Shown here one piece after another: positions 1 through 36,191 of a stretch of 36,191 nucleotides of DNA. The stretch's first letter is position 1. Every line of letters begins with the position of its first letter. The notes below the pieces were generated by a model. It saw only the letters and a program-made list of their open reading frames with translations. It was not told where the DNA came from and did no database searches. The translations under genes were made by a program, and so were the position numbers. The DNA is from an uncultured Lentisphaerota bacterium (GTDB lineage: Bacteria > Verrucomicrobiota > Kiritimatiellia > RFP12 > UBA1067), in NCBI GenBank assembly GCA_900321255.1, contig ONVK01000038.1, positions 1 through 36,191 on the forward strand, in the 5' to 3' direction.

Positions 1-591
1 GCGGACAGGCGCATAGGGCCCAAGTTCCTGAAGGCGGGCCCTGGTTTCGGCGGAAGCTGCTTCAAGAAGGACGTCCTCAATCTCGTCTATCTCTGCGAGA
101 CGTTCGGGCTCCATACCGCGGCGGAGTACTGGGCGGGCGTAATAAAGATGAACGACCACCAGCAGGAGCGCATCGTCTCGCGGCTCTTCAAGGCGATGTT
201 CAACACGCTCGCGAACAAGAAGATCGCGATGTTCGGCTTTGCGTTCAAGGCGGACACCGGCGACACGCGCGAGACGCCCGCCGGATACGTCGCCCGGCTT
301 CTCAACGAAGAGCATGTCCGGCTCGCGATAACCGACCCCAAGGCGATCGAGAACGGGAAGCGCGACCTCGCGGGGCTTGACGGCATTGCATGGGAGAAGG
401 ACCCGTACAAGGCCGCGAAGGACGCGGACGCGGTTCTTCTCATGACCGACTGGAAGGAGTATCCCGCCCTCGACTGGGCGAAGATATTCAAGTCGATGCG
501 GAAGCCCGCGCTCGTCTTCGACACGCGTAACTGCCTTGACGCGGCGGCGCTCAAGAAGATCGGCTTCCGCGTCCTAAACGTGGGGAAGTAG
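1..591 (+). CDS. ugd: UDP-glucose 6-dehydrogenase, C-terminal part (5' end outside window)
   Basis: Oxidises UDP-glucose to UDP-glucuronate with two NAD+ in the cytoplasm. The frame is open from base 1, so the N-terminal NAD-binding domain lies upstream of the window. The visible part starts just before the catalytic loop GPGFGGSCFKKD, with the nucleophile Cys codon at 58-60, then the central helix segment (YWAGVIKMN) and the C-terminal UDP-binding domain (GFAFKADTGDTRE). The FKKDVLNLVYLCE wording is that of the eukaryote-like UGDH branch rather than the short bacterial Ugd/TuaD type. The UDP-glucuronate decarboxylase gene at 32078 would use its product, and galE follows directly, so it fits nucleotide-sugar supply for surface polysaccharide. 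The family assignment is firm; only the missing N-terminus is unseen. Confidence 0.93.
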   Translation, partial: ADRRIGPKFLKAGPGFGGSCFKKDVLNLVYLCETFGLHTAAEYWAGVIKMNDHQQERIVSRLFKAMFNTLANKKIAMFGFAFKADTGDTRETPAGYVARLLNEEHVRLAITDPKAIENGKRDLAGLDGIAWEKDPYKAAKDADAVLLMTDWKEYPALDWAKIFKSMRKPALVFDTRNCLDAAALKKIGFRVLNVGK

Positions 592-609
592 CCCGCGGCG
601 GCCTCGATA

Positions 610-618
610 TGGTATAAT
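610..618 (+). promoter_or_regulatory. extended -10 promoter of galE
   Basis: TGGTATAAT with no convincing -35 hexamer 16-18 bp upstream. The predicted start of transcription is near 625, leaving a leader of about 20 nt that contains an AGGATCAGGT ribosome-binding site before the ATG at 645. Confidence 0.7.
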
Positions 619-644
619 CTCGTCAAAAGAAAGGATCAGGTAAA

Positions 645-1676
645 ATGAAGATTCTCGTCACCGGCGGAGCCGGATACATCGGAAGCCACACGGTTGTGGA
701 GCTGCTGAACGCGGGCCACGAGGTTGTCGTGGTGGACAATCTCTGCAACAGCTCGAAGAAGTCGCTTTCGCGCGTAAAGAAGATAACCGGAAAGGACGTA
801 AAGTTCTACAAGCTCGACATACGCGACGAGAAGAAGATGAACGCGATGCTCGACAAGGAGTGCCCGTTCGGGGCGACGATCCACTTCGCGGCGCTCAAGG
901 CCGTCGGCGAGTCGACGAAGATCCCGCTCAAGTACTACAACAACAACCTCGGCGGCACTTTCACGCTCCTGAAGTGCCTCGGCGACCACGGCTGCAAGAA
1001 CATCGTGTTCTCCAGCTCCGCTACGGTCTACGGCGATCCCAAGTCGGTGCCGATCCGCGAAGACTTCCCGACGCCCGGCTGCACCAACGCCTACGGCTGG
1101 ACGAAGCTCATGATGGAGCAGGTGTTCAAGGACGTCCAGAAGGCAGATCCCGAGTGGAACGTGATTCTTCTCCGCTACTTCAACCCGATCGGCGCGCACA
1201 AGTCGGGGCTCATCGGCGAAGATCCCGCAGGAATCCCGAACAACCTCCTGCCGTATGTCGCGCAGGTCGCAGTTGGCCGTCGTCCGGAGCTCAACGTCTT
1301 CGGCAACGACTATCCTACGCCCGACGGAACGGGAATCCGCGACTACATCCACGTCGTGGACCTCGCCATCGGACATCTCAAGGCGATCGAGAAAATCGCG
1401 GCGAACCCGAAACTCGGGCTCAAGATATACAACCTCGGCACCGGCAATGGATATTCGGTTCTACAAGTCGTCAAGGCGTTCGAGAAGGCGTCGAAGCGCC
1501 CTGTTCCATACAAGATCTGCCCTCGTCGCCCCGGCGACATCGCGGAGTGCTGGGCCGATCCGTCGCTCGCGGCGAAGGAGCTCGGCTGGAAGGCGGAGCG
1601 CGGCATAGACGAGATGTGCGCCGACGCGTGGCGCTGGCAGAAGAAGAACCCCTACGGGTACAATAAGAAAGTGTAA
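645..1676 (+). CDS. galE: UDP-glucose 4-epimerase
   Basis: Interconverts UDP-glucose and UDP-galactose using tightly bound NAD+. The 343-aa length is normal for GalE. The N-terminal Rossmann motif GGAGYIG is at residues 7-13, the catalytic serine region SSSATVYG at 123-130, and the YxxxK pair is Y150 and K154. RYFNPIGAH and the C-terminal RPGDIAECWADP substrate region also match the family. The ATG at 645 follows an AGGATCAGG site and begins exactly at the Rossmann strand. It has its own extended -10 promoter, so it is probably transcribed separately from the upstream ugd despite the short gap. Confidence 0.96.
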   Translation: MKILVTGGAGYIGSHTVVELLNAGHEVVVVDNLCNSSKKSLSRVKKITGKDVKFYKLDIRDEKKMNAMLDKECPFGATIHFAALKAVGESTKIPLKYYNNNLGGTFTLLKCLGDHGCKNIVFSSSATVYGDPKSVPIREDFPTPGCTNAYGWTKLMMEQVFKDVQKADPEWNVILLRYFNPIGAHKSGLIGEDPAGIPNNLLPYVAQVAVGRRPELNVFGNDYPTPDGTGIRDYIHVVDLAIGHLKAIEKIAANPKLGLKIYNLGTGNGYSVLQVVKAFEKASKRPVPYKICPRRPGDIAECWADPSLAAKELGWKAERGIDEMCADAWRWQKKNPYGYNKKV

Positions 1677-1685
1677 AGTCGAAAG

Positions 1686-2321
1686 TTGGGGCAGGGTGCT
1701 TGGAGGGTTGCTATCAGCGGAGTAGACTACATCCTTGACGGACTTGAGGCGGAGCTCGAGCTTGAGCGCGAGCTTGGCGTCAGGGCCGTGGAGATCGATC
1801 GGGCGCTGCTGGCCTCGCCCTCCCACTCCCCCACTCCCCCACTCCCCCACTCCCCCACTCCTCCACCATCTCCTTCTACACGCTCTACACGGCTCCAATC
1901 CTCCACTCCCCCACTCCCTCACTCACCAACTGATCCACTCCCCCAATCCCCCGCTCCCCGACTCTCTTTCGCGTTCCTTCATGATGGGCCTCTGTCGTCT
2001 GACGGCATCGAGATGATGGCCAAGATCGTGACGGCGATGCACGAGACGCCAGATACCGCCCCCATCGTCTTCACCGGCGAGCGTCCGTCGGCGAAGATAT
2101 ACGTCGTTCTCGGTTTGAAGGCGATGAAGAAGTGGTACCCCGGCATGCACGCCTCCCCGGGGCAGTGGCTTCGCGGCCGGGAAGGCGAGGATGTTCTCGT
2201 CACCTATTCGCCTGAACACATCCTTCGCTTCGGAACGGTAACACCAGCGCTTATGAAGCTCAAGCGAGAAATGTGGACGAGCTTGAAGGGCGTCATGCAG
2301 CGAATAGGATACTCAAAATGA
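1686..2321 (+). CDS. uracil-DNA glycosylase-superfamily-like protein with repeat-derived proline-rich linker
   Basis: An open frame of 211 codons in two blocks of ordinary composition: residues ~8-45 (ending GVRAVEIDRALL) and ~97-211. The second block reads like the C-terminal half of a UDG-superfamily fold: a YVVLGLKAMKKWYPG strand-helix, then GQWL, a TYSPEHILRF segment resembling the (H/S)Px3LLR motif, and KREMWTSLKGV at the end. Between the blocks lies a Pro/Ser/Thr stretch encoded by tandem CTCCCCCACTC-like repeats (about 1816-1968). No GExPG-type first motif is visible, so DNA-glycosylase activity is doubtful. The only in-frame upstream start is the TTG at 1686 with a poor ribosome-binding site, so the true start is uncertain. 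It may be a decayed or repurposed gene. Confidence 0.45.
   Translation: MGQGAWRVAISGVDYILDGLEAELELERELGVRAVEIDRALLASPSHSPTPPLPHSPTPPPSPSTRSTRLQSSTPPLPHSPTDPLPQSPAPRLSFAFLHDGPLSSDGIEMMAKIVTAMHETPDTAPIVFTGERPSAKIYVVLGLKAMKKWYPGMHASPGQWLRGREGEDVLVTYSPEHILRFGTVTPALMKLKREMWTSLKGVMQRIGYSK
1816..1968 (+). repeat. CTCCCCCA low-complexity repeat inside a coding frame
   Basis: The region is built from variations on ACTCCCCC (at least five back-to-back units between 1818 and 1862, then degenerate units to about 1968). It stays in frame with the UDG-like gene and encodes a Pro/Ser/Thr linker. Confidence 0.75.
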
Positions 2322-2411
2322 TTTTTAACGCAGAGACGCAAAGACGCAAAGTGCGCAGAGAAAAGATGATATGCTACACGCTCTGCGTTCTCTGCGGCTC
2401 TGCGTTAAAAA
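2322..2411. repeat. 90-bp palindromic repeat with 14-bp terminal inverted repeats
   Basis: The left end TTTTTAACGCAGAG (2322-2335) and right end CTCTGCGTTAAAAA (2398-2411) are perfect inverted copies. The left half continues with CGCAAAGACGCAAAG units and the right half with TGCGTTCTCTGCGG, so most of the element can fold as one hairpin. It begins one base after the upstream stop codon. An open frame entering pyrK runs through it, but that translation is repeat-derived. Confidence 0.8.
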
Positions 2412-2460
2412 CGGCTTATCCAGCAGGCTAACAAGGCTAAAAAATCTAACAAGACAACTT

Positions 2461-3234
2461 ATGATTGACGAGAAATGCAAGGTAATCGAGCATCGTGAGC
2501 TTGGAAGCGGCTACCGCTTCATCTCGTTCGAGGCGCCGAAGATCGCCGAGGGCGCGACGCCCGGGCAGTTCGTGCACGTTCGCGTGCCGGGACTGGAGGC
2601 GAGCGCGTTGAGGCGCCCGTTCTCGATTTTCAACGCCGAGGAAGGTCGGCTTGAGCTTCTCTACAAGACCGTGGGGCGCGGCACTGCGGCGCTCAATGGC
2701 GTGAAGCCGGGCGATGTCGTCTCGGTGATGGGTCCGCTCGGGCACGGCTTTCCGCTGAAGTGCGGCGGAGCGGCTCTCCTTGTCGGCGGCGGGTATGGCG
2801 TCGCGCCGCTTTACTTCCTTGCTCGGCTTCTCAAGGCGCAGGGGCTTTCGCCGCTCGTGTTCGTCGGCGGGCGCACTAAGGACGATCTTCTCGCGCTTGA
2901 CCGCTTCGAGGCGCTTGGCGTCGAAGTTCGCGCCGCGACAAACGACGGCAGCTTTGGCGCGAAGGGGCTTGTCACCGATCCGCTCGACGACGAGCTTATC
3001 CGTCTTCGCGGCGAAGGCGGGAAGTTCGAGCTTTTCGCCTGTGGACCCGATCCGATGCTCAAGGCCGTTGCGCTTCGCGCGACAGGAACGGGCTCGAAGG
3101 GGTGGATATCGATGGACAGGCACATGGTCTGCGGTGTCGGTGCGTGCTACGCCTGCATCCAGAAGACGGTGCGCGGCAATTCCCGCTGCTGCATCGAGGG
3201 CCCTGTTTTCGCAGCGGAGGATCTTGTATGGTGA
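2461..3234 (+). CDS. pyrK: dihydroorotate dehydrogenase electron transfer subunit PyrK
   Basis: FAD and [2Fe-2S] subunit that passes electrons from PyrD to NAD+ in pyrimidine synthesis. The protein has 257 residues: an FAD-binding barrel with RRPFSIF at 51-57, a nucleotide-binding GGGYGVAPL at 109-117, a CGPDPML motif, and a C-terminal cysteine cluster (C224, C229, C232 and C243 or C244) of the CxxxxCxxC...C form, ending in EGPVF. The ATG at 2461 is chosen because the frame upstream of it is repeat sequence and because alignable PyrK sequence starts here; its ribosome-binding site is weak. It overlaps pyrD by 7 nt, as expected for subunits of one complex. Confidence 0.92.
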   Translation: MIDEKCKVIEHRELGSGYRFISFEAPKIAEGATPGQFVHVRVPGLEASALRRPFSIFNAEEGRLELLYKTVGRGTAALNGVKPGDVVSVMGPLGHGFPLKCGGAALLVGGGYGVAPLYFLARLLKAQGLSPLVFVGGRTKDDLLALDRFEALGVEVRAATNDGSFGAKGLVTDPLDDELIRLRGEGGKFELFACGPDPMLKAVALRATGTGSKGWISMDRHMVCGVGACYACIQKTVRGNSRCCIEGPVFAAEDLVW

Positions 3235-4142
3235 ACGTCAACGTGAATCTTGGTGGGCTTGAGATGCCGACGTTCCTCGCGACGGCGAGCGGGACGTTTG
3301 GCTATGGGTTTGAGTATGTCGGCGCAGTCGACTATTCGAAGCTTGGTGCGGTGACGGCGAAGGGGATTCGCGTCGAGCCGTGGCCGGGGAACGAGATTCC
3401 GCGCCATGCGGAAGTGCCTGGCGGGCTCGTAAACGCAATCGGGCTTCAGGGAACAGGTGTCGAGCACTTCCTCAAGTACACCGTGCCGTGGTATCGCGAG
3501 CAGGTGAAGGGCGTGCCGCTCATCGCCAACATCTGGGGCTCGTCCGTCGAGGGCTATGCCGAGGTCGCCGCGCAGATGGGCGATGCGGTCGACGCCGTCG
3601 AGATGAACGTCAGCTGCCCTAACGTCAAGGCCGGCGGGCACACCTTCGGTCAGGACCCGAAGGTTCTCTCCGAGGTCGTTTCCGCCGTCAGGAAGGCGAC
3701 GAAGCTTCCGCTTATCGTCAAGCTCGCTCCGAACGTGCCGTCGATAGTCCCGTATGTCAAGGCGTGCGAGGACGCCGGAGCCGACGCGCTTTCGATGATC
3801 AACACGATCCCGGCGATGGTAATCGACATCGAAAAGCGCGTGCCGGTGCTCGCAAACGTGACCGGCGGGCTTTCGGGACGCGGAATCCACCCCGCCGCCG
3901 TAAAGCTCGTCTACGATGCGCACAAGGCGACGAAGCTCCCGATTCTCGCGATGGGCGGGGTCTATGAGCCAAAGGACGCTATCGAGTTCCTCCTCGCAGG
4001 CGCGACGGCCGTCGCGGTCGGCACGGCGACGTTCTCCAACCCCGGAACGGTCTCGGAAGTCTACGATGGCGTGGTCGCCTACTGCGAGCGCCACGGCTTC
4101 GCGTCCGTCTCGGCTCTGACAGGTGCGCTGGCAGAAGGGTGA
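3228..4142 (+). CDS. pyrD: dihydroorotate dehydrogenase, class 1B catalytic subunit
   Basis: FMN enzyme that oxidises dihydroorotate to orotate, the fourth step of UMP synthesis. At 304 aa it has normal class 1 length. The active-site cysteine (C130 in EMNVSCPN) instead of serine, plus the PyrK partner directly upstream, marks class 1B (NAD+-linked heterotetramer). FMN-phosphate-binding glycines follow in NVTGGLSG and ILAMGGV. The ATG at 3228 has a GGAGG site seven bases upstream and overlaps the pyrK stop (ATGGTGA), so translation is coupled. A longer frame reading back into pyrK is rejected. Confidence 0.95.
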   Translation: MVNVNVNLGGLEMPTFLATASGTFGYGFEYVGAVDYSKLGAVTAKGIRVEPWPGNEIPRHAEVPGGLVNAIGLQGTGVEHFLKYTVPWYREQVKGVPLIANIWGSSVEGYAEVAAQMGDAVDAVEMNVSCPNVKAGGHTFGQDPKVLSEVVSAVRKATKLPLIVKLAPNVPSIVPYVKACEDAGADALSMINTIPAMVIDIEKRVPVLANVTGGLSGRGIHPAAVKLVYDAHKATKLPILAMGGVYEPKDAIEFLLAGATAVAVGTATFSNPGTVSEVYDGVVAYCERHGFASVSALTGALAEG

Positions 4143-4169
4143 TCGCTCCCCCACCGGGCGGCCGATTTT

Positions 4170-4178
4170 TGGTATAAT
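4170..4178 (+). promoter_or_regulatory. extended -10 promoter giving a near-leaderless transcript
   Basis: TGGTATAAT preceded by a T-run, with no -35. Only nine bases separate the hexamer from the ATG at 4188, so transcription should begin about 1-4 nt before the start codon and no ribosome-binding site can be used. Confidence 0.75.
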
Positions 4179-4187
4179 ATTCAAGAC

Positions 4188-5033
4188 ATGAAGCATTTGT
4201 CGATATTCGCGCTCTTTTTTGCGCTGTGCGCCCCCGCCGTGGCGTCTTGGTACTGGCCTTTTTCGTCTGATGACGAAAAGAAGCCGCCGCGCGTTTCCGA
4301 GCTTATGGAGCCCGCGTCCGTCATGATCGACGAGGCATACGATCTCGCCGACGACGGCAAGACGTCCGAAGCCGTCGAGAAATACCGCGCGGCGCTCGCC
4401 GAGCTCGACCGCATCGAGGCGGAGAACCCCGACCGCGTCAACGAGCCAGAGTTCAACACGCTCAAGAACAAGCGTGCGACCGTAACGGCGGCGATTGATT
4501 CGCTTCTCCTCTCCGAAGGGCAGAACAACGCGAAGGCGATAGCGGTGTCAGACACCACGGAACTCCAGAAGAAATACGACGCGAAGCACGGCAGGGCGCC
4601 GAAGGAGGACGCGGTTCCCGAGGCCGATGCGGCGACCGCAGAGGCCGGAACTGCGGAAACGAAGGAAGATGCGCCCGCGGCGGAAAGGCAGAAGCCGAAA
4701 TCCAAGATGGCAATCGCCCTCGAAGACCTCAGGAAGCGCGACTTCGCGGCGGTGGAGCTTACGATCAAGGACATACTCGACGAGCGCCCGAACGATGCCG
4801 CGGCGCTGAATCTCCGGGCCGCCGTCGAAATGGCGAAGGGCGACGCCAAGGCTGCGGAGAATACGCTCGACCAGGCGATAAGGTCGAATCCTCGCGGGTA
4901 CCACGCCTACTACAACATGGCGCGGCTCCTTGCCGGACACAAGGGCAACGTCTCCGGCGCAAAGCGCTACTACGAGGCGGGCAGGTCGTTCGGCGGCCCG
5001 GTAGACGCAAGACTCGAGGAGATGCTGAAATGA
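4188..5033 (+). CDS. exported TPR-repeat protein
   Basis: A 281-aa protein with a signal peptide (MKHLSIFALFFALCAPAVA, cleavage before SWYW). It then has a helical region (about 35-110), a charged Ala/Glu/Lys-rich linker (about 120-170), and at least two TPR-like helix pairs (about 172-255: KDILDERPNDAAALNLRAAVEMAKGD, then the HAYYNMARLLAG region). The gene starts the coupled set with the LolA-like and AsmA-like genes downstream (ATGA overlap at 5030), suggesting a periplasmic assembly or sorting role in the envelope. The specific function is not recognisable. Confidence 0.8.
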   Translation: MKHLSIFALFFALCAPAVASWYWPFSSDDEKKPPRVSELMEPASVMIDEAYDLADDGKTSEAVEKYRAALAELDRIEAENPDRVNEPEFNTLKNKRATVTAAIDSLLLSEGQNNAKAIAVSDTTELQKKYDAKHGRAPKEDAVPEADAATAEAGTAETKEDAPAAERQKPKSKMAIALEDLRKRDFAAVELTIKDILDERPNDAAALNLRAAVEMAKGDAKAAENTLDQAIRSNPRGYHAYYNMARLLAGHKGNVSGAKRYYEAGRSFGGPVDARLEEMLK

Positions 5034-5620
5034 TCGCGCTCGCGGCGGCATTCCTGATTTCGACGAACGCGCCTGCGGCGGAGGTCGTGGCGAACTGCCG
5101 CTCGATGATTCCTGCAGACGCCGAGCTGAAGGGCCGCATCGTCCTCAGGAGCCGCAGGGGAATCGTCCAGGCCGAGTACGGCTACGACCTCGCGAGGAAA
5201 GCGGGCGAGACAGATCTCAAGCTGACGAAAGACGGCAAGGACGTCGAATTCGAGAAGTCTGGGCGGATACTAGGCACCGACGTCACGTGGAGCGACCTCA
5301 CGCTTGACTATCTCTGGTGGGACGACGTCTCCTACGACGCCGAGCGCGAGGGCGAGACTGTCCACGGGCAGGTCTGCACCGTAATCGTGATGAAGAAGGG
5401 CGAGAGGCAGGTGCGTGTCTGGGTGGACCGCAAGACGGGCGCGCTCATGCAGGCCGAGGAGATTGAAGGCGGCAAGGCCGTGCGCCGGCTCTGGGGAACC
5501 CGCCTCAAGAAATTTGGCGAACGCTGGATGGCCAACGTGATGGAAGTGGAAACCATCGGGTCCGGCCACCGCACAAAAATAACAGTCGAAGAACTGAAAG
5601 TGGAGGAAAACAAACAATGA
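5030..5620 (+). CDS. outer membrane lipoprotein-sorting-type (LolA-like) protein
   Basis: A 196-aa exported protein: the N-terminal MIALAAAFLISTNAPAAE acts as a signal sequence. The body is beta-rich and resembles the LolA-like/MucB fold: an ELKGRIVLRSRRGIV strand pair, a WSDLTLDYLWWDD segment that matches the 'DltysDL' hallmark of outer membrane lipoprotein-sorting proteins, then VWVDRKTGALMQAEEI and a closing KITVEELKVEE strand. It probably binds a lipid or lipoprotein in the periplasm. Start and stop are coupled to both neighbours (ATGA overlaps at 5030 and 5617), so the three proteins are likely made in fixed ratio. Family-level assignment only. Confidence 0.75.
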   Translation: MIALAAAFLISTNAPAAEVVANCRSMIPADAELKGRIVLRSRRGIVQAEYGYDLARKAGETDLKLTKDGKDVEFEKSGRILGTDVTWSDLTLDYLWWDDVSYDAEREGETVHGQVCTVIVMKKGERQVRVWVDRKTGALMQAEEIEGGKAVRRLWGTRLKKFGERWMANVMEVETIGSGHRTKITVEELKVEENKQ

Positions 5621-6477
5621 AGAAGCCATTGAAGACGGTCGGGAAAATCCTGCTCTGGACGCTTGCCGTCATTGTGGTGCTGCTGCTCGCGCTGCCGATC
5701 TGGATAGGGCCTGTCGTGAAGGGCGTCGCCAACGCCGTCGTTCCCGGCATAACGGGGACAGACTTCCATCTCGGCGAGTTCGGGCTCAACCCCTACACCG
5801 GCACGCTCCACGTAGGCGACATGCAGCTCGCGAATCCGACGAACTTCTCCGAGAAGAACGCGGTGGACCTCAAGTCCTTCGACGTCGACTTCGCGGTGAC
5901 CTCGCTTTTCTCCGGCAAGAAGTACCGCGTGGAGTTCGTCGAGGTCAACGGCGTGTTCGTTCACGTTGACGTTCCGAAGGCCGCGAACTTCCTGCAGATT
6001 GCGGAAAACGCGACGGGCGGCGGGGATGACGGCGAAGCCGCGGAGGAGACGGCCGACGTCGAGGTGCCCGAAGATCAGAAGATCGAGGCGCCGCAGGCCG
6101 AATCCCCAGAGGCGCAGACAGAGGACGCGCAGGAGGAGAAGGAGTCCAAGGGCGTGCAGATCGACCGCATAACCCTCAGGGACGTTACGGTTAAGTACGG
6201 CCTTCCCGTGAAGATCCCGATGGATTTGGAGCTCGACGGCATCGGCGCGGACTCAGAATACGGTGCGGCGTTCATGGACGTCTGGGTCGCCGTCAGGGAC
6301 AAGGTGATGTCCGCGGTGACTTCGGTCGGCGGCGCGGCGGTCGACCTCGGGAAGAGCGCTGCTGGAGCATTGAAGGATGTGGGCGGAGCCGCGGCCGACT
6401 CCCTGAGGGACGCGCATGGTGCGGCGAAGGATGCCCTGAAGGACGCGCACGAGGGGATCAAGAACCTTTTCAAGTAA
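5617..6477 (+). CDS. AsmA-like inner-membrane-anchored protein
   Basis: A 286-aa protein with one N-terminal membrane helix (residues ~10-31: ILLWTLAVIVVLLLALPIWI), followed by the opening strands of an AsmA/DUF748-type domain (GVANAVVPGITGTDFHLGEFGLNPYTGTLHVGDMQLANPTNF). Next is an acidic Glu/Ala/Pro linker (about 130-175), a short second beta segment (IDRITLRDVTVKY), and an Ala-rich amphipathic C-terminus of repeated GAAADSLRDAHGAAKDAL units. The protein is much shorter than classical AsmA. Proteins of this class bridge the inner and outer membranes for lipid transport; here that is inference. It closes the coupled 4188-6477 operon. Confidence 0.65.
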   Translation: MKKPLKTVGKILLWTLAVIVVLLLALPIWIGPVVKGVANAVVPGITGTDFHLGEFGLNPYTGTLHVGDMQLANPTNFSEKNAVDLKSFDVDFAVTSLFSGKKYRVEFVEVNGVFVHVDVPKAANFLQIAENATGGGDDGEAAEETADVEVPEDQKIEAPQAESPEAQTEDAQEEKESKGVQIDRITLRDVTVKYGLPVKIPMDLELDGIGADSEYGAAFMDVWVAVRDKVMSAVTSVGGAAVDLGKSAAGALKDVGGAAADSLRDAHGAAKDALKDAHEGIKNLFK

Positions 6478-6484
6478 GCAAACA

Positions 6485-6525
6485 GGAAACAACCGGGACA
6501 ACTGGAAACCGAGACAACTGGAAAC
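6485..6525 (+). repeat. short tandem repeat, 16-bp period
   Basis: GACAACTGGAAAC occurs at 6497-6509 and 6513-6525, preceded by a partial GGAAACAACCGG unit. It fills almost the whole gap between the AsmA-like gene and glgP, leaving no good ribosome-binding site for glgP. Confidence 0.6.
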
Positions 6526-6532
6526 AGAAAAA

Positions 6533-8946
6533 ATGGAAAAGAAGGCACAGAGGAAGAAGGACCGCCGCGTGGAGATGTCGGTGGAAGGGCTCAAGGAGGA
6601 TTTCGCGTGGCACCTCAGGTATTCGCTCGCGAAGGGTGACTCGCGCGCGACCGAGCGCGACGAATACACAGCGTTCGCGATGGCGGTCCGCGACCGGCTC
6701 GTCGAGCGCTGGATCTTGACGCAGGAGGAGTATGCGCGGCAGAACACGAAGCGCGTCTACTACATGTCGCTCGAGTTCCTCATCGGGCGTCTTCTCGGCA
6801 ACAACGTCATCAACCTAAAGGCCGACCAGCTCTGCCGCGAAGCCCTCAAGGAATACGGCATCGACTGGAACAGCCTGAGGGACTACGAGTCCGACGCAGG
6901 GCTTGGCAACGGCGGCCTCGGGCGTCTCGCCGCGTGCTACATCGACTCGATGTCGACCCTTAACCTCGCCGGAATGGGGTATGGCCTCAGGTACGACTAC
7001 GGCATCTTCCGCCAGAAGATCGTCAACGGCGGGCAGGTCGAGGAGCCCGACCACTGGCTCAAGAACGGCTATCCGTGGGAGATGGCGCGTCCCGAGTACG
7101 CGCAGCACGTCCACTTCGGCGGCCATGTCGAGTGCCGCGCCGAGGGCGGCCGCCAGCAGTGGTACTGGGTGCCGGCCGAGACGGTGCAGGGCATTCCCTA
7201 CGACCTCCCCATCGTCGGCTACGACAAGGCCGTCAACTCGCTCCGGCTCTGGAGCGCGAAGGCGGTCGACGACTTCGATCTCGCCGACTTCGACAAGGGC
7301 TCCTACGTCGAGGCGGTCGAGCAGAAGGTGCTCGCCGAGAACCTCACCAAGGTGCTCTACCCGAACGACAACACGTCGCAGGGCAAGGAGCTCCGCCTCC
7401 GTCAGCAGTACTTCTTCGTCGCGTGCTCGCTGCGAGACATCCTGAGGCGCTTCCGCCAGACGAACGACAGCTGGGACGCGCTTCCGGAGAAGGTGTTCAT
7501 CCAGCTCAACGACACGCATCCGACGCTCGTCGTCCCGGAGCTCATGCGCATACTCATCGACCACGAGGGCCTCGACTGGGACAAGGCGTGGGACCTGACG
7601 CGCCGCTCGACCGGCTACACGAACCACACGATTCTCCAGGAAGCGCTCGAGAAGTGGCCCGTTCCGATGATGGAGCGTCTTCTCCCCCGCCACCTCCAGA
7701 TCATCTACGAGATCAACGGCCGCTTCCTGCAGGAGATCAGCTCGCTCTACCCGGGCGACATCAAGAAGCTCCAGAGGATGTCGCTCATCGACGAGAACGG
7801 CGAGCGCTACGTCAGGATGGCGAACCTCTGCGTCGTCGGCACGTCCTCGGTCAACGGCGTCGCCGAGCTCCACACCGAGATCCTCAAGAAGACGCTCTTC
7901 AAGGACTTCTACGAGCTCTGGCCCGAGAAGTTCCACAACGTCACGAACGGCATCACGCCGCGCCGCTGGCTCCTCAAGGCGAACCCCTCGCTTTCGCAGC
8001 TCATCTCCGAGTCGATCGGCGACAGTTGGATCACCCACCTCGACGACCTCAAGAAGCTCGAGAAGTTCTCTGGCGACGCGAACTTCCTCGCGGCGATGGC
8101 GAAGATCAAGCGCAGCAACAAGGGCCAGCTCGCCAACTGGACGAAGAAGAACCTCGGCATCGAGCTGAACCCAGACGCCATCTTCGACGTCCAGGTGAAG
8201 CGCCTCCACGAGTACAAGCGCCAGCTCATGCTCGCGATCCCGTGCCGCGCCAGTTCATCTTCGCGGCGAAGGCGGCCCCCGGGTATTACATGGCGAAGCT
8301 CATCATCCGCTTCATCCACGGCATTGCCGGCGTCGTCAACTCCAACCCGAAGACGCGCGGCAAGCTCTCGGTCGCGTTCCTTCCCGACTACCGCGTCTCG
8401 CTCGCCGAGAAGATCATGCCGGCCTCCGAGGTCTCCGAGCAGATCTCCCTCGCGGGCATGGAGGCGTCGGGAACGGGCAACATGAAGTTCATGATGAACG
8501 GCGCCCTGACGCTCGGGACCTACGACGGCGCGAACGTCGAGATCCACCGCGAGGTCGGCGACGAGAACATGTTCCTCTTCGGCCTCAGGACAGAGGACGT
8601 CGCGAAGCTCCGTCCGACGTACGTCTCGAAGGACTGGTACGCGAAGGACCCCGAGATAAAGGCGGCGCTCGACATGATCAAGGCGAACGTCTTCTCGCTC
8701 CTCGAGCCCGGCCTCTTCGAGCCGATCCTCCGCTCGCTCCTCGACTACAACGACTACTACATGCTCCTCGCGGACCTCAGGAGCTACAGCGAGGCGCAGG
8801 ACCGCGTCGACGCCGCGTACCGCGACGCGAAGAAGTGGAACCGCATGTCGCTCGTCAACGTCGCGCGCTCGGGCTTCTTCTCGTCCGACCGCTCGGTGAT
8901 GGAGTACGCGCGCGACATCTGGCACATAAGCCCCGTGAAGTTCTGA
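6533..8946 (+). pseudogene. glgP: glycogen/starch phosphorylase, frameshifted
   Basis: Phosphorolysis of alpha-1,4-glucan to glucose-1-phosphate. The N-terminal part reads in one frame from the ATG at 6533 to about 8239 (family motifs LGNGGLGRLAACYIDS, NDTHPTL, HNVTNGITPRRWL, VKRLHEYKRQL). The C-terminal part continues from about 8242 to 8946 in another frame (FIFAAKAAPGYYMAKLII, then EASGTGNMKFMMNGALTLG with the pyridoxal-phosphate lysine). At the junction the residues that normally lie between KRQL and VPR (roughly twenty) are missing, so this is a small deletion of length 3n+1, not a single-base slip. The joined length of about 804 codons is slightly short for the family. If real, the enzyme would be lost; an assembly error is equally possible because both halves look well conserved. 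Confidence 0.85.
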
Positions 8947-8950
8947 GGCG

Positions 8951-10198
8951 ATGTTCTGCAGGATGCAGTCTGACGGGCGGAAGGTGTCGGTCCTGGGATA
9001 CGGGGCCATGCGCCTTCCCACCGTCGACGGCGGCCATGCGAACAGCTGGGCGAAAAGCGGCTACTCCGAGTCTACGATAGACCAGGAGATGCTCGACCGG
9101 CAGATCCGCTATCTGCTCGAGCACGGCGTCAACTACTTCGACACGTCGCCCGCGTACTGCCGCGGCGAGTCCGAGCGTCGCCTCGGCGAAGCGCTCGCGA
9201 AGAGCGGCTTCGCGCGGAAGGACTACATCGTCGCGACGAAGCTCTCGAACTTTGCGCCAAGTCAGTATCCGCTCGACGCGTGCAGGAAGATGTTCGAGAA
9301 CTCCCTCAGGTTCCTCCGCACCGACTACATCGACAACTACCTCCTTCATTCGATCGGGAACGACGGTCTCGCGACGTTCTCGAAGCGGTATCTCGAGAAC
9401 GGCGCGCTTGACTGGTGCGCTGAGCTTCGCCGCGAAAAGCGCATACGCAACCTCGGCTTCTCGTTCCACGGCGACCCGAAGGCGTTCGAGTGGTGCATAG
9501 AGCACCACGGCGACTACAAGTGGGACTTCTGCCAGATACAGATGAACTACGTCGACTGGCGCCACGCGAAGGAGGTCAACGCGCGGAACCTCGACGGGAA
9601 GTACCTCTACGAGACGCTGGCGGAGCGCAAGATACCCGTGGTCATAATGGAGCCGCTTCTCGGCGGCACGCTCGCGAGGTACAACGAGGCGCTGGCGAGG
9701 CATCTCGTCCCGCTCGACCCCGAGGCGTCGCTTGCGAAATGGGCGCTCCGGTTCTGCGCGAGCTTCCCCAACGTGATGACGATCCTCTCCGGCATGACGC
9801 GCACCGAGCACATCGAGGAGAACGTCGCGACATTCGAGGACTTCAGGCCGTGCACCGAGGAGGAGTTCGCCGCGCTCGAGAGGGCGGCGCTCGAGTATCT
9901 GAAGTGCGGCAACGTCCCGTGCACCGCGTGCTCCTACTGCATGCCGTGCCCGTACGGCCTCGACATTCCGTCGCTCCTCCGCTTCCGCAACGACGTGCTC
10001 ATGAAGGGCGGGAAGGACGCGAAGACCGTCCTCGCCGAGTACGCGAAGGCGGTTCCCGAGGAGCTCCGCCGCGCAGACCACTGCACCGGGTGCGGCCTCT
10101 GCCGCCCGCACTGCCCGCAGCAGATCAACATACCCGGCGAGATGGCGATGATCGACAGCCAGATCGACCTTCTGAAGAACGAGGTGGCCCGCAGATGA
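8951..10198 (+). CDS. aldo/keto reductase with C-terminal [4Fe-4S] domain
   Basis: A 415-aa protein. Residues ~1-300 form an AKR TIM barrel with the catalytic tetrad visible: Asp and Tyr in NYFDTSPAYCRGE, Lys in VATKLSN and His in YLLHSIG. Residues ~315-400 carry two cysteine clusters, CTACSYCMPCPYG and CTGCGLCRPHCPQQI, typical of the ferredoxin-like tail found in this AKR subgroup. It overlaps the downstream polyferredoxin gene by ATGA (10195), so the pair probably exchanges electrons at the membrane. The start at 8951 lies four bases after the glgP stop, with a GAGG site; an ATG at 8963 is a possible alternative. Substrate unknown. Confidence 0.88.
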   Translation: MFCRMQSDGRKVSVLGYGAMRLPTVDGGHANSWAKSGYSESTIDQEMLDRQIRYLLEHGVNYFDTSPAYCRGESERRLGEALAKSGFARKDYIVATKLSNFAPSQYPLDACRKMFENSLRFLRTDYIDNYLLHSIGNDGLATFSKRYLENGALDWCAELRREKRIRNLGFSFHGDPKAFEWCIEHHGDYKWDFCQIQMNYVDWRHAKEVNARNLDGKYLYETLAERKIPVVIMEPLLGGTLARYNEALARHLVPLDPEASLAKWALRFCASFPNVMTILSGMTRTEHIEENVATFEDFRPCTEEEFAALERAALEYLKCGNVPCTACSYCMPCPYGLDIPSLLRFRNDVLMKGGKDAKTVLAEYAKAVPEELRRADHCTGCGLCRPHCPQQINIPGEMAMIDSQIDLLKNEVARR

Positions 10199-11454
10199 AG
10201 AAGACCGTCAAGATCATCGTCGCCGCGGCGATGCTTGCGTGCGTGACGGCCGCGTTCTTCGGCTTCGACACCGATCTCGCGTGCCGCATCCAGCCCGCCG
10301 CGACTGTCTGGTTCCTCGCCGTCCTTCTGCTGACGCCGCTTTTCGGACGGCTTTTCTGCGAGTGCCTCTGCCCGCTCGGAATCATCCAGTCAATCGTCAA
10401 CTGGATATTCCACCCGAAGACGAAAGTGCGGCGCGTCTGCACGAGGATCCCCGAGACGAAGGCGCAGCAGACCGTCCGCTGGACTGTTCTTGCAGTCGTC
10501 GCCGTGTTGATTGCGACGGGCTTTGGCGCGGTCGGCTGGTTCTTGACGCCGTATTCCATCTACGGGAAGACGTTGACCATGTTCTGGCCCGGTGTCGCCG
10601 TCTTTGGGGTCGTCGTGGTGCTCGCGGCGGTCGGGAAGGGCCGCGTCTGGTGCAACTGGGTTTGCCCTGTCGGAACTCTTTTCAGCCTTCTCTCCAAGAA
10701 AAGCGTCTGCGCCCACAAGATAGGCAAGGGCTGTGCGAACTGCAGGGCGTGTTTTGGGAATGGGGGAAAGTTGGAGGCTAAAGTTGGAGATGGAGAAAAG
10801 GCGATTCCACTCTCCAACTCCAACTCGGAACTCCAACTCGGTTCTTCTGCGACGCGCCGCGAGGCGATCAAGGGAGTTGCGGTTCTCGCCGCGGCCGAGG
10901 CCGTTGAGAAGACGACTGACGGCGGTTTCGCGCCTGTGTCTCTCCCCGGTGTGCCGGAACGTCCAGCGCCCGTTCTCCCGCCCGGTGCAGTGGATCGCGG
11001 GAAATTCAACGTCAAATGCGTTGCGTGCGGGCTCTGCATCGCGAACTGCCGCGGAGGTTGCCTTTCGCCTTCGACGTCTCTCAAGCGATTCGGCCAGCCG
11101 GAGATGGATTTCAGGCGCGGCTACTGCCTTCTCGGGTGCAACTACGCCTGCGGGCACGTCTGCCCGACGGGCGCGATCAACTGGATTCCGCGCCTTGAGC
11201 GAAAGAACGTCCACATGGGCCACGCGATATGGAAGAAGGACCTCTGCATCCGCACGGACGGGGTCGAATGCACGGCGTGTTCACGCAAGTGCCCCGTCGG
11301 GGCGATTCACATCGTCGAGGGCTTCCCGGTGGTGGACAAAGGCGCCTGCATTGGCTGCGGCGCCTGCGAGCACGTCTGCCCCGCGAGGCCCATGCCCGCG
11401 ATCTTCGTCAAGGGCTTCGACCGCCAGCGCCTGGTGTGGCCGATGGCAAAGTAG
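10195..11454 (+). CDS. membrane polyferredoxin, NapH-like plus NapG-like fusion
   Basis: A 419-aa protein. Residues 1-~150 hold about four membrane helices and the paired FCECLCPLG and CNWVCPVGTL motifs of the NapH/CcoG-type family. A Cys-rich turn (CANCRACFG) follows. Residues ~193-217 are encoded by a palindromic repeat. Then comes a twin-arginine-like segment (RR at 221-222, TRREAIKGVAVLAAAEA), as at the start of a Tat-exported ferredoxin, followed by several Cys clusters: CVACGLCIANC, CLLGC...CGHVCP, CTACSRKCP and CIGCGACEHVCP. The order matches a NapH-type membrane protein joined to a NapG-type ferredoxin. It probably carries electrons between a quinone pool and the coupled AKR; the direction is unknown. 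Confidence 0.82.
   Translation: MKKTVKIIVAAAMLACVTAAFFGFDTDLACRIQPAATVWFLAVLLLTPLFGRLFCECLCPLGIIQSIVNWIFHPKTKVRRVCTRIPETKAQQTVRWTVLAVVAVLIATGFGAVGWFLTPYSIYGKTLTMFWPGVAVFGVVVVLAAVGKGRVWCNWVCPVGTLFSLLSKKSVCAHKIGKGCANCRACFGNGGKLEAKVGDGEKAIPLSNSNSELQLGSSATRREAIKGVAVLAAAEAVEKTTDGGFAPVSLPGVPERPAPVLPPGAVDRGKFNVKCVACGLCIANCRGGCLSPSTSLKRFGQPEMDFRRGYCLLGCNYACGHVCPTGAINWIPRLERKNVHMGHAIWKKDLCIRTDGVECTACSRKCPVGAIHIVEGFPVVDKGACIGCGACEHVCPARPMPAIFVKGFDRQRLVWPMAK
10782..10825. repeat. TTGGAG-family palindromic repeat inside a coding frame
   Basis: Arms 10782-10797 (AGTTGGAGATGGAGAA) and 10810-10825 (inverse of AGTTGGAGTTGGAGAG) pair at 14 of 16 positions; further CTCCAACTC units follow to about 10840. The same family occupies the intergenic stretch at 34452-34562. 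Here it is in frame and forms the linker of the polyferredoxin fusion. Confidence 0.75.
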
Positions 11455-11597
11455 TGACGGAAGAAGCATGCCGTCGCCCGAAGGCTCCTCCTCAGGGACC
11501 CTCGGCGAATACGCCGTATCCCTTCGCTCGGACCTTCGCTGCGTCGGCATGCGAAATCGATGAATTACCGAAATTCCGAATTGCGCGGTTTTGCGCG
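11455..11597. other. intergenic stretch with nested inverted repeats
   Basis: No coding sequence recognised. GCATGCCG (11467-11474) pairs with CGGCATGC (11545-11552), and inside them CGGCG (11504-11508) pairs with CGCCG (11513-11517). The inner motif resembles the CGGCGTAT hairpin near the right end of the window, suggesting a shared repeat family. Confidence 0.5.
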
Positions 11598-11712
11598 TTT
11601 TGCTATTATACCGATGTTCCGACGGAGGCAGCCCCCGATTCGGAGCGATAGATTTCCCGCGCGGCGGTAGGGGCGTCTCTCCGAGACGCCCGCCCACCAC
11701 TGCGGTCGTGGG
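11598..11712 (+). repeat. 115-bp direct repeat, copy 1 (promoter plus GTCTC hairpin)
   Basis: 112 of 115 bases match copy 2 at 13388-13502. It starts with a promoter-like TGCTATTAT (11601-11609) and contains a perfect hairpin, arms GGGCGTCTC (11671-11679) and GAGACGCCC (11683-11691) around TCC. It would form the first part of the 5' leader of the AlbA_2-type gene. Confidence 0.9.
11601..11609 (+). promoter_or_regulatory. extended -10 promoter within repeat copy 1
   Basis: TGCTATTAT, with a weak -35-like TTGCGC at 11581-11586 and 17-bp spacing. It points at the AlbA_2-type gene and would give a leader of about 140 nt. Confidence 0.6.
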
Positions 11713-11754
11713 GAACATTGAGAAGTGAGTAAATTTCATATAAAGGGCTTGTAA

Positions 11755-13317
11755 TTGAACCTGAATGACTACATAGGCGAGGCGACGGCGTACGACAAGA
11801 AGCTGATGCTTGAGCGCAAGGACCCGACGAGTTGGCTCAAGAGCGTCAGCGCGTTCGCCAATACACAGGGTGGAAGGCTGCTCTTTGGCGTAGCGAACGA
11901 CGGCGTACTTGTCGGCCTTGCTGACGCGCAGGGAGACGCCGAGTTCATCAGCGAGGCAATCAAGGCGCAGATGGATCCCGTCCCGGAGATTGACCTCTCG
12001 ATCAACGAAGAGGATGGGAAGCGGTTCGTGGTCGTTGAGATAAAGGCTGGCTCGGAAACGCCGTACTACACGTTCGTGAAGGGCCACCGCGATGCCTTCA
12101 TCCGCATCGGCAACGAGAGTGTGAGGGCGGATGCCATTCAGCTGAAGCGTTTGGTATTAAATGGATCTCATCGTTCGTGGGACAGTCTGCCGTCCCAATA
12201 CAAACTGACGGATTTTTCATTTGAGGTGCTTCGGGCCACTTATTTCGAGAAAAGACACAAGTCTTTCCAAGATACGGATTTTGCATCGTTTGGTCTGGTT
12301 GGAGAAGGTGGCTGGCTTACGAATGCAGGCGCACTTCTGGCAGATCGTTCCCCAGTTCGTCATTCCCGTGTGTTCTGTACGCGTTGGAAGGGGCTGACTA
12401 AGGCTCATGGATTGATGGAAGCGTTGTCCGACCATGAGTATTCCGGCGGTCTTATCTCGCTTCTGCGTTCGGCAAAGGGATTTGTGGACGTGAACACGAG
12501 GATGATGTGGCGGAAGACGTCCAATGGTCGCGTGGAGTATCCAGAATATCCTGATGCAGCGGTGGAGGAGGGTATTGTCAATGGCCTTATCCATCGTGAT
12601 TATCTTGAGCTGGGAAGCGAAGTTCACATAGACATCTTTGACGACCGCATGGAAATCACATCGCCGGGCGGCATGCCGAGTGGAGAACGCGCACAAGAAC
12701 TTGATTTGCGCAAAGTGATTTCACTGCGGCGCAATCCGGTGATAGCCGACCTTTTTCAGCGACTGGAACTGATGGAACGCCGCGGTAGCGGATTCAAGAA
12801 GATACTTGACGCTTATGCGTTTGAATCGGAGAAGCGAGGCGAGTCTATTGTACCTCAACTGGAGTCAACAAATTCAGCATTCTTCCTGACACTTCCAAAC
12901 CTGAATTACGGGCGCATCATAAATGGTGTGGCGTCATCATCCATAAGCACGGAACGTGATACTGTCATCAAAACTGGCACTATCACCAAAAACATAGATG
13001 GCACTATCAGTAAAAACCATAGTCCTGGTGGGAATACAACAGCAAAAACATCATCTGAAGTCGGCGAAAATGGTGAGGTTGAGCAGAATGCCGGTAATGG
13101 CACTGACAGCAATCCTATCAGCAAAACTATCAGCAAAGAATCCTGGGAGATATTGAAGGTCATATCGGAATGCCGTCATATTTCTGCGGAGCAGATAGGT
13201 CGTATGCTGGGTCTTTCTGCATCAGGTGTCAGATATCATATCAGGGCATTGACGCGCAAATCCTTGATAAAACGAATCGGCAGTTCCAAGACCGGCCATT
13301 GGGAGGTCGTGAAGTAA
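11755..13317 (+). CDS. AlbA_2/Schlafen-type putative DNA-binding transcriptional regulator
   Basis: A 520-aa protein. Residues ~10-130 are an AlbA_2 (Schlafen-like) domain with ASAFANTQGG-type wording (SAFANTQGGRLLFGVANDG) and the closing FIRIGNESVRAD. Residues ~230-370 resemble the GHKL ATPase-like C-terminal domain of this family (GLIHRDYLELGSEVHIDIFDDRMEITSPGG, RRNPVIADLF, ERRGSGFKKI). A Ser/Thr/Asn-rich linker (~385-455) leads to a winged-helix domain (ISAEQIGRMLGLSASGVRYHIRALTRKSLI). The start is a TTG with AAAGGG eight bases upstream; no ATG fits. Composition changes inside the gene: GC by hand count is 39/60 at 11881-11940 but 23/60 at 12241-12300. Such proteins are often accessory, near defence or mobile genes. 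Confidence 0.85.
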   Translation: MNLNDYIGEATAYDKKLMLERKDPTSWLKSVSAFANTQGGRLLFGVANDGVLVGLADAQGDAEFISEAIKAQMDPVPEIDLSINEEDGKRFVVVEIKAGSETPYYTFVKGHRDAFIRIGNESVRADAIQLKRLVLNGSHRSWDSLPSQYKLTDFSFEVLRATYFEKRHKSFQDTDFASFGLVGEGGWLTNAGALLADRSPVRHSRVFCTRWKGLTKAHGLMEALSDHEYSGGLISLLRSAKGFVDVNTRMMWRKTSNGRVEYPEYPDAAVEEGIVNGLIHRDYLELGSEVHIDIFDDRMEITSPGGMPSGERAQELDLRKVISLRRNPVIADLFQRLELMERRGSGFKKILDAYAFESEKRGESIVPQLESTNSAFFLTLPNLNYGRIINGVASSSISTERDTVIKTGTITKNIDGTISKNHSPGGNTTAKTSSEVGENGEVEQNAGNGTDSNPISKTISKESWEILKVISECRHISAEQIGRMLGLSASGVRYHIRALTRKSLIKRIGSSKTGHWEVVK

Positions 13318-13328
13318 TTTTTCGGAGC

Positions 13329-13349
13329 GGCGAGACGTCCCGTCTCGTC
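13329..13349 (+). terminator. GAGACG hairpin downstream of the AlbA_2-type gene
   Basis: GGCGAGACG and CGTCTCGTC pair over nine positions (one G-T) around a TCC loop, just after the stop codon. No T-tract follows, so termination is doubtful; it resembles the hairpin of the 115-bp repeat in loop and arm wording. Confidence 0.5.
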
Positions 13350-13366
13350 GAGAATTTCAAAATCCC

Positions 13367-13391
13367 GCCCTTGCCGAATGCAAGGGCTTTT
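13367..13391 (+). terminator. intrinsic terminator overlapping the next promoter
   Basis: Perfect 8-bp stem GCCCTTGC / GCAAGGGC with a CGAAT loop followed by TTTT. The -35-like TTGCCG (13371-13376) of the next promoter lies within the stem. Confidence 0.8.
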
Positions 13392-13502
13392 GCTATTATA
13401 CCGATGTTCCGACGGGGGCAGCCCCCGATTCGGAGCGATAGATTTCCCGCGCGGCGGTAGGGGCGTCTCTCCGAGACGCCCGCCCACCACCGCGGTCATG
13501 GG
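13388..13502 (+). repeat. 115-bp direct repeat, copy 2
   Basis: Copy 2 of the element at 11598-11712, offset exactly 1790 bp, with three substitutions. It contains TGCTATTAT (13391-13399) and the GGGCGTCTC hairpin (13461-13481) and stands in front of the structured leader of the FRG operon. Confidence 0.9.
13391..13399 (+). promoter_or_regulatory. extended -10 promoter of the FRG operon within repeat copy 2
   Basis: TGCTATTAT with -35-like TTGCCG at 13371-13376 and 17-bp spacing. The predicted transcript starts near 13406, giving a leader of about 300 nt before the FRG gene. Confidence 0.6.
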
Positions 13503-13517
13503 ACGCGTCAGGAGAAA

Positions 13518-13613
13518 GTGTGAGAAGCTAACTCAAAAGAGACGCAACAAGAGGACACTGCCAGTCCGTGCAGTTTCGCCTCCTCCGTTGTATCTCTTTA
13601 GGTATTCTCACAC
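13518..13613 (+). ncRNA. candidate structured RNA: long imperfect hairpin upstream of the FRG gene
   Basis: Five nested paired blocks fold 96 nt into one arm: GTGTGAGAA (13518-13526) with TTCTCACAC (13605-13613); AAAGAGA (13536-13542) with TCTCTTT (13593-13599); GCAAC (13544-13548, shifted by one G-T pair) with GTTG and the next T (13587-13591); GAGGA (13551-13555) with TCCTC (13581-13585); ACTGC (13557-13561) with GCAGT (13570-13574) around an 8-nt loop. About 30 base pairs result, far beyond chance. No open frame covers it. It may be a separate small RNA, an attenuator, or an antitoxin-like RNA for the operon; this is inferred from structure alone. Confidence 0.6.
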
Positions 13614-13647
13614 ACCTCTCCTGATGCATCGGAGGAGGTGTTATTTT
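13612..13647 (+). terminator. terminator-like hairpin before the FRG gene
   Basis: 13612-13624 pairs with 13629-13641 at 12 of 13 positions (two G-T, one C-A mismatch) around TGCA, followed by TATTTT. It shares two bases with the outer arm of the preceding hairpin, so the two structures compete at their junction. Read-through would be needed for FRG expression from the upstream promoter. Confidence 0.65.
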
Positions 13648-13702
13648 CCCCGCGCCAAATCCGATTGCCACGAGGAGGGGAAGATAAGGGTGAGACAATC
13701 GG

Positions 13703-14653
13703 ATGCGGTGTAGGACAGTAGATGACATTGCGCGCGAGGCGCTACGGATCATAGACGAAGAGTCGTCTGTGCGTCCAGAGCCACGTGCAGAGTTCTTCTT
13801 TCGAGGTGAAAGCAAGAACCATAAATCCGATTATGATGACGAACCGCTTGGAACGGCGTTTCAGTCGCTGTTGGATAGAAGAGGGCTTGTCGAATATGAG
13901 CGTGAACTCTATCAGGAAGCAATGCGCCTAAATGTGGCATCATTCGAGGAAGACCGCACAATGGTGGAGCGCGTTGCGCGGATGCAGCACTACCTTCTTC
14001 CGACTCGTTTCTGCGATATGTCCACGAATGTTCTTCTCTCAACGCATTTCGCTTGTGGCGGAGGCGAGAAATGCGCGGAGAAACGTGACAACGGACGAGA
14101 TGGTTTCATTCGTGTAATGAAAGTAAAGGGGGACCGGATCAAATCGTTTACCAGTGATATAATAATTGCCATTTCACATCTACCACTTGTTACATCAGAG
14201 AACGTGAAGCCATCTCAAGAGAGAGGTTTGGGTTATCTTGCATACGAGGTAAAGAACAATCGCCCCGGGTTTCTAAGTGAGGATGATGACAAAGGTATCG
14301 GCAAGCAGTTGCGTGATGAAATCCAGCATGTCTGGGCGTTTAAGCCGATGATGAATTCGCGGCGCATCCGCAGGCAGGGCGGACTGTTCCTTGCGTTTGG
14401 CTGTGGCGACAACAAGAAATCGCTTGAGCCTACATTCTCGCCATTTGATTACGACAATCCATCTGCGCCGTCGTATGGCATCAAGCAGGTTGGCTATATT
14501 CGCATTGCGGCAGAAGCGAAGAAGAACATCCGCAAGCAACTTCGCTACTTTGGCATGGAAGCGGAATCCGTCTACCCTGAACTTTCCAATGTCTGCGAAG
14601 AACTCGACAACCGTTTCATGGAAATCAAATCAAAAGAGGAGGAGTCAAAATGA
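13703..14653 (+). CDS. FRG-domain protein
   Basis: A 316-aa protein whose N-terminal half has the FRG hallmarks: EFFFRGES at 30-37 and RMQHYLLPTRFCDMSTNVLLSTHFA at about 93-117 (family form 'QHYGLPTRLLDWT'). The C-terminal half has a VWAFKPMMNSRRIRRQGGLFLAFG segment, the usual second FRG block (R-x-x-x-Q-x-G-x-F). FRG proteins are common in phage-defence and mobile contexts and are thought to act as effectors, but their chemistry is unsettled. The ATG at 13703 is forced by an in-frame stop at 13691; AAGGG lies upstream. The stop overlaps the next start (ATGA at 14650). The gene is AT-richer than its surroundings, consistent with transfer. Confidence 0.85.
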   Translation: MRCRTVDDIAREALRIIDEESSVRPEPRAEFFFRGESKNHKSDYDDEPLGTAFQSLLDRRGLVEYERELYQEAMRLNVASFEEDRTMVERVARMQHYLLPTRFCDMSTNVLLSTHFACGGGEKCAEKRDNGRDGFIRVMKVKGDRIKSFTSDIIIAISHLPLVTSENVKPSQERGLGYLAYEVKNNRPGFLSEDDDKGIGKQLRDEIQHVWAFKPMMNSRRIRRQGGLFLAFGCGDNKKSLEPTFSPFDYDNPSAPSYGIKQVGYIRIAAEAKKNIRKQLRYFGMEAESVYPELSNVCEELDNRFMEIKSKEEESK

Positions 14654-14982
14654 GTGAGTATCATACAGAAGGATTCGTGAAGACTGTGTCCAAGGACGAG
14701 GAAGGTGTTTCATTCAAACTTGAGCCAGTTGCGCCTTATCTCTTTGAGGCGACGGAGAAAAAGGAAGATGGTTTGGCAAAGCGAAAAATATTGCTTGTGA
14801 CAGATGATGAGAGCAGCGCAAGAATATGCGCCGAAAGTGTTGAGTTCAAAATGCAGAGTGTTGATTTTGCATCTTTGCTCGTTATAAAGGCAAACCATAT
14901 GAAGGTGAAGCTGTTTGTTGAGTTAGAAGATGGGAAGTCGATTCCTAATCTATGTGAGATAAAAACAATTGAAATCAAGTGA
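14650..14982 (+). CDS. unknown 110-aa protein of the FRG operon
   Basis: Not recognised. A small soluble protein, acidic overall, with alternating strands (GVSFKLEPVAPYLFEA, RKILLVTDDESSARICAESVEF, DFASLLVIKANHMKVKLFVELED), which suggests an OB- or beta-barrel-like fold. There is no signal peptide or membrane helix. It has an excellent ribosome-binding site (GAGGAGG at 14635-14641) and overlaps the FRG stop codon by ATGA, so it is co-translated with the FRG protein. It could be an immunity partner, an adaptor, or a structural subunit. No homologue comes to mind. Confidence 0.7.
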   Translation: MSEYHTEGFVKTVSKDEEGVSFKLEPVAPYLFEATEKKEDGLAKRKILLVTDDESSARICAESVEFKMQSVDFASLLVIKANHMKVKLFVELEDGKSIPNLCEIKTIEIK

Positions 14983-15010
14983 TGTTTCGGCGCATAGGGA
15001 GATATTACTT

Positions 15011-15550
15011 ATGAACCTCAAAAGAATAAAGTATATTTATGTAGTCGCAGGAGAATCTAACTCTGGGAAGACAACAATTTTGCACTTGTTGTGTGAGTAT
15101 CTGCGCACGATAGCCATTGAGTTTGACGACTATTTGTTGAATGCTTCCGATCGATGTTGCAAGGCAAAATTAATTGATGGACGAGTGGTTGGCGTTGGAA
15201 CAGCAGGAGACACGGCTGAGTTTGTGATTGAGAACTTCTTGTATTTTAGCGAAGGGGACGGCTCGCTGATCCAAGAATCTGGTTGCGATATTGTGTTTGT
15301 AGCATTAACTAAAAACAACGGAAGGCATGGACGACGGTACAAGCCTAACAGTTCTTCGGCAGAGATTGCTTTATATGATGTGATATCTCCGACATTTATG
15401 CCAACGGTCGCGGTTCCGACGGATTTGGTGGCGACAAAGCGATACTCGAGACACTACTATAACTATCAGCAATGTCGTGACAATGACAACAAGTTGGTGC
15501 TTCAACGTCTCAAGGACCTTCTCGAAATCAAGGAAGCTACAAATGTATAA
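15011..15550 (+). CDS. small P-loop NTPase-like protein of the FRG operon
   Basis: A 179-aa protein with a clear Walker A motif GESNSGKTT at residues 14-22 directly after an initial hydrophobic strand (IKYIYVVA). A GVGTAGDTAEF segment may serve as a switch region, and CDIVFVALTKNNGRHG resembles a Walker B strand (hydrophobic strand, then polar). It resembles short, poorly described predicted ATPases. The ATG at 15011 is preferred because AGGGAG lies about nine bases upstream; a TTG at 14969 in the same frame would overlap the preceding gene. Third gene of the FRG operon; gap of 28 bp after the 110-aa gene. Function unknown. Confidence 0.72.
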   Translation: MNLKRIKYIYVVAGESNSGKTTILHLLCEYLRTIAIEFDDYLLNASDRCCKAKLIDGRVVGVGTAGDTAEFVIENFLYFSEGDGSLIQESGCDIVFVALTKNNGRHGRRYKPNSSSAEIALYDVISPTFMPTVAVPTDLVATKRYSRHYYNYQQCRDNDNKLVLQRLKDLLEIKEATNV

Positions 15551-15593
15551 GAAAGTTATACCATATGTCATGGTGCGTCGCGGCTTGAATGCT

Positions 15594-17372
15594 ATGAAAA
15601 AGATATGCTGTATTGCTGCACTAATGCTTGTGACAAGCGCGATGGCAGATTATGTGGACGCAAACAACGAAACGTATCAATCGATAGATTACATAGTGGC
15701 GACGGGCGGCCAATGGATAGTTACTGACATAAGGCCAACATGCACAGATACCGTCAAGATGAAGTTTCGCCTTTCTTCTACAGCGAAGACGCAGGCCCTT
15801 TACTGTTCTCGTACAACGATGACGACAAACACGTTTACCGCATTTTTCATTGATGGTGTGGTGCGGTGTGATCGCAATACGAATACATCTACAAAAGGGA
15901 ACACTCGTCCAAGCATTAATGGCGATACTACTTTCGTGGCAGACTATGCGACGCGTAGGTTTTCGGTCAACGGCATTGACCAAGATGTAATGATGGCAGA
16001 AGGCGGCTATATGCCAGGCAGTGATTTAATGTTGTTTGCGAGCCATAAAAAAGGGAACGATCTTTCGCCAGATATCGATGCTCAGGATGTTGACAACAGA
16101 GCAACATACAGGCTGTACTATTTTGAGCTCTACTCAGCTGGTTGTGAAGAACCTAAACATCGCCTGATGCCTGTGCGACGTAAATCTGACTTGGTTGTTG
16201 GACTATATGATAGTGTGGTTGGTAAGTTTTATGGGCCTGCCGACAATTCAGGTGCATTCATCGCAGGTTCAGCGATTAAGAATGTGACCGCGAAGCAGCG
16301 GTATCCGTGGAATGGGAAGGTGGATATCTCATACACGATAGTGGGTGATGTTGCAGCGGAAGTGACGCAAAATGGTGAAGTAGCAGTGCTGAAGGTGGCG
16401 GCGATCGACAAGACTGCGAATGCGACCAACATGGCGACAAAGTTATCTGGTGATGTGAGTATAACGGAGGGAACGCATTCTCTTGTCTGGGACATGGGGG
16501 CAGATGGACTATCCTTCAGGTCATCAAATGTTGTGTTCAAGGTCTACTGCGAAACTGAGTTGTTGAATCCAACGTATTGCGTAATTGACCTTTCGGCTGG
16601 ATCGAACGCGACATCCTACCCCGTTACATATCTTGCGGAACCGCCAAGCGGCGGATTCAATGTAAGTGAATACAAGACATCAAAACTTGTCTTGAAGCGC
16701 ATTGAGGCAGGCTCGTTCAAGATGGGAGGATCGTACGACGTCACACTTACGAAGCCGTTCTACTGCGGCCTGTTTGAGGTGACGCAGCGGCAATGGGAAC
16801 TTGTTATGGGGAGTAATCCTTGCTCGTCAACATCATACGGAAAGGGAAATAGTTATCCTGTGCATTATGTTGCGTACACCATGATAAGAGGCAGTTCGGC
16901 GGGATCTGAATGGCCCGCGCCTTCCGCAGTGGATTCGTGGTCGTTCTTGGGAAAGCTTCGCGTTCGAACTGGACTTGATTTCGATCTTCCGACTGAGGCG
17001 CAGTGGGAATATACCTGCCGTGCGGGAACGACCACCACCTATAGCTACGGCAATTCGGCCAACGGAAGTTATATGTGGTATTCAAGCAATTCCAGTTCAA
17101 AGTCGCATGAAGTCGGTACAAAGTCGCCAAATCCGTGGGGGCTCTATGATATGCACGGAAATGTGTGGGAGTGGTGCTTGGATTGGTACGCAAGTAGTCT
17201 GACAGGCGGCACAGATCCTAAGGGTTCTTCCTCGGGGTCGTACCGGGTGGCGCGCGGCGGCAGCTGGTTCTACGATGCGTCCTACTGCACCTCGTCCTAC
17301 CGGAACCACTACTACCCGTCGAACGTATACAACCTCCTCGGCTTCCGCCTTGTCAGAACCCTGTCTGAATAA
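15594..17372 (+). CDS. secreted lectin-like/FGE-sulfatase-domain protein, candidate DGR target
   Basis: A 592-aa exported protein. The signal peptide is MKKICCIAALMLVTSAMA. Residues ~20-225 are a concanavalin/LamG-like sandwich (YQSIDYIVATGGQWIVTD ... GLYDSVVGKFYG). Then comes a beta-sandwich linker (~230-345), and residues ~360-590 are an FGE-sulfatase (SUMF1-type) domain, with the family's WELVMGSNP, DLPTEAQWEYTCRAGT, GLYDMHGNVWEW and RVARGGSW...GFRLVR. The catalytic cysteines of true FGE are not apparent, so it is a ligand-binding version of the fold. The final segment (17241-17360) has the composition and codon style of a DGR variable region. The start at 15594 is chosen because the signal peptide begins there; its ribosome-binding site is weak. 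Confidence 0.85.
   Translation: MKKICCIAALMLVTSAMADYVDANNETYQSIDYIVATGGQWIVTDIRPTCTDTVKMKFRLSSTAKTQALYCSRTTMTTNTFTAFFIDGVVRCDRNTNTSTKGNTRPSINGDTTFVADYATRRFSVNGIDQDVMMAEGGYMPGSDLMLFASHKKGNDLSPDIDAQDVDNRATYRLYYFELYSAGCEEPKHRLMPVRRKSDLVVGLYDSVVGKFYGPADNSGAFIAGSAIKNVTAKQRYPWNGKVDISYTIVGDVAAEVTQNGEVAVLKVAAIDKTANATNMATKLSGDVSITEGTHSLVWDMGADGLSFRSSNVVFKVYCETELLNPTYCVIDLSAGSNATSYPVTYLAEPPSGGFNVSEYKTSKLVLKRIEAGSFKMGGSYDVTLTKPFYCGLFEVTQRQWELVMGSNPCSSTSYGKGNSYPVHYVAYTMIRGSSAGSEWPAPSAVDSWSFLGKLRVRTGLDFDLPTEAQWEYTCRAGTTTTYSYGNSANGSYMWYSSNSSSKSHEVGTKSPNPWGLYDMHGNVWEWCLDWYASSLTGGTDPKGSSSGSYRVARGGSWFYDASYCTSSYRNHYYPSNVYNLLGFRLVRTLSE
17241..17360 (+). other. candidate DGR variable region
   Basis: Between TGG (17265) and GGC (17340), 17 of 24 codons are of the NNC type (TAC six times, AAC three, TCC and CTC twice each, plus TTC, CAC, ACC, TGC), the pattern produced when AAC codons of a template are mutated at their adenines. 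GC by hand count jumps from 25/60 (17041-17100) to 41/60 (17221-17280). It lies at the C-terminal end of an FGE-fold domain, the usual place. No reverse transcriptase or template repeat was found in the window. Confidence 0.6.
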
Positions 17373-17449
17373 AGAGCAGGTGCACACCGGCGAGCTGAGG
17401 GCCAAAGTCTTTTCCGCGCCTGGGTTCATTTTATGGGAGAGAAATCAAA

Positions 17450-19465
17450 ATGAAGAATTACAGTTTGATAGTAATGACAATTGCCGCTATGTCGCAAGTG
17501 GCTATCGGTGGCGTCATTTGCTCGGGTGAGAGCGATGAGGTGGACATAGACTTGTTGCCTGGAGTGCGGACTGCTGCGCAGACGGAGCGGATTTGCTATT
17601 CAACTGAGTGGGTGGATGGCGCTGGCTTGGATGCGACGGCAGAGATCGCAGTCAATGGTGAGATTCTGAGTTCTGCGACAGGAAGTGGCTACATCAATTG
17701 GACTCCGCTGCAAAAGGGCACTTACACGCTGACGCACAAGGTCATGTTGGGCGAAGGGCAAGTGGGAGAGACGCTTACGGCGACATTTGTCGTGAATGGA
17801 CCATCTACGCCTGTGTTTACTCCTGCGAGTGGGACGGTATTTGACGGGATGCAGTCCGTGACGATTGAGTGCGAGGACGAAGATGCTGCAATTTACTATA
17901 CGCTTGACGGCAGCGAACTAACGGCTGAGTCGACGCCATACAGACGCTTTAGGATAACGGGCAAGACAACTGTCAAGGCGGCTGCAGTGAAGAATGGTAT
18001 CTGGAGTGAGATTGCAGTCGCTCATTATGCTCTTGGGAATTGTGTGGAACCGGTGATAGCGCCAGCAGGTGGAAGCAGGTTTTCGCATTCCAATCAAACT
18101 GTGTCAATTGCGTGGAATGAATCGGATGGTGTTCTTCGCTATACGCTTGATGGGAGCGATCCGACAGAGGAGAGCGCGGAATATACAGGTGAGTTCACAA
18201 TCAGCAATACTACGACAGTGAAGGCGAAGGTGTTTAGCGACAAGTATTTTGACTCAGATGTAGTGTCTGCGACGCTTGTTCGCGAATGGCTGCAGGTGGC
18301 GACGCCGGTGATATCGGCGGCGGCTGAGTTTACGGGGGAGAAGTCACGAGTGACGGTTTCGTGTGCAACTGACGGCGCGACGATTCGCTACACGATTGAC
18401 GGTAGCGAGCCGAGCACGGATTCTGAGATGTATGAAGGAGTGTTTTATGTCACGAACTCCTGCACGATAAAGGCGATTGCGATGATGGACGATTTTCTTG
18501 ATTCTGCGGTCGCGAGCGCGTCGGTGACGAAGGTGTTGGGCGCAGGCGATTATTTGGGAGCGCCTTCGGCGTCATTTGCCAACGGCGGAAATGCCAACTG
18601 GGTGCGCGACACAGAAGTTGGCGTGAATGGCGGCGAGTCGATGCGCTCTGGGGCGATTGGGGCCAATCAGACTTCCGTCCTGACAGCGACGGTGAAGGGC
18701 AAGGGAACGTTCAGCTTCTGGTGGAAGGCGTCGTGCGAGGATTCCGGCGGATACTATGACTGGGATCACGCGGAGTTCCAGGTGGACGGCGAGACGCACT
18801 ACATCGACGGAGAGACGGAGTGGCTGCAGATTACACACGAGTTCACGACGTCGGGTGAACACGAGTTGCGCTGGACCTACATAAAAGACGATGCGGGGAA
18901 GGAAGGTCGCGATTGTGTTTGGATTGCCGCGGCTCAATGGGAAAGAGACCCGATACCGGAGGTGGGGGAAAGCCCGACGTCCGAGGAAATCGAGGACGCG
19001 CTTTACGGCTCGCGGGACATGCGCCTCATGCGCCGCATTGTCGATGCGAGCGGATATGCGGCATATCACAATTGGGCGGACAGCGTACGTGGGCAAGATT
19101 TCGCAAGCCGCCAGGTGCTGAAGGATTCGCCGAACGCATGGGTGGCGTTCACACTTGACGCGGCGTCACTTGTGGAGAAGTCGGAGTTGACGGACGATGA
19201 TGTGGTAATTGAATCTATTGAGCCGTCGGGCGTCGAGGCGGATGCGTTTGATCTTGTCGTCGGCGTCGGGGGTGCGGAGATTGGCGAAGGTGCGCGGCTT
19301 GCGGAGGCGTTGTGCGTAGAGGGTGCCGACGAGCTGGACGAAGCGGCGTTCTCTTCCGAAAACCTGACTACCACTTTCCAGCGAACCACGGACGGCAAGG
19401 CAAAGGCGATGATTGTGCCGATTGGGGCGCCGCCAAAGTTTTTCCTGAGAGTGAAGGTGAAATAG
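17450..19465 (+). CDS. secreted protein with three chitobiase-C-type repeats
   Basis: A 671-aa exported protein (signal peptide about residues 1-20). After an N-terminal beta domain it has three CHB_HEX_C-type repeats, each with a YTxDGSxx-type core: YYTLDGSELTAESTPY, RYTLDGSDPTEESAEY and RYTIDGSEPSTDSEMY (about residues 120-370). Next is a jelly-roll-like domain (GKGTFSFWWKASCEDSG ... HELRWTYIKDD) and a C-terminal domain ending GAPPKFFLRVKVK, a closing often seen in PVC surface proteins. It has a GGGAGAG ribosome-binding site. Likely a surface or glycan-binding protein; the FGE-fold neighbour upstream may act with it. Composition is lower in GC than the core genes. Confidence 0.75.
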   Translation: MKNYSLIVMTIAAMSQVAIGGVICSGESDEVDIDLLPGVRTAAQTERICYSTEWVDGAGLDATAEIAVNGEILSSATGSGYINWTPLQKGTYTLTHKVMLGEGQVGETLTATFVVNGPSTPVFTPASGTVFDGMQSVTIECEDEDAAIYYTLDGSELTAESTPYRRFRITGKTTVKAAAVKNGIWSEIAVAHYALGNCVEPVIAPAGGSRFSHSNQTVSIAWNESDGVLRYTLDGSDPTEESAEYTGEFTISNTTTVKAKVFSDKYFDSDVVSATLVREWLQVATPVISAAAEFTGEKSRVTVSCATDGATIRYTIDGSEPSTDSEMYEGVFYVTNSCTIKAIAMMDDFLDSAVASASVTKVLGAGDYLGAPSASFANGGNANWVRDTEVGVNGGESMRSGAIGANQTSVLTATVKGKGTFSFWWKASCEDSGGYYDWDHAEFQVDGETHYIDGETEWLQITHEFTTSGEHELRWTYIKDDAGKEGRDCVWIAAAQWERDPIPEVGESPTSEEIEDALYGSRDMRLMRRIVDASGYAAYHNWADSVRGQDFASRQVLKDSPNAWVAFTLDAASLVEKSELTDDDVVIESIEPSGVEADAFDLVVGVGGAEIGEGARLAEALCVEGADELDEAAFSSENLTTTFQRTTDGKAKAMIVPIGAPPKFFLRVKVK

Positions 19466-19598
19466 GGTTGGGCGAGCATGTCGGGCCAAGGCCCCGATTT
19501 CGCAGATGTCAGCAGTGGGTTCAACTGTTTGCAATCGCGTCCGCCAAGCTCAATTGCCATGAATTACCGTTTACCGTTTGTCTGATGTGCGCACATTT

Positions 19599-19607
19599 TG
19601 ATATAAT
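19599..19607 (+). promoter_or_regulatory. extended -10 promoter of the ExbB-ExbD-TPR-VWA operon
   Basis: TGATATAAT with a fair -35 TTGTCT at 19578-19583 (18-bp spacing). The leader of about 25 nt has an AAGGAAGGA site before the ATG at 19638. Confidence 0.7.
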
Positions 19608-19637
19608 TTACGGAAGCTTATAGGAAAGGAAGGACAA

Positions 19638-20138
19638 ATGAACGACATCACCTTCGAACAGGCATGGAACTACGGAGGCCCGCTCATGTGGGTCCTCGCG
19701 CTATTCTCTGTATGGGCGCTCGCGCTCGTCATATATCTCTGGTATTCCCAGCGCGCCGGGATAGTCGTTCCAGAGGCGGTCTCGCGCATCTGCGCGTCGA
19801 AGGATCCGGAATCGGAAGGCGGCAGAGTCGCTGACCGCCTCATGTCTCAGGTCGAGTGGCTTGCGGACCTCGGCGCGATCGCTCCGCTCGTCGGGCTTCT
19901 CGGCACGGTGCTCGGCATGTTCCAGGCCTTCGGCGGAATCGCCTCCGACGTCTCGGCGGGCGCGAAGCCGATGGTGCTCGCCCAAGGCGTCTCGCAGGCG
20001 ATCGTCACGACGATCTTCGGTCTCGTGGTCGCGATTCCGTCGCTTCTCGCCTACGCGTTCTTCCGCCGCCGCGCACAGCGCCGCATCGCGGAGGTCGAGG
20101 AGCGTGTCGTAGAGCACTTCGCCTCGCTTCCGGCCTGA
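19638..20138 (+). CDS. ExbB/TolQ-type proton channel subunit
   Basis: A 166-aa inner-membrane protein with three membrane helices: residues ~16-34, then WLADLGAIAPLVGLLGTVLGMFQAF (about 74-97, the family signature with the APLVGLLGTV core), and GVSQAIVTTIFGLVVAIPSLLAYAFF (about 115-140). With ExbD it forms a channel that converts proton flow into mechanical movement of a partner protein. It is shorter than E. coli ExbB/TolQ, as is common in compact versions. First gene of a tight operon; the downstream partner has a TonB-type helix, so this pair probably serves that protein rather than a Tol-Pal system. Confidence 0.93.
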   Translation: MNDITFEQAWNYGGPLMWVLALFSVWALALVIYLWYSQRAGIVVPEAVSRICASKDPESEGGRVADRLMSQVEWLADLGAIAPLVGLLGTVLGMFQAFGGIASDVSAGAKPMVLAQGVSQAIVTTIFGLVVAIPSLLAYAFFRRRAQRRIAEVEERVVEHFASLPA

Positions 20139-20163
20139 CGCCGTCTACAAGGAGATTTTCCAG

Positions 20164-20586
20164 ATGAAGTTCAAGAGGAGAAGCCAGCCGAAGGCGACGA
20201 CGTTCGCCCTGACGTCGATGCTCGACGTGATCTTCCTGCTGCTCTGCTTCTTCGTGACGGTCAGCGTGTTTTCGCAGTGGGAGAGCGAGATCTCGATAAA
20301 GCTCCCCAACGCGAAGACCGCCGAGACGCCGGAGCGGCTCCCCGGGGAGATAATCGTGAATCTCGCGAAGGACGGGAAGATCACCGTCAACTCCGTTGCC
20401 CTGTCGCTCGGCGACCTCGGCGCGAGGCTCGCGAAGGTCGCCAGGTTCTATCCTGGCCAGCCGGTCATAATCCGCGCCGACAAGGACGTGCGCTACGAGG
20501 CGCTCGTCGAGCTGATCGACATCTGCCGCGGCGCGGGGATATGGAACTTCTCCCTCGCCACGGACAACCTGGAAGGGGCGGAATGA
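20164..20586 (+). CDS. ExbD/TolR-type protein
   Basis: A 140-aa protein with a single N-terminal membrane helix, FALTSMLDVIFLLLCFFVTVSVF, carrying the proton-carrying aspartate (D21, equivalent in position to Asp25 of E. coli ExbD). The periplasmic part (about 45-140) shows the ExbD wording IIVNLAKDGKITVN and PVIIRADKDVRYEALVELIDICRGAGIWNFSLAT. It has a good AAGGAGA ribosome-binding site and is coupled to the TPR gene by ATGA (20583). It forms the stator-like part of the channel with the upstream ExbB-type subunit. Confidence 0.94.
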   Translation: MKFKRRSQPKATTFALTSMLDVIFLLLCFFVTVSVFSQWESEISIKLPNAKTAETPERLPGEIIVNLAKDGKITVNSVALSLGDLGARLAKVARFYPGQPVIIRADKDVRYEALVELIDICRGAGIWNFSLATDNLEGAE

Positions 20587-22490
20587 CGCTTTCCGCTTTT
20601 CTCCTCGCCGCTATCGCGGTCATACCGGCCGACCGTCTCGCGATGGCCGACAGGCTGTTCAACCGCGGCGAATACGCCGCGGCGAGGGTCGAGTACGCGG
20701 CGCTCAGCGGCGAGAAGTCCATTCCCGCCGACGAGGTGATCTACCGCCTCGCCGAGTGCGACAGGGCGCTCGGCAAGTCCGCCGAGGCGCGCCGCGGGTA
20801 CGGCGAGCTCCTGGAGAAGTTCCCGACGTCGCCCCGCGCCGACCGCTCGCGCCTCATGCGCGCCCTCGCCGGCACGCCAGAGGAGCGCGCGGCCGAACTC
20901 AAGGTCCTCGACTCCGACAGGGTGGCCAACGATATCCGCGCCGCGGCGCTCTACTATCTCGGCTCCGCCGCGAACGACCCCGAGACCCTTGCCCGCTCCG
21001 TCCGGCTCGACCCCAAGGGCAAATACGCGCCCTATGCCGATTTCCACAGGGCGGCCATCCTCGTGAAGTCCCCCGACGCCCAGGTTCGCCGCAAGGCGGT
21101 GGAGCTCCTTCTCGGCATAGCCTTCGGCAAGGAGTCGCAGTTCTCCGAGGACGCGCTCTACCTCGCCGCCGTCCAGAGCTACAACGAGAAGAAATACGGC
21201 GAGGCCGCGAGCGTGTTCGGGCGCTACCTTAAGCGCTATCCCGAAGGGAAGCACGCGGCGGGCGTGAGGACAATGACCGCGTGGAGCAACTACCTCGCCG
21301 GGAAGTACGCCGACGCCGCAGCGCTCTGCGGCGACGGCTCGACAGACGATTTCGCGTATCTGCTCGGCGCGTGCGCCTACGCGACTGGCGACAACGAGTC
21401 CGCGAAGCGGCTCTTCAAGTCCTATCTCGACAGGTTCCCCCAGGGCAGGTTCCGCGCCAACGCCGAGCTCCCTCTCGCGCGCATGGGCTTCGACACCGCG
21501 TCGTCCGGCGGGAACAGCTCCGGCGTCATCGAGAACGCGAAGAGGGCGTATTCGCTTTCTGGGCTTGCGTGCGACTCGCTGCGGCTCGCGTGGGCGTACG
21601 AGTCGTCCGGCAAGGCCGCGGAGGCCGAGGCGCAGTACGCCGAGACCGCCGAGAAGTTCCCCGGCACCGACGAGGCGGCGGAGGCGCTCTTCCGCAGGGC
21701 GATGATCGCCGCGCGCGAGAAGAAGTGGTCGAAGTGCGAGCTTGCGCTAGCCGAGGCCCTTGCGTCGGGCCGCAACCAGAAGCGCCGCGCGGAATCGCTC
21801 TACTGGCGCGGTGTCGCGGCCGTGCAGCTCGAGCACGAGCAGGAGGGCGCGGCGCTGCTCAGGGACGCGCTCAAGGCGGGGCTCCCGCTCGACGAGTCGC
21901 GCGAGGCGCGGCTCATGCTCGCCGACTTCGACTGGCGCTCCGGCAAGACCGACGAGGCGAAGGCCGAATACGTGAAGCTCGTGCGCGAGGGCGCGACCGA
22001 GCGCATGTCTGCGTCGAAGGCCCTTTCCGTCGGCAAGCTGCTCGGCGGCGAGGAGGCCGCGATTTGCGCGAAGAACCTCGTCGAGAGCGACTCTGCCGAA
22101 TGGCGGCAGGCCGGCCATGTCCTGATGGGGACCGTCGAGGAGAAGGCGAAGAACTTCACCAAGGCCGTCGAGTCCTACAGAAAGGCGATGGCCGAGGACG
22201 CATGCGTCGCAGACCTCGCGCCGGCCGCGCTCGCGCTCGGGAAGCTCGAGGCGGGCCTCGGCGAGCACGACAAGGCAGACGCCACGCTGCGCCGCGCCGT
22301 CGAGCTCAACTCCGCCTCGCCGCGCGCCCGCGCAGAGGCGTATGTCGCGCTCGCGCGCAACTCTGAGGCGAGGGGAGACGTCGAGTCGGCGAAGAAGTAC
22401 GCGACGGTCGTGACGGCGCTCTTTGCGGACGAGGAGCTCTGCGCCGAGGCGAAGAAGATACTCGACGCGCATCCGGAGGCGGCGAAATGA
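20583..22490 (+). CDS. large exported TPR-repeat protein of the ExbBD operon
   Basis: A 635-aa protein, helical throughout, with a hydrophobic N-terminus (MTLSAFLLAAIAVIPA) that probably directs export. TPR-like pairs run almost from end to end, for example LFNRGEYAAARVEYAALSG, YNEKKYGEAASVFGRYLKRYPEGKH, SGKAAEAEAQYAETAEKFPGTDEA and GEHDKADATLRRAVELNSASPRARAEA. It most resembles YbgF/BamD-type periplasmic TPR proteins in pattern. The coupled position between ExbD and the VWA protein suggests a periplasmic scaffold for the motor. The ATG at 20583 is fixed by the ATGA overlap; the frame is open further upstream only because it runs antisense-free through exbD in another frame. Confidence 0.85.
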   Translation: MTLSAFLLAAIAVIPADRLAMADRLFNRGEYAAARVEYAALSGEKSIPADEVIYRLAECDRALGKSAEARRGYGELLEKFPTSPRADRSRLMRALAGTPEERAAELKVLDSDRVANDIRAAALYYLGSAANDPETLARSVRLDPKGKYAPYADFHRAAILVKSPDAQVRRKAVELLLGIAFGKESQFSEDALYLAAVQSYNEKKYGEAASVFGRYLKRYPEGKHAAGVRTMTAWSNYLAGKYADAAALCGDGSTDDFAYLLGACAYATGDNESAKRLFKSYLDRFPQGRFRANAELPLARMGFDTASSGGNSSGVIENAKRAYSLSGLACDSLRLAWAYESSGKAAEAEAQYAETAEKFPGTDEAAEALFRRAMIAAREKKWSKCELALAEALASGRNQKRRAESLYWRGVAAVQLEHEQEGAALLRDALKAGLPLDESREARLMLADFDWRSGKTDEAKAEYVKLVREGATERMSASKALSVGKLLGGEEAAICAKNLVESDSAEWRQAGHVLMGTVEEKAKNFTKAVESYRKAMAEDACVADLAPAALALGKLEAGLGEHDKADATLRRAVELNSASPRARAEAYVALARNSEARGDVESAKKYATVVTALFADEELCAEAKKILDAHPEAAK

Positions 22491-24103
22491 CGAGGGAAGG
22501 GCGCGAGAACCTGCTTGCCGCCGCGATCGTCTTCTCGGTCGCGGCGCATGTCGCGCTGATGTTCGGAATCCGCGCGAAGGTGATGACGCACGTCGACCGG
22601 TCGGCCCTGCGCTCGCACCACCGCGAGGCGATGCACGTCGGCGAATACGAGGCGGTCGAGGATCCCGTGCGCATCGAGCGCATCAAGGACATAATGTCCG
22701 CGAAGGAGGCTCCCGAGGCGGAGGCAGACGAGCCCGTCGGCCCGGCGACCGAGCAGCTGCCCGACGACGCGAAGCAGCACTGGGACGGCGATGTTCCCGC
22801 GCCTTCGGCGCCGGAGCTTTCGTCCGTGCCGGTTCCGGCCGAGAAGTTCGACGCGTCTCCGCTCAAGCTTCCGGAATCGATGTCGCCCGACCCTCTCCCC
22901 GCCGCCGAGTTCTCGGTTCCGCAGAGCCGCGCCCTGACAGCGCCCGAGCTCGCGCCAGGTGCCGTGTTCGCGATGCCGGCGGCGTTCGGCGCCCCGGAGG
23001 CGAAGCTGGCCGTTCCGACGTTCTCGGCGGAGCCGGTCGAGCGTGCCGCGATCGCCGCGGGGAACAAGGCCGAGGTGCCGGAGTTCGTCCCCTCGCAGGA
23101 GATATACGACAAGGTCGACGAGAAGATCGTCGAGCGGGAGAAGGACGCCGTGCGCGAGCTGATGAAGGTCGACGACGCGGAGCCGCTCGAGAAGTTCGTC
23201 AACCTGTCGGCGTCGCGCCACGATGACGCGCAGTGGACGTACTTCCGCCTGATGGTCTCGCCGAGGACCTCGCTTCCCGTCGTGCCGAAGGACGTCGTCA
23301 TACTTCTCGACGCGTCGGGCTCCATCGGCTCCGACCGGCTCGTGAGCTGCCGCCTCGCCGCCAAGGAGATACTGCGCTCGGCATTCAACACCGGCGACCG
23401 CTTCAACATCGTCGCGTTCCGCAACAGCTATTCGTATGCGTTCCGCCGCTGGCAGGAGTGCGACAGGGAGTCGTTCGCGGCGGCCGACAAGTGGCTCGCC
23501 AACCTCTCCGCCCACGGGCGGACCGACGTGTTCGGGACGATACGCTCCGTTCTCACCCTTCCGCGCGATCCGGAGCGCCCGCTCATCGCGCTCGTCGTGA
23601 CCGACGGAGACGCGAACTCGGGCGTGAGCGACACGGCGCAGATACTCTCGAAGTTCACCGACCTGAACGACGGGCTCGTCTCGGTGTACATGTACGGCGT
23701 CAAGGAGAGCGCGAACCGCGAGCTCATCGACGTGCTGACCCACGGCAACCGCGGCGAGAGCTTCATATACGGCGGGCTCCGCTGGAAGGCGGGCTCGGGG
23801 ATCGAGAAGCTCTCCGACCGCTTCCGCGATCCCGTGCTGTCCGACATCCGCGTCGTCTTCACCGCAGATTCCGGCGCCGAGGCGTATCCGCGTCTTCTCA
23901 AGAACCTCTATCGCGGCGATGTCGTGACGATCGTCGGGCGCGTGCCGAAGGGCCGCGGCGAGGTCGCCTTCTCGCTCAAGGGGCTCAACGGCAGAAAACC
24001 CTACGAGGCGTTCTTTAAGGTTCCGCTCGGCAGGATCGCCTCTGATCCGTCGCTTGCCGGCGCCTGGGCCGAGGAGGCCGCGATAGACGCGAAGCTGAAA
24101 TGA
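22487..24103 (+). CDS. TonB-type transmembrane helix fused to a VWA domain
   Basis: A 538-aa protein. The N-terminal membrane helix (about 8-30, LLAAAIVFSVAAHVALMFGI) carries S17 and H21, the SxxxH motif that in TonB and TolA couples to ExbBD. A long Pro/Ala/Glu-rich spacer (about 75-200) follows, as in TonB. Residues ~265-450 are a von Willebrand A domain with a complete MIDAS: D275-x-S277-x-S279, T346 and an Asp in VTDGDAN near 373. A C-terminal beta domain (about 455-538) ends the protein. No TonB C-terminal domain is seen. It overlaps the TPR gene and the glycosyltransferase gene by ATGA. It probably transmits energy to a periplasmic or outer-membrane ligand bound by the VWA domain. Confidence 0.82.
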   Translation: MTREGRENLLAAAIVFSVAAHVALMFGIRAKVMTHVDRSALRSHHREAMHVGEYEAVEDPVRIERIKDIMSAKEAPEAEADEPVGPATEQLPDDAKQHWDGDVPAPSAPELSSVPVPAEKFDASPLKLPESMSPDPLPAAEFSVPQSRALTAPELAPGAVFAMPAAFGAPEAKLAVPTFSAEPVERAAIAAGNKAEVPEFVPSQEIYDKVDEKIVEREKDAVRELMKVDDAEPLEKFVNLSASRHDDAQWTYFRLMVSPRTSLPVVPKDVVILLDASGSIGSDRLVSCRLAAKEILRSAFNTGDRFNIVAFRNSYSYAFRRWQECDRESFAAADKWLANLSAHGRTDVFGTIRSVLTLPRDPERPLIALVVTDGDANSGVSDTAQILSKFTDLNDGLVSVYMYGVKESANRELIDVLTHGNRGESFIYGGLRWKAGSGIEKLSDRFRDPVLSDIRVVFTADSGAEAYPRLLKNLYRGDVVTIVGRVPKGRGEVAFSLKGLNGRKPYEAFFKVPLGRIASDPSLAGAWAEEAAIDAKLK

Positions 24104-25089
24104 CCGAAGCGCCCGTCGAGATCAGCGTCGTCATTCCCTGCTGGAACGTGGAGCCGTATCTCGCCCGCTGTCTTGAAAGCGTGTTTGCGGCGCTTCCCGA
24201 CAATGCCGAGGTTCTTGCAGTGGACGACGGTTCTTCCGACGGGACGCTCGCTGCCCTCGAGTCGTTTGCCGCGGGCGAGCGGCGCCTCAAGGTCCTCCCC
24301 CGCCCGCACCGCGGCGTATCTGCCGCGCGAAACGCAGCGCTCGACGAGGCGCGGGGACGGCTCGTCTTCTTCGTCGATCCCGACGATTCCGTCCTGCCCG
24401 GCTATTTCTCGGCCATGGCCGATGCGCTCGAACGCGACGGCGCGGAGGTGTGCGTGTGCGCGTACGAGGGCTCGCCGCTCAAGGGCGACTACCGCTTCCG
24501 CACGAACGCCGAAATCCGCGCGGGTTATCTGCCGCGGGTCTTCGGATATTCCTTCGACGACGTCCGCGCCTGGTATTCGGGCAGGCCTCTTTTCGCTGAT
24601 CGCGAAATGGCGGGCGTGTGGAGGATGGCGTTTCGCCGCGGGCTTGTCGAGAATGTCCGCTTCGACGAGACGATCGAGCTCTACGAGGACGCGATGTTCG
24701 TCTCGGAGGCGCTTCTCCGCGCAAGGTCGATGACGTGCGTTGCGCAGGAGATCTACCGCGTCACTTCGCGCGACGACGGCGCGATGAGGTCGATTCCGCG
24801 CGACGGCGCACGGCTTTGCCGCAACAAGCTTCGGCTTCTTGCGAAGCGCCGTGCGCTCGATGTGGCTGAGGGTGGGTCGCTCGGGTCTCTCTACGCGGCG
24901 TCGTGCGTCTTTTCGGCGCTTGAAATCCTTTCGTGCACTGTCCGCGGCCGACTTCCGCGCCGCGAGGGGATGAGGATCCTGCGCGAATATCTCGCCGATC
25001 CATTCGTGCGTTCTTCAGTCAGGGAGTTTCCGCTGTCGCTGAAGAAGCCGCTTCTCGCCTCGGCCGTCCTTGCGCTGCGCCTTGCCTGA
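24100..25089 (+). CDS. family 2 glycosyltransferase
   Basis: A 329-aa cytoplasmic GT-A-fold transferase. Residues 8-14 start the family (ISVVIPC), VDDGSSDG is at 41-48, RGVSAARNAALDEARG at 71-86, and the metal/nucleotide-binding DPDDS at 93-97. The acceptor half contains a DETIELYEDAMFVSEALLRA segment, typical of WcaA/EpsH-like enzymes that act on polysaccharide or lipid-linked sugars. It is translationally coupled to the VWA gene (ATGA at 24100), an unusual partner for an ExbBD-type operon, hinting that the motor may act on or be modified by a glycan. Substrate unknown. Confidence 0.88.
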   Translation: MTEAPVEISVVIPCWNVEPYLARCLESVFAALPDNAEVLAVDDGSSDGTLAALESFAAGERRLKVLPRPHRGVSAARNAALDEARGRLVFFVDPDDSVLPGYFSAMADALERDGAEVCVCAYEGSPLKGDYRFRTNAEIRAGYLPRVFGYSFDDVRAWYSGRPLFADREMAGVWRMAFRRGLVENVRFDETIELYEDAMFVSEALLRARSMTCVAQEIYRVTSRDDGAMRSIPRDGARLCRNKLRLLAKRRALDVAEGGSLGSLYAASCVFSALEILSCTVRGRLPRREGMRILREYLADPFVRSSVREFPLSLKKPLLASAVLALRLA

Positions 25090-25138
25090 GGGGCACCTAA
25101 TGTTCGCTCTTCCCAGTTCTGTCGGATTGGGCGGAATT

Positions 25139-25147
25139 TGGTATAAT
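25139..25147 (+). promoter_or_regulatory. extended -10 promoter of the Memo-AMMECR1 gene
   Basis: TGGTATAAT preceded by a TT-rich tract; no recognisable -35. Predicted start of transcription is near 25153. Confidence 0.75.
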
Positions 25148-25167
25148 GTTGCCGCAACTACGGCAAT

Positions 25168-25185
25168 GACGGCGGGAGGGCCGTT
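25168..25185 (+). promoter_or_regulatory. hairpin presenting the ribosome-binding site of the Memo-AMMECR1 gene
   Basis: ACGGC (25169-25173) pairs with GCCGT (25180-25184), extended by a G-T pair, and the six-base loop is GGGAGG, the ribosome-binding site itself. The stem ends directly before a TTG (25186). A second perfect hairpin, TTGCCG/CGGCAA, lies at 25149-25166, partly upstream of the predicted transcript start. Confidence 0.5.
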
Positions 25186-26643
25186 TTGCGAATGAAAGGC
25201 AAGATGCAGACGACATTACTTGAAAGCACGATAGCGGGATCCTGGTATCCTGGAACGGCGAAGGGGATCCGCGCGATGTCCGACGGGTGGGAGCGCGGCA
25301 TCGCGGCGGATGCGCCGCGCGAGGCGCCGAACGTCCTCGTCCTTCCGCACGCGGGCTGGGCGTACTCCGGCGAGACGGCGTGGCGGGCGGTCCGCCTCGT
25401 CAAGGGCGCGAAGTACAAGCGCGTCGTCCTTCTCGCGCCGAGCCACCGCGCATGGATCGAGAACCGTCTCGTCGCTCCGGAGGCGTCCGCCGTCTCGACG
25501 CCGCTCGGCGAAATTAAGATCGACCGCGACTGGATCGACCGGCTTGCGCTCTTTGCGCCTGTTGCACGCAACGACGGCATACATTCCGCCGAGCATTCCG
25601 CGCAGATCGAGTATCCGCTCCTTCAGCTTGCGCTTGGCGGCGGCTTTTCGATTGTCCCGCTCGTGATGGGTTCCTTTGGCCAGGACCAGATGGGGATGTG
25701 CGCCCGTGCGCTGGCGCGATTGATGGACGCGGAGACTTTGCTTGTCATCTCGTCCGACTTCACGCACTACGGCGACGACTTTTCCTACACTCCCTTCGGC
25801 AAAAGCGGCGGCGAGGATGTTCGCCGCAAGGTCGCAGCTTCCGACGACGAGGCGTTCCAGCTTATTGCGAAGGGCGATGCCGACTCGTTTGCCGCGTTCA
25901 TGAAGCGCACTGGCGCGACGATCTGCGGACATGTGCCGATTGAGCTCGCGCTCCGCGCGTTTCCGAAAACCATGTCTATCGTCCGGCAGAAGTACGCGAC
26001 GTCGAGCGACGGCGACGGCGACTATTCGCGCTTTGTCTGCTATGTCGCCGCGACTGGGAGCGTCAAGTGGCAGGGTGAGGGGAGCGAGGTTCTTTCCGCC
26101 GACGACAGGGCGTATCTTCTGCGCGTCGCGCGCGCGTCGATGGAGAAGGCGGTGAGAAACGGGATGAGGCGCGGCGCAGGCATTGACGTATCTGATGCGC
26201 CAAAGTCGACGCGCGCCAAGATGGGCGCGTTCGTCACCTTGAACGACAAGGCGACCGGTGCGCTGCGCGGCTGCATAGGCGAGATCATGCCGATGCGTCC
26301 GCTCGTCGAGGCGGTGGCAGCCCGCGCCGTAGACTCGGCGCTTGGAGACCCGCGCTTTTCGCCTGTCTCGGAACGCGAGCTTTCGAACCTGCGCGTCGAG
26401 GTCTCGGCCTTGACGCCGCCCAGACCTGTCGAGTCTTGGCGCGACATCGTGCTGGGACGGGACGGCATGACGCTTGAGAAGAACGGATGCTTCGCCGTGT
26501 TCCTTCCGCAAGTCGCGCCAGAGCAGGGCTGGGATTTGCCGACGACGCTCTCCTATCTCTCGCAGAAGGCGGGGCTTTCGCCCGACGCCTGGCGCAGCGG
26601 CGCGAAGTTCGAGACTTTCCAGGCCGAGGTCTTCCATGAGTGA
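25186..26643 (+). CDS. AmmeMemoRadiSam system fusion: Memo (B) plus AMMECR1 (A)
   Basis: A 485-aa fusion. Residues ~5-280 are the Memo-like domain: VLVLPHAGWAYSGETAWRAV, LLAPSHRAW, EHSAQIEYPLLQLAL, VISSDFTHYGDDFSY and CGHVPIELAL supply the conserved His/Asp/Glu site of this dioxygenase-related family. Residues ~300-485 are AMMECR1: GAFVTLNDKATGALRGCIGEI with the family-defining LRGCIG, then GDPRFSPVSERELSNLRVEVSALTP and FLPQVAPEQGWDLPTTLSYLSQKAGL. The proteins are usually encoded beside a radical SAM enzyme, here the broken gene just downstream. Start: TTG at 25186, ATG at 25192 or ATG at 25204 are all possible; the ribosome-binding site favours the first two. The biochemical role of the system is not established. 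Confidence 0.92.
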   Translation: MRMKGKMQTTLLESTIAGSWYPGTAKGIRAMSDGWERGIAADAPREAPNVLVLPHAGWAYSGETAWRAVRLVKGAKYKRVVLLAPSHRAWIENRLVAPEASAVSTPLGEIKIDRDWIDRLALFAPVARNDGIHSAEHSAQIEYPLLQLALGGGFSIVPLVMGSFGQDQMGMCARALARLMDAETLLVISSDFTHYGDDFSYTPFGKSGGEDVRRKVAASDDEAFQLIAKGDADSFAAFMKRTGATICGHVPIELALRAFPKTMSIVRQKYATSSDGDGDYSRFVCYVAATGSVKWQGEGSEVLSADDRAYLLRVARASMEKAVRNGMRRGAGIDVSDAPKSTRAKMGAFVTLNDKATGALRGCIGEIMPMRPLVEAVAARAVDSALGDPRFSPVSERELSNLRVEVSALTPPRPVESWRDIVLGRDGMTLEKNGCFAVFLPQVAPEQGWDLPTTLSYLSQKAGLSPDAWRSGAKFETFQAEVFHE

Positions 26644-26923
26644 GGGGACGGTCTGTTCCGTCTGCCCGCGCCATTGTCGCCTTGCAGACGGCGCGATTGG
26701 ATTCTGCCGCGCGCGGAGGGCGGAGGGCGGACGCGTAGTCGCGGGAAACTACGGGCGCATCACATCGCTCGCGCTCGACCCGATAGAGAAGAAGCCGATC
26801 GCGTTCTTTCGTCCGGGTTCGTGCATCCTCTCCGTCGGAAGCTACGGATGCAACCTGCGTTGTCCGTTCTGCCAGAACGACTCCATATCCCAGCGCGGCG
26901 AATGTGCCGCGGATTTGGTATAA
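26636..26923 (+). pseudogene. AmmeMemoRadiSam radical SAM enzyme, truncated to 95 aa
   Basis: The frame starts with an ATG overlapping the stop of the Memo-AMMECR1 gene and matches the N-terminus of the AmrS family: the first Cys cluster CSVCPRHCRLADGAIGFCRAR, then GRITSLALDPIEKKPIAFFRPGS, and the radical-SAM CxxxCxxC in GCNLRCPFCQNDSISQ. It then stops: family members are over 300 residues, here only 95. The TAA stop (26921-26923) is part of the TATAAT -10 box of the next gene, so the missing two thirds of the barrel were replaced by that gene's promoter. The iron-sulfur loop remains but the SAM- and substrate-binding parts are gone. Probably a deletion remnant; a misassembly is possible. Confidence 0.85.
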
Positions 26924-26924
26924 T
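26916..26924 (+). promoter_or_regulatory. extended -10 promoter of the nucleoside hydrolase-like gene
   Basis: TGGTATAAT with no -35. It overlaps the stop codon of the truncated radical SAM gene. The leader of about 50 nt has GGAGG at 26965-26969 before the ATG at 26980. Confidence 0.75.
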
Positions 26925-26979
26925 GGTGTCTATAACGACGGCGGCAACGAAAAGAAGGATGCTCGGAGGCCATTGCGTC

Positions 26980-28071
26980 ATGAAAAAATCTGCGGTTGCA
27001 ATTCTGGGGACTGTGGCTGCGCTCGCGCTCGGCGCGGCGCCCGTGAAAATCATCTTCGACACAGACATGATCACCGACTTCGACGACGTCGGTGCGCTCG
27101 CGTGCCTCCATGCGCTCGCGGACGCCGGGGAATGCGAGATCCTCGCGACGGTCAGCTCCACGCGCGGCAACGCCTCGGTAGGCGCGGTCCAGGTCATCAA
27201 CAGCTATTACGGGCGCGGAGACCTTCCCGTGGGGTCGCCGAAGGGAATGGGCGTCATGGGCGCGTTCCCGGGCGCGAAGGAAAAGGTCGATCCCGCCTCG
27301 CCGCTCGGCGAGAAGGCCGGTGGCGACGGCGGTCACTACAAGTACCGCAAGCTGCTCGCGGACTACCCGGGCTGGTACCGCTATGCCGATGCGGATGACG
27401 CGCCGGACGCGAACGAAGTCTACCGCCGCGTCCTTGCCGCGCAGCCCGACGGCAGCGTGACGATCTGCTCTGTCGGCTTCCTCACGAACCTGCGCCGCCT
27501 CCTCGAGACGAAGCCGGACGACATCTCTCCGCTTGACGGCAGGGCGCTTGTCGCCAGGAAGGTGAAGCTGTGGGTCGCGATGGCGTGCCGCTATCCGGAC
27601 GGCAAGGAGTACAATTCGATGTGGGACTGCGAATCTTCCCGCATCGCGCTTGAGAACTGGCCAACGCCGATCGTGTTCTCGGACTGGCAGTACGGATGCG
27701 ACTGCTTCGCCGGCCGTGCCGTGGCGGAGATGGACGCGGAGCGCAGCCCTGTGAAGGACGTGTTCGCCGGGAACATCCCGTCGCGCGACGAGATTCGCGG
27801 CGACCCGCACGGATGGCTTATCCGCGGCTTCGGCATGGGCGGGCGCTCGGCGTGGGACGAGACGGCCGTGCTCGCCGCGGTGCGGGGAATCGAGCCGTAT
27901 TTCAACGCCGAACGCGGCATGTACCGGATGGTCGGCGACAAGGGCGACGACGAATGGGCGCCCGATGCGGAGAACGGGCCGCATGTCCGCATCACGGAAA
28001 AGCTGCCGAAGGCCGAAGTAGGGCGCATCATCGACGGTCTCATTACGCGCAGGCCCAAGGGCGGGAAGTGA
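26980..28071 (+). CDS. secreted nucleoside hydrolase-like protein
   Basis: A 363-aa protein with an N-terminal signal peptide (MKKSAVAILGTVAALALGAA) and the metal-binding opening of the inosine-uridine nucleoside hydrolase fold: IIFDTDMITDFDD (about 24-36) matches the DxDxxxDD calcium site. GSVTICSVGFLTNLRRLLE corresponds to the family's 'gpLTNlA' region, and a late SAWDETAVLAAVRG supplies the conserved D in the C-terminal half. Export suggests release of ribose or another sugar from nucleoside-like compounds outside the cytoplasm; the exact substrate is not predictable. Starting ATG at 26980 is fixed by GGAGG and the signal peptide. Confidence 0.85.
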   Translation: MKKSAVAILGTVAALALGAAPVKIIFDTDMITDFDDVGALACLHALADAGECEILATVSSTRGNASVGAVQVINSYYGRGDLPVGSPKGMGVMGAFPGAKEKVDPASPLGEKAGGDGGHYKYRKLLADYPGWYRYADADDAPDANEVYRRVLAAQPDGSVTICSVGFLTNLRRLLETKPDDISPLDGRALVARKVKLWVAMACRYPDGKEYNSMWDCESSRIALENWPTPIVFSDWQYGCDCFAGRAVAEMDAERSPVKDVFAGNIPSRDEIRGDPHGWLIRGFGMGGRSAWDETAVLAAVRGIEPYFNAERGMYRMVGDKGDDEWAPDAENGPHVRITEKLPKAEVGRIIDGLITRRPKGGK

Positions 28072-28113
28072 GCCCTGCCGGCGTCGCCGCCGTCTGCCCG
28101 GAGGCGCGCGCCG

Positions 28114-28761
28114 TCAGGCGTAGACGATGTCGTCCGGCGGGGGCGCGGCGAATGTGACGCGCCTGTGCGTGACCGGGTGGAGGAACGACAGCTCCACTGC
28201 GTGCAGCAGCAGGCGCGAGGGCCTTCGCCTCATCCGCCGGTCCTTCTCCGCGCTGCCGTAGAGCCGGTCTCCGACAATGGGGCAGCCAAGGGAAGCGGCG
28301 TGTATGCGTATCTGATGCATGCGCCCCGTGTCGATCTTGAACTCGACGAGGGAAATCCCGTCGTGCCTGCCGAGCGTTTCCCAGTGCGTGACGGCGCTCT
28401 GGCGCTCGCGGCCCACGGGCTCGTCTATCGTGCCGGACTTCGGCCTGGGGCTGCCGTGCACGACGGCGAGGTACGTCTTGCCCACTGTTCTATGTGATTC
28501 GAACTGGCGGCGGAGGTCGAGGTACGCGCCCTGGGTCTTCGCGAAGACCATGACGCCGCTCGTCTCGATGTCGAGGCGGTGGACCACGCCGGGACGCTCC
28601 GCCGAGCCTACGCGCGCCATGCCGGGAAAGCGCCTGACGAGCGCGTCGGTGAGAGCCCCCGTCTCGTGTCCCGGCGCCGGGTGGACTATCACCCCGGACG
28701 GCTTGTCCACGACGGCTATCGCCTCGTCTTCGTATATTATGTCGAGCTCGGACGGATTCAT
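28114..28761 (-). CDS. RluA-family pseudouridine synthase
   Basis: A 215-aa enzyme that converts uridine to pseudouridine in rRNA or tRNA. The opening IIYEDEAIAVVDKPSGVIVHP and the catalytic HRLDIETSG (61-69, Asp64 as the nucleophile) are diagnostic; KTYLAVVHG and GRMHQIRIHAASLGCPIVGDRLYG complete the family core. There is no S4 domain at the N-terminus, so it is a short version (RluA/RluC-like rather than full RluD). It is the only minus-strand gene here and converges on the nucleoside hydrolase gene with a 42-bp gap. Its transcript should be leaderless: the TATAAT lies seven bases before the ATG. Confidence 0.94.
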   Translation of the reverse strand: MNPSELDIIYEDEAIAVVDKPSGVIVHPAPGHETGALTDALVRRFPGMARVGSAERPGVVHRLDIETSGVMVFAKTQGAYLDLRRQFESHRTVGKTYLAVVHGSPRPKSGTIDEPVGRERQSAVTHWETLGRHDGISLVEFKIDTGRMHQIRIHAASLGCPIVGDRLYGSAEKDRRMRRRPSRLLLHAVELSFLHPVTHRRVTFAAPPPDDIVYA

Positions 28762-28768
28762 TCCCGGT

Positions 28769-28798
28769 ATTATAGCGCATCGTTTTCCGCCCCGTCAA
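28769..28798 (-). promoter_or_regulatory. sigma70-type promoter of the pseudouridine synthase gene
   Basis: On the minus strand, -35 TTGACG (28798-28793), 18-bp spacer, -10 TATAAT (28774-28769). Seven bases later comes the ATG at 28761, so transcription should begin at or next to the start codon. Confidence 0.8.
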
Positions 28799-28818
28799 TC
28801 GCGGCGGGAGCGGAGGTT

Positions 28819-28827
28819 TGGTATAAT
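28819..28827 (+). promoter_or_regulatory. extended -10 promoter of rmuC
   Basis: TGGTATAAT, divergent from the pseudouridine synthase promoter. The ATG at 28830 is too close to be transcribed; AAGGAGG at 28836-28842 serves the ATG at 28854. Confidence 0.75.
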
Positions 28828-28853
28828 ATATGGACAAGGAGGACAGTGAGACG

Positions 28854-30005
28854 ATGATGACAGCAATTGTGGCCGGCGTGTGCGCGGCGCTTGTCGCGGC
28901 GGCGGTTGTGTACGCCTTGATGCGCGGCGCAGTCGCCGCGGCGAAGGCCGAGGCCCGCGCGACAGACAGGAGCGTCGAGGGGCTTCGCGCGGAATTCGCC
29001 TCTCTCGCGGCGGCGACGCTGGAGGGCAAGGCAAAGTCGCTTGCCGAGCAGAACGCCGCGCAGGTGCGGCCGCTCTTCGACCAGCTCGCGGCCAAGTTCG
29101 GCGAGCTCCGCCAGGCGTCGGAGCAGGCGCGCGAGGCCAATGTGCGCCTCGGCGAGAACCTCAGGATGAAGCTTGACGAGGTGGGCCTCAAGGCACAGTC
29201 CCTCGGCCGCCAGGCGGACGAGTTCGTCGCGGCGCTGCGGGGTGGCAGCAAGGTCCAGGGCAACTGGGGCGAGGGAATCCTCGCCAAGGTGCTCGAAGAC
29301 GCGGGGCTTAGGCGCGGCGAGAACTTCGTCGAGCAGGCCGGCGCGCGCGAGGCCGGGCTTCCCGACGTGACGGTCTTCGACGGCGCGCACCGCAAGATGC
29401 TAATCGACGCGAAGGTGAACATAGTCGACTTCATCGCCGCGACGAACGCGGCGCGGGAGGGCGACGCCGAGACCGCCTCGCGGCTCATGAAGGAGCACGC
29501 GAAGCGCGTGAGGCAGCAGGTCGACGCGCTTGCCGCGCGGAACTATCCCGAGCTCATGAAGCGCGCCGACAGGGATGCCGAGGCGGTATATTCGGACGTC
29601 GTCGTGATGTTCATGCCGAGCGAGGCCACCTACTTCGCCGCGGTCGACGCGGATCCGTCGCTCGTCGCGCACGCAAACGCGAAAAAAATCGTGATCGCGA
29701 CGCCGCAGATGCTCTTCGGCTACATCCTCCTCTTCAAGATGGCGATCGACCGCGTCGAGGTCGCGCGCAACCAGGAGGAGATCGCCCGGCGCGCGAAGCA
29801 GATCGTCGAGCGCATGGACGCCGCGTTCGTCGCCCTGGAGAAAGTCGGGAAGTCGCTCGACGACGCGCAGTCGAAATACCACCTCGCGCTCGCCAAACTC
29901 GGCCTGGAGCCGGGCGCCCAGAACGTGGCCGTTCCGGCCCGCGAGCTCGCGAAGCTCGCCAGCATCCCCGATGCACCCGCTTCGGCGACTCTCGGCCAGG
30001 CGTGA
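28854..30005 (+). CDS. rmuC: DNA recombination protein RmuC
   Basis: A 383-aa protein. It has an N-terminal membrane helix (about 2-24), a coiled coil (about 28-115), and a C-terminal PD-(D/E)xK-like nuclease domain: QGNWGEGILAKVLEDAGLRRGENF, then LPDVTVFDGAHRKMLIDAKVNI with the conserved D and xDxK residues, VVMFMPSEATYFAAV, and PQMLFGYILLFKMAID. RmuC limits inversion between short repeats and acts at DNA ends or secondary structures, which is notable in a genome full of palindromic repeats. Start: ATG at 28854 (or the following ATG at 28857) because AAGGAGG precedes it; the upstream ATG at 28830 lies within the promoter. Confidence 0.93.
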   Translation: MMTAIVAGVCAALVAAAVVYALMRGAVAAAKAEARATDRSVEGLRAEFASLAAATLEGKAKSLAEQNAAQVRPLFDQLAAKFGELRQASEQAREANVRLGENLRMKLDEVGLKAQSLGRQADEFVAALRGGSKVQGNWGEGILAKVLEDAGLRRGENFVEQAGAREAGLPDVTVFDGAHRKMLIDAKVNIVDFIAATNAAREGDAETASRLMKEHAKRVRQQVDALAARNYPELMKRADRDAEAVYSDVVVMFMPSEATYFAAVDADPSLVAHANAKKIVIATPQMLFGYILLFKMAIDRVEVARNQEEIARRAKQIVERMDAAFVALEKVGKSLDDAQSKYHLALAKLGLEPGAQNVAVPARELAKLASIPDAPASATLGQA

Positions 30006-30013
30006 GGATAATA

Positions 30014-30022
30014 TGGTATACT
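30014..30022 (+). promoter_or_regulatory. extended -10 promoter of the ACP gene
   Basis: TGGTATACT, eight bases before the ATG at 30031, so the transcript should be leaderless or nearly so. Confidence 0.65.
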
Positions 30023-30030
30023 ATTGAGAA

Positions 30031-30258
30031 ATGACGAAGGTCGAACAGGAATTTCTCGAACGCGCGGCCGGAATACTCGAAGTTCCGTCTGTTGCGCCGG
30101 AAACTGATTTCCGCGCGGGGCCGCTGTGGGACTCGCTCACCGCGTTTGCGCTGCGCGTCATGATCCACCAGCGCTTCGGCAGGGAGCTTTCGGCGGCGGA
30201 CCTCGAGAAGTGCCGCACGATCGCCGACCTAATGACGGCGGCGGGGGTGGAGCGATGA
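30031..30258 (+). CDS. acyl carrier protein-like protein
   Basis: A 75-aa protein with the ACP four-helix pattern. The 4'-phosphopantetheine attachment serine is S35 in a WDSLTAFAL motif (family form DSL). This motif and the short acidic helix II differ from the housekeeping fatty-acid ACP, so it is more likely a specialised carrier. It is coupled by ATGA to the acyltransferase gene downstream, which suggests that a carrier-bound acyl group is transferred to a sugar. The start is fixed by the promoter a few bases upstream. Confidence 0.82.
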   Translation: MTKVEQEFLERAAGILEVPSVAPETDFRAGPLWDSLTAFALRVMIHQRFGRELSAADLEKCRTIADLMTAAGVER

Positions 30259-30887
30259 ACCGGCTTCTGATAGTCGGCGCGGGAGGCTTCGGGCGCGAGA
30301 TGTTCGCGGCCGCCCGCGAGGCCGTCGGCTACGGGACCGCGTTCGAGATCGCGGGGTTCCTCGACGCGAAGCCGACGGCCCTCGACGGCTTCGCCGGATA
30401 TCCGCCGATCGTCGGCTCGCCCGATACGTACGAGCCCGGGAAGTACGACGTGTTCGTCACGGCGCTCGGCAGCATCGCCTCTCGCCGCAGGTGCGTAGAG
30501 GCGCTTGAGGCGAAGGGTGCGAAGTTCATCTCCATAGTCCACCGCACCGCGACGATAGGCCAGAACGTGCTGATCGGCGAGGGTTCCTTCATCGCGCCGC
30601 ACGTCTCGATTACCGCGGACGTCTGCGTGGGAAGGCATGTGTCCGTCTTCCATTCGAGCTCGATTGGGCACGACTCGAAGCTGCGCGACTTCTCGCACGT
30701 CTACGCGCAGTGCTCCATCGGCGGCGGCGTCAATGTCGGCGAAGGCGCGGTCGTGTACCCCGGCTCGGTCGTCGTTCCGCGCCGCAGCATAGGGGCGGGG
30801 GCCGTGGTGGGCGCGGGCTCTGTCGTGTTCGTCGACGTCGATCCAGGCGTCACGGTCATCGGCAATCCGGCCGCGCCGATGAAATGA
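30255..30887 (+). CDS. NeuD/PglD-type sugar O- or N-acyltransferase
   Basis: A 210-aa protein with a nucleotide-sugar-binding Rossmann-like start (LLIVGAGGFGREMF, GxGGFG at 8-13) and a left-handed parallel beta helix of hexapeptide repeats (about residues 95-205: IGQNVLIGEGSFIAPHVSITADVCVG, SSSIGHDSKLRDFSHVYAQCSIGGGVNVG). The conserved His in SIGHDS is a likely catalytic base. The C-terminus ends VIGNPAAPMK, typical of the family. Translationally coupled to the ACP gene, so the acyl donor may be ACP-bound rather than free acetyl-CoA. Substrate unknown; sugar modification in polysaccharide or glycan synthesis is the family norm. Confidence 0.88.
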   Translation: MNRLLIVGAGGFGREMFAAAREAVGYGTAFEIAGFLDAKPTALDGFAGYPPIVGSPDTYEPGKYDVFVTALGSIASRRRCVEALEAKGAKFISIVHRTATIGQNVLIGEGSFIAPHVSITADVCVGRHVSVFHSSSIGHDSKLRDFSHVYAQCSIGGGVNVGEGAVVYPGSVVVPRRSIGAGAVVGAGSVVFVDVDPGVTVIGNPAAPMK

Positions 30888-30930
30888 AGGTCTTAAATCC
30901 GCTGAAAAATAAAATGAGAGGAGACGGGAA

Positions 30931-31431
30931 ATGGCAGAAGCAGTCGTTGGAATAGTCATGGGTTCGGACTCTGACTGGCCGCTCGTGAAGAAGGCGTGCG
31001 AGACCTTAGACAAGTTCGGCGTCGCGTACGAGACGCGCGTCATATCCGCGCACAGGACGCCCGACGTGGCGATTGAGTATTCGAAGACGGCCGAGGGGCG
31101 CGGGCTCAAGGTCATTATCGCGGCTGCTGGCGGAGCGGCGCATCTTGGCGGCGTACTTGCCGCGGCAACCGTCCTGCCGGTCATCGGGATTCCAGTCGCG
31201 GGCGGGGCTCTCAACGGGCTCGACGCGCTCTACGCGACGGTGCAGATGCCTTCTGGAGTCCCCGTGGCGACGGTGGCCGTCGGTTCCGCAGGCCCCACGA
31301 ACGCGGCGCTTCTCGCCGTGCAGATACTCGGAACGGCCGATCCCGCGCTGCGCGAGAAGTTCCGCGCGCACAAGGAAGAGCTCCGCTCCAAGGTCGCGAA
31401 GGCGAACGACAGGATCCACGAGGCGCAGTAG
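30931..31431 (+). CDS. purE: N5-carboxyaminoimidazole ribonucleotide mutase
   Basis: Converts N5-CAIR to CAIR in purine synthesis. The 166-aa length matches class I PurE. Motifs GSDSDW (11-16) for phosphate binding, SAHRTP (39-44) with the catalytic His, the AGGAAHLGG and GIPVAGG loops, and [16 protein letters not shown] are all present. It starts with ATG after a GAGAGGAG site. It is not beside purK in this window. Separated by 25 bp from the phosphodiesterase gene, perhaps cotranscribed. Confidence 0.95.
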
Positions 31432-31456
31432 CCGCGCGGATTGGCGGCACCGGGTC

Positions 31457-31972
31457 ATGAGAATCGTATTCATCAGCGACATACACGGCGTTCCGGCGGC
31501 GCTTGATGCGGCGCTCGCGGCCGCCTCGGCCCTCGGCTACGACAGGATCGCGCTGCTTGGCGATTTGCTCTACCACGGGCCGCGCAACGGCGTGCCAAAT
31601 TTCTACGACCCCGTCAAGGTCGCCGAGATGCTGAACGCCCGCAAGGACCAGATCATAGCGGTTCGCGGCAACTGCGACGCGGAAGTCGACCAGATGATGG
31701 TCGAGTTCCCGATCACCGCCGACTATCAGGTGCTCGACGCGGGGAACAGGAAGTTCTTCCTCACGCACGGCCATCTGTGGAACGAATGGAAGCTGCCGCC
31801 GATCGGCATCGCCGACGTTCTCGTCCACGGGCATACGCACATTCCGGAGCTCAAGACGCTCGAATGCGGGATGACCATCTTCAACCCAGGGTCCGTGTCG
31901 CTTCCGAAGGGCGGTTCCTCCCGCTCGTTCGGATACTATGACGGCAACGAGCTGAGGCACTATGTCATCTGA
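31457..31972 (+). CDS. YfcE-type metallophosphodiesterase
   Basis: A 171-aa calcineurin-like phosphoesterase of the YfcE/MJ0936 group. The metal ligands are seen in order: D8 and H10 (SDIH), GDLLYHGPRN (35-44), GNCDAE (71-76), FLTHGH and VLVHGHTHIPE. The RN in GDLLYHGPRN follows the YfcE pattern. Such enzymes hydrolyse phosphodiesters in vitro; the physiological substrate is not known. The ATG at 31457 has no strong ribosome-binding site, suggesting coupling with purE upstream. Confidence 0.9.
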   Translation: MRIVFISDIHGVPAALDAALAAASALGYDRIALLGDLLYHGPRNGVPNFYDPVKVAEMLNARKDQIIAVRGNCDAEVDQMMVEFPITADYQVLDAGNRKFFLTHGHLWNEWKLPPIGIADVLVHGHTHIPELKTLECGMTIFNPGSVSLPKGGSSRSFGYYDGNELRHYVI

Positions 31973-32038
31973 CCCGGAAAGGCGCGGCGGCGAAGGCGGC
32001 CCGCGGAGCGCGGACGGCGGAAGGGCGGACGGCGATTA

Positions 32039-32047
32039 TGGTATAAT
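32039..32047 (+). promoter_or_regulatory. extended -10 promoter of the UDP-glucuronate decarboxylase gene
   Basis: TGGTATAAT with no -35. The ATG at 32048 immediately follows the hexamer and cannot be in the transcript; the gene starts at the ATG at 32078, preceded by AGGTGAA. Confidence 0.75.
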
Positions 32048-32077
32048 ATGCACAAAACACGGACACGGACAGGTGAA

Positions 32078-33064
32078 ATGAAAAAGGCACTGGTAACGGG
32101 AGGGGCGGGATTCCTCGGCAGCCATCTCTGCAAACGGCTTCTCGCCGACGGTTACGAGGTTACGGCTCTCGACAACCTCTTCACGGGAACGAAGGAGAAC
32201 ATCTACGAGCTCTTGGGCGACAAGCGCTTCTCGTTCGTCCTCCACGACGTGACGCAGCCGTTCTGGGGGCAGTTCGACGAAATCTACAACCTCGCCTGCC
32301 CCGCTTCGCCAATCCACTACCAGAAGAACCCCGTCGAGACGACGAAGAGTTCGGTGCTCGGGACGATGAACATGCTCGAGCTCGCGCTGAAGACGAAGGC
32401 GCGCATGCTCCACACGTCGACGAGCGAGATCTACGGCGATCCGCTCGTCCACCCGCAGGTCGAGGAATACTGGGGCAACGTCAATACGATAGGCCTGAGG
32501 AGCTGCTACGACGAGGGGAAGCGCGTCGCAGAGACTCTGTGCGCCGACTACCGCAGGCAGTACGGCGTCGACGTTCGCATGGTGCGCATCTTCAACACCT
32601 ATGGGCCGAAGATGCACCCGAACGACGGGCGCGTAATCTCCAACTTCATCATGCAGGCGCTTGCGAACCGAGACATCACGCTCTTCGGCGACGGCAAGCA
32701 GACGCGCTCGTTCCAGTACTGCGACGATCTCGTCGAGGCGTTCCGCAGGTACATGGACCTCTCGCCAAAGAAGATCGCGGCCTTCTTCGGCGGCAAGAAG
32801 GTGAAGGGACGCGTCACGCCGGCGGTTCCCGTCATCAACACCGGCAACCCCGGCGAATACACGATCAAGGAACTTGCCGAGGAGACACTGCGCCAGCTTC
32901 CCGAGTCGAAGTCGAAGATCGTCTTCAAGCCATTGCCCGAAGATGACCCCAAGCGCCGCAAGCCCGACATCACGCTCGCAAAGGCGCTTCTCGGCTGGGA
33001 GCCGAAAGTGCCGCTTAAGGAAGGCCTTGCGAAGACGATAGAGTATTTCAAGTCAAAGAGGTAG
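32078..33064 (+). CDS. UDP-glucuronate decarboxylase (UDP-xylose synthase)
   Basis: Short-chain dehydrogenase that oxidises, decarboxylates and reduces UDP-glucuronate to UDP-xylose, using bound NAD+. The 328-aa protein has GGAGFLG at 8-14, the UXS hallmarks [52 protein letters not shown] (YxxxK within) and [16 protein letters not shown]. The start is the ATG at 32078, where the Rossmann strand begins. It completes a route with ugd at the window start: UDP-glucose to UDP-glucuronate to UDP-xylose. It sits three bases upstream of the phosphofructokinase gene, so the two are cotranscribed. Confidence 0.92.
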
Positions 33065-33067
33065 CCA

Positions 33068-34438
33068 ATGTCAGCCATACTCGACAAGATACTGTCCGAC
33101 CGCGAGAAGTTTGTCTGCACCGTCAAGACGCTTGGGCCTTGCAAGCTGCCGTCGCCTGTCCGCCACCGCAAGTACGTCGCCGACGGGGAGCGCGTCTTCG
33201 CCACCGAAAGCGAGTCGCATGCGCGCTTCGCCGAGACGAAGCTCGGGCACTTGCCGACGTTCGAGAAGGCGGGGCCGAAGGAGAAGATATTCCACGATCC
33301 GAGCTGGACGCGCGTCGGCATCGTGACGGCGGGCGGCCTATGCCCGGGGCTCAACACCGTCATAAAGAGTCTCGTAGAAATCCTCGAGTTCGACTATGGC
33401 GTCAAGAAGGTGTACGGCATACGCTACGGCTACGCGGGTCTAAACCCGAAGTACGGCTACGAGCCGATGCTCCTCAACCCCGATGCCGTTGACACGATCC
33501 ACGAGGCGGGAGGCACGGTCCTCGGCTCGAGCCGTGGCCAGCAGCCGGCCGACGTGATGGTCGACACGCTCGAGAGGATGAACATCAACGTCCTCTTCTG
33601 CATAGGCGGCGACGGTTCCTTGCGCTGCGCGAGCGACATCGCGGCCGAGGTGCTGAAGCGCGGACTCAAGATTTCCGTCGTCGGCATCCCGAAGACGATT
33701 GACAACGACCTGATGTTCGTAGGGCGCAGCTTCGGCTTCGAGAGCGCCGTCGCCGAAGCCGCGGAGGTCATCAGGAGCGCACACGTCGAGGCGAAGGGAA
33801 CGCCCCACGGCATCGGCCTCGTGAAGCTCATGGGGCGCGACTCCGGCTTCATCGCGGCGTCCGCGACGGTGGCGAACCCTGTCGTCAACTTCTGCCTTGT
33901 TCCGGAGGTCAAGTTCGAGCTCGACGGGGAGCGCGGGCTCTTAAGGGCGCTCGAGCGCCGCTTCGCCGCCGGCAAGTCGCACGCAGTCATCGTCGTGGCC
34001 GAGGGTGCGGGGCAGGAGCTCCTTGAAGGCGTCGAGGAGCGCGACGCCAGCGGCAACATACTCAAGAAGGACATCGGAGAGTTCCTGAAGCGCCGCATCT
34101 CCGCACACTTCAAGGAGAAGGGCTTCGAGTCGAGCGTAAAGTACATCGACCCGAGCTACATAATCCGCAGCTGCCCTGCGCGTGGCACCGACGCGATACG
34201 CTGCTACGAGCTCGCTCGTGCGGCAGTCCACGCGGCGATGGCGGGGCGCACCGACTGCGTCGTGGGCAATATCGGCGAGAGCTTCGCGCTCGTGCCGATC
34301 GCGCTCGCCACGATCGAGCGCCAGAAGCTCGATACCGACGGCCAGTCCTGGCGCAGCGTCCTCGACGCGACGGGCCAGGAGTTCTACTTCAACGGCGTTT
34401 CGCGCAACCTCTTCGCTGGCGACGCGTTTGCCCCGTAA
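33068..34438 (+). CDS. 6-phosphofructokinase, GGDG/PKTIDND type
   Basis: Phosphorylates fructose 6-phosphate in glycolysis. The 456-aa length fits the long clade (plant-like and 'group X') rather than the 320-aa E. coli type. The phosphate-donor site shows GGDGS at 180-184, with Gly in the position that is Asp in PPi-dependent enzymes, and PKTIDND at 208-214, with Lys in the position that is Gly in E. coli. The G/K combination is that of ATP-dependent members of this clade, so ATP is the predicted donor. GLVKLMGRDSGFIA and the C-terminal ARGTDAIRCYELARAAV motif complete the family match. Starts three bases after the decarboxylase stop. Confidence 0.9.
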   Translation: MSAILDKILSDREKFVCTVKTLGPCKLPSPVRHRKYVADGERVFATESESHARFAETKLGHLPTFEKAGPKEKIFHDPSWTRVGIVTAGGLCPGLNTVIKSLVEILEFDYGVKKVYGIRYGYAGLNPKYGYEPMLLNPDAVDTIHEAGGTVLGSSRGQQPADVMVDTLERMNINVLFCIGGDGSLRCASDIAAEVLKRGLKISVVGIPKTIDNDLMFVGRSFGFESAVAEAAEVIRSAHVEAKGTPHGIGLVKLMGRDSGFIAASATVANPVVNFCLVPEVKFELDGERGLLRALERRFAAGKSHAVIVVAEGAGQELLEGVEERDASGNILKKDIGEFLKRRISAHFKEKGFESSVKYIDPSYIIRSCPARGTDAIRCYELARAAVHAAMAGRTDCVVGNIGESFALVPIALATIERQKLDTDGQSWRSVLDATGQEFYFNGVSRNLFAGDAFAP

Positions 34439-34451
34439 GTAGTTGGAGAAA

Positions 34452-34562
34452 TGAGTTGGAGTTGGAGAAAGGAATGTGGAGATTTGATTCTTGAGATGGT
34501 TGGAGATGTGAATTGGAGCAGGAGAAAGGAATGTTATAATTCCATTCTCCAACTCCAACTCA
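34452..34562. repeat. TTGGAG-family palindromic repeat with embedded promoter
   Basis: Arms 34454-34475 and 34539-34560 are inverted copies with one mismatch in 22, extended outward by two more pairs. Between them are further TTGGAG units. The same sequence family occurs in frame in the polyferredoxin gene (10782-10825). Confidence 0.85.
34532..34540 (+). promoter_or_regulatory. extended -10 promoter inside the palindromic repeat
   Basis: TGTTATAAT in the right half of the repeat, about 73 bp before the AICAR transformylase start. Its last bases overlap the right arm of the palindrome. Confidence 0.55.
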
Positions 34563-34613
34563 AGACTCCAACTAAAAATATTTCTTAATTAAAACCTAAA
34601 AGCAAAAACAGCC

Positions 34614-35912
34614 ATGAAAGACCTGAAGGAAGCATACAAGACGATCGAGGCCGACCACTTCGCGCCATCGATGGAAATCTCGTTCATCGACGGCGCGAAC
34701 CGCCAGACCTTCCGCTACGAGAAGGTGACGTGGAACATCGGCGGCGAGGAGAAGGGGCTTCGCTACGGCGAGAACCCCGGCCAGGAGGCCGCGCTCTACA
34801 AGCTTGTGAACGGCAACCTCGTTCTCGGCGACGTCGAGATGCTCCAAGCGGGCCAGTACCTCGCGTCCGTTCCCGAGCTTCTCCAGTCCGGCAAGCACCC
34901 CGGCAAGACTAACGTCACCGACACGGACAACGCGCTCAACATCCTCAGGTACCTGATGGACAAGCCCTGCGCCGTCATCGTCAAGCACAACAACCCGTGC
35001 GGCGTCGCGACAGGCTCCACGCTCGCCGAGGCGTACTTCCGCGCGAACAAGGCCGACCGCCTCGCCGCGTTCGGCGGCGCGATTGCGCTGAACCGCGACT
35101 GCGACATGGAGACGGCGAAGCTCATCGTCGAGAACTACGCCGAAGTCGTCGTCGCTCCTGACTTCGCGCCTGGCGTTATGGATCTTTTCGCGACGAAGAA
35201 GAACCTCCGAGTCTTCCGCATCAAGAACATGGCGCGCCTCACCGACTTTGTCGCAAAGCACGTCGTCGACTTCAAGTCCCTGATCGACGGCGGCATCGTC
35301 GCGCAGACGTCGTTCAGCGCGAACGCGAGGAAGCCCGAGGACTTCATGCCCGCCTACTGCAACCGCAAGATCACGAACAAGGCGACGGGCGAAGTGACGT
35401 TCGAGGAGCACAAGATCAAGCGCCTCCCGACGGCGAAGGAGTACGAGGACCTCGTGTTCGGCTGGCTCGTCGAGGCGGGTGTTACCTCCAACTCCGTTCT
35501 CTATGTGAAGGACGGCGCGACCGTGGGCATCGGCACTGGCGAGCAGGATCGCGTCGGCGTCGCGGAGATCGCGCGCGACAAGGCGTACACGAAGCACGCC
35601 GACTGGATCGCGTGGGAGAAGTATCAGCTTCCGTTCAACGACCTCCGCCTTAAGTTCGGCGAGGACGACGGCGCGAAGAAGCAGGCGGAGATCATGGAGC
35701 AGACGAAGGCCGAGAAGGGCGGGCTTCCCGGCTGCGCGATGGTCTCTGACGCGTTCTTCCCGTTCCGCGACGGACTCGAAGTCGGCATCCGCCAGGGCAT
35801 CACGTCTGTCGTGCAGCCTGGTGGCGCGATCCGCGACTGGGACGTGATCGACTGCGCGAACGATGCAGGCGTCGCGATGGTCTTCACCGGCCAGCGCAGC
35901 TTCCGCCACTAA
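34614..35912 (+). CDS. stand-alone AICAR transformylase (PurH C-terminal activity)
   Basis: Transfers a formyl group from 10-formyltetrahydrofolate to AICAR, the ninth step of purine synthesis. The 432-aa protein aligns only with the AICARFT half of PurH: LRYGENPGQEAALY, VIVKHNNPCGVA with the catalytic Lys-His, AFGGAIALNRDCD, SDAFFPFRDGLE, VVQPGGAIRDWDVI, and the closing GVAMVFTGQRSFRH. The N-terminal IMP cyclohydrolase (MGS-like) domain is absent, so the last step must be carried out by another protein. The split form is known in several phyla. In GENPGQ the usual HQ is GQ, a small deviation. The ATG at 34614 is preceded by AAAAGC only. Confidence 0.92.
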   Translation: MKDLKEAYKTIEADHFAPSMEISFIDGANRQTFRYEKVTWNIGGEEKGLRYGENPGQEAALYKLVNGNLVLGDVEMLQAGQYLASVPELLQSGKHPGKTNVTDTDNALNILRYLMDKPCAVIVKHNNPCGVATGSTLAEAYFRANKADRLAAFGGAIALNRDCDMETAKLIVENYAEVVVAPDFAPGVMDLFATKKNLRVFRIKNMARLTDFVAKHVVDFKSLIDGGIVAQTSFSANARKPEDFMPAYCNRKITNKATGEVTFEEHKIKRLPTAKEYEDLVFGWLVEAGVTSNSVLYVKDGATVGIGTGEQDRVGVAEIARDKAYTKHADWIAWEKYQLPFNDLRLKFGEDDGAKKQAEIMEQTKAEKGGLPGCAMVSDAFFPFRDGLEVGIRQGITSVVQPGGAIRDWDVIDCANDAGVAMVFTGQRSFRH

Positions 35913-36032
35913 GACGCTCGGCGACGACCGAAAGCACATCATGCGGCGGCGCGGCAAATCTGCACCCCGCGTAGCCGCCCCTTCGGGCTGCCTAATCCTA
36001 TTTTGTGTTGGGCTGGTTTGCCTGTCAACGTG
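35913..36032. other. intergenic stretch with a strong hairpin
   Basis: No coding sequence seen. GGCGGC and GCGG (35945-35954) pair with CCGC and GCCGCC (35967-35979) around a 12-nt loop with a 3-nt bulge, about ten base pairs; no T-tract follows. A second small hairpin, GCCC/GGGC around CTTC, lies at 35977-35988. Confidence 0.5.
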
Positions 36033-36191
36033 CGGCCACGGTTCGGGTAACGGTACTCCCTGTGCAGGGCGGGCGATTTGCGCGTCCTTCGCCCCGCTCG
36101 GCGTATACATATACGCCGTCGGGGTCGAGTCCTGCGCAACTCGCCTCCCCCTGCTTCGGTCCGTTCCGCTAACCGACCCGAACCGTGGCCG
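36033..36191. repeat. multi-branched inverted-repeat element at the right edge
   Basis: Outer arms 36033-36048 and 36176-36191 are perfect 16-bp inverted copies (starting CGGCCACGG), extended inward by CGGT (36051-36054) with ACCG (36072 bases later, 36172-36175). Inside are three hairpins: GGGCGA/TCGCCC (36071-36094), CGGCGTAT/ATACGCCG (36099-36118), and GGGG plus CGAGT with ACTCG plus CCCC (36121-36150). The right arm ends exactly at the window edge, so the element may continue. Confidence 0.75.

Follow-up and report, generated by a model that had tools for sequence, protein, structure and literature searches.

A C-terminal DGR-type variable region in a secreted FGE-fold protein of Kiritimatiellae, probably an orphaned target

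HRDC-type diversity-generating retroelements (DGRs) with FGE targets have been described in Treponema denticola, where remote targets also occur, as do orphan targets in genomes devoid of a reverse transcriptase (RT) or template repeat (TR) (PMC4891356). The orphan targets of such isolates were read as the leftovers of lost cores (PMC4891356). The locus described here, located in a 36,191-nt stretch of Kiritimatiellae DNA (the window), is best read as a further case of an orphaned FGE target of an HRDC-type DGR. It resembles the T. denticola TvpA element in its FGE-fold target with a C-terminal variable region (VR), in its IMH/IMH*-like ends and in the presence of HRDC and RT genes in related cassettes. 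It differs from TvpA in that the target comes from a different phylum (Kiritimatiellae), carries other N-terminal domains and neighbours a CSGES-type gene within a hotspot, and in that some of its relatives have a truncated HRDC gene at the site of the missing core. The BPP-1 DGR (Mtd; PMC3240598) has in common with the window the adenine-directed VR/TR logic, an IMH-like end and the C-type lectin fold, as well as a GRNA-loop hairpin that is found in the relatives of the window. Unlike the phage tail fibre of BPP-1, the window target is a bacterial secreted protein; the relatives carry HRDC instead of Avd, and RT, TR and hairpin are all lacking in the window. The TR known to be closest to the window VR comes from the DGR of Kiritimatiellae bacterium RGIG3692 (goat rumen; contig JAFTCL010000007.1, G105:C31), which shows the same gene order of target and CSGES-type gene and which, unlike the window, is complete with HRDC, RT and TR. 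Among the papers searched, none joined "diversity-generating retroelement" with "Kiritimatiell"; the window target adds a VR to the DGR biology of rumen Kiritimatiellae.

The features of the locus are listed in Table 1. The AlphaFold model of the C-terminal part of the target (16677-17369) had a pLDDT of 90, and its nearest solved structure was the DGR target TvpA (2Y3C; Z 30, rmsd 1.5, 209 residues, 41% identity), which was also the best sequence match of the FGE domain. Mtd of BPP-1 was matched with Z of about 13. Judging from this fold, the protein would most likely bind ligands through a fixed face, either displayed on the cell surface or secreted.

Table 1. Coordinates of the target gene, its parts and its surroundings in the window
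Feature	Position	Strand	Description
AT-richer variable hotspot holding the target	11550..19570	.	GC of genes; in close relatives, without content or with other genes
DGR target gene	15594..17372	+	ORF; secreted-type product ending in an FGE-sulfatase domain
N-terminal domain of target			No Pfam match to 15594-16676; signal-peptide-like N-terminus, MKKICCIAALMLVTSAMA
Middle domain of target			VTAKQRYPWNG...
C-terminal domain of target			FGE-sulfatase/C-type-lectin fold; Pfam PF03781, E 5.5e-33
FGE-sulfatase domain	16701..17357	+	Genome-wide PF03781 search, E 2.5e-32
Variable region (VR)	17223..17369	+	TR homologue (DGR of G105:C31), 81%, E 8.8e-34
Adenine-derived variable span	17241..17338	+	First to last TR-adenine mismatch
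IMH-like VR 3' end	17349..17365	+	CTTGTCAGAACCCTGTC; TR counterpart, IMH*-like: CTTGTCAGCACCGTGTC
TCAGA/TCTGA inverted repeat	17353..17368	+	5-bp; arms 17353-17357 and 17364-17368; just before the stop codon
Stop codon of target	17370-17372
Intergenic stretch	17373..17449	+	Place of HRDC-RT-TR in G105; lacks the GRNA-loop hairpin of relatives
Partner gene	17450..19465	+	CSGES/Fn3_assoc/CHB_HEX_C-type secreted protein; Pfam, tblastn synteny

In RGIG3692 the RT reading frame contains the TR at its 3' end; the TR reads RGGSWNNNADNCNSSNRNNNNPSNENNNDGFR. When the window VR was compared with this TR, which derives from a related genome and not from the window's own, mismatches were found at 20 of 37 TR adenines and at five of 77 other bases, i.e., 72 of the 77 non-adenine positions and 17 of the 37 adenine positions matched. 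The 3' ends of the two sequences, CTTGTCAGAACCCTGTC versus CTTGTCAGCACCGTGTC, showed the IMH/IMH* type of difference, and the window end was of the VR type. The initial annotation had placed a DGR variable region at the end of a secreted FGE-fold protein and had derived it from a GC-rich template. Both claims are supported by the analysis. The DNA of positions 17221-17400 had matches in 36 of 115 genomes of the same family, often several per genome, most of them stopping near query position 145-152 and several flanking RT genes. Complete DGR cassettes in the family contained TRs homologous to the window segment, and in linked cassettes the VR and TR differed almost exclusively where the TR has adenine; elsewhere they differed at 0-1 positions.

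The adenine contrast alone is insufficient, since in control FGE tails, too, asparagine codons fall on positions that vary naturally. Several of these controls, picked as presumed non-DGR tails without a check for an RT tail by tail, also gave low Fisher p values, and the adenine/non-adenine test was dropped as sole evidence. The measure that discriminated was the fixed part of the VR, namely its non-adenine third positions. Across 21 relatives, the identity at these positions was 0.68-0.97 (median 0.89) within the VR and that of third positions upstream in the gene was 0.35-0.64, while the amino acid identity at adenine codons was 0.10-0.45, versus 0.54-0.87 upstream. For a housekeeping gene of the window (33068-34438), third-position identity was 0.42-0.61 in ten relatives and reached 0.81 in G060, the closest of those compared. 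Near uniformity at silent sites combined with scrambled adenine codons is predicted by copying from a conserved template. The origin of 17223-17369 as a DGR VR that forms the C-terminal end of a TvpA-like, secreted FGE-fold protein is well supported.

The composition of the gene end, to which the initial annotation had drawn attention, was reproduced on recounting. Between the RGGSW and GFRL motifs, 17 of 24 codons were of the NNC type (upstream rate in the target gene 0.204, binomial p 1.5e-7); farther upstream in the gene, any 24 successive codons included at most 10. The GC content rose from 0.489 in the upstream part of the gene to 0.629 at 17232-17363; by 60-nt pieces, G+C was 34/60 at 17181-17240 and 40/60 at 17241-17300, one fewer than the 41 of the earlier hand count. 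Host-like genes in the 61% GC window reach 14-19 NNC codons in 24, so that the NNC run is unusual for the AT-richer target gene but not for the genome, and composition by itself marks the segment as unlike the rest of the gene without demonstrating a DGR. These host-like codon counts, together with the similar conserved and variable columns and low Fisher p values of the control tails, would suit an origin that involves no DGR at all, either as a conserved FGE tail with host-like codon usage, GC-rich and C-ending, or through gene conversion by a GC-rich paralogue. Such an origin is exceedingly improbable given the linked RT-TR cassettes with homologous TRs, the VR-type IMH-like end, the restriction of near-uniform third positions to the VR, the scrambled adenine codons, and the occurrence in several genera of orphans closest to one TR; the TR comparison already contradicts it.

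By comparison with related genomes, the locus looks like a cassette whose HRDC-RT-TR core was lost or was never present. In RGIG3692 the cassette runs from the FGE target through HRDC and RT with the TR to the CSGES-type gene, and the window shows the same order minus HRDC-RT-TR, with 77 bp between target and CSGES-type gene. Homologues of the partner gene follow the TR in RGIG3692 and the orphan targets in relatives. In four relatives (G055, G026, G024, G012) a truncated HRDC gene occupies this place: in G055, of the same genus as the window, the target is followed by a shortened HRDC joined to the 3' end of a TR, IMH*-like terminus included, and then by the CSGES-type gene, and in the other three the HRDC genes are cut at different points. 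In several further relatives the target is directly followed by the CSGES-type gene. The window itself contains no HRDC remnant, and a deletion of the core there can accordingly be deduced only from these neighbours.

Downstream of the VR, relatives that share the VR type have GC-rich GRNA-loop hairpins, and in some of these the stem measures 4-6 bp. In the window, no GRNA-loop stem was detected in the 80 nt scanned downstream of the VR. The downstream hairpin of BPP-1 is needed for efficient homing (PMC3240598). The lack of such a hairpin in the window speaks against the site still being a competent target, although a structure that is weaker or of another kind may be present. As for the short TCAGA/TCTGA hairpin that had been noted before the stop codon, the 5-bp repeat is present (DNA fold −2.2 kcal/mol, with 4 of 200 shuffled sequences folding as well), but relatives do not conserve its 3' arm. 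Considering the different, downstream position of the GRNA-loop hairpins in relatives, the repeat is probably incidental and was rejected as a DGR hairpin.

The assembly of the window genome (2.78 Mb, 88% complete) was searched for the components of the mutator. The RVT_1 profile gave no match at E<=10, the RT protein of RGIG3692 found VR tails only, and the HRDC protein query gave nothing credible (best E 0.03, with stops inside). Queries with the TR and post-TR sequence matched only the window VR and a weak FGE tail on contig C96. Hence RT, TR, post-TR sequence and HRDC accessory were all lacking in this 88%-complete assembly. Neither an RT nor a near-copy of the VR was found within the window, as had been noted before, or in the rest of the assembly, where a near-copy beside a DGR-type RT had been expected; the earlier claim that another part of this genome held the template for the VR was not supported. 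No full-length DGR-type RT match was obtained in seven close relatives (G045, G060, G085, G090, G092, G095, G055). At E<=1e-5, the RT query of RGIG3692 had no match in the window genome, G055 and G090, and only partial matches of 28-35% identity in G045, G060, G085, G092 and G095. Six RVT_1 matches from the latter five genomes were rejected as DGR RTs, as they carry the group II motif GTPQGG; the G045 protein, the only one scanned with NCBIfam, was above the group II maturase cut-off. The FGE tail on C96 is internal to a 1255-aa protein of the window genome (L087:291-4058) and has the motif CTSSFR....PS without an IMH-like end. It may be a second, decayed VR, but its non-adenine mismatch (9/64 or 14/80 in two comparisons) was within the control range.

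With neither RT nor template at the locus, in the assembly or in the closest relatives, the gene looks like a target left by its mutator. We consider it likely that the segment is a genuine DGR VR in a now orphaned target, probably no longer diversifying, within a variable hotspot. Going by what is known of the family, past mutagenic retrohoming would have overwritten the gene end with a copy of a GC-rich TR in which the adenine positions were randomised. The HRDC-RT-TR core may then have been deleted in this lineage, or the target may equally well have been acquired without it; both routes lead to the orphan state and are compatible with the data. Since the locus is now an orphan, the VR was probably diversified in the past and is now frozen, with no mutation still going on at the site. 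The case would illustrate the survival of a diversified target after the loss of its DGR core.

The incompleteness of the assembly bears on whether the VR is still being rewritten, because a contig with RT and TR could be missing from it. A cognate RT/TR in the missing 12%, or on a plasmid, phage or island that escaped binning, would then serve the target in trans. The non-adenine positions of the window VR are 94% identical to the TR of another genus, as close as the remote VRs of RGIG3692 are to their TR (4/80 and 8/80 non-adenine mismatches), and in that genome one TR type is common to three VRs on separate contigs; remote DGR targets are also known elsewhere (PMC4891356, PMC8144416). The five non-adenine mismatches of the window VR are as compatible with rewriting in trans, whether recent or still under way, as with a recent loss. 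We nevertheless regard present activity in trans as unlikely, in view of the searches of the assembly and of the seven relatives and the missing GRNA-loop hairpin. Moreover, viral contigs gave neither a match in the VR motif scan nor a relative in the RT search, and the plasmid search found distant RTs only (<=40.5%).

The same question arises for orphan VRs of this type in several genera, which differ from a single TR at 3-8 of 80 non-adenine positions, with the RT found in one genome only. Repeated recent losses, target exchange or a trans-acting mobile DGR could each account for them. One mutator shared among genera of rumen Kiritimatiellae, mobile and rewriting scattered targets that lack RT and TR, would explain why these VRs stay so close to one TR type; we judge this quite improbable, more so than activity in trans on the window target as such. 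The truncated HRDC genes and the near-uniform non-adenine sites of orphan VRs make it testable whether DGR targets in general persist as fixed binders once their mutator is gone or are still served in trans. Two VRs from two species of one genus (L079, G105 C18; L085, G104 C16) had nearly the same variable residues, as expected of a frozen VR.

The target lies in a hotspot that varies among relatives. In G085, G092 and G095 the hotspot is empty and its flanks are directly joined; in G045, whose right flank is 98.7% identical, a 2461-aa gene with BspA-like repeats replaces the FRG gene, the target and the CSGES-type gene. Compared with the syntenic gene of G060 (L261:7360-9159), the target was 93-100% identical over 15594-16193, 63-70% over 16294-16593 and approximately 79% in the FGE domain. 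This drop after the N-terminal part suggests that the FGE and VR module may have been exchanged by recombination. It could have been imported recently behind a resident N-terminal domain, having been diversified in a donor lineage. The FGE domain also shares 87% of its amino acids with that of G046, whose Pfk is only 71% identical, and the target gene is AT-richer than the host. Against this, no donor of higher identity was found, and the G046 domain is only 83% identical in nucleotides. We hold the import to be a real possibility, somewhat short of an even chance; it does not compete with the preferred reading, as it would be one way of reaching the same orphan state.

The left bound of the hotspot was placed at about 8950/11550 and the right one at about 19570. 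Upstream of the target lies a gene for an FRG-domain protein (13703-14653), with a syntenic G060 copy of about 87% DNA identity. Farther upstream, a 115-nt direct repeat (97%; 11598-11712 and 13388-13502) flanks an AlbA_2/HATPase_c_4 gene (11755-13317); G060 has the 115-nt repeats without this gene, and in G045 the gene is present.
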